Part shown: piece after piece, positions 1-34,946 of the stretch
Numbering within the stretch: the stretch's first letter is position 1
How the letters are laid out: every line of letters starts with the position of its first letter
Assembly (NCBI GenBank): GCA_012729095.1
Contig: JAAYDU010000009.1
Span: 1-34,946, forward strand
DNA length: 34,946 bases
Source of the DNA: Methanobacteriota archaeon
GTDB lineage: Archaea > Thermoplasmatota > Thermoplasmata > Methanomassiliicoccales > UBA472
Reading direction: 5' to 3'
Position numbers and translations under genes: made by a program
Notes under the pieces: generated by a model
Told to the model about the DNA's origin: nothing
Seen by the model: the letters and a program-made list of their open reading frames with translations, nothing else
Database searches by the model: none

Positions 1-17
1 GAAGGAGAGATGATAAA

Positions 18-497
18 ATGGCAGAGACTATCGAAGTGTTAGTGGATGGCGGCAAGGCCACCCCCGGCCCGCCGCTGGGACCCGCCTTGGGCCCGACGGG
101 CATAAACGTCGTTCAGGTCGTAGGCGCTATCAACGAGAAGACCAGGGGATTCGTAGGCATGAAGGTCCCGGTGAAGGTCATAATCGACCAGAAGACCAAG
201 ACCTTCGAGATAAAGGTCGGCACGCCGCCCACCTCCGCCCTGCTGTTCAAGGAGCTGGGAATAGAGAAGGGCGCGGGGGCCCCCAAGTCCGGGAAGGCCG
301 GCAACATCACCATAGAGCAGGCCAAGAAGATCGTCGACATGAAACAGGACTCCCTGACCGGCGCTGACATGAAGGCCCAGGTCCTAGAGGTCCTAGGCAC
401 CTGCGCCTCCTGCGGCATAACCGTGGAGGGCAAGGAGGCCAAGGACATGCAGGCGGAGATCAAGGCCGGCAAGTGGGACGACCAGCTGAAAGCCTGA
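18..497 (+). CDS. rpl11: 50S ribosomal protein L11 (uL11)
   Basis: Stalk-base protein that binds the GTPase-associated region of 23S rRNA with the P0/L12 stalk. The 159-residue length fits archaeal L11. The N-terminal proline/glycine-rich segment (residues about 16-31, TPGPPLGPALGPTGIN) is the family hallmark, and the C-terminal rRNA-binding domain carries the usual Thr-Gly-Ala-Asp and Cys-Gly-Ile stretch. A strong ribosome binding site (GAAGGAGAG, bases 1-9) precedes the ATG. It is the first gene of the L11-L1-P0-L12 block. A T tract and a new TATA box follow it, so the downstream genes may also have their own promoter. Confidence 0.97.
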   Translation: MAETIEVLVDGGKATPGPPLGPALGPTGINVVQVVGAINEKTRGFVGMKVPVKVIIDQKTKTFEIKVGTPPTSALLFKELGIEKGAGAPKSGKAGNITIEQAKKIVDMKQDSLTGADMKAQVLEVLGTCASCGITVEGKEAKDMQAEIKAGKWDDQLKA

Positions 498-517
498 AAC
501 CCCTTCCAAATCAAACA

Positions 518-533
518 TTTTTTTCTTACTTTT
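518..533 (+). terminator. T-rich tract after L11
   Basis: Seven consecutive T residues (518-524) then C and more T-rich sequence lie just after the L11 stop. Archaeal RNA polymerase commonly terminates at such U-rich tracts without needing a strong hairpin. It lies directly before the TATA box of the L1 promoter, so it may separate the two transcription units. Function is inferred from position and composition. Confidence 0.45.
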
Positions 534-541
534 ACGATATC

Positions 542-549
542 TTTATAAA
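542..549 (+). promoter_or_regulatory. TATA box for the L1-P0-L12 unit
   Basis: TTTATAAA lies 84 bases before the chosen L1 start. Archaeal TATA boxes sit about 25-30 bases before the transcription start, which predicts a start near 570-575 and a leader of about 50 nucleotides containing the hairpin described separately. Confidence 0.6.
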
Positions 550-578
550 CGGCAGGGTGATTAGGGGGCCTTACCAAA

Positions 579-619
579 CTGTAGGAGAGCATCAATGGCT
601 CGTTGGAACTACAGGAGGG
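579..619 (+). promoter_or_regulatory. Candidate L1 autoregulatory hairpin in the L1 leader
   Basis: CTGTAG (579-584) pairs perfectly with CTACAG (609-614). Inside, GAGC (587-590) pairs with GCTC (598-601). The two helices are separated by an asymmetric internal loop, GA on the left and GTTGGAA on the right. The right arm abuts the ribosome binding site (about 614-619), just before the TTG start at 626. Ribosomal protein L1 is known to repress its own mRNA by binding a copy of its 23S site built as short helices around an asymmetric internal loop, so this is a good candidate. The assignment is inferred from shape, not from an alignment. Confidence 0.5.
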
Positions 620-625
620 ATCGAA

Positions 626-1264
626 TTGGCAGAAAAAGCAACCGTTACGGCCGTTAAGAAAGCCTTGGAGCACTCTCCAAAGCGCAATTTTAAACAAACG
701 GTCGACCTGTCCATCAACCTGAAGGATGTGGACCTGTCCATACCCAAGAACAGGATACAGGAGGACATCATTCTGCCTCACGGTAGGGGAAAGCCAGTCA
801 AGGTCTGTGTCTTCGGTAGCGGAGAGATGCTGCTCAAGGCCAAGGACGTGGCCGACAGGGTCGTGTCCGTGGAGGAACTTAGCACCATCGCCGACGACAA
901 GAAGCAGGCCAAGAAGATGGCAAACGATTTCGAGTATTTCATCGCGGAGGCCCCGCTGATGCCCACGATCGGTAAGAGACTGGGTATCGTGCTGGGTCCT
1001 CGCGGTAAGATGCCGAAGCCGATCCCCCCGGGAGCGGACCCCACGTCCATGATAGACAACCTTCGCAAGTCGGTGTCCATCAGGACCAGGGACAAGATGA
1101 CCTTCCACACCGCCGTCGGGACCACGGACATGACGCCAGAGGACATAGCCGACAACATAGAGCTCATCGTCAAGAGAGTGGGGATGAAGCTCGAAAAGGG
1201 CACCATGAACATCAGGTCCGCTTTCGTGAAGACCACCATGGGACCCTCCGAGAAGGTGATTTGA
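626..1264 (+). CDS. rpl1: 50S ribosomal protein L1 (uL1)
   Basis: L1 forms the mobile E-site stalk of the large subunit and, in archaea and bacteria, represses its own operon. The frame is open from 473, but the chosen TTG at 626 is preceded by AGGAGGG at ideal spacing and gives a 212-residue protein of normal archaeal length starting AEKATVTAVKKAL. The earlier ATG at 473 would add unrelated sequence that overlaps L11, the T tract and the TATA box. The family signature LGPRGKMPKP is at residues 123-132. The P0 gene follows after a 13-base gap. Confidence 0.96.
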   Translation: MAEKATVTAVKKALEHSPKRNFKQTVDLSINLKDVDLSIPKNRIQEDIILPHGRGKPVKVCVFGSGEMLLKAKDVADRVVSVEELSTIADDKKQAKKMANDFEYFIAEAPLMPTIGKRLGIVLGPRGKMPKPIPPGADPTSMIDNLRKSVSIRTRDKMTFHTAVGTTDMTPEDIADNIELIVKRVGMKLEKGTMNIRSAFVKTTMGPSEKVI

Positions 1265-1277
1265 GGAGGTTCCAAGC

Positions 1278-2273
1278 ATGGCACATGTAGCGAAGTGGAA
1301 AAAGGAAAGGGTGCAGGAGCTTGTGGACATGATGGTCCACAGCCATGTCGTGGGCATTGTCGATCTGCACGGCATTCCCGCTGCCCAGATGATCTCCATG
1401 CGCGCCGTGCTGCGCGGTAAGGCCGACGTGAACATGACCAGGAACACATTGATGGACCTGGCCATCACCGAGGCCGCCAAGCAGAGGCCGGGCCTGGAGC
1501 AGCTGAAGCAGCTAGTTGACGGACAGTGCGCGATCGTCACCACGGACGAGAACCCGTTCAAGCTATTCCGCCAGATGGAGGCCACCAAGACCCCGGCCCC
1601 GGCAAAGTCCGGAGACATAGCGCCGGAGGACATCGCGGTCAAGGCGGGGGACACCCCGTTCAAGCCGGGCCCCATCATCGGAGAGCTGCAGAAAGCTGGC
1701 ATCCCCGCCGCCATCGAGGGTGGGAAGATCATCATCAAGAAGGACAAGGTCCTCGTCCCCAAGGGCGAGCCCGTGCCCGATGAGGTCGCCAAGGTGCTGG
1801 CCAAGCTGGAGATCCTGCCCATGATCGTGGGCATGGACCTCCGCGCCGCCTTCGAGGACGGCGTGCTGTACGGGAAGGACGTCCTGAACATACCGGCGGG
1901 CCACTACACCAACATGTTGGGACTGGCCGCCAGGAATGCCCTTGGCTTGAGCTTGTCTATAGCTTATGTCACGCCTCAGACTGTCACGCCCTTGCTATCC
2001 AAGGCCTATCGCGAAGCGATGGCCCTGAGCGTGGCTGGCGCGTTCCCGACCAAGGAGAGCATAGCTGCCATCCTTGCGAAGGCTGACGCGCAGATGATGA
2101 CCTTGGCCTCGATCACCGGTCTGGAAGATGACCGTATAAAGAACAGGATGGCTGCGGCCCCCGCAGCCAGCCCGGTGAACGAGCCCAAGGCCGCTGAGGC
2201 CGAGAAAGAAGATGAGGAGGAGCAGGTCAGCGAGGAGGAAGCCGCTGCTGGCCTGAGCTCGCTCTTCGATTGA
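1278..2273 (+). CDS. rplP0: Acidic ribosomal protein P0 (uL10)
   Basis: P0 anchors the L12 dimers to the ribosome next to L11. At 331 residues it has the archaeal layout: an N-terminal rRNA-binding domain, the inserted archaeal/eukaryotic domain, helical L12-docking spine, then an Ala-rich hinge and a very acidic tail ending in GLSSLFD. That tail is nearly the same as the end of L12, a known feature of archaeal P-stalk proteins that recruits translation factors. GGAGG sits before the ATG. L12 follows after 12 bases. Confidence 0.97.
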   Translation: MAHVAKWKKERVQELVDMMVHSHVVGIVDLHGIPAAQMISMRAVLRGKADVNMTRNTLMDLAITEAAKQRPGLEQLKQLVDGQCAIVTTDENPFKLFRQMEATKTPAPAKSGDIAPEDIAVKAGDTPFKPGPIIGELQKAGIPAAIEGGKIIIKKDKVLVPKGEPVPDEVAKVLAKLEILPMIVGMDLRAAFEDGVLYGKDVLNIPAGHYTNMLGLAARNALGLSLSIAYVTPQTVTPLLSKAYREAMALSVAGAFPTKESIAAILAKADAQMMTLASITGLEDDRIKNRMAAAPAASPVNEPKAAEAEKEDEEEQVSEEEAAAGLSSLFD

Positions 2274-2285
2274 GGAGGTAAGGAA

Positions 2286-2594
2286 ATGGAATACATATAC
2301 AGCGCTTTGGTCCTTCACGCCGCTGGAAAGCAGGTGTCCGAGGACGCGGTTGCCGCTATCTTGAAGAGCGCCGGTGTCGAGCCGGATGCATCCAGGATAA
2401 AGGCCCTGACCGCTTCCCTGGAAGGTGTGAACATCGATGAGGCTATCGCCTCCGCGATGGTCGCTGCCGCACCTGCCGCCGCTGCCGCCCCGGCCCCCGC
2501 CGCCGCGGAAGCCCCGGCCAAGGAAGAGCCCAAGGAAGAGGAAGCTGTTTCCGAGGAAGAGGCCGCCGCTGGTCTCTCCGCTCTGTTCGGCTAA
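2286..2594 (+). CDS. rpl12: 50S ribosomal protein L12 (P1-type)
   Basis: The stalk protein binds P0 as dimers and recruits GTPase translation factors. The 102-residue protein has the P1/P2 design: a compact helical N-terminal dimerisation domain (residues 1-60), an Ala/Pro hinge, then a Glu-rich tail ending [19 protein letters not shown] ribosome binding site precedes the ATG and overlaps the P0 stop region. It is the last gene of the stalk block. The next 137 bases hold a T-rich stretch near 2667-2674 that could end transcription. Confidence 0.97.
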
Positions 2595-2731
2595 AAAGGC
2601 CAGAAAAGGGCCGGTCCCCAGTTACCGAGCCTTCTCAGGTCTTTGAAACCATTTAACCTTTCCATATTTTTCCGTGATTGCGCCAGTCTTGCCTTTCAAT
2701 CAGAACAATTATCAGTCCGCCGGCCTTCTAG

Positions 2732-3688
2732 ATGCCGATGAAGCTAGGAGACATCTACCGGTTCGCCGTTCAATTGGCCAAGGAGAACGACCCCCGAACC
2801 GCGGAGGAGCTGGAGGACGACCTTCGCCGCACCGAGGAGCGCTATCGGAAGCTGGACGATGGGGAGAAGGAGCTGTTCGACGCCGATGCCCTCTGGAACC
2901 CCTATGCCGACTCCCGCCTGGTGCACGGGAACCCCGACACGGATGTGGGTGGCGTGCTGTGGGGCATCGATATAGGCACCGGCGAGATGCTGCTTGCCGA
3001 CCGCCTGCGGGAGAGAGGAAGGAGAGTGGACGCGGTGTTCGGCCATCATCCCCTGGGCCGGGCCCGGCCCAAGTTCGGGGATGTCCTGCATCTCCAGGAA
3101 TACATGTTCGCCCAGATGGGAATGCCAATAACCTGGGCCGAGGACATCCTAGCACCGCGCATCAAGGAGGTGCATCGCAGCAGCGCCCCCTCCAACTACG
3201 ACCAGGCGGTGGATGCCGCTCGATTGCTGGACCTGCCGCTGATGTGCCTGCACTCTGTGACCGACAACCTGGTGGACCGTTACCTCAACGAGCTGATGGA
3301 GGAGAGGGGGCCCAAGCGGGTGGACGACCTCATATCCGTGCTAATGGAGCTTCCTGAGTTCCGGCACGCCGCCGCCAATAATAACCCCCCGGAGGTGTAT
3401 GTGGGGGACAGGAAGCGCCGGACAGGGAAGATCGCCCTGAAGATGACCGGGGGGACCGCAGGGCCCAAGGAGATGTACGAGGGGCTGGCCGACGCGGGCG
3501 TGGGCACCATAGTGTTCATGCACCTGCCGGAATCACACCTCGAGGAGGCCAGGAAGCATCACATGAACGTGGTGGTGTCCGGGCACATGGCCACCGATTC
3601 CCTGGGCATCAACCTGCTGGCCGACCGGTTGGAGGACCGTGGGCTGCAGGTGATCCCCTGCTCGGGGCTCATACGAGCCAGAAGGTAG
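2732..3688 (+). CDS. NIF3-like (NGG1-interacting factor 3 family) protein
   Basis: The 318-residue protein resembles the NIF3/DUF34 family of presumed metal-binding proteins. A GHHPLGRA motif is near residues 108-115, and the C-terminal end contains VVVSGHMATDSLGINLL and VIPCSG, matching the paired His/Asp/Glu metal site region of the family. The first 60 residues are a charged helical extension not usual in bacterial members. The family's biochemical role is still unclear; a metal-dependent hydrolase has been suggested. The ATG at 2732 is used; a second ATG lies two codons later. orc1/cdc6 begins 4 bases after the stop, so the two are probably co-transcribed. Confidence 0.72.
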   Translation: MPMKLGDIYRFAVQLAKENDPRTAEELEDDLRRTEERYRKLDDGEKELFDADALWNPYADSRLVHGNPDTDVGGVLWGIDIGTGEMLLADRLRERGRRVDAVFGHHPLGRARPKFGDVLHLQEYMFAQMGMPITWAEDILAPRIKEVHRSSAPSNYDQAVDAARLLDLPLMCLHSVTDNLVDRYLNELMEERGPKRVDDLISVLMELPEFRHAAANNNPPEVYVGDRKRRTGKIALKMTGGTAGPKEMYEGLADAGVGTIVFMHLPESHLEEARKHHMNVVVSGHMATDSLGINLLADRLEDRGLQVIPCSGLIRARR

Positions 3689-3692
3689 GAAA

Positions 3693-4847
3693 ATGAGGAA
3701 TCCACGCCTGTTCAAGGACCAATCAAAGCTCTCGTTCGACTACGTGCCCGACAAGCTCTGCCATCGCGAGGAGCAGCTGGGCCGCCTGGAGATGCTCTTC
3801 CGCCCGGTGCTGGAGGGCAGCATGTCCCAGACGGCCTTCCTGATAGGCAGCGTGGGTACGGGGAAGACCGCCACCTCCAAGCGCTTCTGCCTGGACCTCG
3901 TCACCGCCGCCCGGGAAAGGGGGCGCTCCATGGACTTCATAATCGTCAACTGCCGGCAGCGTTCCACCGAGGTGGCCGTTCTGCGGCGGATCGTGATGCA
4001 CTTTGACGAGAACTTTCCTGACCGGGGGTTCTCCACGGAGGAGATGCTGCGCTCGATACGCAGGCACCTGGAGAAGCGGAAGATGCACCTGGTGGTGGTC
4101 CTTGACGAGGCGGACGTGCTGCTGGTCAAGGGAGCTGGCGATCTGGTGTATCAGCTCACCCGCTTCGACGAGGAGGTGGTCGGAGGGCGGCCGTCAATGT
4201 CGGTGATCATGATATCGCAGAAGAACGTGCTGGATATGCTGGACGCGGCCTCGTCATCGACCTTCCGGAGGGCCAACGCCATACGCTTCGACAGGTACGG
4301 AGCGCGGGACCTGGCCGACATATTGCGGACGCGCACAGACCTGGCCTTCTTCCCCAGGGCGGTGAGGCAGGACTCCTTGGACCTCATGGCCGACATAGCC
4401 GGTGAGTTCGGTGACGCCCGGTTCGCCATCGAACTGCTGGACAAGGCGGGGATGCTGGCCGAGGAGGAGGGGTCCGAGCATCTGTCCCCCGAGCATGTGC
4501 GCGGGGCGAAGGCCCTAACCTACTCGGTGGTCACCGAGAGCAAGATCGAGGACCTTGACAAGCAGCACAAGATGGTGCTATTGGCCGTGGCCCGGTCCAT
4601 CAAGGACCAGGCGTACGTGAGGACGCCCGAGGCGGAATCGGCGTACCGGCGGGTGGCCGAGGAGTACGGGGAGAAGCCTCGCGGGCATACCATGTTCTGG
4701 TCGTACCTGCAGGACCTTAGCAACCAGGGGCTGGTCGGAACCAGGGTGGCCAACGAGGAGACTGGCGGACGCACCACGTACATATCGCTCCCGGACGTTC
4801 CGGCCAAGGTTGTGCGCCAGCGCTTGGAGGAGAGCCTGGGGGCCTAA
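3693..4847 (+). CDS. orc1: Orc1/Cdc6-type replication initiator
   Basis: An AAA+ protein of the archaeal Orc1/Cdc6 family, which binds origin recognition boxes and loads the MCM helicase. Walker A is GSVGTGKT (residues 52-59) and Walker B LVVVLDEA (133-140). The sensor and lid regions follow, then a C-terminal winged helix (about 290-384). At 384 residues it is of normal size. A short gap of 4 bases to the NIF3-like gene implies co-transcription. Archaeal orc1 genes often lie beside an origin, but here both flanks are only a few tens of bases and carry no visible repeats. This is therefore probably not the origin, or it is a secondary paralogue. Confidence 0.93.
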   Translation: MRNPRLFKDQSKLSFDYVPDKLCHREEQLGRLEMLFRPVLEGSMSQTAFLIGSVGTGKTATSKRFCLDLVTAARERGRSMDFIIVNCRQRSTEVAVLRRIVMHFDENFPDRGFSTEEMLRSIRRHLEKRKMHLVVVLDEADVLLVKGAGDLVYQLTRFDEEVVGGRPSMSVIMISQKNVLDMLDAASSSTFRRANAIRFDRYGARDLADILRTRTDLAFFPRAVRQDSLDLMADIAGEFGDARFAIELLDKAGMLAEEEGSEHLSPEHVRGAKALTYSVVTESKIEDLDKQHKMVLLAVARSIKDQAYVRTPEAESAYRRVAEEYGEKPRGHTMFWSYLQDLSNQGLVGTRVANEETGGRTTYISLPDVPAKVVRQRLEESLGA

Positions 4848-4891
4848 AGGAAAGCTATTGATAATGCGGCCGCCATTTGACGAGCGAGCGT

Positions 4892-6001
4892 ATGAAGAGA
4901 ACACCGCTTTACCAAGAGCACCTGGCCGCCGGGGCCAGGATGGTTGGGTTCGCTGGCTGGGAAATGCCCATCCAGTACTCCGGGATCATTGACGAACACT
5001 TTCAGGTGCGGAAGCAGTGCGGGGTTTTCGACGTCTCGCACATGGGCGACCTGCTGATCAGGGGACCGCAGGCGGCAGCTCAGCTGGACTGGCTCCTGAC
5101 CAACCCGATAAGCAAGGCACCGGTGGGCAAGGCGGTGTACGGGCATCTGCTGGATGTGGACGGGCAGATAATCGACGATGTCATCACCTACCACATCTCG
5201 GATGGGCAGTACCTAATGGTGCCCAACGCCTCCAACGTGGACCGGGTGCGGGAATGGGTGACGGGCAATACCAAAGGATTGGAGGTGCTGGACCTCTCCA
5301 CCCGCCTGGTCTGCCTGGCCGTCCAGGGACCTTTGGCCGAGGAGGTCATGCAGGGCATGGTCTCCACCGACCTCTCCACGCTGAAGCGCTTCCGGGGCCG
5401 CTTCGCCTTCCTTTCAGGGGGAAGCTCCCAATTCCTTCCTGACCTGTTCGTCAACGAGGGGGAGGGAGTGGGCTGCTACATAGCCCGGACGGGATACACC
5501 GGCGAGGACGGCTTCGAGGTGCTGGTCGAGGACAGGGACGCCGCATGGCTTTGGAACAGGTTGCTGGGAACCGGCAAGGTCAGGCCTGTCGGGCTGGGTG
5601 CCAGGGACACCCTGCGCCTGGAGATGGGGTACCTGCTCTCGGGCACGGACTTCGACGGGAGCCAGACATCCCTGCAGACCGGCCCGTCCTGGGTGGTAAA
5701 GATGGACCACCCGTTCATAGGCAGGGACGTCCTAATCCTGCAGAGGGACCGCAAGTACGACGTGCTGGTGGCGATCAAGCTGGGGGGTAAGGGCGTGCCC
5801 AGGCACGGTTATGCCATCGCGCGGGCGGGGAAGGAGGTGGGGAAGGTCACCAGCGGCAACATGTCCCCCTGCCTCAAGGAGGGAGTGGCCCTGGGCTACG
5901 TGCCGCAGAGGATCTCCGCGGTCGGTACCGAGCTCGCCGTGATGATACGCGGCGAGGCCGTGCCGGCCAGGATAGTGGAGCTGCCGTTCTATAGAAAGTG
6001 A
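4892..6001 (+). CDS. gcvT: Glycine cleavage system T protein (aminomethyltransferase)
   Basis: The T protein transfers the methylene group from the aminomethyl-lipoyl arm of H protein to tetrahydrofolate or tetrahydromethanopterin, releasing ammonia. The family signatures are in order: VGFAGWEMPIQY near the N terminus, ARTGYTGEDGFEV, GLGARDTLRLEMGYLLSG in the centre, and TSGNMSPCLKEGVALGYV near the end. The ATG at 4892 gives the standard start MKRTPLYQEH and 369 residues. An in-frame TTG at 4877 would add five residues. No H or P protein is in the window. An M20 peptidase starts 4 bases after the stop. Confidence 0.93.
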   Translation: MKRTPLYQEHLAAGARMVGFAGWEMPIQYSGIIDEHFQVRKQCGVFDVSHMGDLLIRGPQAAAQLDWLLTNPISKAPVGKAVYGHLLDVDGQIIDDVITYHISDGQYLMVPNASNVDRVREWVTGNTKGLEVLDLSTRLVCLAVQGPLAEEVMQGMVSTDLSTLKRFRGRFAFLSGGSSQFLPDLFVNEGEGVGCYIARTGYTGEDGFEVLVEDRDAAWLWNRLLGTGKVRPVGLGARDTLRLEMGYLLSGTDFDGSQTSLQTGPSWVVKMDHPFIGRDVLILQRDRKYDVLVAIKLGGKGVPRHGYAIARAGKEVGKVTSGNMSPCLKEGVALGYVPQRISAVGTELAVMIRGEAVPARIVELPFYRK

Positions 6002-6005
6002 TGGT

Positions 6006-7061
6006 ATGACCCGAGAACTGGTCCGCAACCTGATCGAGCTGCTGGGCGTCCGCAGCGACACCATAGAGGGCAAGAAGGCCCTGCTGGAGCTGGTGCGGGC
6101 GAGATCGGAGGATCTGGGGCTGGACATAGCGATCGGCGGGAACCGGGACAGCCCGGCCATGCTGGCCTCGAACGGCATCGGCGGCATCGCCTTCGCCGCC
6201 CACCTTGACACGGTGCCCGCCGGGGACGGCTGGACCAGGGAGGACGGGGAGGTGGAGGCCGGCCGGGTGTACGGGCTGGGATCGGCGGACATGAAGGGAG
6301 GCGTGGCCGCCATGATGGCTGCCGCCAGCGTTCTGAAGGAGGAGGGCGTGCCGTTCAGCCTGCTCGTCACCACCGACGAGGAGGAGCTGATGACAGGGGC
6401 GGAGTACCTGGCCAAGAGGCCGGAGGTGGGACGGGCCAGCGCGGTGCTGGTGGGGGAACCCACCGACCTGCGGGTGGCCTGGAAGGAAAAGGGCATATCC
6501 CGCCTGACGCTCACCGCGCATGGCGTGGCCGCCCACGCCAGCATGCCATGGAACGGGGACAACGCGATAATGAGGATGACCGCCCTCCTGGACCGTTTGG
6601 GCCCGCTGCTGAAGGTCCCCGAGGGGCCGACCGACGAGCTGACGCTGGTGGTTTCAACGATAAAGGGGGGCACGCGCAACAACATCGTGCCTGACCGCTG
6701 CGACGCCCAGCTGAACGCCCGCTTTCCCTATCCCTTGAAGGCGAAGGAGGTCAGGGAGATGATCATGCGCACCCTGGAAGGGGAGTCCTACGACATCATG
6801 ATGCAGTACGAGCTTCCGGCCTTCGAGACTTCGCCAGACACGCCGCTGATAAGGGAGCTGCTGGACGCCGGGGCCGGGGGGATCTTCGCCGTGCCCTACG
6901 CCACGGAGGCGGCCATATACTCGGCGGCGAACCGGATGGTGGCGGTGTGCGGCCCGGGAAGCCCGAACATGGCCCACGCCAAGGACGAGTACGTGGAGCG
7001 GTGGCAGCTGGAGAAGGCGTTCCAACTCTACTGCGACATGGGCAGGCGCCTTCAGGGATAG
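6006..7061 (+). CDS. M20-family metallopeptidase/deacylase (ArgE/DapE/CPG2 type)
   Basis: A two-zinc amidohydrolase of 351 residues. HLDTVPAG gives the first metal ligand His66 and catalytic Asp68. GSADMKGG supplies the bridging Asp95, and TTDEEE supplies the general base and a metal ligand at Glu125-126. GEPTDL and a dimerisation-domain segment with GTRNNIVPD follow, with HAKDEY at the end as the last metal ligand. This resembles acetylornithine/succinyl-diaminopimelate deacylases and related LysK-type enzymes, and the substrate cannot be told from sequence. It is 4 bases behind gcvT and overlaps the opposing asnS by 10 bases at the 3' end. Confidence 0.85.
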   Translation: MTRELVRNLIELLGVRSDTIEGKKALLELVRARSEDLGLDIAIGGNRDSPAMLASNGIGGIAFAAHLDTVPAGDGWTREDGEVEAGRVYGLGSADMKGGVAAMMAAASVLKEEGVPFSLLVTTDEEELMTGAEYLAKRPEVGRASAVLVGEPTDLRVAWKEKGISRLTLTAHGVAAHASMPWNGDNAIMRMTALLDRLGPLLKVPEGPTDELTLVVSTIKGGTRNNIVPDRCDAQLNARFPYPLKAKEVREMIMRTLEGESYDIMMQYELPAFETSPDTPLIRELLDAGAGGIFAVPYATEAAIYSAANRMVAVCGPGSPNMAHAKDEYVERWQLEKAFQLYCDMGRRLQG

Positions 7062-8350
7062 ACCCTGGCCACCGTGCGCGGGTAGGGTATGGCGTCCCGG
7101 ATATGCTCCAGGTTGCATACCCATTTCGCTATGCGCTCCACCCCAAGACCGAAACCGGAGTGCGGGACTGAGCCGAAACGCCTCAGGTCCAGGTACCAAC
7201 GGTATGGTTCTTCCGGGATCCCGGCCGTCTCCAGCCTCTGCAGCAGCTTGTTCAGGTCGGTCTCCCTCTCGCTTCCGCCGATCACCTCTCCGAAACCGGA
7301 AGGCGCGAGCAGGTCGGCGCAGCTGTAGGTGCGCGGGTCGTCGGGGTCCTCCTTCATGTAGAAGGCCTTGCACTCCTTCGGGAAGTTCGTGACGAAGACC
7401 GGGGCGACCTCTTCCTCGGTGATCGCCCTTTCCTCCACGGCACCCAGGTCCGAACCGAACTCGATGTCGAAGCCCTTGTCCCTGAGCATGTCGATCATGT
7501 CGGAGTAGCGCAGGCGCTTGAACGGCGGAACGACCTTTTTCAGCGGCTCGATGTCCCGCTTGAGGATCTCCAGCTCGTCCCGGCGCTCCTTGAGGACCTT
7601 GGCCACCATGGCGGAGACCAGCCCCTCCTGGGTCCGCATGTTCCCTTCGTTGTCCGCCCAGGCTTCCTCCAGTTCCATGTGCCAGTACTCGGTGAGGTGC
7701 CGTGAGGTGCGTGACTTCTCGGCCCGGAAGGAGGGCGTGATGGAGTACACCTTCTCAAGGGAGAATATCAAAGACTCCAGGTACATCTGGGCGCTCTGGC
7801 TGAGATACGCCTCCCTGTCGAAGTACTTCAGCTTGAAGAGGGTGACCCCGCCCTCGCAGGCGTTCTGGGTGAATATCGGCGGGGTGACCTCGGTGAAATC
7901 GCTCTCGGCCAGCCATTCCCTCGCGCCCGCCATCAAAGAGGCCTTGACCTTCATGACCGCGGTCTGCTCCCTCGAACGGATCCAGAGGTGGCGGTTGTCC
8001 AGCAGAAGCTCCTCGCTCTGGTACTCGGTGATCGGGAAAGGTAGCGCCGAGCCGATGATCGTGAACGAGGTCGCCCGTACCTCGTAACCGCCGGGTGCCC
8101 GCCCATCCTGGTGCATGGTTCCGGTCACCTCGACCGATGATTCGATGGAAGCGGAGACTGCCCCCTCGAACTGGGGATCGGGAAGGTTGCCCTTCTTGAT
8201 GGTCACCTGCATGATGCCCGTGGAGTCCCTTACCACGGCGAAGACTATCTTCCCGCTGCTGCGGGTCCGGTATATCCAGCCCCTCAGGGCCACCTGTGCT
8301 TCGGAGACCGGGGACCTGAGAAGGGAGCTGATGCTTGTGAATGAAGACAT
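7052..8350 (-). CDS. asnS: Asparaginyl-tRNA synthetase
   Basis: A class IIb synthetase of 432 residues. The N-terminal OB fold (about residues 18-110) binds the anticodon. The catalytic domain has SQSAQMYLE, motif 2 around FRAEKSRTSRHLTEYWHMEL and motif 3 GFGLGVERIAKWV, followed by the AsnRS-like ending LEHIRDAIPYPRT. The HMELEEAW segment and this ending favour asparagine rather than aspartate. A dedicated AsnRS in an archaeon suggests direct Asn-tRNA charging, at least partly independent of the amidotransferase route. The ATG at 8350 abuts the forward GNAT transcription unit, so the promoters are divergent and overlapping. Confidence 0.93.
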   Translation of the reverse strand: MSSFTSISSLLRSPVSEAQVALRGWIYRTRSSGKIVFAVVRDSTGIMQVTIKKGNLPDPQFEGAVSASIESSVEVTGTMHQDGRAPGGYEVRATSFTIIGSALPFPITEYQSEELLLDNRHLWIRSREQTAVMKVKASLMAGAREWLAESDFTEVTPPIFTQNACEGGVTLFKLKYFDREAYLSQSAQMYLESLIFSLEKVYSITPSFRAEKSRTSRHLTEYWHMELEEAWADNEGNMRTQEGLVSAMVAKVLKERRDELEILKRDIEPLKKVVPPFKRLRYSDMIDMLRDKGFDIEFGSDLGAVEERAITEEEVAPVFVTNFPKECKAFYMKEDPDDPRTYSCADLLAPSGFGEVIGGSERETDLNKLLQRLETAGIPEEPYRWYLDLRRFGSVPHSGFGLGVERIAKWVCNLEHIRDAIPYPRTVARVYP

Positions 8351-8380
8351 TTGACCACTGGCCGGTTAAGAACTGCATCT

Positions 8381-8881
8381 ATGTATTCCATTATTTCGGT
8401 CGGACGGCAAACGGATAAAGCCTGGGTGATCGATGATGATGGCGTGCGGGTTCGGAAAGCGGGGCTGTCGGACCTCCCGGACCTGATCCTGCTGGAGGGC
8501 GAGGCCTTCGGGGCGCGACGGTGGGAACAGGCCTTCATGAGGGAGATGATGTGCAGGGAGGGCGTCCAGACGTTGCTCGTGGAGGGCGGTGCCGTGTTGG
8601 CCTATGTCATGTTCTCCGTGTCCCGCCCCTTCGAGACCGTGGAGGTGCTTTCGCTTGCCGTTTCCCCCTCCTTACGCAGGAGGGGGTTGGCCAAGGACCT
8701 CATGGCCAGGGTGGAGTCCTTGGCCGCGGAGGAGGCGCGGACCGTCGCCCTCTGCGTGCGGCCGGATAACGACGGGGCGGTCAACCTTTACGTTTCCCTG
8801 GGCTATAAGGTGCTGGCCCTTTGCCCCGGCTATTACGAGGACGGGGGCGACGCCTACATGATGGTAAAGCATTTGGAGTGA
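8381..8881 (+). CDS. RimI-like GNAT N-acetyltransferase
   Basis: An acetyl-CoA-dependent transferase. The GNAT fold starts at VRVRKAGLSDL. Motif A contains VLSLAVSPSLRRRGLAKDLM with the RxxGxA pyrophosphate-binding loop, and the end NLYVSLGYKVL...GYYEDGGDAYMM is typical of RimI/Ard1-type protein N-terminal acetyltransferases. The frame is open from TTG 8351. ATG 8381 is chosen, giving 166 residues, but GTG 8426 just before the domain is also possible, so the start is uncertain. A second GNAT-like gene begins 4 bases after the stop, suggesting a functional pair. Confidence 0.82.
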   Translation: MYSIISVGRQTDKAWVIDDDGVRVRKAGLSDLPDLILLEGEAFGARRWEQAFMREMMCREGVQTLLVEGGAVLAYVMFSVSRPFETVEVLSLAVSPSLRRRGLAKDLMARVESLAAEEARTVALCVRPDNDGAVNLYVSLGYKVLALCPGYYEDGGDAYMMVKHLE

Positions 8882-8885
8882 TGGG

Positions 8886-9287
8886 ATGGTCAAGGTAAGG
8901 ATGGCCCGGAAGGGCGACCTGCACGGATTGGGCGGGAAGGACAACACGCTGGGCGGGCCGAGCTTCTCCAGTTCCGCACTGGAGATGCTCATGCGGGAGC
9001 CCGGGTTCGATCTGCTGGTGGCCGAGGCCTCCGGCATTTTGGTACATCACGAGGGGGCGGGAGGCAGTAGCCGCGTCCTGCTGCTGACCGGAAAGGCGGC
9101 CGCTGACCTGCTCAAGGAGGCAGAGGGACTCGCCCGTAGGGCGGGAGCGGCCAAGATCGTTCTGGAGGCGGCCCCGGACGGCCCAGCCCTGACGGACCTG
9201 GAGAGCGCCGGATACAGCGAGACGGGCACCGTTCCCGACCATTTCGCAAGGGGGCGGCCGGCGCTGCTCTTTGAGAAGAGATTATAA
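8886..9287 (+). CDS. Degenerate GNAT-like protein
   Basis: At 133 residues it is shorter than a normal GNAT domain. The start VKVRMARKGDLHGL and the ending (an Asp-rich segment, then SAGYSETG, DHFARGRPALLFEKRL) align by eye with RimI-like proteins. The central strand that should carry the RxxGxG acetyl-CoA loop reads instead RVLLLTGKAAADLLKEAEGLARRAG, with no Arg/Gly loop. It therefore probably cannot bind acetyl-CoA conventionally. It is translated 4 bases after the active GNAT, so it may be a partner subunit or a decaying duplicate. Its codon use looks normal and the frame is intact. Confidence 0.65.
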   Translation: MVKVRMARKGDLHGLGGKDNTLGGPSFSSSALEMLMREPGFDLLVAEASGILVHHEGAGGSSRVLLLTGKAAADLLKEAEGLARRAGAAKIVLEAAPDGPALTDLESAGYSETGTVPDHFARGRPALLFEKRL

Positions 9288-9436
9288 ACGATTATTTATA
9301 TAATTATATTTGAATCAATAATTGACACCAGATGCCTGGATGACCCCAGTAAGGCATAAGACAACTATTATATAGGGAACCGTTCATTCGCCAAAACAGA
9401 CCAATGTTCATGGATGTTGGACTGGGGTGAACGATC
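9288..9436 (+). promoter_or_regulatory. AT-rich intergenic region with two TATA-like boxes and a hairpin
   Basis: This holds the expression signals for the 55-codon gene. A very AT-rich stretch (about 9291-9312) and a second TATA-like box (TATTATATAG, about 9366-9375) could both direct transcription. Between them ATGCCT (9332-9337) pairs with AGGCAT (9352-9357), forming a hairpin whose loop contains ACCCCAGT. That loop is complementary to ACTGGGGT at 9421-9428, which includes the ribosome binding site GGGGTGA. In addition, CGTTCA (9381-9386) is complementary to TGAACG (9428-9433). Which promoter is used decides whether these act in DNA or RNA. Confidence 0.5.
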
Positions 9437-9634
9437 ATGGAAGAGTCTCTTTGCAATGTTGAATTCCTCAAAGACAACAACAATTTCGTCGCGCGGGTGC
9501 AAAGCGAACTCGGGGGCCTCCGGGAATACCAGAGCAACAGCCTGGAAGAGGTCCTTGAACAGGTAATCATAGACCTGCAAGAGGAATTCGAGAACGCGAT
9601 CTGATCGCTTCCGCTTTTTCACTTTACTGGGGTC
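9342..9634. repeat. Inverted repeat flanking the 55-codon gene
   Basis: GACCCCAGTAA (9342-9352) and its exact reverse complement TTACTGGGGTC (9624-9634) lie on either side of the small gene. Allowing one G-U pair, the complementarity extends to 13 positions (9342-9354 with 9622-9634). A third, shorter copy (ACTGGGGT, 9421-9428) overlaps the ribosome binding site. The arms could be protein-binding sites or could pair in RNA. They could also mark the ends of a tiny inserted unit, but no target duplication is visible. Confidence 0.55.
9437..9604 (+). CDS. Small acidic protein of 55 residues, unrecognised
   Basis: An ATG with ribosome binding site GGGGTGA (9424-9430) opens 55 codons ending in TGA. 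The protein starts MEESLCNVEFLKDNNNF, continues with ARVQSELGGLREYQ and ends in an acidic helix (SLEEVLEQVIIDLQEEFE). The composition, the helical heptad-like pattern and the good ribosome binding site favour a real gene. The opposing-strand frames here are rich in Ser/Arg/Leu and look like shadows. I do not recognise the family. It sits in an isolated position between the GNAT pair and a ligand-binding regulator domain, with its own promoter and unusual flanking inverted repeats. Confidence 0.62.
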   Translation: MEESLCNVEFLKDNNNFVARVQSELGGLREYQSNSLEEVLEQVIIDLQEEFENAI

Positions 9635-9684
9635 CAGCACTGCCGCTCTGGCGGTTGGCCATGAGCGCTAGAGGAGGGTTTGGC

Positions 9685-10005
9685 GTGCAACAGATTGATA
9701 AAGATTCGGTATTGTCCTCATATTACGGTGATGAGGAGGTCACCGCCATCATAACCCTCAAGGTCGATACCAAGGACGCTGATGCCGTGTGCGAAGGCGT
9801 GTCCTTGCTGAGGCCGGCCGTGGACGTTTTCCTGGTGACGGGGGACACGGACATAGTTGTCAAGGCCAAGTTCCGTAATTACACCCAGCTCAAGAGGTTC
9901 TTGGTCGAGGACCTGTCCTCGATAGACGGGGTCAGGGACACCAAGACCCTTATGGTGGTTTCTACCTTTAAGGAGAGGGGAGAACCTAATTTCGTTATGG
10001 AGTGA
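9685..10005 (+). CDS. Stand-alone Lrp/AsnC-type ligand-binding domain protein
   Basis: The 106-residue protein has the RAM/AsnC effector-domain pattern: VTAIITLKVDT, then LRPAVDVFLVTGDTDIVVKAKF, and finally a helix and strand with SIDGVRDTKTLMVVST. No helix-turn-helix precedes it. Such single-domain proteins oligomerise and bind amino acids, and can modulate full-length Lrp regulators. The GTG at 9685 is chosen because GAGGAGGG lies at normal spacing before it; the upstream in-frame ATG (9661) and TTG (9655) have no such site. It precedes the UPF0147 gene by 33 bases. Confidence 0.78.
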   Translation: MQQIDKDSVLSSYYGDEEVTAIITLKVDTKDADAVCEGVSLLRPAVDVFLVTGDTDIVVKAKFRNYTQLKRFLVEDLSSIDGVRDTKTLMVVSTFKERGEPNFVME

Positions 10006-10038
10006 GGGACCCGTCCGAACATAGCAGAAGGTGAGTGC

Positions 10039-10314
10039 ATGGAATATGATGCGAAAACGAAGCTAAATCAGATCGTCGATGTCTTGGACCAGCTTGCGGA
10101 GGACACCTCCGTCCCCCGGAACATCCGGCGCGGGGCCACCGAATCCAAGGCCAAGCTAAACCAGGACGGGGAGGCCATGGACGTCCGGGTGGCCGGGGCC
10201 ATAGGCAAGCTGGACGACCTGGCCAACGACCCCAACATCCCGATGCACGGAAGGACCGTCATATACAGGATCATTTCGGAGCTGGAGAACCTGTTGAAGG
10301 TCGTCAACAAGTGA
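10039..10314 (+). CDS. UPF0147 family protein
   Basis: A 91-residue archaeal conserved protein of unknown function. The family pattern is clear: LDQLAEDTSVPRNIRRGA near the start, and LANDPNIPMHGRTVIYRIIS near the end, within an all-helical protein. AGAAGGTGAG provides a ribosome binding site before the ATG. The tRNA-Gly gene follows 38 bases after the stop with its own TATA-like box. The family is widespread in archaea and usually small and abundant, but no biochemical activity can be deduced here. Confidence 0.88.
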   Translation: MEYDAKTKLNQIVDVLDQLAEDTSVPRNIRRGATESKAKLNQDGEAMDVRVAGAIGKLDDLANDPNIPMHGRTVIYRIISELENLLKVVNK

Positions 10315-10319
10315 AAAGG

Positions 10320-10325
10320 TTTAAA
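10320..10325 (+). promoter_or_regulatory. TATA box for tRNA-Gly
   Basis: TTTAAA is placed 33 to 28 bases before the first base of the mature tRNA and follows the UPF0147 stop by five bases. This is the expected archaeal promoter position for a tRNA gene with a short or absent 5' leader. Confidence 0.55.
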
Positions 10326-10352
10326 CGAGAATCGGCAATCTAGTAGCCTCAG

Positions 10353-10424
10353 GCGGACATAGTCTAGCGGTCAGGACTGAAGCTTCCCAAGCTTCGAACC
10401 CGGGTTCGAATCCCGGTGTCCGCA
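10353..10424 (+). tRNA. tRNA-Gly (anticodon CCC)
   Basis: A 72-base cloverleaf. The acceptor stem GCGGACA pairs with TGTCCGC (10417-10423), with discriminator A at 10424. The D arm has stem GTCT/GGAC. The anticodon stem GAAGC/GCTTC encloses loop TTCCCAA with anticodon CCC (10386-10388), reading GGG codons. The T arm is CCGGG-TTCGAAT-CCCGG. CCA is not encoded and no intron interrupts the anticodon loop. Confidence 0.96.
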
Positions 10425-10481
10425 CCTGATATTATATTCTTCGAACGACCGTGATCGGGATGGGCATCGCACGGCCCGGTA

Positions 10482-12461
10482 TCACAGCCTTCCCCACTTT
10501 TCCTCGTCGCCGTCCGCCTCCGCCGGCGCGGGGCCCGGAGCGGCCCCCCTGGGCTTTTGCTTCCTCCCTGGTCGGGATGTTTCCAGTATTTCGTCCTCTA
10601 CCTCGAAGTCCGGCGGGCCGAGTTCCCATCCCGGGTCCTTCCTTCGCACTGGCGCGTGGGCGGGGGAAACGGGGACCGTGTCGTCGAAGTCCCAACCGGG
10701 GTCGGGACGGGGGCCGGGCGCGTTGAAGTTCGGTTGGAAGGGCTTCTCCCTCTTGCGAGGGGCGCGGCGCTTCACCGGTTTGGCGTTGATGTTGAAGGCG
10801 GGGGTGCGCGTGAGATGGTAGACGCTGTGGGACATGCTCATGACTATGATGAAGTAGACGATCAGGACGATCAGGGAGGACGCCCACCATATGGCGAACA
10901 GAGCGGCCAGGGAAAGTATGGTCACGAGGCTCAGGCTGACGAAGCCGGAGATGTAACGGCTGATGTGCCCCGGGTCCCTGGTCACCACGCCCAGGTTGTC
11001 GAAGTTCACGGTGCGCACTATGGAGTACATGTCGCTCTCCAGGGTGCTGTAGATGAAGGTGACTATGAGCCCCCCGAGCACGAAAGCCAGGATGTCGAAG
11101 GGGAATGGAAGCACCATTATGCATACCAGGTCCACGAAGTAGATCATTATCAGGACCTCCAGGCGGCGGGTCCTCTCGAACAGTTTCAGGGACGAGGGCA
11201 GGATGACCTTGCTCATGGTGCGGTTGATAAGCGAGCCGCCGTAGCTTAGGAACCTGGGGGTGAGCTTGGACAGGGAACGGGTCAACTTGCCACTGTGCTT
11301 CATAAGCGACGGGGCCAGCATGCTCATGGTGAAGCAGTAGGCGCCGGCGAATGGGTTGAGCTCCGACCCCTTGGTGATGGCGGGGGAACTGCTTCCCACG
11401 CTGGCGTACATGATGGCCTCCGAGGACCGCCCGGTCATGGCCGTACCGATGAAGGTGGCGGCCTTGGAAGTGAACCCCAGGAGATACGACACCGAGCTGA
11501 GCACCAGCAGCTCGTAGAAAAGCGTCACCGGCACCGCTATCAGCAGTATGGGGACGATCGAGTAGAGCATGCTGAGGTCTATCATCATCCCGAAGGTGAT
11601 GAAGAACACCGCCACCAGGGCATCCCGGAAGGGGGTGATGCGGTCCTCGATGCGCTCGGCCAGCTTGGTCTCGGCAAATACCATGCCCAGGAAGAAAGCG
11701 CCTATTATGGCCGGAACCCCGGCCACCTCGGCCAGGGCCGCCGATAGGAACACAAGCCCCAGGGCGAAAAGCACGAAGAGCTCGTTGCTCCTTATGCTCT
11801 CGAAGTACTTCACAACGCGGGGGACCACCACGATGGCCAGGAATATGAAGAACACGTAGAATGCCAGGATGCCCACAATGAGGCGGGTCATGTTCATGCT
11901 GTCAGCGTCGGGCTTGAACATCAGACCGCCGACTATGGTCAGCAGTACCATGGACAGGAAGCTCTCCACGATGACGGTTCCAAGCAGGTACTCGGTCTCC
12001 GGGCTGGAGCTGCGCTCCATCTCCTCGAGGGCTTTGCCGGTGATGGCCACCGAGCTCATGGATATCACGCCGGCCAGGAACACCGTGTCCACGATGGGCC
12101 ATCCCAGCGAGTAGCCGATCAGTATGCCCAGGAACATCCCCAGGCCGATGTCCATCATGGCCAGTATGATGGCCGGGGCCTTGGTCTTCTTGAGCTTGGA
12201 GATGGAGAAGCCCAGGCCTACGAAGAACATCAACAGGGTGAGGCCCATGCTCGATAGCATCTCGATGAAGGAGGTGTCGTGTATGAGGCCTTCGTAGCTG
12301 TATCCGAAAAGCTCCACGGAGATGTAGGGGCCGATCAGCATGCCGGCCAGGATGTAACCGAGAATCACGCTCTGCCTGGCCTTCGAGGCTACGGCTGCGC
12401 CTATGAAGGCAATCAGCATTATGATCCCGACCTCGAACATCAAACCGTCAGTTGCTATCAT
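10482..12461 (-). CDS. Kef/CPA2-type cation:proton antiporter with extra C-terminal membrane domain
   Basis: An integral membrane exchanger of about 659 residues. The first 390 residues hold the CPA2 core: GYILAGMLIGPYIS, GLTLLMFFVGLGFS, a discontinuous-helix segment (GVISMSSVAITGKALEEME) and GVPAIIGAFFLGMVFAET. The position usually held by Asp in the ion-binding helix appears to be Glu166 (GTVIVESFLSM). Two further hydrophobic blocks (about 415-460 and 500-545) form an added membrane domain, and a charged proline-rich tail carries two DPGW repeats. No TrkA-N domain is seen. Start: ATG 12461 is given, but GTG 12485 in frame is equally possible. It is convergent with tRNA-Gly. Confidence 0.82.
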   Translation of the reverse strand: MIATDGLMFEVGIIMLIAFIGAAVASKARQSVILGYILAGMLIGPYISVELFGYSYEGLIHDTSFIEMLSSMGLTLLMFFVGLGFSISKLKKTKAPAIILAMMDIGLGMFLGILIGYSLGWPIVDTVFLAGVISMSSVAITGKALEEMERSSSPETEYLLGTVIVESFLSMVLLTIVGGLMFKPDADSMNMTRLIVGILAFYVFFIFLAIVVVPRVVKYFESIRSNELFVLFALGLVFLSAALAEVAGVPAIIGAFFLGMVFAETKLAERIEDRITPFRDALVAVFFITFGMMIDLSMLYSIVPILLIAVPVTLFYELLVLSSVSYLLGFTSKAATFIGTAMTGRSSEAIMYASVGSSSPAITKGSELNPFAGAYCFTMSMLAPSLMKHSGKLTRSLSKLTPRFLSYGGSLINRTMSKVILPSSLKLFERTRRLEVLIMIYFVDLVCIMVLPFPFDILAFVLGGLIVTFIYSTLESDMYSIVRTVNFDNLGVVTRDPGHISRYISGFVSLSLVTILSLAALFAIWWASSLIVLIVYFIIVMSMSHSVYHLTRTPAFNINAKPVKRRAPRKREKPFQPNFNAPGPRPDPGWDFDDTVPVSPAHAPVRRKDPGWELGPPDFEVEDEILETSRPGRKQKPRGAAPGPAPAEADGDEEKWGRL

Positions 12462-12485
12462 CTCGCCGGCCCGCGCTGATGTCAC

Positions 12486-12694
12486 ATTGTCCGCTGGAAG
12501 TACCTACCACCGATGGCATTGGACCGTCCAGATCTTGAGGGCCACGCCTGTATAGCATTGACCCTAGTGCATCCCAGCCGGTTATAGTATTACACATTAT
12601 ATATAATTGTCCACATCTGGCCTTCCTCTATTTCCCCAGGAACTTCAATCATCGGTTATAATTAATCATAAGGGCGTTGCCATCCGGGTCACAG
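12486..12694. promoter_or_regulatory. Divergent promoter region between antiporter and Ca2+-ATPase genes
   Basis: About 200 bases without a gene. A strong AT-rich box (CATTATATATAATTG, 12594-12608) can read either way and would give the antiporter a leader of roughly 90-110 nucleotides. CGGTTATA occurs twice as a direct repeat (12579-12586 and 12653-12660). The second lies within CGGTTATAATTAATC and is about 35-40 bases before the ATPase ATG, fitting a TATA box with nearly leaderless transcription. Confidence 0.5.
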
Positions 12695-15424
12695 ATGTCT
12701 AGCAAGTTCCATGCCATGAGCGGGGAGGAGACCTTGAGCGCCCTGGGGGTCACGGAGCAGGGACTGACCTCTGAAGAGGCCGAGGAGAGGCGGGAAAGAT
12801 ACGGCCCCAACGAGCTGAGCGAGGGGCGGAAGATATCCCCGCTGCGGATATTCCTCGACCAGTTCAAGGACTACATGGTCATCATACTCATAATAGCCGC
12901 CCTCATCTCGGCTGGCATAGGGGTGTGGAAGGACTCGGCCGAAGAATGGCTGGACGCCGGGATAATCATGGTCATCGTCCTGGTCAACGCCGTCCTGGGG
13001 TTCGTGCAGAACTACCGGGCGGAGAAGACCATGCAGGCCCTCCGGGACATGGCCGCCCCCAAGGCCAACGTGATCCGGGACGGGGAGGAGAGCAGCGTGC
13101 CCTCCCGGGACCTGGTTCCCGGGGACATTATCCTGCTTACCACCGGGGACCGTATCTCCGCGGACGCCCGTCTGCTGGAGGCGGCCAACCTCAAGACCAA
13201 TGAGGCCTCGCTCACCGGCGAATCGCTTCCGGTTGGTAAGAACGCCCTTGAGGTCCTCCCGTCCGACACGCTGCTGTCGGACCGGGAGAACATGGTGTTC
13301 TCCGGATGCACCGTGGACCACGGCCGGGGAAGGGCGGTCGTCACCTCCACCGGGATGCTGACCCAGCTGGGAAACATCGCCAGGATGGTGCAGTCGGAGG
13401 ACGAGGACACACCGTTGCAGAAGAAGCTGGACCGCCTGGGGAAGCAATTGGGCATCATGGTCCTGGGGGTTTGCGTGTTCATCTTCGCGGTGGGATACCT
13501 GCGGGGAGTGGCGGCGGAGGAGATGTTCCTCACGTCCGTTAGCTTGGCAGTCGCGGCCATACCAGAGGGGCTCCCGGCCGTGGTCACCATATCACTGGCC
13601 CTGGGGCTTCAGCGCATGGCCAGACGTAAGGCGGTCATGCGAAAGTTGCCGGCCGTCGAATCTCTGGGCAGCGCCACCGTGATCTGCACGGACAAGACCG
13701 GCACCCTGACCAAGGGCGAGATGAACATACGCGAGATATTCATGGGGGACACCGTAAGCGTCTCCGGGGAAGGTTTTGAGCCCCGGGGCGAGTTCTTTAT
13801 CCAGGGCGCATCGATCGACCTGGCAAGGCATAAGGACCTGATGATGCTGCTGGTGGCCGGGGCGCTCTGCAACGATTCCTCCCTGCACCAGGAAGAGGGC
13901 AAGTGGAAGGTGAGGGGGGACCCGACGGAGGGGACCCTGATCGTCACCGCCCGCAAGGCCGGTATCGAGGTGGAGGATGTCGTAAAAAATAGCCCACGCA
14001 TATTCGAACTGGGTTTCGATTCCGTCAAGAAGCGCATGACCACCGTGCACGAGGTGGACGGGAGGAAGATGGCCTTCATGAAGGGGGCGGCGGAAAGCGT
14101 GATCCCCCTGTGCACCAAGCGCCGCGCCCAGGAGAAGGACCTTGAGATGGACCGGGACACGGCCGGATCGCTGCTGGCAAAGAACAACGAGATGGCCAGC
14201 CGCGCCCTCAGGGTGCTGGCGATAGCGGTGCGGGACGTCACGGACGTACCGCTGGAGGAGGCGACCCTGGAGCGGGAGTTCACATTCATGGGCCTTGTGG
14301 GTATGATGGACGCCCCGCGCGGGGAGGCGATGGAGGCGGTACGCAAGTGCCGCAGCGCCGGCATAAGGGTCATAATGATAACCGGGGACCACGAGCTGAC
14401 CGCCAGGGCGATCGCCATTGAGATGGGCATAGCAGAACCTGGCCAGGACAAGGTGGTGAACGGGCGAGTGCTGGAGACCGCTTCCGACGAGGAGCTCGCG
14501 GAGCTGCTGAAGGACGTGAACGTGTTCGCCCGCGTGGCCCCGGAGCACAAGATGCGAATAGTCGATGCCCTGCAGGCCCGGGGAGAGATAGTGGCAATGA
14601 CCGGGGACGGGGTGAACGACGCCCCGGCGCTCAGGAAGGCCGACATAGGGGTGGCCATGGGCATAACGGGCACGGACGTTTCCAAGGAGGCGTCGCAGAT
14701 GGTGCTCATGGACGACAACTTCGCCTCCATAGTCAACGCGGTGGAGGAGGGGCGGGGGGTGTACGACAACATTCGCAAGTTCGTTTCCTTCCTGCTCTCC
14801 TGCAACTCCGGGGAGGTGCTCGCCATGTTCGTGGCCAGCCTGATATTTGTGGACCCGGATTTCATGCCGTTCCTTCTTCCGGTGCACCTGCTCTGGATGA
14901 ACCTGGTCACGGACGGCCTTCCGGCACTGGCCCTGGGTGTCGAGCCCATAGAGCCGAACATAATGGAGAGGGCGCCTAACGACCCGGAGGAGCCGCCGGT
15001 CACCCGCCGTGCCGCGATCAGGGTGCTTTTCATAGGCGGGGTCTTCGCCGCGTCCGCATTGCTGGCATTTGCACTGGTCGGCGTTCTGGACCTGTCGGGA
15101 GGGGAGAGCGAGGTACAGCACGCCAGGACCGTCGCCTTCTGCACCATGGTGCTGTCGCAGCTGCTCTTCGCCTTCTCCGCCCGGTCCCCGACCCTGACCA
15201 TCAGAAGGATGGGGCTGCTCACCAACCGCAAGATGCTCGCCGCCGTGGCGGTCTCCATGCTGCTCCAGCTCGCGGTGGTGTACCTGCCGGGGCTCAGAGA
15301 CGCCTTCCGCACCGCCCAGCTGGGATGGGAGGAGTGGGCGCTGATAGTCCCGCTGAGCATGATGGCGCTGATATTGAACGAGGCGTGGAAGATCGTACTG
15401 GCCTACCGGGCCGGGAAGGCCTGA
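12695..15424 (+). CDS. P2A-type Ca2+-transporting ATPase
   Basis: An ATP-driven cation pump of 909 residues in the SERCA/PMCA class. Visible parts are the actuator TGES (about residues 174-177), M4 with IPEGLP, the phosphorylated Asp in DKTGT (about 333), nucleotide-binding KGAAE, and the hinge TGDGVNDAPAL. The calcium-site residues match SERCA: M5 CNSGEV (Asn and Glu) and M6 NLVTDGLPA (Asn, Thr, Asp). Calcium or manganese export is therefore likely. ATG 12695 follows a TATA box at leaderless spacing; TTG 12677 is an alternative start. The rtcA start overlaps its stop by one base. Confidence 0.92.
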   Translation: MSSKFHAMSGEETLSALGVTEQGLTSEEAEERRERYGPNELSEGRKISPLRIFLDQFKDYMVIILIIAALISAGIGVWKDSAEEWLDAGIIMVIVLVNAVLGFVQNYRAEKTMQALRDMAAPKANVIRDGEESSVPSRDLVPGDIILLTTGDRISADARLLEAANLKTNEASLTGESLPVGKNALEVLPSDTLLSDRENMVFSGCTVDHGRGRAVVTSTGMLTQLGNIARMVQSEDEDTPLQKKLDRLGKQLGIMVLGVCVFIFAVGYLRGVAAEEMFLTSVSLAVAAIPEGLPAVVTISLALGLQRMARRKAVMRKLPAVESLGSATVICTDKTGTLTKGEMNIREIFMGDTVSVSGEGFEPRGEFFIQGASIDLARHKDLMMLLVAGALCNDSSLHQEEGKWKVRGDPTEGTLIVTARKAGIEVEDVVKNSPRIFELGFDSVKKRMTTVHEVDGRKMAFMKGAAESVIPLCTKRRAQEKDLEMDRDTAGSLLAKNNEMASRALRVLAIAVRDVTDVPLEEATLEREFTFMGLVGMMDAPRGEAMEAVRKCRSAGIRVIMITGDHELTARAIAIEMGIAEPGQDKVVNGRVLETASDEELAELLKDVNVFARVAPEHKMRIVDALQARGEIVAMTGDGVNDAPALRKADIGVAMGITGTDVSKEASQMVLMDDNFASIVNAVEEGRGVYDNIRKFVSFLLSCNSGEVLAMFVASLIFVDPDFMPFLLPVHLLWMNLVTDGLPALALGVEPIEPNIMERAPNDPEEPPVTRRAAIRVLFIGGVFAASALLAFALVGVLDLSGGESEVQHARTVAFCTMVLSQLLFAFSARSPTLTIRRMGLLTNRKMLAAVAVSMLLQLAVVYLPGLRDAFRTAQLGWEEWALIVPLSMMALILNEAWKIVLAYRAGKA

Positions 15425-16431
15425 TGATAGAGCTGGACGGTTCGGAGGGCGAGGGCGGCGGGCAGACCGTGCGCACGGCGCTTTCGCTTTCGACGCTGAC
15501 CGGCCAGCCGTTCCATATCACCGACATCAGGGCGGGCAGGCCGGACCCCGGGCTCAAGCCACAGCACCTGGCCGGCGTGCGCCTTGTGCAGCAGCTTTGC
15601 TCGGCGCGGGTGGAGGGGGGGTACGCGGGTTCGCGCGAGCTGACCTTTTTCCCCGGCACATTGTCAGGAGGGACGCACGAGTACGACGTGGGGACGGCGG
15701 GCAGCCTGACTTTGCTCATGCAGTCGGCCCTTCCCGCCCTGGTGGCCTCGCCGCTGGAGACGGGGCTGATGCTCACTGGAGGCACGAACGTGCGCTGGTC
15801 CCCGCCAGTGGACCATTACCAGATGGTGCTGTTCCCCCTGCTCAGACGCATGGGTGCGGAACTGGAAATGACCGTTCTGAGCCGGGGTTTCCATCCCAAG
15901 GGCGGGGGAACGGTCAGACTGAGGGTGAAGGGCGGCCCCCTCTCGCCGCTGAGGCTGGAGGAGCGCGGGGAGCTGCTGAGGGTGCTCGGAAGGAGCTGCG
16001 TGCAGGATCTGCCGGAGGGAGTGGCCGACCGAATGCTGGCCTCGGCCCGGAGGGAGTTTCCGGATATGATCGCCGAGAAGGTGGTCTCCACGGGGCGCTC
16101 CCCGGGGGCCGGGCTGACCCTGGCCGCGGAATACGGGGGAACCATACTGGGATGGAGCGCCCTGGGCGAGAGAGGATTGCCGTCGGAGAAGGTCGGGCGC
16201 GAGGCGGCCAGCTGCCTGAGCAAGGCCGTTGAGGCCGGGGGCACCTTGGACTCCCGCACCGCTGACCAGATGATCACCTACATGGCCCTGGCCGGGGGGG
16301 ATTCGTGCTTCACCGTGGGAAGGATGAGCGGGCACCTTGCCTCGCAGATGCGCCTTCTGCCCCGCTTCCTGCCCGTGCGCTTCGAGGTAGGGGAAGCGCC
16401 GCCCTATCGCATCGACATCATCCATACATGA
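15424..16431 (+). CDS. rtcA: RNA 3'-terminal phosphate cyclase
   Basis: RtcA converts a 3'-phosphate RNA end to a 2',3'-cyclic phosphate with ATP through a covalent histidyl-AMP. The start IELDGSEGEGGGQTVRTAL is diagnostic, as are PGLKPQHL, TAGSLTLLMQ, GGTNVRWSPPVDHY and RGFHPKGGG. The catalytic histidine lies in GHLASQMRLLPRFLPVRF close to the C terminus. The protein is 335 residues, normal for the family. The ATG shares one base with the ATPase stop (TGATG), so translation is probably coupled although the functions appear unrelated. The 3' end overlaps the opposing PAC2 gene by 14 bases. Confidence 0.94.
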   Translation: MIELDGSEGEGGGQTVRTALSLSTLTGQPFHITDIRAGRPDPGLKPQHLAGVRLVQQLCSARVEGGYAGSRELTFFPGTLSGGTHEYDVGTAGSLTLLMQSALPALVASPLETGLMLTGGTNVRWSPPVDHYQMVLFPLLRRMGAELEMTVLSRGFHPKGGGTVRLRVKGGPLSPLRLEERGELLRVLGRSCVQDLPEGVADRMLASARREFPDMIAEKVVSTGRSPGAGLTLAAEYGGTILGWSALGERGLPSEKVGREAASCLSKAVEAGGTLDSRTADQMITYMALAGGDSCFTVGRMSGHLASQMRLLPRFLPVRFEVGEAPPYRIDIIHT

Positions 16432-17197
16432 TGGAGCGCTTCTTGGCCAGTTCCTCGCTCTCTCCCGTTTTCTTCTTGATCTCCTTCAGGGCCTCCTCGA
16501 TGAGGGCCGCCTCTTCAAGGAGCGGCTGGGTGTCCAGCTGGGTATGCAGTAGCAGCTTGTCTATGGCCTCGGTGGCCGCCGCAGCGGCCCTAGCGTCGGG
16601 ATAATCGGAATGGGCCTCGGAGAGTATTGAAACGACATCGAAGTTGCGGTTCACCCCTTCATTGAGAAGGACCCCGGCCAGCCCGACCACCACCCCGTTC
16701 TCGAATATGGGGATGTCGTTCTTGATGAGCGTCTGCCTGGCCCTGGGCGTGGAGGCCACTGCGAAGACCTTGAAATCCTCGACCTCCTTCTCCTCGAGTT
16801 CCTCGACCTCCTCCCCGGACTTGTTGGCCAGCCCTTCCGGGGATATGACCATCTTGCAGCCCTTGTCCTCCACCCAGTCCATTATGGTCCAGGCCAGGGG
16901 CTTGAGTATCTCCTGGGGGGGTTCGAACTCGGACACTATGACCACGATCTTGTCGCTGCCCTTCTCCCCGATGACGCCGGAATAGACGCGAACAGGGGAA
17001 TAGGGAACGCCGTCCCTGACGATGGAAACGGAAGGAAGGTAAGGGGAATCGATCACGGCTACAAGTTCCAGGTCCAGCAGGTTGACCAGATAGTTGGCGG
17101 TTATGGAACCGACCAGGCCTATGCTGGAGAATCCCTCGATGACCGTGGCGCCCCGGAGGTTGGACCTCTTCAGCTCGATTATGTCGAAATCGTTCAT
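16418..17197 (-). CDS. PAC2-family protein (proteasome assembly chaperone-like)
   Basis: The 259-residue archaeal protein belongs to the PAC2 family related to the proteasome assembly chaperone 2. The pattern is GATVIEGFSSIGLVGSITANYL at the start, SPYLPSVSIVRDGVPYSPVRVY, then a long Glu-rich segment (GEEVEELEEKEVEDF), VVGLAGVLLNEG, and a helical C terminus. Archaeal members form homo-oligomers with an unproven link to the proteasome. Start: ATG 17197 begins the domain; the open frame extends further upstream but only as sequence antisense to the reductase gene. A TATA-like ATTAATA about 25 bases upstream suggests leaderless transcription. Confidence 0.85.
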   Translation of the reverse strand: MNDFDIIELKRSNLRGATVIEGFSSIGLVGSITANYLVNLLDLELVAVIDSPYLPSVSIVRDGVPYSPVRVYSGVIGEKGSDKIVVIVSEFEPPQEILKPLAWTIMDWVEDKGCKMVISPEGLANKSGEEVEELEEKEVEDFKVFAVASTPRARQTLIKNDIPIFENGVVVGLAGVLLNEGVNRNFDVVSILSEAHSDYPDARAAAAATEAIDKLLLHTQLDTQPLLEEAALIEEALKEIKKKTGESEELAKKRSIMYG

Positions 17198-17273
17198 CGG
17201 CGCGGATATCGGTCTATTGCTATTAATGAACCTTCCCATCACCATTATGATGAGCTCCGGGAATACACCGTCC

Positions 17274-17909
17274 ATGAGGCCCAGGGTTATCGTGAACTGC
17301 GCCATGTCCCCCGACGGGAAGATAGCTGGTGCGGAGAGGAGGCAGCTGCGCATCTCCTCCCCGGAGGACATGGAGAGGGTGAAACGGCTGCGCTCGGAGT
17401 GCCAGGCGATACTGGTGGGAGTGGGGACCGTTTTGGCCGATGACCCGCATCTCACGGTCAAGGGGCTCCCGCCGGACCGCCAGGCGCTGCGCGTGGTACT
17501 TGACCCCCGCGGAAAGGTGCCGGACAGCGCTTTGGTGCTGGGCCCGGGGGCCAGCACGCTCATGGTCACCCTGGAGGATTGCGAAAGGCGTTACGCGGGG
17601 GCGGAAACGGTGCGGTTGGGTAAAGGCCGCATAGACCTGGGCGCCCTGCTCGAGCTGCTGGGGGAGAGAGGGGTGTCCAGGCTCCTGGTGGAGGGAGGGG
17701 GGGAGACAATACACTCCTTCTTCAAGGCCGGCCTGGTGGACGTGTACTCCGTCTTCGTGGGCGATCGCATAATCGGGGGCAGGGGGTCCCCGACCCCAGT
17801 GGACGGGGATGGTTTCCTGGAGGGGGAGCGCGTGCCGCTACGCCTGGTATCGGTGGAGCGTCTCGGCACCGGGGTGCATCTGACGTACGAGGCCGTGCGG
17901 GATGCCTGA
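17274..17909 (+). CDS. 2,5-diamino-6-ribosylamino-pyrimidinone 5'-phosphate reductase (RibD-C/RIB7 type)
   Basis: The enzyme reduces the ribose side chain of the GTP-derived pyrimidine to ribityl in archaeal and fungal riboflavin/F420 precursor synthesis. The dihydrofolate-reductase-like fold is recognised by VIVNCAMSPDGKIAG, a GVGTVLADDPHLTVK loop, LRVVLDPRGKVP, and LLVEGGGETIHSFFKAGLVD. At 211 residues it matches stand-alone archaeal enzymes. ATG 17274 is chosen because it starts the domain. The next gene overlaps its end by 8 bases, suggesting coupling. Confidence 0.85.
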   Translation: MRPRVIVNCAMSPDGKIAGAERRQLRISSPEDMERVKRLRSECQAILVGVGTVLADDPHLTVKGLPPDRQALRVVLDPRGKVPDSALVLGPGASTLMVTLEDCERRYAGAETVRLGKGRIDLGALLELLGERGVSRLLVEGGGETIHSFFKAGLVDVYSVFVGDRIIGGRGSPTPVDGDGFLEGERVPLRLVSVERLGTGVHLTYEAVRDA

Positions 17910-18372
17910 GCCGGCCTTTCTGCTGGATGGCATGCTGGGTTCCTTGGCCCGTTGGCTCAGGATGATCGGTTATGATTCCGTGTACGTTCGGGACGCCGCC
18001 GACGGGGACCTGCTCGGCATGCTTGGGAACAGGTCCCTGCTCACCAGGGACCGGCAGCTGGCGCAGCGGGCCGGGCCCAGGGGGTTCTACCTGGAGAGCG
18101 ATGTCCTGGACGACCAACTTTCGGCGGTGATGGAGCGCTTCGGCCTGAGCCTGGAGAGAGAGGGGACCCGCTGCACCGCCTGCAACGGGGAGCTGGAGAA
18201 GGTGGACAAGGAAGCGGTGAGGGGCAGGGTGCCGGAGGGCACCTGGAGCGTTCACCAGGAGTTCTGGCTGTGCAGCAGGTGCGGCAAGGCCTATTGGCAC
18301 GGAGCCCACTGGAAGAACATAAGGCAGCGCCTGGACCGGATCACAGAAGGTCCCGGAAATAGTCCTCGCTGA
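17902..18372 (+). CDS. Mut7-C domain (DUF82) putative RNase protein with zinc ribbon
   Basis: The 156-residue protein starts with the PIN-like Mut7-C domain: FLLDGMLGSLARWLRMIGYD and LLTRDRQLAQRA, with the acidic residues typical of that nuclease fold. It ends with a zinc ribbon (CTAC at about 92-95 and CSRC at about 123-126) and the characteristic YWHGAHWKNI. A role in RNA cleavage is proposed for the family but not firmly established. The ATG overlaps the reductase stop by 8 bases; the 3' end overlaps the opposing 307-residue gene by 32 bases. Confidence 0.87.
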   Translation: MPEPAFLLDGMLGSLARWLRMIGYDSVYVRDAADGDLLGMLGNRSLLTRDRQLAQRAGPRGFYLESDVLDDQLSAVMERFGLSLEREGTRCTACNGELEKVDKEAVRGRVPEGTWSVHQEFWLCSRCGKAYWHGAHWKNIRQRLDRITEGPGNSPR

Positions 18373-19264
18373 GAACCTTTCCGGTGCTGGCGTTGAGTAT
18401 CATGACCCCTTTGGTGCCTTCGACGCACCATATCGGCACGTAATAGATGCCCAGCCCCCTCACGCATCCAAGGTCCAGGCGGGGATGCACGGTCACCCTC
18501 TCGGTCATTGTCACCTGGCCGTTCTCCGTGATCATGTCCCTCTCGCAGGTGTGCTCGCTCTCGACCGTCGAGCGGGCGATGGCGGAGGCGTCCTCCTCCT
18601 CCAGCAAGGGCTCCAGGCGCTTGTGCCCCTGGTCCAGGCGGGTCACTGTCTCGGGCACTTCGTCCCAGGGCTGAACGTCCTTGGTCAGGGCGTTGACGGC
18701 CAGGGTCCCCTCCCTTTGGCCGATCTTCCCCTCTCCCACGTAAAGGGGGACGTCATAGCTGAAGAGGTAATGGGGAACGAGTTCCAGACGATGGCTGAAG
18801 CCGCCCACTGTCTTGGTGGACAGCTCCACCACGTCCTGCAGGGACATGTGCATGGGGACTATCCTCTCCTCCTCACCGGCATCCTGGTCATCTTCCTCCA
18901 TCAGCGGGAAATCGTCCGCGTAGAGGTCGTCGATCAAACCGTGATCGTCCTCACCCACCAGTCTCTCGATGCGGGTGCGGCCCACCTCGTGCTCGACCGC
19001 CTCGCGGTCCCACACCACTACCTCCGGTGGCAGGGCTGCCAGGGTGGACTCCGCCAGAGGCACCAGGGCGGCCAGTACCACCTTCCCCTTGATGGCGGGG
19101 GCGGTCTTGGTCAGCTCCTCCATGGCGGCCGGGGAGTGCCGGGAATATGGGAAGAAATGCAGCTCGATGCCCTCGCGGCGCCCGCGCACGAAGGACCCGT
19201 CCTGGTCCACCAGGAAGCCCCTCGATTCCAGGATCTCCTTGAGCACCGAGTTCAGTGTGGTCAT
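18341..19264 (-). CDS. Unrecognised 307-residue protein
   Basis: I do not recognise a named family. The N-terminal 105 residues form an alternating alpha/beta pattern (ILESRGFLVDQDGSFVRG, KGKVVLAALVPL, VVVWDREAVEHEVGRTRIERLVG) that faintly resembles restriction-endonuclease-like folds. A clear metal-binding D-ExK triad is not visible. An acidic linker (about 105-135) leads to a C-terminal domain with HYLFSYDVPLYVGEG and IYYVPIWCVEGTKGVMIL. Opposite-strand frames are His/Leu/Gln-rich shadows. A TATA-like GGTTTTAATCC about 25-35 bases before the ATG suggests leaderless transcription from its own promoter. Confidence 0.75.
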   Translation of the reverse strand: MTTLNSVLKEILESRGFLVDQDGSFVRGRREGIELHFFPYSRHSPAAMEELTKTAPAIKGKVVLAALVPLAESTLAALPPEVVVWDREAVEHEVGRTRIERLVGEDDHGLIDDLYADDFPLMEEDDQDAGEEERIVPMHMSLQDVVELSTKTVGGFSHRLELVPHYLFSYDVPLYVGEGKIGQREGTLAVNALTKDVQPWDEVPETVTRLDQGHKRLEPLLEEEDASAIARSTVESEHTCERDMITENGQVTMTERVTVHPRLDLGCVRGLGIYYVPIWCVEGTKGVMILNASTGKVLSEDYFRDLL

Positions 19265-19300
19265 GCCGGGAACAGGAATCGCCGCTTGCGGATTAAAACC

Positions 19301-20284
19301 TTATCGGGCGACCTCCCAAAGGTCCCTGCCGGAGCAGGCGTCCGTTCCGAGCAGCCCCATGAACTCCGCCGGGTAGGGCTCGAACAGGACCTGCTGCAGC
19401 AAGTACTCCTCTTCGTACCTGAGGGCCCAGGAGCGGAGCATGAGCAGTGGAGCGGAAAGCGGCACCTTTCCCTCGACGAACCATTCCAGGGAGCGCAGGA
19501 AGTGCTGCTTCTCCTGGGGCTCGAGCTTCCCGGAGAAATAGCCCATGGCGTGCATCATCGCGTTGTTCCATGAACGGCAGTTCGGAGGTCTGCGCAGGGC
19601 CTGGTGCAGATCCATCGAGTATTGCTGAAGGCGCTCCTCCAAGGGAGCCGAGGAGGCGGAGATGCGCCCCAGCCTGCGCATGGCCGATTGGTTGTAGCCC
19701 ATCAGCAGAAGCTTGTGCCGGGCGTGGAAGTCCATGAGCGCCTTCGGCGTTCCCCTTTCCAGGCACCCCCGGAAGCGCGCGTGGGTGAATATCCTGGTCA
19801 GGAAGTGATCGGCTATGCGACCGTTGAGCAGCCTGGTCTCGTCCTCGATCGCCAGGTCCGGGAAGGCATTCAGCACCTCCCGGGCGAACATGCCGGAGGA
19901 CCTGCCGGTGAGAACTGCCTTGCCCTCCCCGGGCGGGTATACCCTCACGTCCTTTATGCCGCAGGAGGGCGAGCGGCCCTTCAGAAGGAAACCGTCCACG
20001 TCACTGAGGTTGGCCAGGTGCTCCCGCGTGAACCGCAGGGCGGTATCGGTCAGGTCCCTCCCGGTGCTTGGTTGGACCAGGCGGTCCGCTCCGTCCTTCC
20101 TGACGATGCGCACCGGGTCCCGCGGGATGCCAAGTCCCATGTCCGCCTCCATGCACACTGGCAGGAACTCCACATAGGGCATCAGGCGAAGCACGGTATC
20201 GCTTTTCACCATCGCTCCGTTGTAACGGCATGCTGCGAACTCTATGCATCGGCTGATGACCACTCGAGGCCGGGGATCGGGCAT
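19301..20284 (-). CDS. DUF523-DUF1722 fusion protein
   Basis: A protein of 327 residues with two domains. The N-terminal DUF523 part has the three family cysteines: ISRCIEFAACRYNG, LPVCMEADMGLGIPRDP and GRSPSCGI. DUF523 relatives include the iron-sulfur thiouracil desulfidase TudS, which uses three cysteines for a 4Fe-4S cluster. The C-terminal DUF1722 (YbgA-like) part has FHARHKLLLMGYNQ and ends in a helical region. The exact reaction of the fusion is unknown; sulfur removal from a thiolated nucleobase is a reasonable guess. ATG 20284 starts the domain; further upstream open frame is antisense sequence. Confidence 0.82.
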   Translation of the reverse strand: MPDPRPRVVISRCIEFAACRYNGAMVKSDTVLRLMPYVEFLPVCMEADMGLGIPRDPVRIVRKDGADRLVQPSTGRDLTDTALRFTREHLANLSDVDGFLLKGRSPSCGIKDVRVYPPGEGKAVLTGRSSGMFAREVLNAFPDLAIEDETRLLNGRIADHFLTRIFTHARFRGCLERGTPKALMDFHARHKLLLMGYNQSAMRRLGRISASSAPLEERLQQYSMDLHQALRRPPNCRSWNNAMMHAMGYFSGKLEPQEKQHFLRSLEWFVEGKVPLSAPLLMLRSWALRYEEEYLLQQVLFEPYPAEFMGLLGTDACSGRDLWEVAR

Positions 20285-20336
20285 TATGTCCTCAAGGCAC
20301 GGGTAAGTAAAAAATGGTATGGACCGATGAAGCACC

Positions 20337-20708
20337 GTGAGACGGGTAACTGTTTGGGCACTTGCAGGCGCCCTCCTCGCGGCCTCCGCTGCCCTGGGAT
20401 GGGTCGCCTGGGAAAGGGGGGAGATCGAGCTGTACCTCTTACTGATAGTTCCGGTACTTAAGGCCGAGGGGGGCTGCGGGGTGGCCTTCCTGCTCCTGGG
20501 TCTCGCGGCGCTGATGGCCCTCTCCTTGGGCCTGTGGACGCGCGGGGGGGAAATACCAGGGCCAACGGAAAAGGCATCGGTGGGAGGGGTGATAATGATA
20601 GGTCCCCTGCCGATCGTTCTGGGCAGCGACCGGCGGGCCGCCATCCTGGCCCTGGTCCTGGCAGTGGTCGTCCTGATGGCCGTGGTGCTGCTATTGCTCG
20701 TCCAATAG
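20337..20708 (+). CDS. TIGR00304-family small membrane protein (DUF131)
   Basis: The 123-residue protein has an N-terminal hydrophobic helix, two central helices separated by a short basic segment, the family signature GGVIMIGPLPIVLGSDRRAA (about 82-101) and a last transmembrane helix at the C terminus. Function is unknown, but the family is widespread in Euryarchaeota. The start is GTG 20337. The promoter is shared with the divergent DUF523 gene over only about 50 bases. The 3' end overlaps the opposing 72-residue gene by 18 bases. Confidence 0.8.
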   Translation: MRRVTVWALAGALLAASAALGWVAWERGEIELYLLLIVPVLKAEGGCGVAFLLLGLAALMALSLGLWTRGGEIPGPTEKASVGGVIMIGPLPIVLGSDRRAAILALVLAVVVLMAVVLLLLVQ

Positions 20709-20909
20709 GACCTCGGCAGCCTTCCAGGGATCCAGCTTCCTCTTCCTTGCCATCCCCCTCACGGCCTCCATTACCTCGAGGTAGTCCTGGTATCGCATAC
20801 CGGCCCGGCGGGTCTCCCGGCCCACCGCCACCTCCAGCGAGTCGTCCCGGCGGCGCTTTTTCAGGGCGTCAGAGAGCACCCCTCCCAGCTCCTGCCTCAG
20901 CGGTGCCAT
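20691..20909 (-). CDS. Small basic protein of 72 residues, coupled to the GMP synthase glutaminase gene
   Basis: The ATG at 20909 lies within the last codons of the GMP synthase glutaminase gene (13-base overlap), so translation is probably coupled. The protein starts MAPLRQELGGVLSDALKKRRR, has a central QDYLEVMEAVRGMARKR and ends LDPWKAAEVLLDEQ. It looks helical, with alternating basic and acidic stretches. No family recognised. A longer frame reading upstream is just the out-of-frame shadow of the glutaminase gene. It could be a partner of GMP synthase or a nucleic-acid-binding protein; both are speculation. Confidence 0.6.
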   Translation of the reverse strand: MAPLRQELGGVLSDALKKRRRDDSLEVAVGRETRRAGMRYQDYLEVMEAVRGMARKRKLDPWKAAEVLLDEQ

Positions 20910-21472
20910 TCCTCCACCGCCCTCAGGAAGTTGCGGAATATGTCCGTCCCGAAGTCTGTGTTCTCCACCTCGGGATGGAACTGGACGGCGTACAGCGGCC
21001 GGCGCAGTGAACGCATGGCCTCCACCTGGCAGGTGTCGGAATGGGCCAGCACCTGGAATCCTTCCGGTACCGTCCTCACCTCGTCGTTGTGCGATTCCCA
21101 GACGTCGAACTCCCTGGGAACCCCTTGAAAGAGCTGGTCCTCCTCGTCGACGTAAAGGCGGGTGCGGCCGAACTCGGCACGGACCGCCGGGCCGGTGGTG
21201 CCGCCGAAGTGCGTGGCCATGAACTGCATGCCTGCGCATATGCCGAGAACGGGGAAATCGGCCTTGTCGAGGAACTCGCCGTTGTTGCCCATGCGCCCGG
21301 ACTCCGAGGCCACGTCCGGCGCCCCGCCCGACAGAACTAGAGCGTCCACATCACGGACCTGATCGAAAGTGGTGGTGTTGGGAACTATCTTCGTCTCAAC
21401 CTTAAGGTACTTCAGCACGCGCCACTCTCGGTGCGTCCATTGGCCCCCGTTGTCCACCACGTAGACCCGCAT
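20897..21472 (-). CDS. guaAA: GMP synthase, glutamine amidotransferase subunit
   Basis: The archaeal split GMP synthase has a separate class I glutaminase that feeds ammonia to the ATP-pyrophosphatase subunit to convert XMP to GMP. The 191-residue protein has the nucleophile Cys79 in LGICAGMQFMA, oxyanion-region LSGGAPD, and the His166/Glu168 pair in QFHPEVE. A TATA box in minus orientation (21497-21504) is centred 28 bases before the ATG, which implies a leaderless mRNA. The partner subunit gene is nearby (22287-23234) but separated by a forward HAD gene. Confidence 0.95.
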   Translation of the reverse strand: MRVYVVDNGGQWTHREWRVLKYLKVETKIVPNTTTFDQVRDVDALVLSGGAPDVASESGRMGNNGEFLDKADFPVLGICAGMQFMATHFGGTTGPAVRAEFGRTRLYVDEEDQLFQGVPREFDVWESHNDEVRTVPEGFQVLAHSDTCQVEAMRSLRRPLYAVQFHPEVENTDFGTDIFRNFLRAVEEWHR

Positions 21473-21496
21473 CGGGGCCGAATCATCGGTATTTGG

Positions 21497-21504
21497 TATA
21501 AAAC
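21497..21504 (-). promoter_or_regulatory. TATA box for the GMP synthase glutaminase gene
   Basis: Read on the minus strand this is GTTTTATA, centred about 28 bases before the start codon at 21472. The distance predicts transcription beginning at or next to the ATG. Confidence 0.6.
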
Positions 21505-21540
21505 GATTGGTCGGACCTCCGGGATGGTCCCGGGAAATGA

Positions 21541-21547
21541 TTTTATC
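21541..21547 (+). promoter_or_regulatory. TATA-like box for the HAD hydrolase gene
   Basis: TTTTATC lies 26-32 bases before the ATG at 21573, consistent with transcription starting at or next to the start codon. Confidence 0.45.
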
Positions 21548-21572
21548 TCAGGCCTCTGCATTACGAACTAAC

Positions 21573-22286
21573 ATGAAGGCCGTGATATTCGACCTGGGCC
21601 ACACCCTGATCGACTACTACCACGACTGGTCGAGGCCGGAGGAGAGGATAGTCAGAAGGCTGTTTCACCTGGCCACGGACACCGGGGGGTGCATGGGGGA
21701 GCCCGAGTTCCGCCGGTCGGTCCTGGATATATTGAACTCGAACCGGGACCGCAAGATGCAGGACATGCATGAGATCCCTCTGGACAAGGTGCTCCTCACC
21801 ATCTTCGATTCTGCCGGCTGCTCGGTGGACGAGGGGCTCATACACGATGGCATGGAGGCCTTCTACGAGTCGCTGCGGGAGGACAGGGTCCTGGTGCCGG
21901 GAACCCTGGAGATGCTGCAGAGGGTGAAGGACCGGGGTTGCTCGATCGGCCTGATCTCGGACGTGGCCTGGGGGCTGCCCTCGGAATATCCGCTGAGGGA
22001 CATAAGGCACTTTCACCTGGAGGGCTTCTTCGACGACATGATATTCTCCAGTGACGTCGGGCTCAGGAAGCCCAACCCCCGCCTGTTCAAGATGGCCATG
22101 TTCAACCTGAGCGTTGGCAGGGATGAATCGATGTACATCGGCAACTCCCTGCAGTTCGACGTGAAGGGAGCCAAGTCCGTGGGCATGAAGGCCGTGCTGA
22201 AGAAGAGCGGTTACTTCCACCCTGACGATTCCATAGTCCCGGACCACACCGTGGACGACTGGAAGGAGCTTGACGAGCTGCTGTGA
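21573..22286 (+). CDS. HAD-superfamily hydrolase
   Basis: A haloacid dehalogenase-like hydrolase of 237 residues. Motif I is AVIFDLGHTLID with nucleophile Asp7 but Gly in place of the second Asp, as in several dehalogenase-like and uncharacterised branches. The cap domain is helical (about 16-110). Motif II is in GLISDVAW, motif III around LRKPNPRLFK, and motif IV in MYIGNSLQFDVKGAKSVGMKAV. Typical phosphatases of the family keep the second Asp, so activity may differ. The stop codon forms palindrome TGATCA with that of the opposing gene. Confidence 0.85.
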   Translation: MKAVIFDLGHTLIDYYHDWSRPEERIVRRLFHLATDTGGCMGEPEFRRSVLDILNSNRDRKMQDMHEIPLDKVLLTIFDSAGCSVDEGLIHDGMEAFYESLREDRVLVPGTLEMLQRVKDRGCSIGLISDVAWGLPSEYPLRDIRHFHLEGFFDDMIFSSDVGLRKPNPRLFKMAMFNLSVGRDESMYIGNSLQFDVKGAKSVGMKAVLKKSGYFHPDDSIVPDHTVDDWKELDELL

Positions 22287-23234
22287 TCACTCCCACTCGA
22301 TGGTCGCCGGCGGCTTGTGCGTGACGTCGTACACCACGCGGTTCACGTTGGCCTTCATCTCATTGGTTATGCGCAGCGAAATGCGCTCCAGCACGTCGTA
22401 CGGGATCTTGGAGAAGGAGGCGGTCATGGCGTCCACCGACTCCACGGACCTTATGGCCACGGTACGACCGTACGCGCGGCGGTCCCCCTGCACGCCGACC
22501 GACTTGATCGGGAGGAGCACGGCGAAGTACTGCCAGGGACGGGGCATGCTTCCCTTGTCGGCGGCCGCTTCAAGCTCCTCCTCGACGATCGCGCACGCTT
22601 CGCGCACAACGCCCACCGTCTCCGGGTTGGCCTCTCCGATGACCCTTATGGCCAGGGCCGGCCCGGGGAAGGGCTGGCGTTCGGACACCTCAACCCCGAG
22701 GAAGCGGGCCACGGACCTGACCTCGTCCTTGTAGAGGTCCCACAGCGGTTCGACCAGCTTCAGGGTCATGTCCTTCGGCAATCCGCCGACGTTGTGATGG
22801 CTCTTGATCGTGTCACGAACGCCGTCCCCGCTCTCGATCCAGTCCGGCGCTATCGTTCCCTGCACCAGGTGGTCTGCGCCGAAGGCCTCGGCCTCCCGCT
22901 CGAACACCCTTATGAACTTCTCTCCGATGGCCTTGCGCTTCGCCTCCGGGTCTATCTGCCCCTTCAGAGCGGCGAAGAACTCGTCCTTGGCATCCACGAG
23001 GCGGTAGTGCACACCGAGGCCGTCGAACATGCGGCGCACGTCCTCGGTCTCCCCCTTGCGCATGAGGCCGGTGTCCACGTAGACCGTTAGCAGCCTGTCG
23101 CCTATGGCCCGGTCGACGAGAACGGCGGCGACCGTGCTATCGACCCCTCCCGAGCAGGCGATGATGGCCTTGCCGGTTATCTTGGTCCTAAGCTCCTCTA
23201 CCTTCTCCTTGACGAACTCCTGGGGATCGAACAT
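22287..23234 (-). CDS. guaAB: GMP synthase, ATP-pyrophosphatase subunit
   Basis: This subunit adenylylates XMP and uses ammonia from the glutaminase subunit to form GMP. The 315-residue protein has the PP-loop SGGVDS at residues 28-33, [11 protein letters not shown], and [13 protein letters not shown], and the dimerisation domain ending in [14 protein letters not shown], a normal family C terminus. Its ATG shares a base with the purE stop (TGATG), so purE-guaAB form a coupled purine operon. Confidence 0.96.
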
Positions 23235-23701
23235 CAGGCCTGCACCTCGTTGGAATCTCTCTCCACCTTCTCGGCCATCTCCCTGCGGTATGATGACAGG
23301 GACTCGGCCAGCTTACCGTCCCCTATGGAGAGCATGGAGACCGCCAGCAGCGCCGCGTTGTCACCCCGGTCCAGCCCGACGCAGGCCACCGGCACGCCGG
23401 GGGGCATCTGGACTATGGACAGGATGGAATCGAGGCCGAGCTTCCCGGACACCGGCACGCCTATGACCGGCCTGCAGGTGAAGGATGCGACCGCCCCGGG
23501 AAGCGCCGCGGCAAGCCCGGCCACGGCTATGAAGACGTCCGCCCCGCTGCGCTCGACCAGGAGCTTCACCCGGTCCGGGGTGCGATGGGCGGAGGCCACG
23601 ACCATTTCCGCCCTCACGCCGAAACGGTCCAGAACGTCCATGGCCCTTTGGCCCACCTCCGCGTCGCTCTTGCTCCCGAGAATGATGAGAACCGAAGCCA
23701 T
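23234..23701 (-). CDS. purE: N5-carboxyaminoimidazole ribonucleotide mutase / AIR carboxylase
   Basis: The enzyme forms CAIR in purine synthesis. The 155-residue protein has ILGSKSD at the nucleotide site (residues 7-13), the catalytic His39 in [21 protein letters not shown] and [26 protein letters not shown]. Start: ATG 23701 begins directly before the core; a further in-frame start would add seven residues. Whether it is a mutase or a direct carboxylase is not decided by what I can see; no purK is in the window. It is upstream of and coupled to the GMP synthase pyrophosphatase subunit. Confidence 0.93.
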
Positions 23702-23723
23702 TGTGCCACTGACAGAGTTCAAA

Positions 23724-23751
23724 TAAAAAAGGATTTGCCTCCGGAGGAGGC
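23724..23751 (-). terminator. Hairpin with T tract before purE
   Basis: On the minus strand GCCTCC (23751-23746) pairs with GGAGGC (23742-23737) around a 3-base loop, followed by a short spacer and CCTTTTTTATTT. It lies just after the stop of the 98-residue membrane protein gene and would end that transcript. The T-rich part could also serve as the TATA region of purE. Confidence 0.55.
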
Positions 23752-23774
23752 TTGGAAAGGAAAGTTAATGGGTT

Positions 23775-24071
23775 TCAGCTCTTCATGATGGCCAGCAGGA
23801 AAGCGCCGACGGCCACCAGGGCGCCGATCAGGGCGGCCAGTATGTTGACGAGGGCGACCCAAATCACTTCAGAGACATCGACCTCGATACCGGCCATGTC
23901 CTCGTACCCGAGATAGCCCCAAACCAGGCCAACGATCAAACCGATAACCAACAAGACGACACCTATCATCCTGCTCTTGCCGCTTCCGAAGTAGGCTGTG
24001 AAGGCTCCAGCTAGTATCATTACCAGGCTGAAGGTCAGCAGGAGCACCGTCAGGAATTCCATCAGATCCAT
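23775..24071 (-). CDS. Small three-helix membrane protein, unrecognised
   Basis: The 98-residue protein has three hydrophobic segments: FLTVLLLTFSLVMILAGAFTA, MIGVVLLVIGLIVGLVWGYLG and a C-terminal VALVNILAALIGALVAVGAF, with a short acidic loop (EDMAGIEVDVSE) between the second and third. No family recognised. AAGGTGATC provides a ribosome binding site. Its leader of about 125 nucleotides has stem-loop potential, described separately. It is flanked by a hairpin terminator. Confidence 0.68.
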   Translation of the reverse strand: MDLMEFLTVLLLTFSLVMILAGAFTAYFGSGKSRMIGVVLLVIGLIVGLVWGYLGYEDMAGIEVDVSEVIWVALVNILAALIGALVAVGAFLLAIMKS

Positions 24072-24278
24072 TCTTGATCACCTTTCGTTGATATCCATCC
24101 TAGGATTGGTGTCGATGACCAGTTGGCGGCATTCCCGTTCCATACGTGCCAGGCACGACGTGGGACGTGGAACGCACCCTGCGCCATTCGTTCACCTAGG
24201 GCAGCCTACAGGTTTTTACACTTATTATAATTTTGCTCCCATCCCACGCCCGATTGGGGGGCGTCCAGATGTGCGTTC
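24072..24278 (-). promoter_or_regulatory. Promoter and structured leader of the small membrane protein gene
   Basis: Reading on the minus strand, the kinase stop is followed by an AT-rich box (ATTATAATAAG, about 24220-24230), which predicts transcription from near 24198 and a leader of about 125 nucleotides. In it CGTTCCA (24174-24168) and TGGAACG (24142-24136) can pair around an inner perfect hairpin CGTGCC-T-GGCACG (24157-24145). This is compact nested pairing and could be a regulatory leader or the 3' hairpin of the kinase transcript. Confidence 0.45.
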
Positions 24279-25196
24279 TCACAGCAGCGACCTCGCCCTT
24301 TCCTCCACCATGTCCCAGTTGGGGATGGAGGTAAGGGAACCTGGTGAGGAGACCGCGAAGGAAGCGGCGGCGCAGCCCAGCGCGCCGCAATCCATCCAGC
24401 CCCTGCCGTGGTAGAGTCCGGCGTAGAAACCGGCCCGGAAGGCGTCCCCGGCGCCGGTGGGGTCCACCACCTTGACCTTGGCCGCGGGAACGTCCAGCAC
24501 CTCGTTCTTGGTGTATATCCTGGCCCCCTGGCCGCCGAGGGTGTTGACTATGACCTGCATCTCCCGGAAGGTCCTCAGAAGCACGTCCGGGTCGCCCGTC
24601 CCTACGTAGCGCATGGCGGTGGCCAGCTCGTTCCTGTTGCAGAACAGCATGTCCGTGAACTCCATGGCCTTGCGGAAACGCTCGGCGTCCCACACGTGGT
24701 GTATCTCCTGCGCCGGGTCCAGCGCGCGCCTCTTGCGAAGCATGGAGGGCTGGGTCAGCAATTTGATGTAATAATCTGGCGAGCCGGTCATGAGGTGTAT
24801 GGCCAGGGCCTCCTTGGCCCCCTTGACCTGCAGGGGATAGGAGCCCATGTCGGCCATCGCCCCCTGGAACACGTAGGCCACCTGGTCCTCTGATTCGTCC
24901 GTTGCTATCCACACCGTGGGGGTTTCCTTTCCCTCCACCTCTACCACCTCGTCCAGGATGACCCCTTTGGACTCCATCAGCCTGCGGAAGTCCGGGGGAA
25001 GGTCCTTCCCCACGTACGATACGAGGGCGGTGGGCACCCCAAGGGCCGAGGCCATGGTCGCCACGTTGGCCCCCGTTCCCCCGAAGAAGCTCTTCTTGCT
25101 TAGCACGTTGGAGGAGGTGTTCCGCTCCGGCAGCTCCTTGAGCCTCAGTATGTGATCGATGTTCGTGTGACCGTACACGCAGAGGAAGGGTTTCAT
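24279..25196 (-). CDS. PfkB-family sugar/nucleoside kinase
   Basis: The 305-residue ribokinase-like protein has the N-terminal GG site (SKKSFFGGTGANVA, residues 33-46) and the catalytic end VVDPTGAGDAFRAGF with anion-hole GAGD and base Asp251. Nucleoside kinases that take adenosine, cytidine or inosine are found in this family in archaea. The ATG overlaps the S-adenosylhomocysteine hydrolase stop as ATGA, so it is translationally coupled to that gene. That context favours adenosine as substrate, by inference only. An upstream in-frame start would add 8 residues inside the hydrolase end and is less likely. Confidence 0.85.
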   Translation of the reverse strand: MKPFLCVYGHTNIDHILRLKELPERNTSSNVLSKKSFFGGTGANVATMASALGVPTALVSYVGKDLPPDFRRLMESKGVILDEVVEVEGKETPTVWIATDESEDQVAYVFQGAMADMGSYPLQVKGAKEALAIHLMTGSPDYYIKLLTQPSMLRKRRALDPAQEIHHVWDAERFRKAMEFTDMLFCNRNELATAMRYVGTGDPDVLLRTFREMQVIVNTLGGQGARIYTKNEVLDVPAAKVKVVDPTGAGDAFRAGFYAGLYHGRGWMDCGALGCAAASFAVSSPGSLTSIPNWDMVEERARSLL

Positions 25197-26443
25197 TGCG
25201 TTCCCTCCTGCCAGTCGCACAGGTACTTTTGCTGCCCCGGGGTGAGCTGGTCTATGGAAAGGCCCAAGGTCCTGAGCTTGATGCGGGCCACCAGGTCGTC
25301 CATCTCCGCCGGGACCGGGTACACATTCGGTCCCATCTTGGCGTGGTTGCGCACCAGGTGCTCCAGCGCCAAAGCCTGTATGGAGAAGCTCATGTCCATG
25401 ATCTCCACTGGATGCCCCTGTCCCGAGGCCAGGTTCATCAAGCGCCCCTCGGCCACCAGGTAGACCCTGCGCCCGTCCATGAGGTCATAGCGGTCCACGT
25501 GCTCCCTGACCCTTTCCTTCCTCGAGGCCATGGATTCCAGGGCCCTCTTGGATATCTCGTTGTCGAAGTGGCCCGAGTTCCCGAGCACGCAGCCGTCCTT
25601 CATGGACCGGAAGTGCTCCTCGCGCAGAACGTCCTTGCAGCCGGTCACAGAGATCACTATGTCCGCCTGGGACACCGCTTCCGCCATGGGCATGACCAGG
25701 AAGCCGTCCAGGCGCGCCTCGATGGCCCGTATGGGATCGACCTCGGTCACGATCACGATGGCCCCCATTCCCTTGGCCCGCATGGCAACGCCTCTACCGC
25801 ACCAGCCGTATCCGGCCACTACCAGCGTTTTTCCGGCGATGAGCAGGTTGGTGGCGTTCATGAACCCGTCGAAGGTGCTCTGCCCGGTACCGTAACGGTT
25901 GTCGAACAGGTACTTCATGCGGGCATCGTTGACCGCCATGACCGGGAACTTCAGCTTTCCATTGGCGGCCATGGCCTTGAGGCGGATCACCCCGGTGGTG
26001 GTCTCCTCGTTGCCCCCCCTGATATCGTCAAGCTGCTCCCGCCTTGAGGTGTGCAGCATGGTGATAAGGTCGGCGCCGTCGTCTATGACGAACTCGGGGC
26101 GCATGTCCAGGACGGAGTTGAGGTTCTCATAATACTCCTCGTTGCTCTCTCCCTTGCGGGCGAACACCTCGATACCCCTCTCCTCCCTCAGGGCCAATGC
26201 CACCGAATCATCGGTGGACAGGGGATTGCAGCTGGCCAATCGCACCTTCGCCCCGGCATTGGCCAGGGTGACCGCCAACATGCCGGTCTTGGCCTCCACG
26301 TGCAGGGCCATGCCCACCTTGATGCCTTTCAGGGAGCCTTCCTGGCGCATCCTTTTCCCGACCTCCCTGATCACCGACATGTGGGCCTCCGCCCAACCCA
26401 GGCGGCGAGAGCCTTTCAACAGTAGTTCCTTGTCCATGTTCAT
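25193..26443 (-). CDS. ahcY: S-adenosylhomocysteine hydrolase (adenosylhomocysteinase)
   Basis: NAD-dependent removal of the methylation by-product SAH to adenosine and homocysteine. The 416-residue protein has the substrate-domain EAKTGMLAVTLANAGAKV, SCNPLSTDDSVA, MAVNDARMKYLFDNRYGTGQS, and the NAD Rossmann motif VVAGYGWCGRGVAMRAKG. The last residues are the usual C-terminal NAD contact region. Some methanogen homologues prefer S-inosylhomocysteine, which the sequence alone does not exclude. Both neighbours overlap it by ATGA, upstream with the phosphopantoate ligase and downstream with a PfkB kinase. Confidence 0.95.
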   Translation of the reverse strand: MNMDKELLLKGSRRLGWAEAHMSVIREVGKRMRQEGSLKGIKVGMALHVEAKTGMLAVTLANAGAKVRLASCNPLSTDDSVALALREERGIEVFARKGESNEEYYENLNSVLDMRPEFVIDDGADLITMLHTSRREQLDDIRGGNEETTTGVIRLKAMAANGKLKFPVMAVNDARMKYLFDNRYGTGQSTFDGFMNATNLLIAGKTLVVAGYGWCGRGVAMRAKGMGAIVIVTEVDPIRAIEARLDGFLVMPMAEAVSQADIVISVTGCKDVLREEHFRSMKDGCVLGNSGHFDNEISKRALESMASRKERVREHVDRYDLMDGRRVYLVAEGRLMNLASGQGHPVEIMDMSFSIQALALEHLVRNHAKMGPNVYPVPAEMDDLVARIKLRTLGLSIDQLTPGQQKYLCDWQEGTQ

Positions 26444-27201
26444 CGCTCCGATCTATCGGCTGTGGATCCCTTCAACCCCTGGCACATTCGCCGCATGACG
26501 GCGTCCAGGTTCTCCTCGTTCTCGTAGGAGGAGAGCGCGTCAGCGATCCCTCCCGCGTCGCCCTTGAGCTCGACGGCCCATCTCGTGATGTTCGGCACGG
26601 CCCGGGTCAGCTCGTCGACCACCGCCACCTCTGCGGCCAATGTGGTACGGGAAAGAGGGTTCAGGTCTATAGAGATGACCTTCTTTCCGGCCTTGGCCAT
26701 GGCCTCGGCACGGTCACCGTCCTCCAGGGGAATGAGGACCACGTCCGCCGCGAGCAGCCCCTTGCTTGTGCATCGGGCCCGGTCGGAGGCGATGCCTTCC
26801 AGTACAGCGTCCTGGTCCCTACCCAATACCTTGATGCCCGATTCCCTCTCCACCAGATCGCAGACCTTGGAGAGGCGTTCCTCGCTGCGATGGAAGAGGT
26901 TGACCTCCACCAGGGCCCCTGTGGCCCGGGCCAATTCGGCCAGCTCCCTGGCGGCCAGGGCGGCGGCGTTCCCGTTGACGGTTATGACGGGGCGCTTGGC
27001 GCCCAACAGCAGCGCCGCGGCGGCCTTCTCGGCAGCGTCCGCCTCCGGCGTGGTCCGTTCACCCAGCAGGTAATCGAAGGCCTCGCCTCTGCCGTGGGCT
27101 ATGAGCCCGGTGGGGGAGACTATGCCCTCCTCGACCATGGCAGCCATGCGTTCCCTGATGACCAGGGAGAGGTACCTGGGATGGTCCTTGGATATCTTCA
27201 C
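26440..27201 (-). CDS. 4-phosphopantoate--beta-alanine ligase (archaeal phosphopantothenate synthetase)
   Basis: An archaeal-specific enzyme (COG1701/DUF137 family) that joins 4-phosphopantoate and beta-alanine in coenzyme A synthesis, replacing bacterial PanC plus kinase order. Recognisable segments are SKDHPRYLSLVIRERM, GLIAHGRGEAFDYLLGE, VNGNAAALAARELAEL, EVNLFHRSEER and ISIDLNPLSRTTLAAEV. The GTG at 27201 is chosen: it begins VKISKDHP, gives 253 residues, and a TATA-like GTTTATGTC lies about 25 bases before it, implying a leaderless mRNA. The open frame extends to a TTG at 27267, which would add 22 unlike residues. The stop overlaps the ahcY ATG. Confidence 0.88.
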   Translation of the reverse strand: MKISKDHPRYLSLVIRERMAAMVEEGIVSPTGLIAHGRGEAFDYLLGERTTPEADAAEKAAAALLLGAKRPVITVNGNAAALAARELAELARATGALVEVNLFHRSEERLSKVCDLVERESGIKVLGRDQDAVLEGIASDRARCTSKGLLAADVVLIPLEDGDRAEAMAKAGKKVISIDLNPLSRTTLAAEVAVVDELTRAVPNITRWAVELKGDAGGIADALSSYENEENLDAVMRRMCQGLKGSTADRSER

Positions 27202-27421
27202 GCGCCGTAGAAAGCGTGCTCCGACATAAACTGTGCGCCCCGCGACAGGAGAGGATGGAACGTCCAACTATGATAGGGTTAAATATCATCAGAAAGGAAG
27301 AAATCTAGGAAAGATTAAATCTCTGGAGCTGTCTTATTAATATACCTTTGCGTAATGTTCAAATACTTAATTTATTATCATCTCTCTCAACACCGGTTAA
27401 TATCGGCGTATAGGGTTCATC
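27202..27421. promoter_or_regulatory. Divergent promoter region between phosphopantoate ligase and gar1
   Basis: About 220 bases, AT-rich, with no gene. On the minus side CAGTTTATGTC (about 27220-27230) fits a leaderless ligase promoter. On the plus side ATACTTAATTTATTATC (about 27363-27379) is the best TATA region for gar1, about 45-55 bases before its ATG. AAATCT occurs twice (near 27301 and 27318), without a clear function. Confidence 0.45.
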
Positions 27422-27703
27422 ATGCAATTTCTTGGGAATGTACAGGAAGTGACCGTGGACGGCAAACTTGTGTTGCGCACATCCTTCACGCCCAGGCTCA
27501 AAGATGCGGTGTTCGACAACCGAAAACGCCCGCTGGGCAGGATCGTGCGGATCTTCGGCCCGGTGGACTCCCCCTATGTCACCGTCGAACCGACCGGAGA
27601 CACAAGCCTGCTGACCGTAGCTGGAAAGCAGGTCTATATCGATGGGGTCGAAAACCATGGCAAACAAAAAGGAATCGGCAGAGGAAATAACCAGGTGTCC
27701 TGA
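27422..27703 (+). CDS. gar1: H/ACA RNA-protein component Gar1
   Basis: Gar1 is part of the archaeal H/ACA pseudouridylation RNP and contacts Cbf5. The 93-residue protein has the core beta-barrel pattern [45 protein letters not shown] and GKQVYIDG. Its stop falls within the start of tfb (overlap), and gar1-tfb adjacency is a widespread archaeal arrangement, which supports both calls. The start ATG at 27422 leads directly into the domain. Confidence 0.92.
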
Positions 27704-28589
27704 GTGCAACAGCGGCCACCTGGTCAGGGACTATGAGCGGGGCGAGCTGATCTGCGAGGAGTGCGGATTGGTGATAGACGACCAGTTCATAGACCTCGGC
27801 CCGGAGTGGAGGGCCTTCGACGTGGAGCAGGGCGAGAAGCGCGCCAGGACCGGCGCGCCCATGACCTACACCATACACGACAAGGGACTGTCCACCGAGA
27901 TATCCTGGAAGAACAAGGACTCCTACGGCAAGAGCATACCCACCAGGAACCGCGCCCAGCTCTACCGCCTCCGGAAGTGGCAGCGGAGGATACGAGTGTC
28001 CAACGCCACCGAGAGGAACCTGGCCTTCGCCTTGAGCGAGTTGGACCGCATGGCCTCGGCCATGGGGTTGCCCAGGAACGTCAGGGAGACTGCTGCCATG
28101 GTCTACCGCAAGGCAGTGAACAAGAACCTCATACGCGGGAGGAGCATCGAGGGAGTTGTGGCCGCTTCCCTTTACGCGGCCTGCCGCCAGTGCAATGTCC
28201 CGCGTACGCTGGACGAGGTGGCCAGCTCCAGCCGCGTCGGCCGCAAGGAGATAGGGCGCACATACCGCTTCATGACCAGGGAGCTTTCGCTAAAGCTCAT
28301 GCCCACCAAGCCGCAGGACTACGTGCAGAGGTTCTGCTCCGAGCTGAAGCTCAGCGGGGACGTCCAGGCCAAGGCCGCGGACATCCTGAAGGACGCCAAC
28401 AAGAAGGAGCTGACCTCCGGGCGCGGGCCTACCGGCGTAGCCGCGGCGGCGATCTACATCGCCAGCATCCTGTGCAACGAGAGGCGCACCCAGCGCGAGG
28501 TGGCCGACATAGCTGGCGTCACCGAGGTCACCATCCGGAACCGCTACAAGGAGCTGACGGACAAGTTGGGCATAGAGATACAGCTCTGA
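27657..28589 (+). CDS. tfb: Transcription initiation factor IIB
   Basis: TFB bridges TBP at the TATA box and RNA polymerase. The 310-residue protein has an N-terminal zinc ribbon (C14, C17, C33, C36), the B-reader region with WRAFD, the B-linker, then two cyclin-like repeats (about 110-205 and 210-310) ending with a helix-turn-helix, [19 protein letters not shown], that reads the BRE. ATG 27657 is chosen; ATG 27642 would add five residues and lies inside gar1 as well. It overlaps gar1 by 47 bases. Confidence 0.96.
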
Positions 28590-28657
28590 CCCGCAAACCT
28601 CTTATCTTCCAAACATTTTAGAGTAATGCGCTCTGGCGCCCTCGAGAGGTGTTCGTA

Positions 28658-29590
28658 TTGAAGGTGAAGAAGCCCTTACTGTTGCTGCCGGCCATAGGCC
28701 TGATCTTCGCTGGACTCGTGCTCATCATTTCCCCGGCCACGGCCATATTCCTCTTCAGGTCGGTGAGCACCGTTTTCGGCATCATACTGTTGCTGCTGTT
28801 CACCGTTGTGGGCGTCTGGGAGATGTCCCTGTCCCGTCCCGTGGCCACCAGCCAGGTGGGCGATTGGCCAGGCATAATGAAGGCACTGGTTGTGGTACTG
28901 GTCCTCAGATTGATCGCCATCTACATGACCGGCGACCTGGTCCGGCTCCTCAACATGGCCGCCCTGGGACTGGAGCTCATGGCCCTGGCCCTGGTGTACG
29001 CGTACCGGCCCTCGTTCATGCCCAGCAGGGAGGAGGTGGAGGCCGCCCTGAGGCGCTTCTCCTCAGGAACCGTCAAGACCGGCGCCCAGTGCCCTAAGTG
29101 CAAGGCGGTGGTCGAGGCCGATTGGACCCTGTGCCCCGATTGCGGGACCCGCCTGCCGAAGTACTGCGCCAAGTGCGGCACGAGCATAAAGGAGAACGAG
29201 ACGGTCTGCTGCAAGTGCGGGACAAAGATAGAGGTCCCCGCCTCTCTGCTGCTTATGGTGGACACCTTGCGGCGCACGGCCGAGCTCGAGGCGGCCCCGG
29301 AGACCCGTTCCGCCAGGTACGCCCGCCTGGGAGACGGCCTGCTCAAGGTGGGCCAGCTGGATGAAGCGGTGGAGGCGTTCAGGACCGCCATACACTACAC
29401 GCATTTCGACCGCAAGCGCACGAACTTCATGGTGAAGATGGCCGTGGTGATGGCCAACAAGGGAAGGATGCGTGAGGCGGACGAGCTACTGGACACCGCC
29501 CTCAAGCTCGACCCGCAGGACATTTCCGGAGCGAAGAAGGTGCTGGCGGACCTGCACAAGGCACCCGATGCCCAGGCCTGCCCGGCCTAG
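28658..29590 (+). CDS. Membrane protein with double zinc ribbon and TPR-like C-terminal domain
   Basis: Four transmembrane helices fill the first 130 residues: LLLLPAIGLIFAGLVLIIS, FGIILLLLFTVVGVW, IMKALVVVLVLRLIAIYM and MAALGLELMALALVYAY. Two zinc ribbons follow (CPKC...CPDC and CAKC...CCKC, about 145-195). The end forms two or more tetratricopeptide-like helix pairs (YARLGDGLLKVGQLDEAVEAF, VMANKGRMREADELLDTAL). I know no named function; a membrane-anchored scaffold is a reasonable guess. GAGAGGTG precedes the TTG at 28658, making it a plausible start; GTG 28649 is the outer limit. It is 68 bases after tfb and shares CTAG with the opposing endA stop. Confidence 0.72.
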   Translation: MKVKKPLLLLPAIGLIFAGLVLIISPATAIFLFRSVSTVFGIILLLLFTVVGVWEMSLSRPVATSQVGDWPGIMKALVVVLVLRLIAIYMTGDLVRLLNMAALGLELMALALVYAYRPSFMPSREEVEAALRRFSSGTVKTGAQCPKCKAVVEADWTLCPDCGTRLPKYCAKCGTSIKENETVCCKCGTKIEVPASLLLMVDTLRRTAELEAAPETRSARYARLGDGLLKVGQLDEAVEAFRTAIHYTHFDRKRTNFMVKMAVVMANKGRMREADELLDTALKLDPQDISGAKKVLADLHKAPDAQACPA

Positions 29591-30630
29591 GGACGCACCC
29601 TGGTCAGCTTTACGTAGTCCAGCCGCTCACCGGAGCTGGCGAAGAGTATCTCCTTCTTCACTCCATGGGCCAGCCTGACCGCCCTTGAGATCTCCGCCCA
29701 TACAGTGGAATAGTCGTCCGGCACAACGTGCACCAGGTACCGTGAGTGGTGCTTGGAGGGGTTCCCCTCGTACACCCGGAAATGCGTGCCGTACTTGAAA
29801 CCGGTCTTAACCACCATTCCCCGCGATCGCAGGTCCTGGTACGCCTTCATGCGCATGTCGAAGTCGGGCTGGGACCTCCGCGCGTTGGAGAGGAAGCCCT
29901 TCTCCCCCAGCCTCTGCCCGGAGCGTATCGAGCGAACGTCCAGCCGTCCCTTCCCCACAAGATAAGCGGTCTCCAGCAAGGACAGCCGAAGCATGGGGCC
30001 GATCTTCTTGCCGTAGAAGCCGTTCTCGTATAGCCGGTCGGCGTCCTCGCCCAGTACCAGCACAGAATCGTCAAGTAGGGCGCCCTCGGCGGTGGTCGGT
30101 GATTCCTCGGTCACGCCGTGCGGGTCCGCCCCTTCCACGGTGTAGAAGGTGATGTCCCCTTCCTCGTCAACCACCCCGAGCAGAAGGTCCTTGCGGGTGC
30201 GTTGCGAGGTCTCGCTCTTCTCCAGCAGGGCGGCGATGTTGAACACCTCCCTCTCCGATATAGCCAGCACCCAGTTCTGGGCCTGGGAGTTGTGCGGGGA
30301 GGTGCCCCTCTGGTAGACCCGGAAGTGGAAGTCCCCCTGGTCCAGCTTTACTATGTATCCCCGTTGACGCAGGTCCCGGTAGACTATGTAGCGGGACTGC
30401 AGGTCCTCCACGGACCGGGCCGCCCTCCTGTACAGGGAGGCATGGTCCATCTCCTTTCCGTTGGAGAGCACCTTGAGCTTGTCGCATTCCAGAAGGTACA
30501 GCGCCTCGATCAGGTCGAGGTCCAGCCCCCCGCCGGGACGGGGGTAGCCGTAATAGCCCTTGTTGTAGACCTGGCTTCCCTCGGCCATGTCGGCTATCGT
30601 CACGCTCTCCTCCAGCAGCTCTCCCGCCAT
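29587..30630 (-). CDS. endA: tRNA-splicing endonuclease (duplicated-subunit type)
   Basis: EndA cuts at bulge-helix-bulge sites to remove archaeal tRNA introns. The 347-residue size and two similar halves indicate the duplicated homodimer type seen in Euryarchaeota. The active half is C-terminal: FKYGTHFRVYEG, then HHSRYLVHVVPDD and EISRAVRLAHGVKKEILFA, supplying the Tyr, His and Lys of the catalytic set. The N-terminal half (QGDFHFRVYQRG... HNSQAQ) keeps the fold but lacks the final Lys motif. ATG 30630 is chosen; the upstream open frame is promoter sequence. A TATA-like TTTATATTTATAAG lies about 46-58 bases before it. Confidence 0.9.
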   Translation of the reverse strand: MAGELLEESVTIADMAEGSQVYNKGYYGYPRPGGGLDLDLIEALYLLECDKLKVLSNGKEMDHASLYRRAARSVEDLQSRYIVYRDLRQRGYIVKLDQGDFHFRVYQRGTSPHNSQAQNWVLAISEREVFNIAALLEKSETSQRTRKDLLLGVVDEEGDITFYTVEGADPHGVTEESPTTAEGALLDDSVLVLGEDADRLYENGFYGKKIGPMLRLSLLETAYLVGKGRLDVRSIRSGQRLGEKGFLSNARRSQPDFDMRMKAYQDLRSRGMVVKTGFKYGTHFRVYEGNPSKHHSRYLVHVVPDDYSTVWAEISRAVRLAHGVKKEILFASSGERLDYVKLTRVRP

Positions 30631-30736
30631 GCCACTTGAACGATGTTCGTTAGTTAAATGTTCCCTGCCCGAACTTATAAATATAAACAGTTTACAATTA
30701 CAAGATGTAAACATCTAGTTGAATAGTTGGTGTGAC
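30631..30736. promoter_or_regulatory. Divergent promoter with palindromes between endA and the Phr-like regulator gene
   Basis: On the plus strand ACTTATAAATATAAAC (30674-30689) is an AT-rich TATA region readable both ways. Two overlapping palindromes lie over the predicted transcription start of the regulator: GTTTACA (30690-30696) with TGTAAAC (30706-30712), and AGATGT-AA-ACATCT (30703-30716). The placement between TATA box and start codon fits a repressor operator that the adjacent regulator could use to control itself. Confidence 0.6.
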
Positions 30737-31363
30737 ATGAACGAGCTTGACGTGCTGCTATCGGTGATCGAGAACCCCACCCGCCGCAGGATACTGGAGG
30801 CCTTGGTCAGAGAACCGCATTACCCATTGCAGCTCTCCCGGGAGCTGGGGTTGAGCCAGCAGGGAATAATGAAGCACCTGCGGATGCTGGAGGATCTCGA
30901 CCTGGTGCGCTCCTTCATGGAGGACAGCGATCAGGGGGGGCCTTCCAGAAGGCGTTACTTTCCGACCACCGGCTTCACCATGGTCGTGGACATCGGACCA
31001 GGGCTCTTCAACACCGAGGTGGCGACCAGGCCGTTCGAGGAGCAGGGGACGGAGAGGCCCCAGGCGGACGGGAAGAGGCTGCTCGACCTGCGCAGGGAGC
31101 TCGGCGGTATCGATCGGGAGCTGAGACTGATCAAGGAGCGGAGGGCGGAACTGATCGCCGACAAGGAAAGGGTCCTGGAGGAGGCCGGCAGGGCCGTCGA
31201 GTCCACGTTCCAGGACTATCATAGCCGCAAGGTGGTCTACGAGTACATACTTCACCCGCACCTGGACGCCAAGGAGCTGGCCAGGGGACTGGGGTTGAGG
31301 GACGATGTGGTGGACCGCATAGTCCGTTCACTGGAGGAGGGGGACGATGGAAGGAGACCTTGA
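30737..31363 (+). CDS. Phr/ArsR-like winged-helix regulator
   Basis: The 208-residue protein begins with a winged helix of the ArsR group: NPTRRRILEALV, PLQLSRELGLSQQGIMKHLRMLED, and a wing with SRRRYFPTT. A long coiled-coil segment follows (about 110-160, RRELGGIDRELRLIKERRAE). This design matches Phr of Pyrococcus, which represses hsp20, an AAA+ ATPase and itself and is relieved by heat. Gene order here (Hsp20 and Cdc48 downstream) agrees. The end, ELARGLGLRDDVVDRIVRSL, may be a second helix-turn-helix. GGTGTG lies before ATG 30737. The next gene overlaps the stop by 17 bases. Confidence 0.82.
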   Translation: MNELDVLLSVIENPTRRRILEALVREPHYPLQLSRELGLSQQGIMKHLRMLEDLDLVRSFMEDSDQGGPSRRRYFPTTGFTMVVDIGPGLFNTEVATRPFEEQGTERPQADGKRLLDLRRELGGIDRELRLIKERRAELIADKERVLEEAGRAVESTFQDYHSRKVVYEYILHPHLDAKELARGLGLRDDVVDRIVRSLEEGDDGRRP

Positions 31364-31640
31364 AAGATATCTGCGAGAGGTTAAGCGCGTCGGAGAGGAC
31401 CTGGAAAGGTCCATGCGCTCCGCGGCCCTGGACCTGGAGCGCCTGGGGCGGGAGGTGCTTGACGATACCGTCTCGGACGCGAAGCTGGGCGGCAGGGAGG
31501 CGGAGAAGGCGCTTCTCAGATTGGAGAGGGACCTGCAAGAGGGGGCACCGAACATACGGCGGGAGATGGAATCTTTGCTGAATTGGCTGAACGAGGCGGT
31601 GGCCAGGGTGGAACGGGAGCTTGACCGCAGAAATAGATAA
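31347..31640 (+). CDS. Small helical coiled-coil protein of 97 residues, unrecognised
   Basis: The ATG at 31347 overlaps the end of the regulator gene by 17 bases, and GGAGGAGG lies before it, so translation is likely coupled. The whole protein is predicted by eye to be helical, with heptad-like hydrophobic spacing (DLERYLREVKRVGEDLERSM, REAEKALLRLERDL, EMESLLNWLNEAVARVEREL). No family recognised and no membrane segment. Its place between a Phr-like regulator and heat-shock genes suggests a regulator partner or a chaperone accessory; this is inference. Confidence 0.68.
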   Translation: MEGDLERYLREVKRVGEDLERSMRSAALDLERLGREVLDDTVSDAKLGGREAEKALLRLERDLQEGAPNIRREMESLLNWLNEAVARVERELDRRNR

Positions 31641-31720
31641 TTATATATAGAAGCACAAACACTATTGATATACACTGAGAGTATACAACTCTCGGTTGAT
31701 ATGTTGAGAGGTGATGCAAG
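31641..31720 (+). promoter_or_regulatory. Promoter and palindromes before hsp20
   Basis: TTATATATA (31641-31649) is a strong TATA box, predicting a start near 31670-31675. A palindrome surrounds this start: TTG-A-TATAC (31665-31673) with GTATA-CAA (31681-31688), spacer 7. GAGAGT (31677-31682) and ACTCTC (31688-31693) form a further hairpin. A repressor bound here would block polymerase. The ribosome binding site GAGGTGATG follows before the ATG at 31721. Confidence 0.6.
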
Positions 31721-32200
31721 ATGACCGGAAACGAAAGGGAACCTGTAGGCCTGGTCCCCCGGACCTGGACCTGGAGCCCCGCCTCCATGTTCGAGGAGGT
31801 GGAGCGAATGTTGAACGACATGCGTATGGGCCTCGTCCTGCCTGGAAACAGCGTTTACCGCAGGGACGGCGCCCGGATGCCCAACGTGGACCTGAAGGAG
31901 GAGGGCGACCGCTTCCTGGTACAGGCGGAGCTGCCCGGCATGTCCAAGGAGGACGTCACCATCGAGACCGACGGTGACTTGCTGAGCATCGCCGCCAGCA
32001 AGGAACAGGAGATCGAGGAGAAGAAGGAAGGATACATACGCAGGGAGAGGGGGAGCATGCATTTCCACCGCCAGATGCGCCTTCCGGAGAACGTGGACCG
32101 CGAGAGGATCAAGGCGAGGATGGAGAACGGGGTCCTGGAGATCTCCCTGCCCAAGATGACGGTGGAAGCGGAGAAGAGGAGCAAGATCGAGGTGGAGTGA
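31721..32200 (+). CDS. hsp20: Hsp20/alpha-crystallin small heat-shock protein
   Basis: An ATP-independent holdase of 159 residues. The alpha-crystallin domain runs from about 50 to 145 with the family signatures PNVDLKEEGDRFLVQAELPGMSKEDV, FHRQMRLPENVDRERI and ENGVLEISLPK. The N-terminal arm is aromatic and variable, and KIEVE at the end supplies the I-x-V anchor used in oligomer assembly. It has its own strong TATA box with palindromes. The VAT/Cdc48 gene starts 31 bases after the stop. Confidence 0.94.
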   Translation: MTGNEREPVGLVPRTWTWSPASMFEEVERMLNDMRMGLVLPGNSVYRRDGARMPNVDLKEEGDRFLVQAELPGMSKEDVTIETDGDLLSIAASKEQEIEEKKEGYIRRERGSMHFHRQMRLPENVDRERIKARMENGVLEISLPKMTVEAEKRSKIEVE

Positions 32201-32231
32201 TCTCCGCCTCGCCGATAGAGAGTGAAAAACG

Positions 32232-34415
32232 ATGAGCGCATCTGACAAGGTATTGAAGGTGTCCGAGGCCAAGTCCAAGGACGCTGGACGTGGAATAGCT
32301 AGAGTTGACCCGGCGGTCATGGAGGCCCTGGGGCTGAACGCGGGGGACGTGATCCAGATCGAGGGCAAGAAGAAGACGGTGGCCGTCGTCTGGCCCGGTT
32401 ACAACGAGGACGCCAACCGCGGGGTGGTCCGCATAGACGGGACCATAAGGCGCAACGCACAGGCCAGCATAGACGAGAAGGTTTCCATAAGGAAGGTTGC
32501 CGTGAAACCGGCCCAGAAGCTCGGCTTCGCTCCCACGGAGGAGCTGCGCATAATGGGCGGAGAGGAATACCTTGCCCAGATGATGGAGGGACGGGTCTTC
32601 TCCCGCGGCGACGTGGTCGAATTGAACGTCATGGGAAGGCGCATAGACCTGGTGGTCATGTCCCATTCCCCAGGTACCGACGCCGTGCTGCTGACCGGCG
32701 ACACCGAGATAAAGCTGGCTGATAAGCCGGTCAAGGAGACCGCCTCCGGAATACCGAAGGTCACCTACGAGGACATCGGCGGGCTAGGTGAAGAGGTGAA
32801 GAAGGTCCGGGAGATGATCGAGCTTCCGCTGCGACACCCGGAGCTGTTCGAGCGATTGGGCGTGGAAGCGCCGAAGGGCGTGCTGCTGCACGGCCCCCCG
32901 GGAACGGGGAAGACCCTCCTGGCCAAGGCGGTGGCGGGCGAGACCAGCGCCAACTTCGTGTCCATAGGCGGACCGGAGATCATGAGCAAGTTCTACGGCG
33001 AGAGCGAGGAGCGCCTCAGGGAGATATTCAAGCAGGCCGAGGAGAACGCGCCTTCCATCATATTCATCGACGAGATCGACTCCATCGCCCCAAAGCGGGA
33101 CGAGGTGTCGGGGGAGATGGAGAGAAGGATCGTGGCCCAGCTCCTGGCCTTGATGGACGGGTTGGAGAGCCGCGGAAAGGTCGTGGTAATCGGGGCCACC
33201 AACCGCCCGAACGCCCTGGACCCCGCCCTGCGCCGTCCCGGGCGCTTCGACAGGGAGATAGAGATCAACATACCGAACCGTGGCGGAAGGCTGGACGTGC
33301 TGCAGATCCACACCCGGGGCATGCCCCTGGCGGAGGACGTGGACCTGGAGAGGCTGGCGGACCTGACCCACGGCTACGCCGGGGCGGACCTGGCCGCGCT
33401 GTGCAAGGAGGCTGCCATGCATTCGCTTCGCCGCATCCTTCCGGACCTGGACATGGAGGCGGACACCATTCCGATCGAGGTGCTCAACCGCATTACCGTG
33501 ACCAAGGAGGACTTCTTCGCCGCGCTCAGGGAAATGTCCCCGTCCAGCATGCGCGAGGTGTTCGTCGAGTCCCCCAACCTGCACTGGGACGACATCGGCG
33601 GGCTGGAGGACGTGAAGGCCGAGCTGAAGGAGGCGGTGGAGTGGCCCCTGAAGTATGCCGGGCTGTTCGAGCACATGAACGCCGAGCCCCCGAAGGGCGT
33701 ACTGCTGTTCGGGCCGCCTGGTACAGGAAAGACCATGCTGGCCAAGGCGGTGGCTACGGAATCGGAAAGCAACTTCATAAGCATCAAGGGGCCGGAGTTC
33801 CTGAGCAAGTGGGTCGGCGAGAGCGAGAAGGCCGTGCGCGAGACGTTCCGAAAGGCCAGGCAGGCCGCTCCCTGCATCATATTCATGGACGAGATCGATT
33901 CCATAGCACCAACGCGCGGAGGGGATTCCGATTCGCACGTGACGGAGAGGGTGATCTCCCAGCTGCTGACGGAGCTGGACGGCCTTGAATCGCTGCACAA
34001 TGTCGTTGTGATAGCGGCCACCAACCGCCCGGACATAATCGACCCGGCGCTTCTGCGTCCCGGAAGGTTCGACCGGATGATACAGGTGGGCGCTCCGGAC
34101 CTGGAGACCAGGAAGGCCATACTGCAGGTGCACTTCAAGCGGAAGCCGCTTGCCGATAACGTCGACATGAACGAGGTGGCGCACAAGACCGACGGGTACA
34201 CCGGCGCGGACCTTGCCGCCATAGCCAACGAGGCGGTGATGACCGCCATTCGGGAAGCTGTTTCGGCCGGCAAGGGGGAGGACCCCGAGTCCATGAAGGA
34301 CACGAAGGTGAGCATGAAACACGTTATGGACGCGGTGGAAAAGCACCGCCCCATTTCCCTACAGGAACTGAGCAAGTTCCAGAAGATAGCCAAGGATTTC
34401 GAGTATGTGAGGTGA
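32232..34415 (+). CDS. vat: VAT/Cdc48-type AAA+ ATPase
   Basis: A two-ring unfoldase of 727 residues, related to p97, which works with the proteasome or alone. The N domain (about 1-170, double-psi barrel plus C-terminal subdomain) binds substrates or adaptors. D1 has Walker A GPPGTGKT at 221-228 and Walker B IIFIDE at about 276-281. D2 has Walker A at 494-501 and the corresponding IIFMDE. Arginine-finger RRPGRFDRE is present in both rings. The tail ends FEYVR, so the canonical HbYX ending used to open the proteasome gate is not present in its exact form. It is placed between two small heat-shock genes, suggesting shared induction. Confidence 0.96.
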
Positions 34416-34419
34416 TGAG

Positions 34420-34923
34420 ATGAGGAAAACAAGACGTGACGGTGATTGGAACGATCTTTTCCGTTCCTTCGATGATGAGTTCGATGTCATGCGGGAGCGC
34501 ATGGACCGGCTGATGGAGGCGGCCCTGCGCGGGACCGGGGGAGACCCCCTGGTCTACGGGTTCTCCATGCGCACCGGCGCTGACGGAAGGCCGGTGGTGC
34601 AGGAGTTCGGAAACGTGCCGAGGGGAAGCGCTCCCCCGGATACCAGCTGCCGTGAACCCTTGACGGACGTGACGGAGGAGGGGGACAAGGTCCGGGTGAT
34701 CGTTGAACTTCCGGGAGTTGACAAGCAGGACATCGACCTTCGTTCCGAGGGGCGCGAGCTGACCATATCCGTGGACACGGAACGCAAGAGGTTCTGCAAG
34801 GGTCTGGAGCTTCCCTGCGACGTTCGCCCGGACAGCGCCACCGCCGAGTACCGCAACGGGGTGCTGACGGTGCTCATGGACAAGGCGGCGCAGCTCAAGG
34901 GGAAGAGGATCGCCATAAACTGA
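34420..34923 (+). CDS. Second Hsp20-like small heat-shock protein
   Basis: The 167-residue protein starts 4 bases after the VAT stop, with GGTGATGAG as ribosome binding site. The alpha-crystallin domain (about 85-165) is recognised by [28 protein letters not shown] and [12 protein letters not shown], ending in KRIAIN with the I-x-I anchor. The N-terminal 80 residues differ strongly from those of the first Hsp20. The short family version without the usual long beta6 loop ([14 protein letters not shown]) resembles the ArsA/HSP20-related group. It is the last gene of the locus. Confidence 0.88.
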
Positions 34924-34927
34924 GCAG

Positions 34928-34944
34928 GGGGCCTGGCCCCTTTT
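34928..34944 (+). terminator. GC-rich hairpin with T tract after the heat-shock cluster
   Basis: GGGGCC (34928-34933) is followed by GGCCCC (34935-34940), which can form a GC stem with a small loop, then TTTT (34941-34944). It sits 5 bases after the stop of the second Hsp20 gene, as expected for the end of the operon. Confidence 0.6.
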
Positions 34945-34946
34945 CA

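Follow-up and report, generated by a model that had tools for sequence, protein, structure and literature searches.

The window is the whole stretch of DNA that was analysed, 34,946 nucleotides in length, and is one of the 72 contigs that make up a fragmented assembly of an archaeal genome. At its left end it carries genes for ribosomal proteins L11, L1, L10 and L12, and the closest named relatives of its L1 protein are in Methanomassiliicoccales and Methanomassiliicoccaceae genomes. The L11 and L1 genes are separated by a gap of 128 bases, which contains a TATA-like box followed by a hairpin. The features of the locus are as follows.

18 to 497, forward strand: ribosomal protein L11 gene (Pfam PF00298 and PF03946), upstream and outside the predicted regulated unit
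541 to 550, forward strand: TATA-like element ctttataaac, a putative promoter element located by its sequence between the L11 and L1 genes
579 to 584, forward strand: 5' strand of helix I, CTGTAG, pairing with 609 to 614
585 to 586, forward strand: short strand of the internal loop, GA, between helix I and helix II
587 to 590, forward strand: 5' strand of helix II, GAGC, pairing with 598 to 601
591 to 597, forward strand: apical loop, atcaatg; both its length and its sequence vary in the alignment of order-level relatives
598 to 601, forward strand: 3' strand of helix II, GCTC, supported by alignment and covariation of relatives
602 to 608, forward strand: long strand of the internal loop, GTTGGAA, 7 nt
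609 to 614, forward strand: 3' strand of helix I, CTACAG, supported by alignment and covariation of relatives
613 to 619, forward strand: Shine-Dalgarno sequence of L1, AGGAGGG, with two bases in common with helix I
626 to 1264, forward strand: ribosomal protein L1 (uL1) gene with a TTG start (Pfam PF00687, E 1.5e-54)
1278 to 2273, forward strand: ribosomal protein L10 gene (Pfam PF00466 and PF17777), 13 nt past L1
2286 to 2594, forward strand: gene of ribosomal protein L12, the acidic stalk protein (Pfam PF00428), 12 nt past L10

The hairpin sits directly 5' of the L1 start on the mRNA that encodes L1, if the extent of the transcript is judged from the TATA-like box. L1 is presumed to be both the repressor and the first regulated gene, and L10 and L12 are probably co-regulated with it. 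A second L1 site before L11, as is found in some bacteria, was considered and rejected. No such hairpin precedes L11 in any of the 19 relatives with a located L11 start, and control pieces gave 11 matches in 342. Further downstream, an open frame of 318 aa without a Pfam match (2732 to 3685) lies 3' of L12, and a Cdc6/Orc1-like AAA+ protein is encoded near the ribosomal operon at 3693 to 4844.

The sequence-only reading had described two short helices around an internal loop, with GA on one side and a 7-base strand on the other. This structure is present at 579 to 614 with GTTGGAA as the 7-base strand. The minimum-energy fold of 578 to 620 is exactly this hairpin (-11.3 kcal/mol), and it is retained in the folds of the longer pieces 570 to 640 and 566 to 640. 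Downstream of CTACAG the sequence continues as GAGGGATCGAA up to the L1 TTG at 626, and AGGAGGG ends six bases 5' of this start. The right arm had also been said to touch the ribosome binding site of L1. The contact is real but understated, as A613 and G614, the last two bases of the right arm, are themselves part of AGGAGGG. Most of the Shine-Dalgarno sequence is unpaired in the fold of 578 to 620.

The fold energy of the single sequence is no better than chance. Shuffled sequences folded as well as the native one in 12 of 200 cases for the 43-nt piece, 37 of 200 for the 71-nt stretch and 75 of 200 for the 75-nt stretch; thermodynamic significance of the lone hairpin was therefore rejected. 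On the two strands of the window together, the loosest form of the structural descriptor given below has 39 matches, counting the hairpin itself, and a stricter form has six. No Rfam 15 family was found at 480 to 760 up to an E value of 10, and only a tRNA was found in the whole window at gathering thresholds. What makes the hairpin convincing is the comparison with relatives and not its fold energy.

A search of 61 genomes from the genus, family and order gave an L1 match in 58. One of these (G055) was left out since its L1 match lacks the N-terminus, leaving 57 loci. The hairpin lies directly 5' of L1, with GGAGG or a close variant downstream of it, in all 57 loci. The short strand is GA in 56 and AA in the remaining one (L054). 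A TATA-like match is located 30 to 36 nt 5' of the hairpin in 50 of the 57; three others have the match at 16 to 19 nt, three have TTTTAAG instead and one is lost to the end of a contig. Just 5' of the hairpin and 3' of its TATA-like box, L011 also has an inverted repeat (ggtaggcc...ggcctacc). L014 has a weaker version of this repeat, and in most of the order's remaining loci it was not observed.

The alignment used for covariation contains the 57 loci as 50 distinct rows, with ten pairs and 499 pair cells. The cells are paired in 99.8% of cases, compared to 93.6% in shuffles and 23 to 53% when the pairing is slid along the alignment. Changes on both sides of a pair occur in 35 cells against 7.4 in shuffles, and affect five of the ten pairs. 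The covariation score is 0.285 against 0.154 in shuffles, none of 500 of which scored as high. Slid pairings scored 0.032 to 0.200, the upper value, which is fairly high, being that of a slide by +3. If the pairs with a two-sided change are counted instead, the hairpin is equalled by 42 of the 500 shuffles. An alternative structure with two extra pairs gives the same picture (92.1% of cells paired).

In helix I, the two outer pairs change on both sides within the order and the inner pairs do so elsewhere in the phylum, while in helix II three of the four pairs change on both sides within the order. At four pair positions some relatives have G-U on the sense strand. Placed on an L1 protein tree, in which 23 of the 54 inner branches are weakly supported, the two-sided Watson-Crick changes require no fewer than 14 distinct events, which fall on six pairs. 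The sequence-only reading was staked on compensatory changes in relatives, and these were found here as well as in a second set from Poseidoniales-like genomes, described below.

A covariance model of the hairpin gave 61 matches at E 1 or better in the 61 genomes. Fifty-nine of these have at least 42.8 bits; the other two, with 18.6 and 17.0 bits, are at chance level. The strong matches comprise the 57 L1 loci, one site beside a second L1 fragment (G002) and one at a contig end in a genome without a detected L1 (G016). The model has no match in G037, G040 and G055; two of them lack an L1 match altogether and the other has a partial L1 only. It also finds 78 of 80 named loci, the 80 best of 192 relatives, although this is a check rather than independent proof and many of the genomes are shared with the 57. 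In one of the two misses the sequence begins inside the gene (L252, match from residue 33), and in the other the hairpin can be seen by eye with one mismatched pair (L250).

The hairpin had also been proposed to resemble an L1 binding site, and the L1 stalk of 23S rRNA was compared with it. No 23S gene was found in the window's own assembly. Full-length 23S genes from 32 relatives, including two of the same genus (L060 and L063), were aligned as a stand-in. The L1 stalk in these relatives reads GGCGG-GA-GAC ... GTC-AACGATGAAACA-CCGCC or close to it. Read by eye, the alignment has GA separating the two helices, and A as the last base of the long strand, in each of the 32. The hairpin's covariance model fails to score the stalk, with one 7.9-bit chance match in 15 loci. 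It misses the stalk because the rRNA has a long strand of 10 to 14 nt and a larger distal part. A descriptor was therefore made by hand after this failure. It requires a helix I of at least four pairs ending in G-C, then GA, a helix II of at least three pairs starting with G-C, and a strand of 4 to 14 nt ending in A. The descriptor matches 0 to 3 places per 2.9 kb 23S rRNA, and in 29 of the 32 these include the L1 stalk. The shared plan is thus borne out in the 32 relatives, and the hairpin appears to mimic the 23S L1 site in plan but not in full sequence.

Of 142 L1 loci from the whole phylum, 94 have a strict descriptor match in the leader, where dinucleotide shuffles average 1.5. The long strand is 7 nt in 62 of these matches and 5 nt in 23, and its first base is G in 79; the A at its end is a requirement of the descriptor. 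Outside the order, 243 genomes were searched, of which 229 gave an L1 match, and 85 loci were hand-picked from these for family spread. The strict descriptor matches 39 of the 85, from 18 of the 35 sampled family codes, including 3 of 3 loci in f8, 10 of 10 in f32, 5 of 9 in f24 and 6 of 14 in f9. It misses 48 of the 142 loci, with no match in f7 (0 of 8), f12 (0 of 4) or f23 (0 of 4) and eight of the 14 missed in f9. Relaxing the short strand adds about ten loci with CA, TA or AA for GA, one of them within the order; this search was run without a shuffle control and which rows count as sites is our own reading. Short strands of CA, TA or AA were seen in several families (L127, L133, L135, L137, L158, L169 and L173), and in L133, L135, L127 and L137 the long strand seems to contain an extra small hairpin.

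The first 160 bases of the gene gave 8 matches in 142 loci against a mean of 2.95 in shuffles. In-gene sites for the lineages without a leader site were therefore rejected as near background, and inspection of the gene starts by eye gave nothing consistent. The in-gene position of the Methanococcus type is likewise not the arrangement of the window, where the site (579 to 614) lies before the start at 626.

Families f24 and f32 resemble Poseidoniales in our reading. A set of 19 Poseidoniales-like sequences was anchored on the Shine-Dalgarno sequence and not on the structure. In helix I of this set, GCGG/CCGC, GUGG/CCAC and GCAG/CUGC replace GUAG/CUAC. The cells are paired in 96.0% of cases and four pairs have two-sided changes, with 1 of 500 shuffles as high on the latter. 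Since the Poseidoniales-like sequences change on both sides, helix pairs that are invariant in the order vary in step elsewhere. An outer CAC/GTG pairing that would enclose the Shine-Dalgarno sequence is also seen in f24 and f32 (L156 to L178); it is invariant in 19 of 19, so that no covariation signal is possible.

The distance from the hairpin to the L1 start is near-constant. Within the order the hairpin is often 45 to 85 nt past the preceding stop codon (a wide range), which leaves room for a promoter. In f8, f9, f24 and f32 it is 0 to 14 nt past the preceding stop where measured, which leaves little. The hairpin thus remains next to the L1 start both in these families and in the order, where the gene has a putative promoter of its own, however the promoter is arranged.

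Among the lineages lacking the site, f12 has a TATA-like box at about 25 to 35 nt from its start codon, the spacing that a leaderless mRNA would be expected to have. L126, L143, L151 and L152 (f12), L136 (f35) and L161 (f42) have a TATA-like box about 20 to 45 nt before the L1 start and no site. Judged from this spacing, the L1 mRNA of these loci looks leaderless or nearly so. L122, L130, L140 and L153 (f23) and L117 (f39) have no L1-type hairpin and have in common a word near CATTCCCGAGAACyACATTT, which is 3' of the TATA-like box and about 30 to 100 nt before L1.

The structure, the covariation, the position and the match to the rRNA plan together suggest that the hairpin is very probably a site on the L1 mRNA where ribosomal protein L1 binds and regulates its own synthesis. 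The proposal of a putative L1 site is thus supported both by the covariation and by the 23S stalk plan in relatives. The hairpin would act as a copy of the 23S L1 stalk junction that is gripped by L1. When free 23S rRNA is present, L1 would go to the rRNA. When L1 is in surplus, it would bind the hairpin, lock helix I and cover the overlapping Shine-Dalgarno sequence, which would block 30S subunits from starting on L1. The output of L10 and L12 may then fall as well through coupling. A separate promoter just 5' of the hairpin, if it is used, would place L11 outside the unit.

It is improbable that the element is a plain structural hairpin, which would work without a protein as a fixed brake or thermosensor that partly hides the Shine-Dalgarno sequence. 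Helix I does take two Shine-Dalgarno bases, and the outer CAC/GTG pairing encloses this sequence in the Poseidoniales-like genomes. However, the Shine-Dalgarno sequence is mostly free in the window fold of 578 to 620, and the genome-wide model search found the element only at L1. The unpaired GA and the geometry of the internal loop are also conserved and the loop plan equals that of the 23S L1 stalk.

A site for another ribosomal protein (L10, L10-L12 or L11), or a role in mRNA stability, is highly improbable. L10 and L12 are downstream in the operon, but the plan of the internal loop matches the L1 stalk, which is found in 29 of 32 by a descriptor that picks out so few places per 23S. An inverted repeat acting in the DNA as a transcription factor target downstream of the promoter would fit the near-constant distance of about 30 nt from the TATA-like box in the order, but is barely credible given that sense-strand G-U pairs at four positions fit RNA and not duplex DNA, and that the element in f8, f9, f24 and f32 leaves little room for a promoter where its distance was measured.

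The principle of L1 autoregulation was already known, including in archaea, and what appears to be new, if the hairpin is an L1 site, is the spread of the site, its fixed place at the Shine-Dalgarno sequence, its losses and its altered loops. The evidence tips slightly towards an L1 switch at the Shine-Dalgarno sequence that is ancestral to Thermoplasmatota and was kept while the transcription context changed. In Methanomassiliicoccales the switch would follow a promoter of its own, and in Poseidoniales-like and Thermoplasmatales-like genomes it would lie between the cistrons of L11 and L1. The switch would have been lost repeatedly where the L1 mRNA became leaderless, and its recognition loop modified in some lineages (CA, TA or AA for GA, plus the extra hairpin in the long strand), so that L1-RNA recognition drifted. 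To our knowledge, translational feedback by archaeal ribosomal proteins rests on very few studied operons. Outside the order the site has strict matches in 18 of the 35 family codes that were sampled, and it is absent from Rfam, which makes it a ready family model. The lineages with, without and with altered sites may also serve as a natural experiment on L1 dosage control after loss of the leader.

No archaeal L1 leader was found described for Methanomassiliicoccales or Thermoplasmata in the open-access literature, a scope outside which the key papers lie, and the accessible portion of a survey of 104 motifs makes no mention of an L1 leader (PMC2864571). Autoregulation by uL1 exists in bacteria and archaea, with mRNA sites that resemble the 23S site, and the complex of uL1 with rRNA is more stable than that with mRNA; L1 proteins of bacteria are also able to regulate L1 mRNAs of archaea (PMC10931766). 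In bacteria, the uL1 sites before rplK or rplA are irregular stem-loops that contain an internal bulge, mimic the 23S site and let uL1 repress translation (PMC10931766). The window site resembles them in its form, and probably in its mimicry and in repression by uL1. The bacterial sites are often located before L11 and regulate L11-L1 (PMC10931766), whereas the site here is before L1 with L10-L12 downstream. The L1 stalk of 23S rRNA (H76-H78) shares the two helices, the asymmetric loop, the GA on the short side and the long strand ending in A. Its long strand of 10 to 14 nt and larger distal hairpin set it apart from the mRNA site, in which the long strand is usually 5 to 7 nt.

Among archaea, Kraft (1999) is said to have described leader L1 sites in Archaeoglobus fulgidus and halophilic archaea, and in-gene sites in Methanococcus. 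The former resemble the window site in their 5' leader position, if the TATA-like box of the window is used; they belong to other phyla and are likened here by position alone and not by geometry. In Methanococcus the L1 site lies within the coding sequence, some 30 nt from its start. The sequence-only reading had set a leader site against this in-gene plan. The leader position fits the window if its TATA-like box is used, and the in-gene position is that of Methanococcus, but the novelty of a leader site is weaker in view of the sites reported for Archaeoglobus fulgidus and halophiles. For Methanococcus vannielii and M. jannaschii, an MvaL1-type site is reported on the mRNA of L1-L10-L12 (Mayer in 1998, Kraft in 1999 and Nevskaya in 2005). 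By this account it shares with the window site the L1-L10-L12 operon, the two helices, the asymmetric loop, the GA, the long strand ending in A and the 23S mimicry. The difference is one of place, as the Methanococcus site is within the coding sequence and the window site is before the start, where it overlaps the Shine-Dalgarno sequence.
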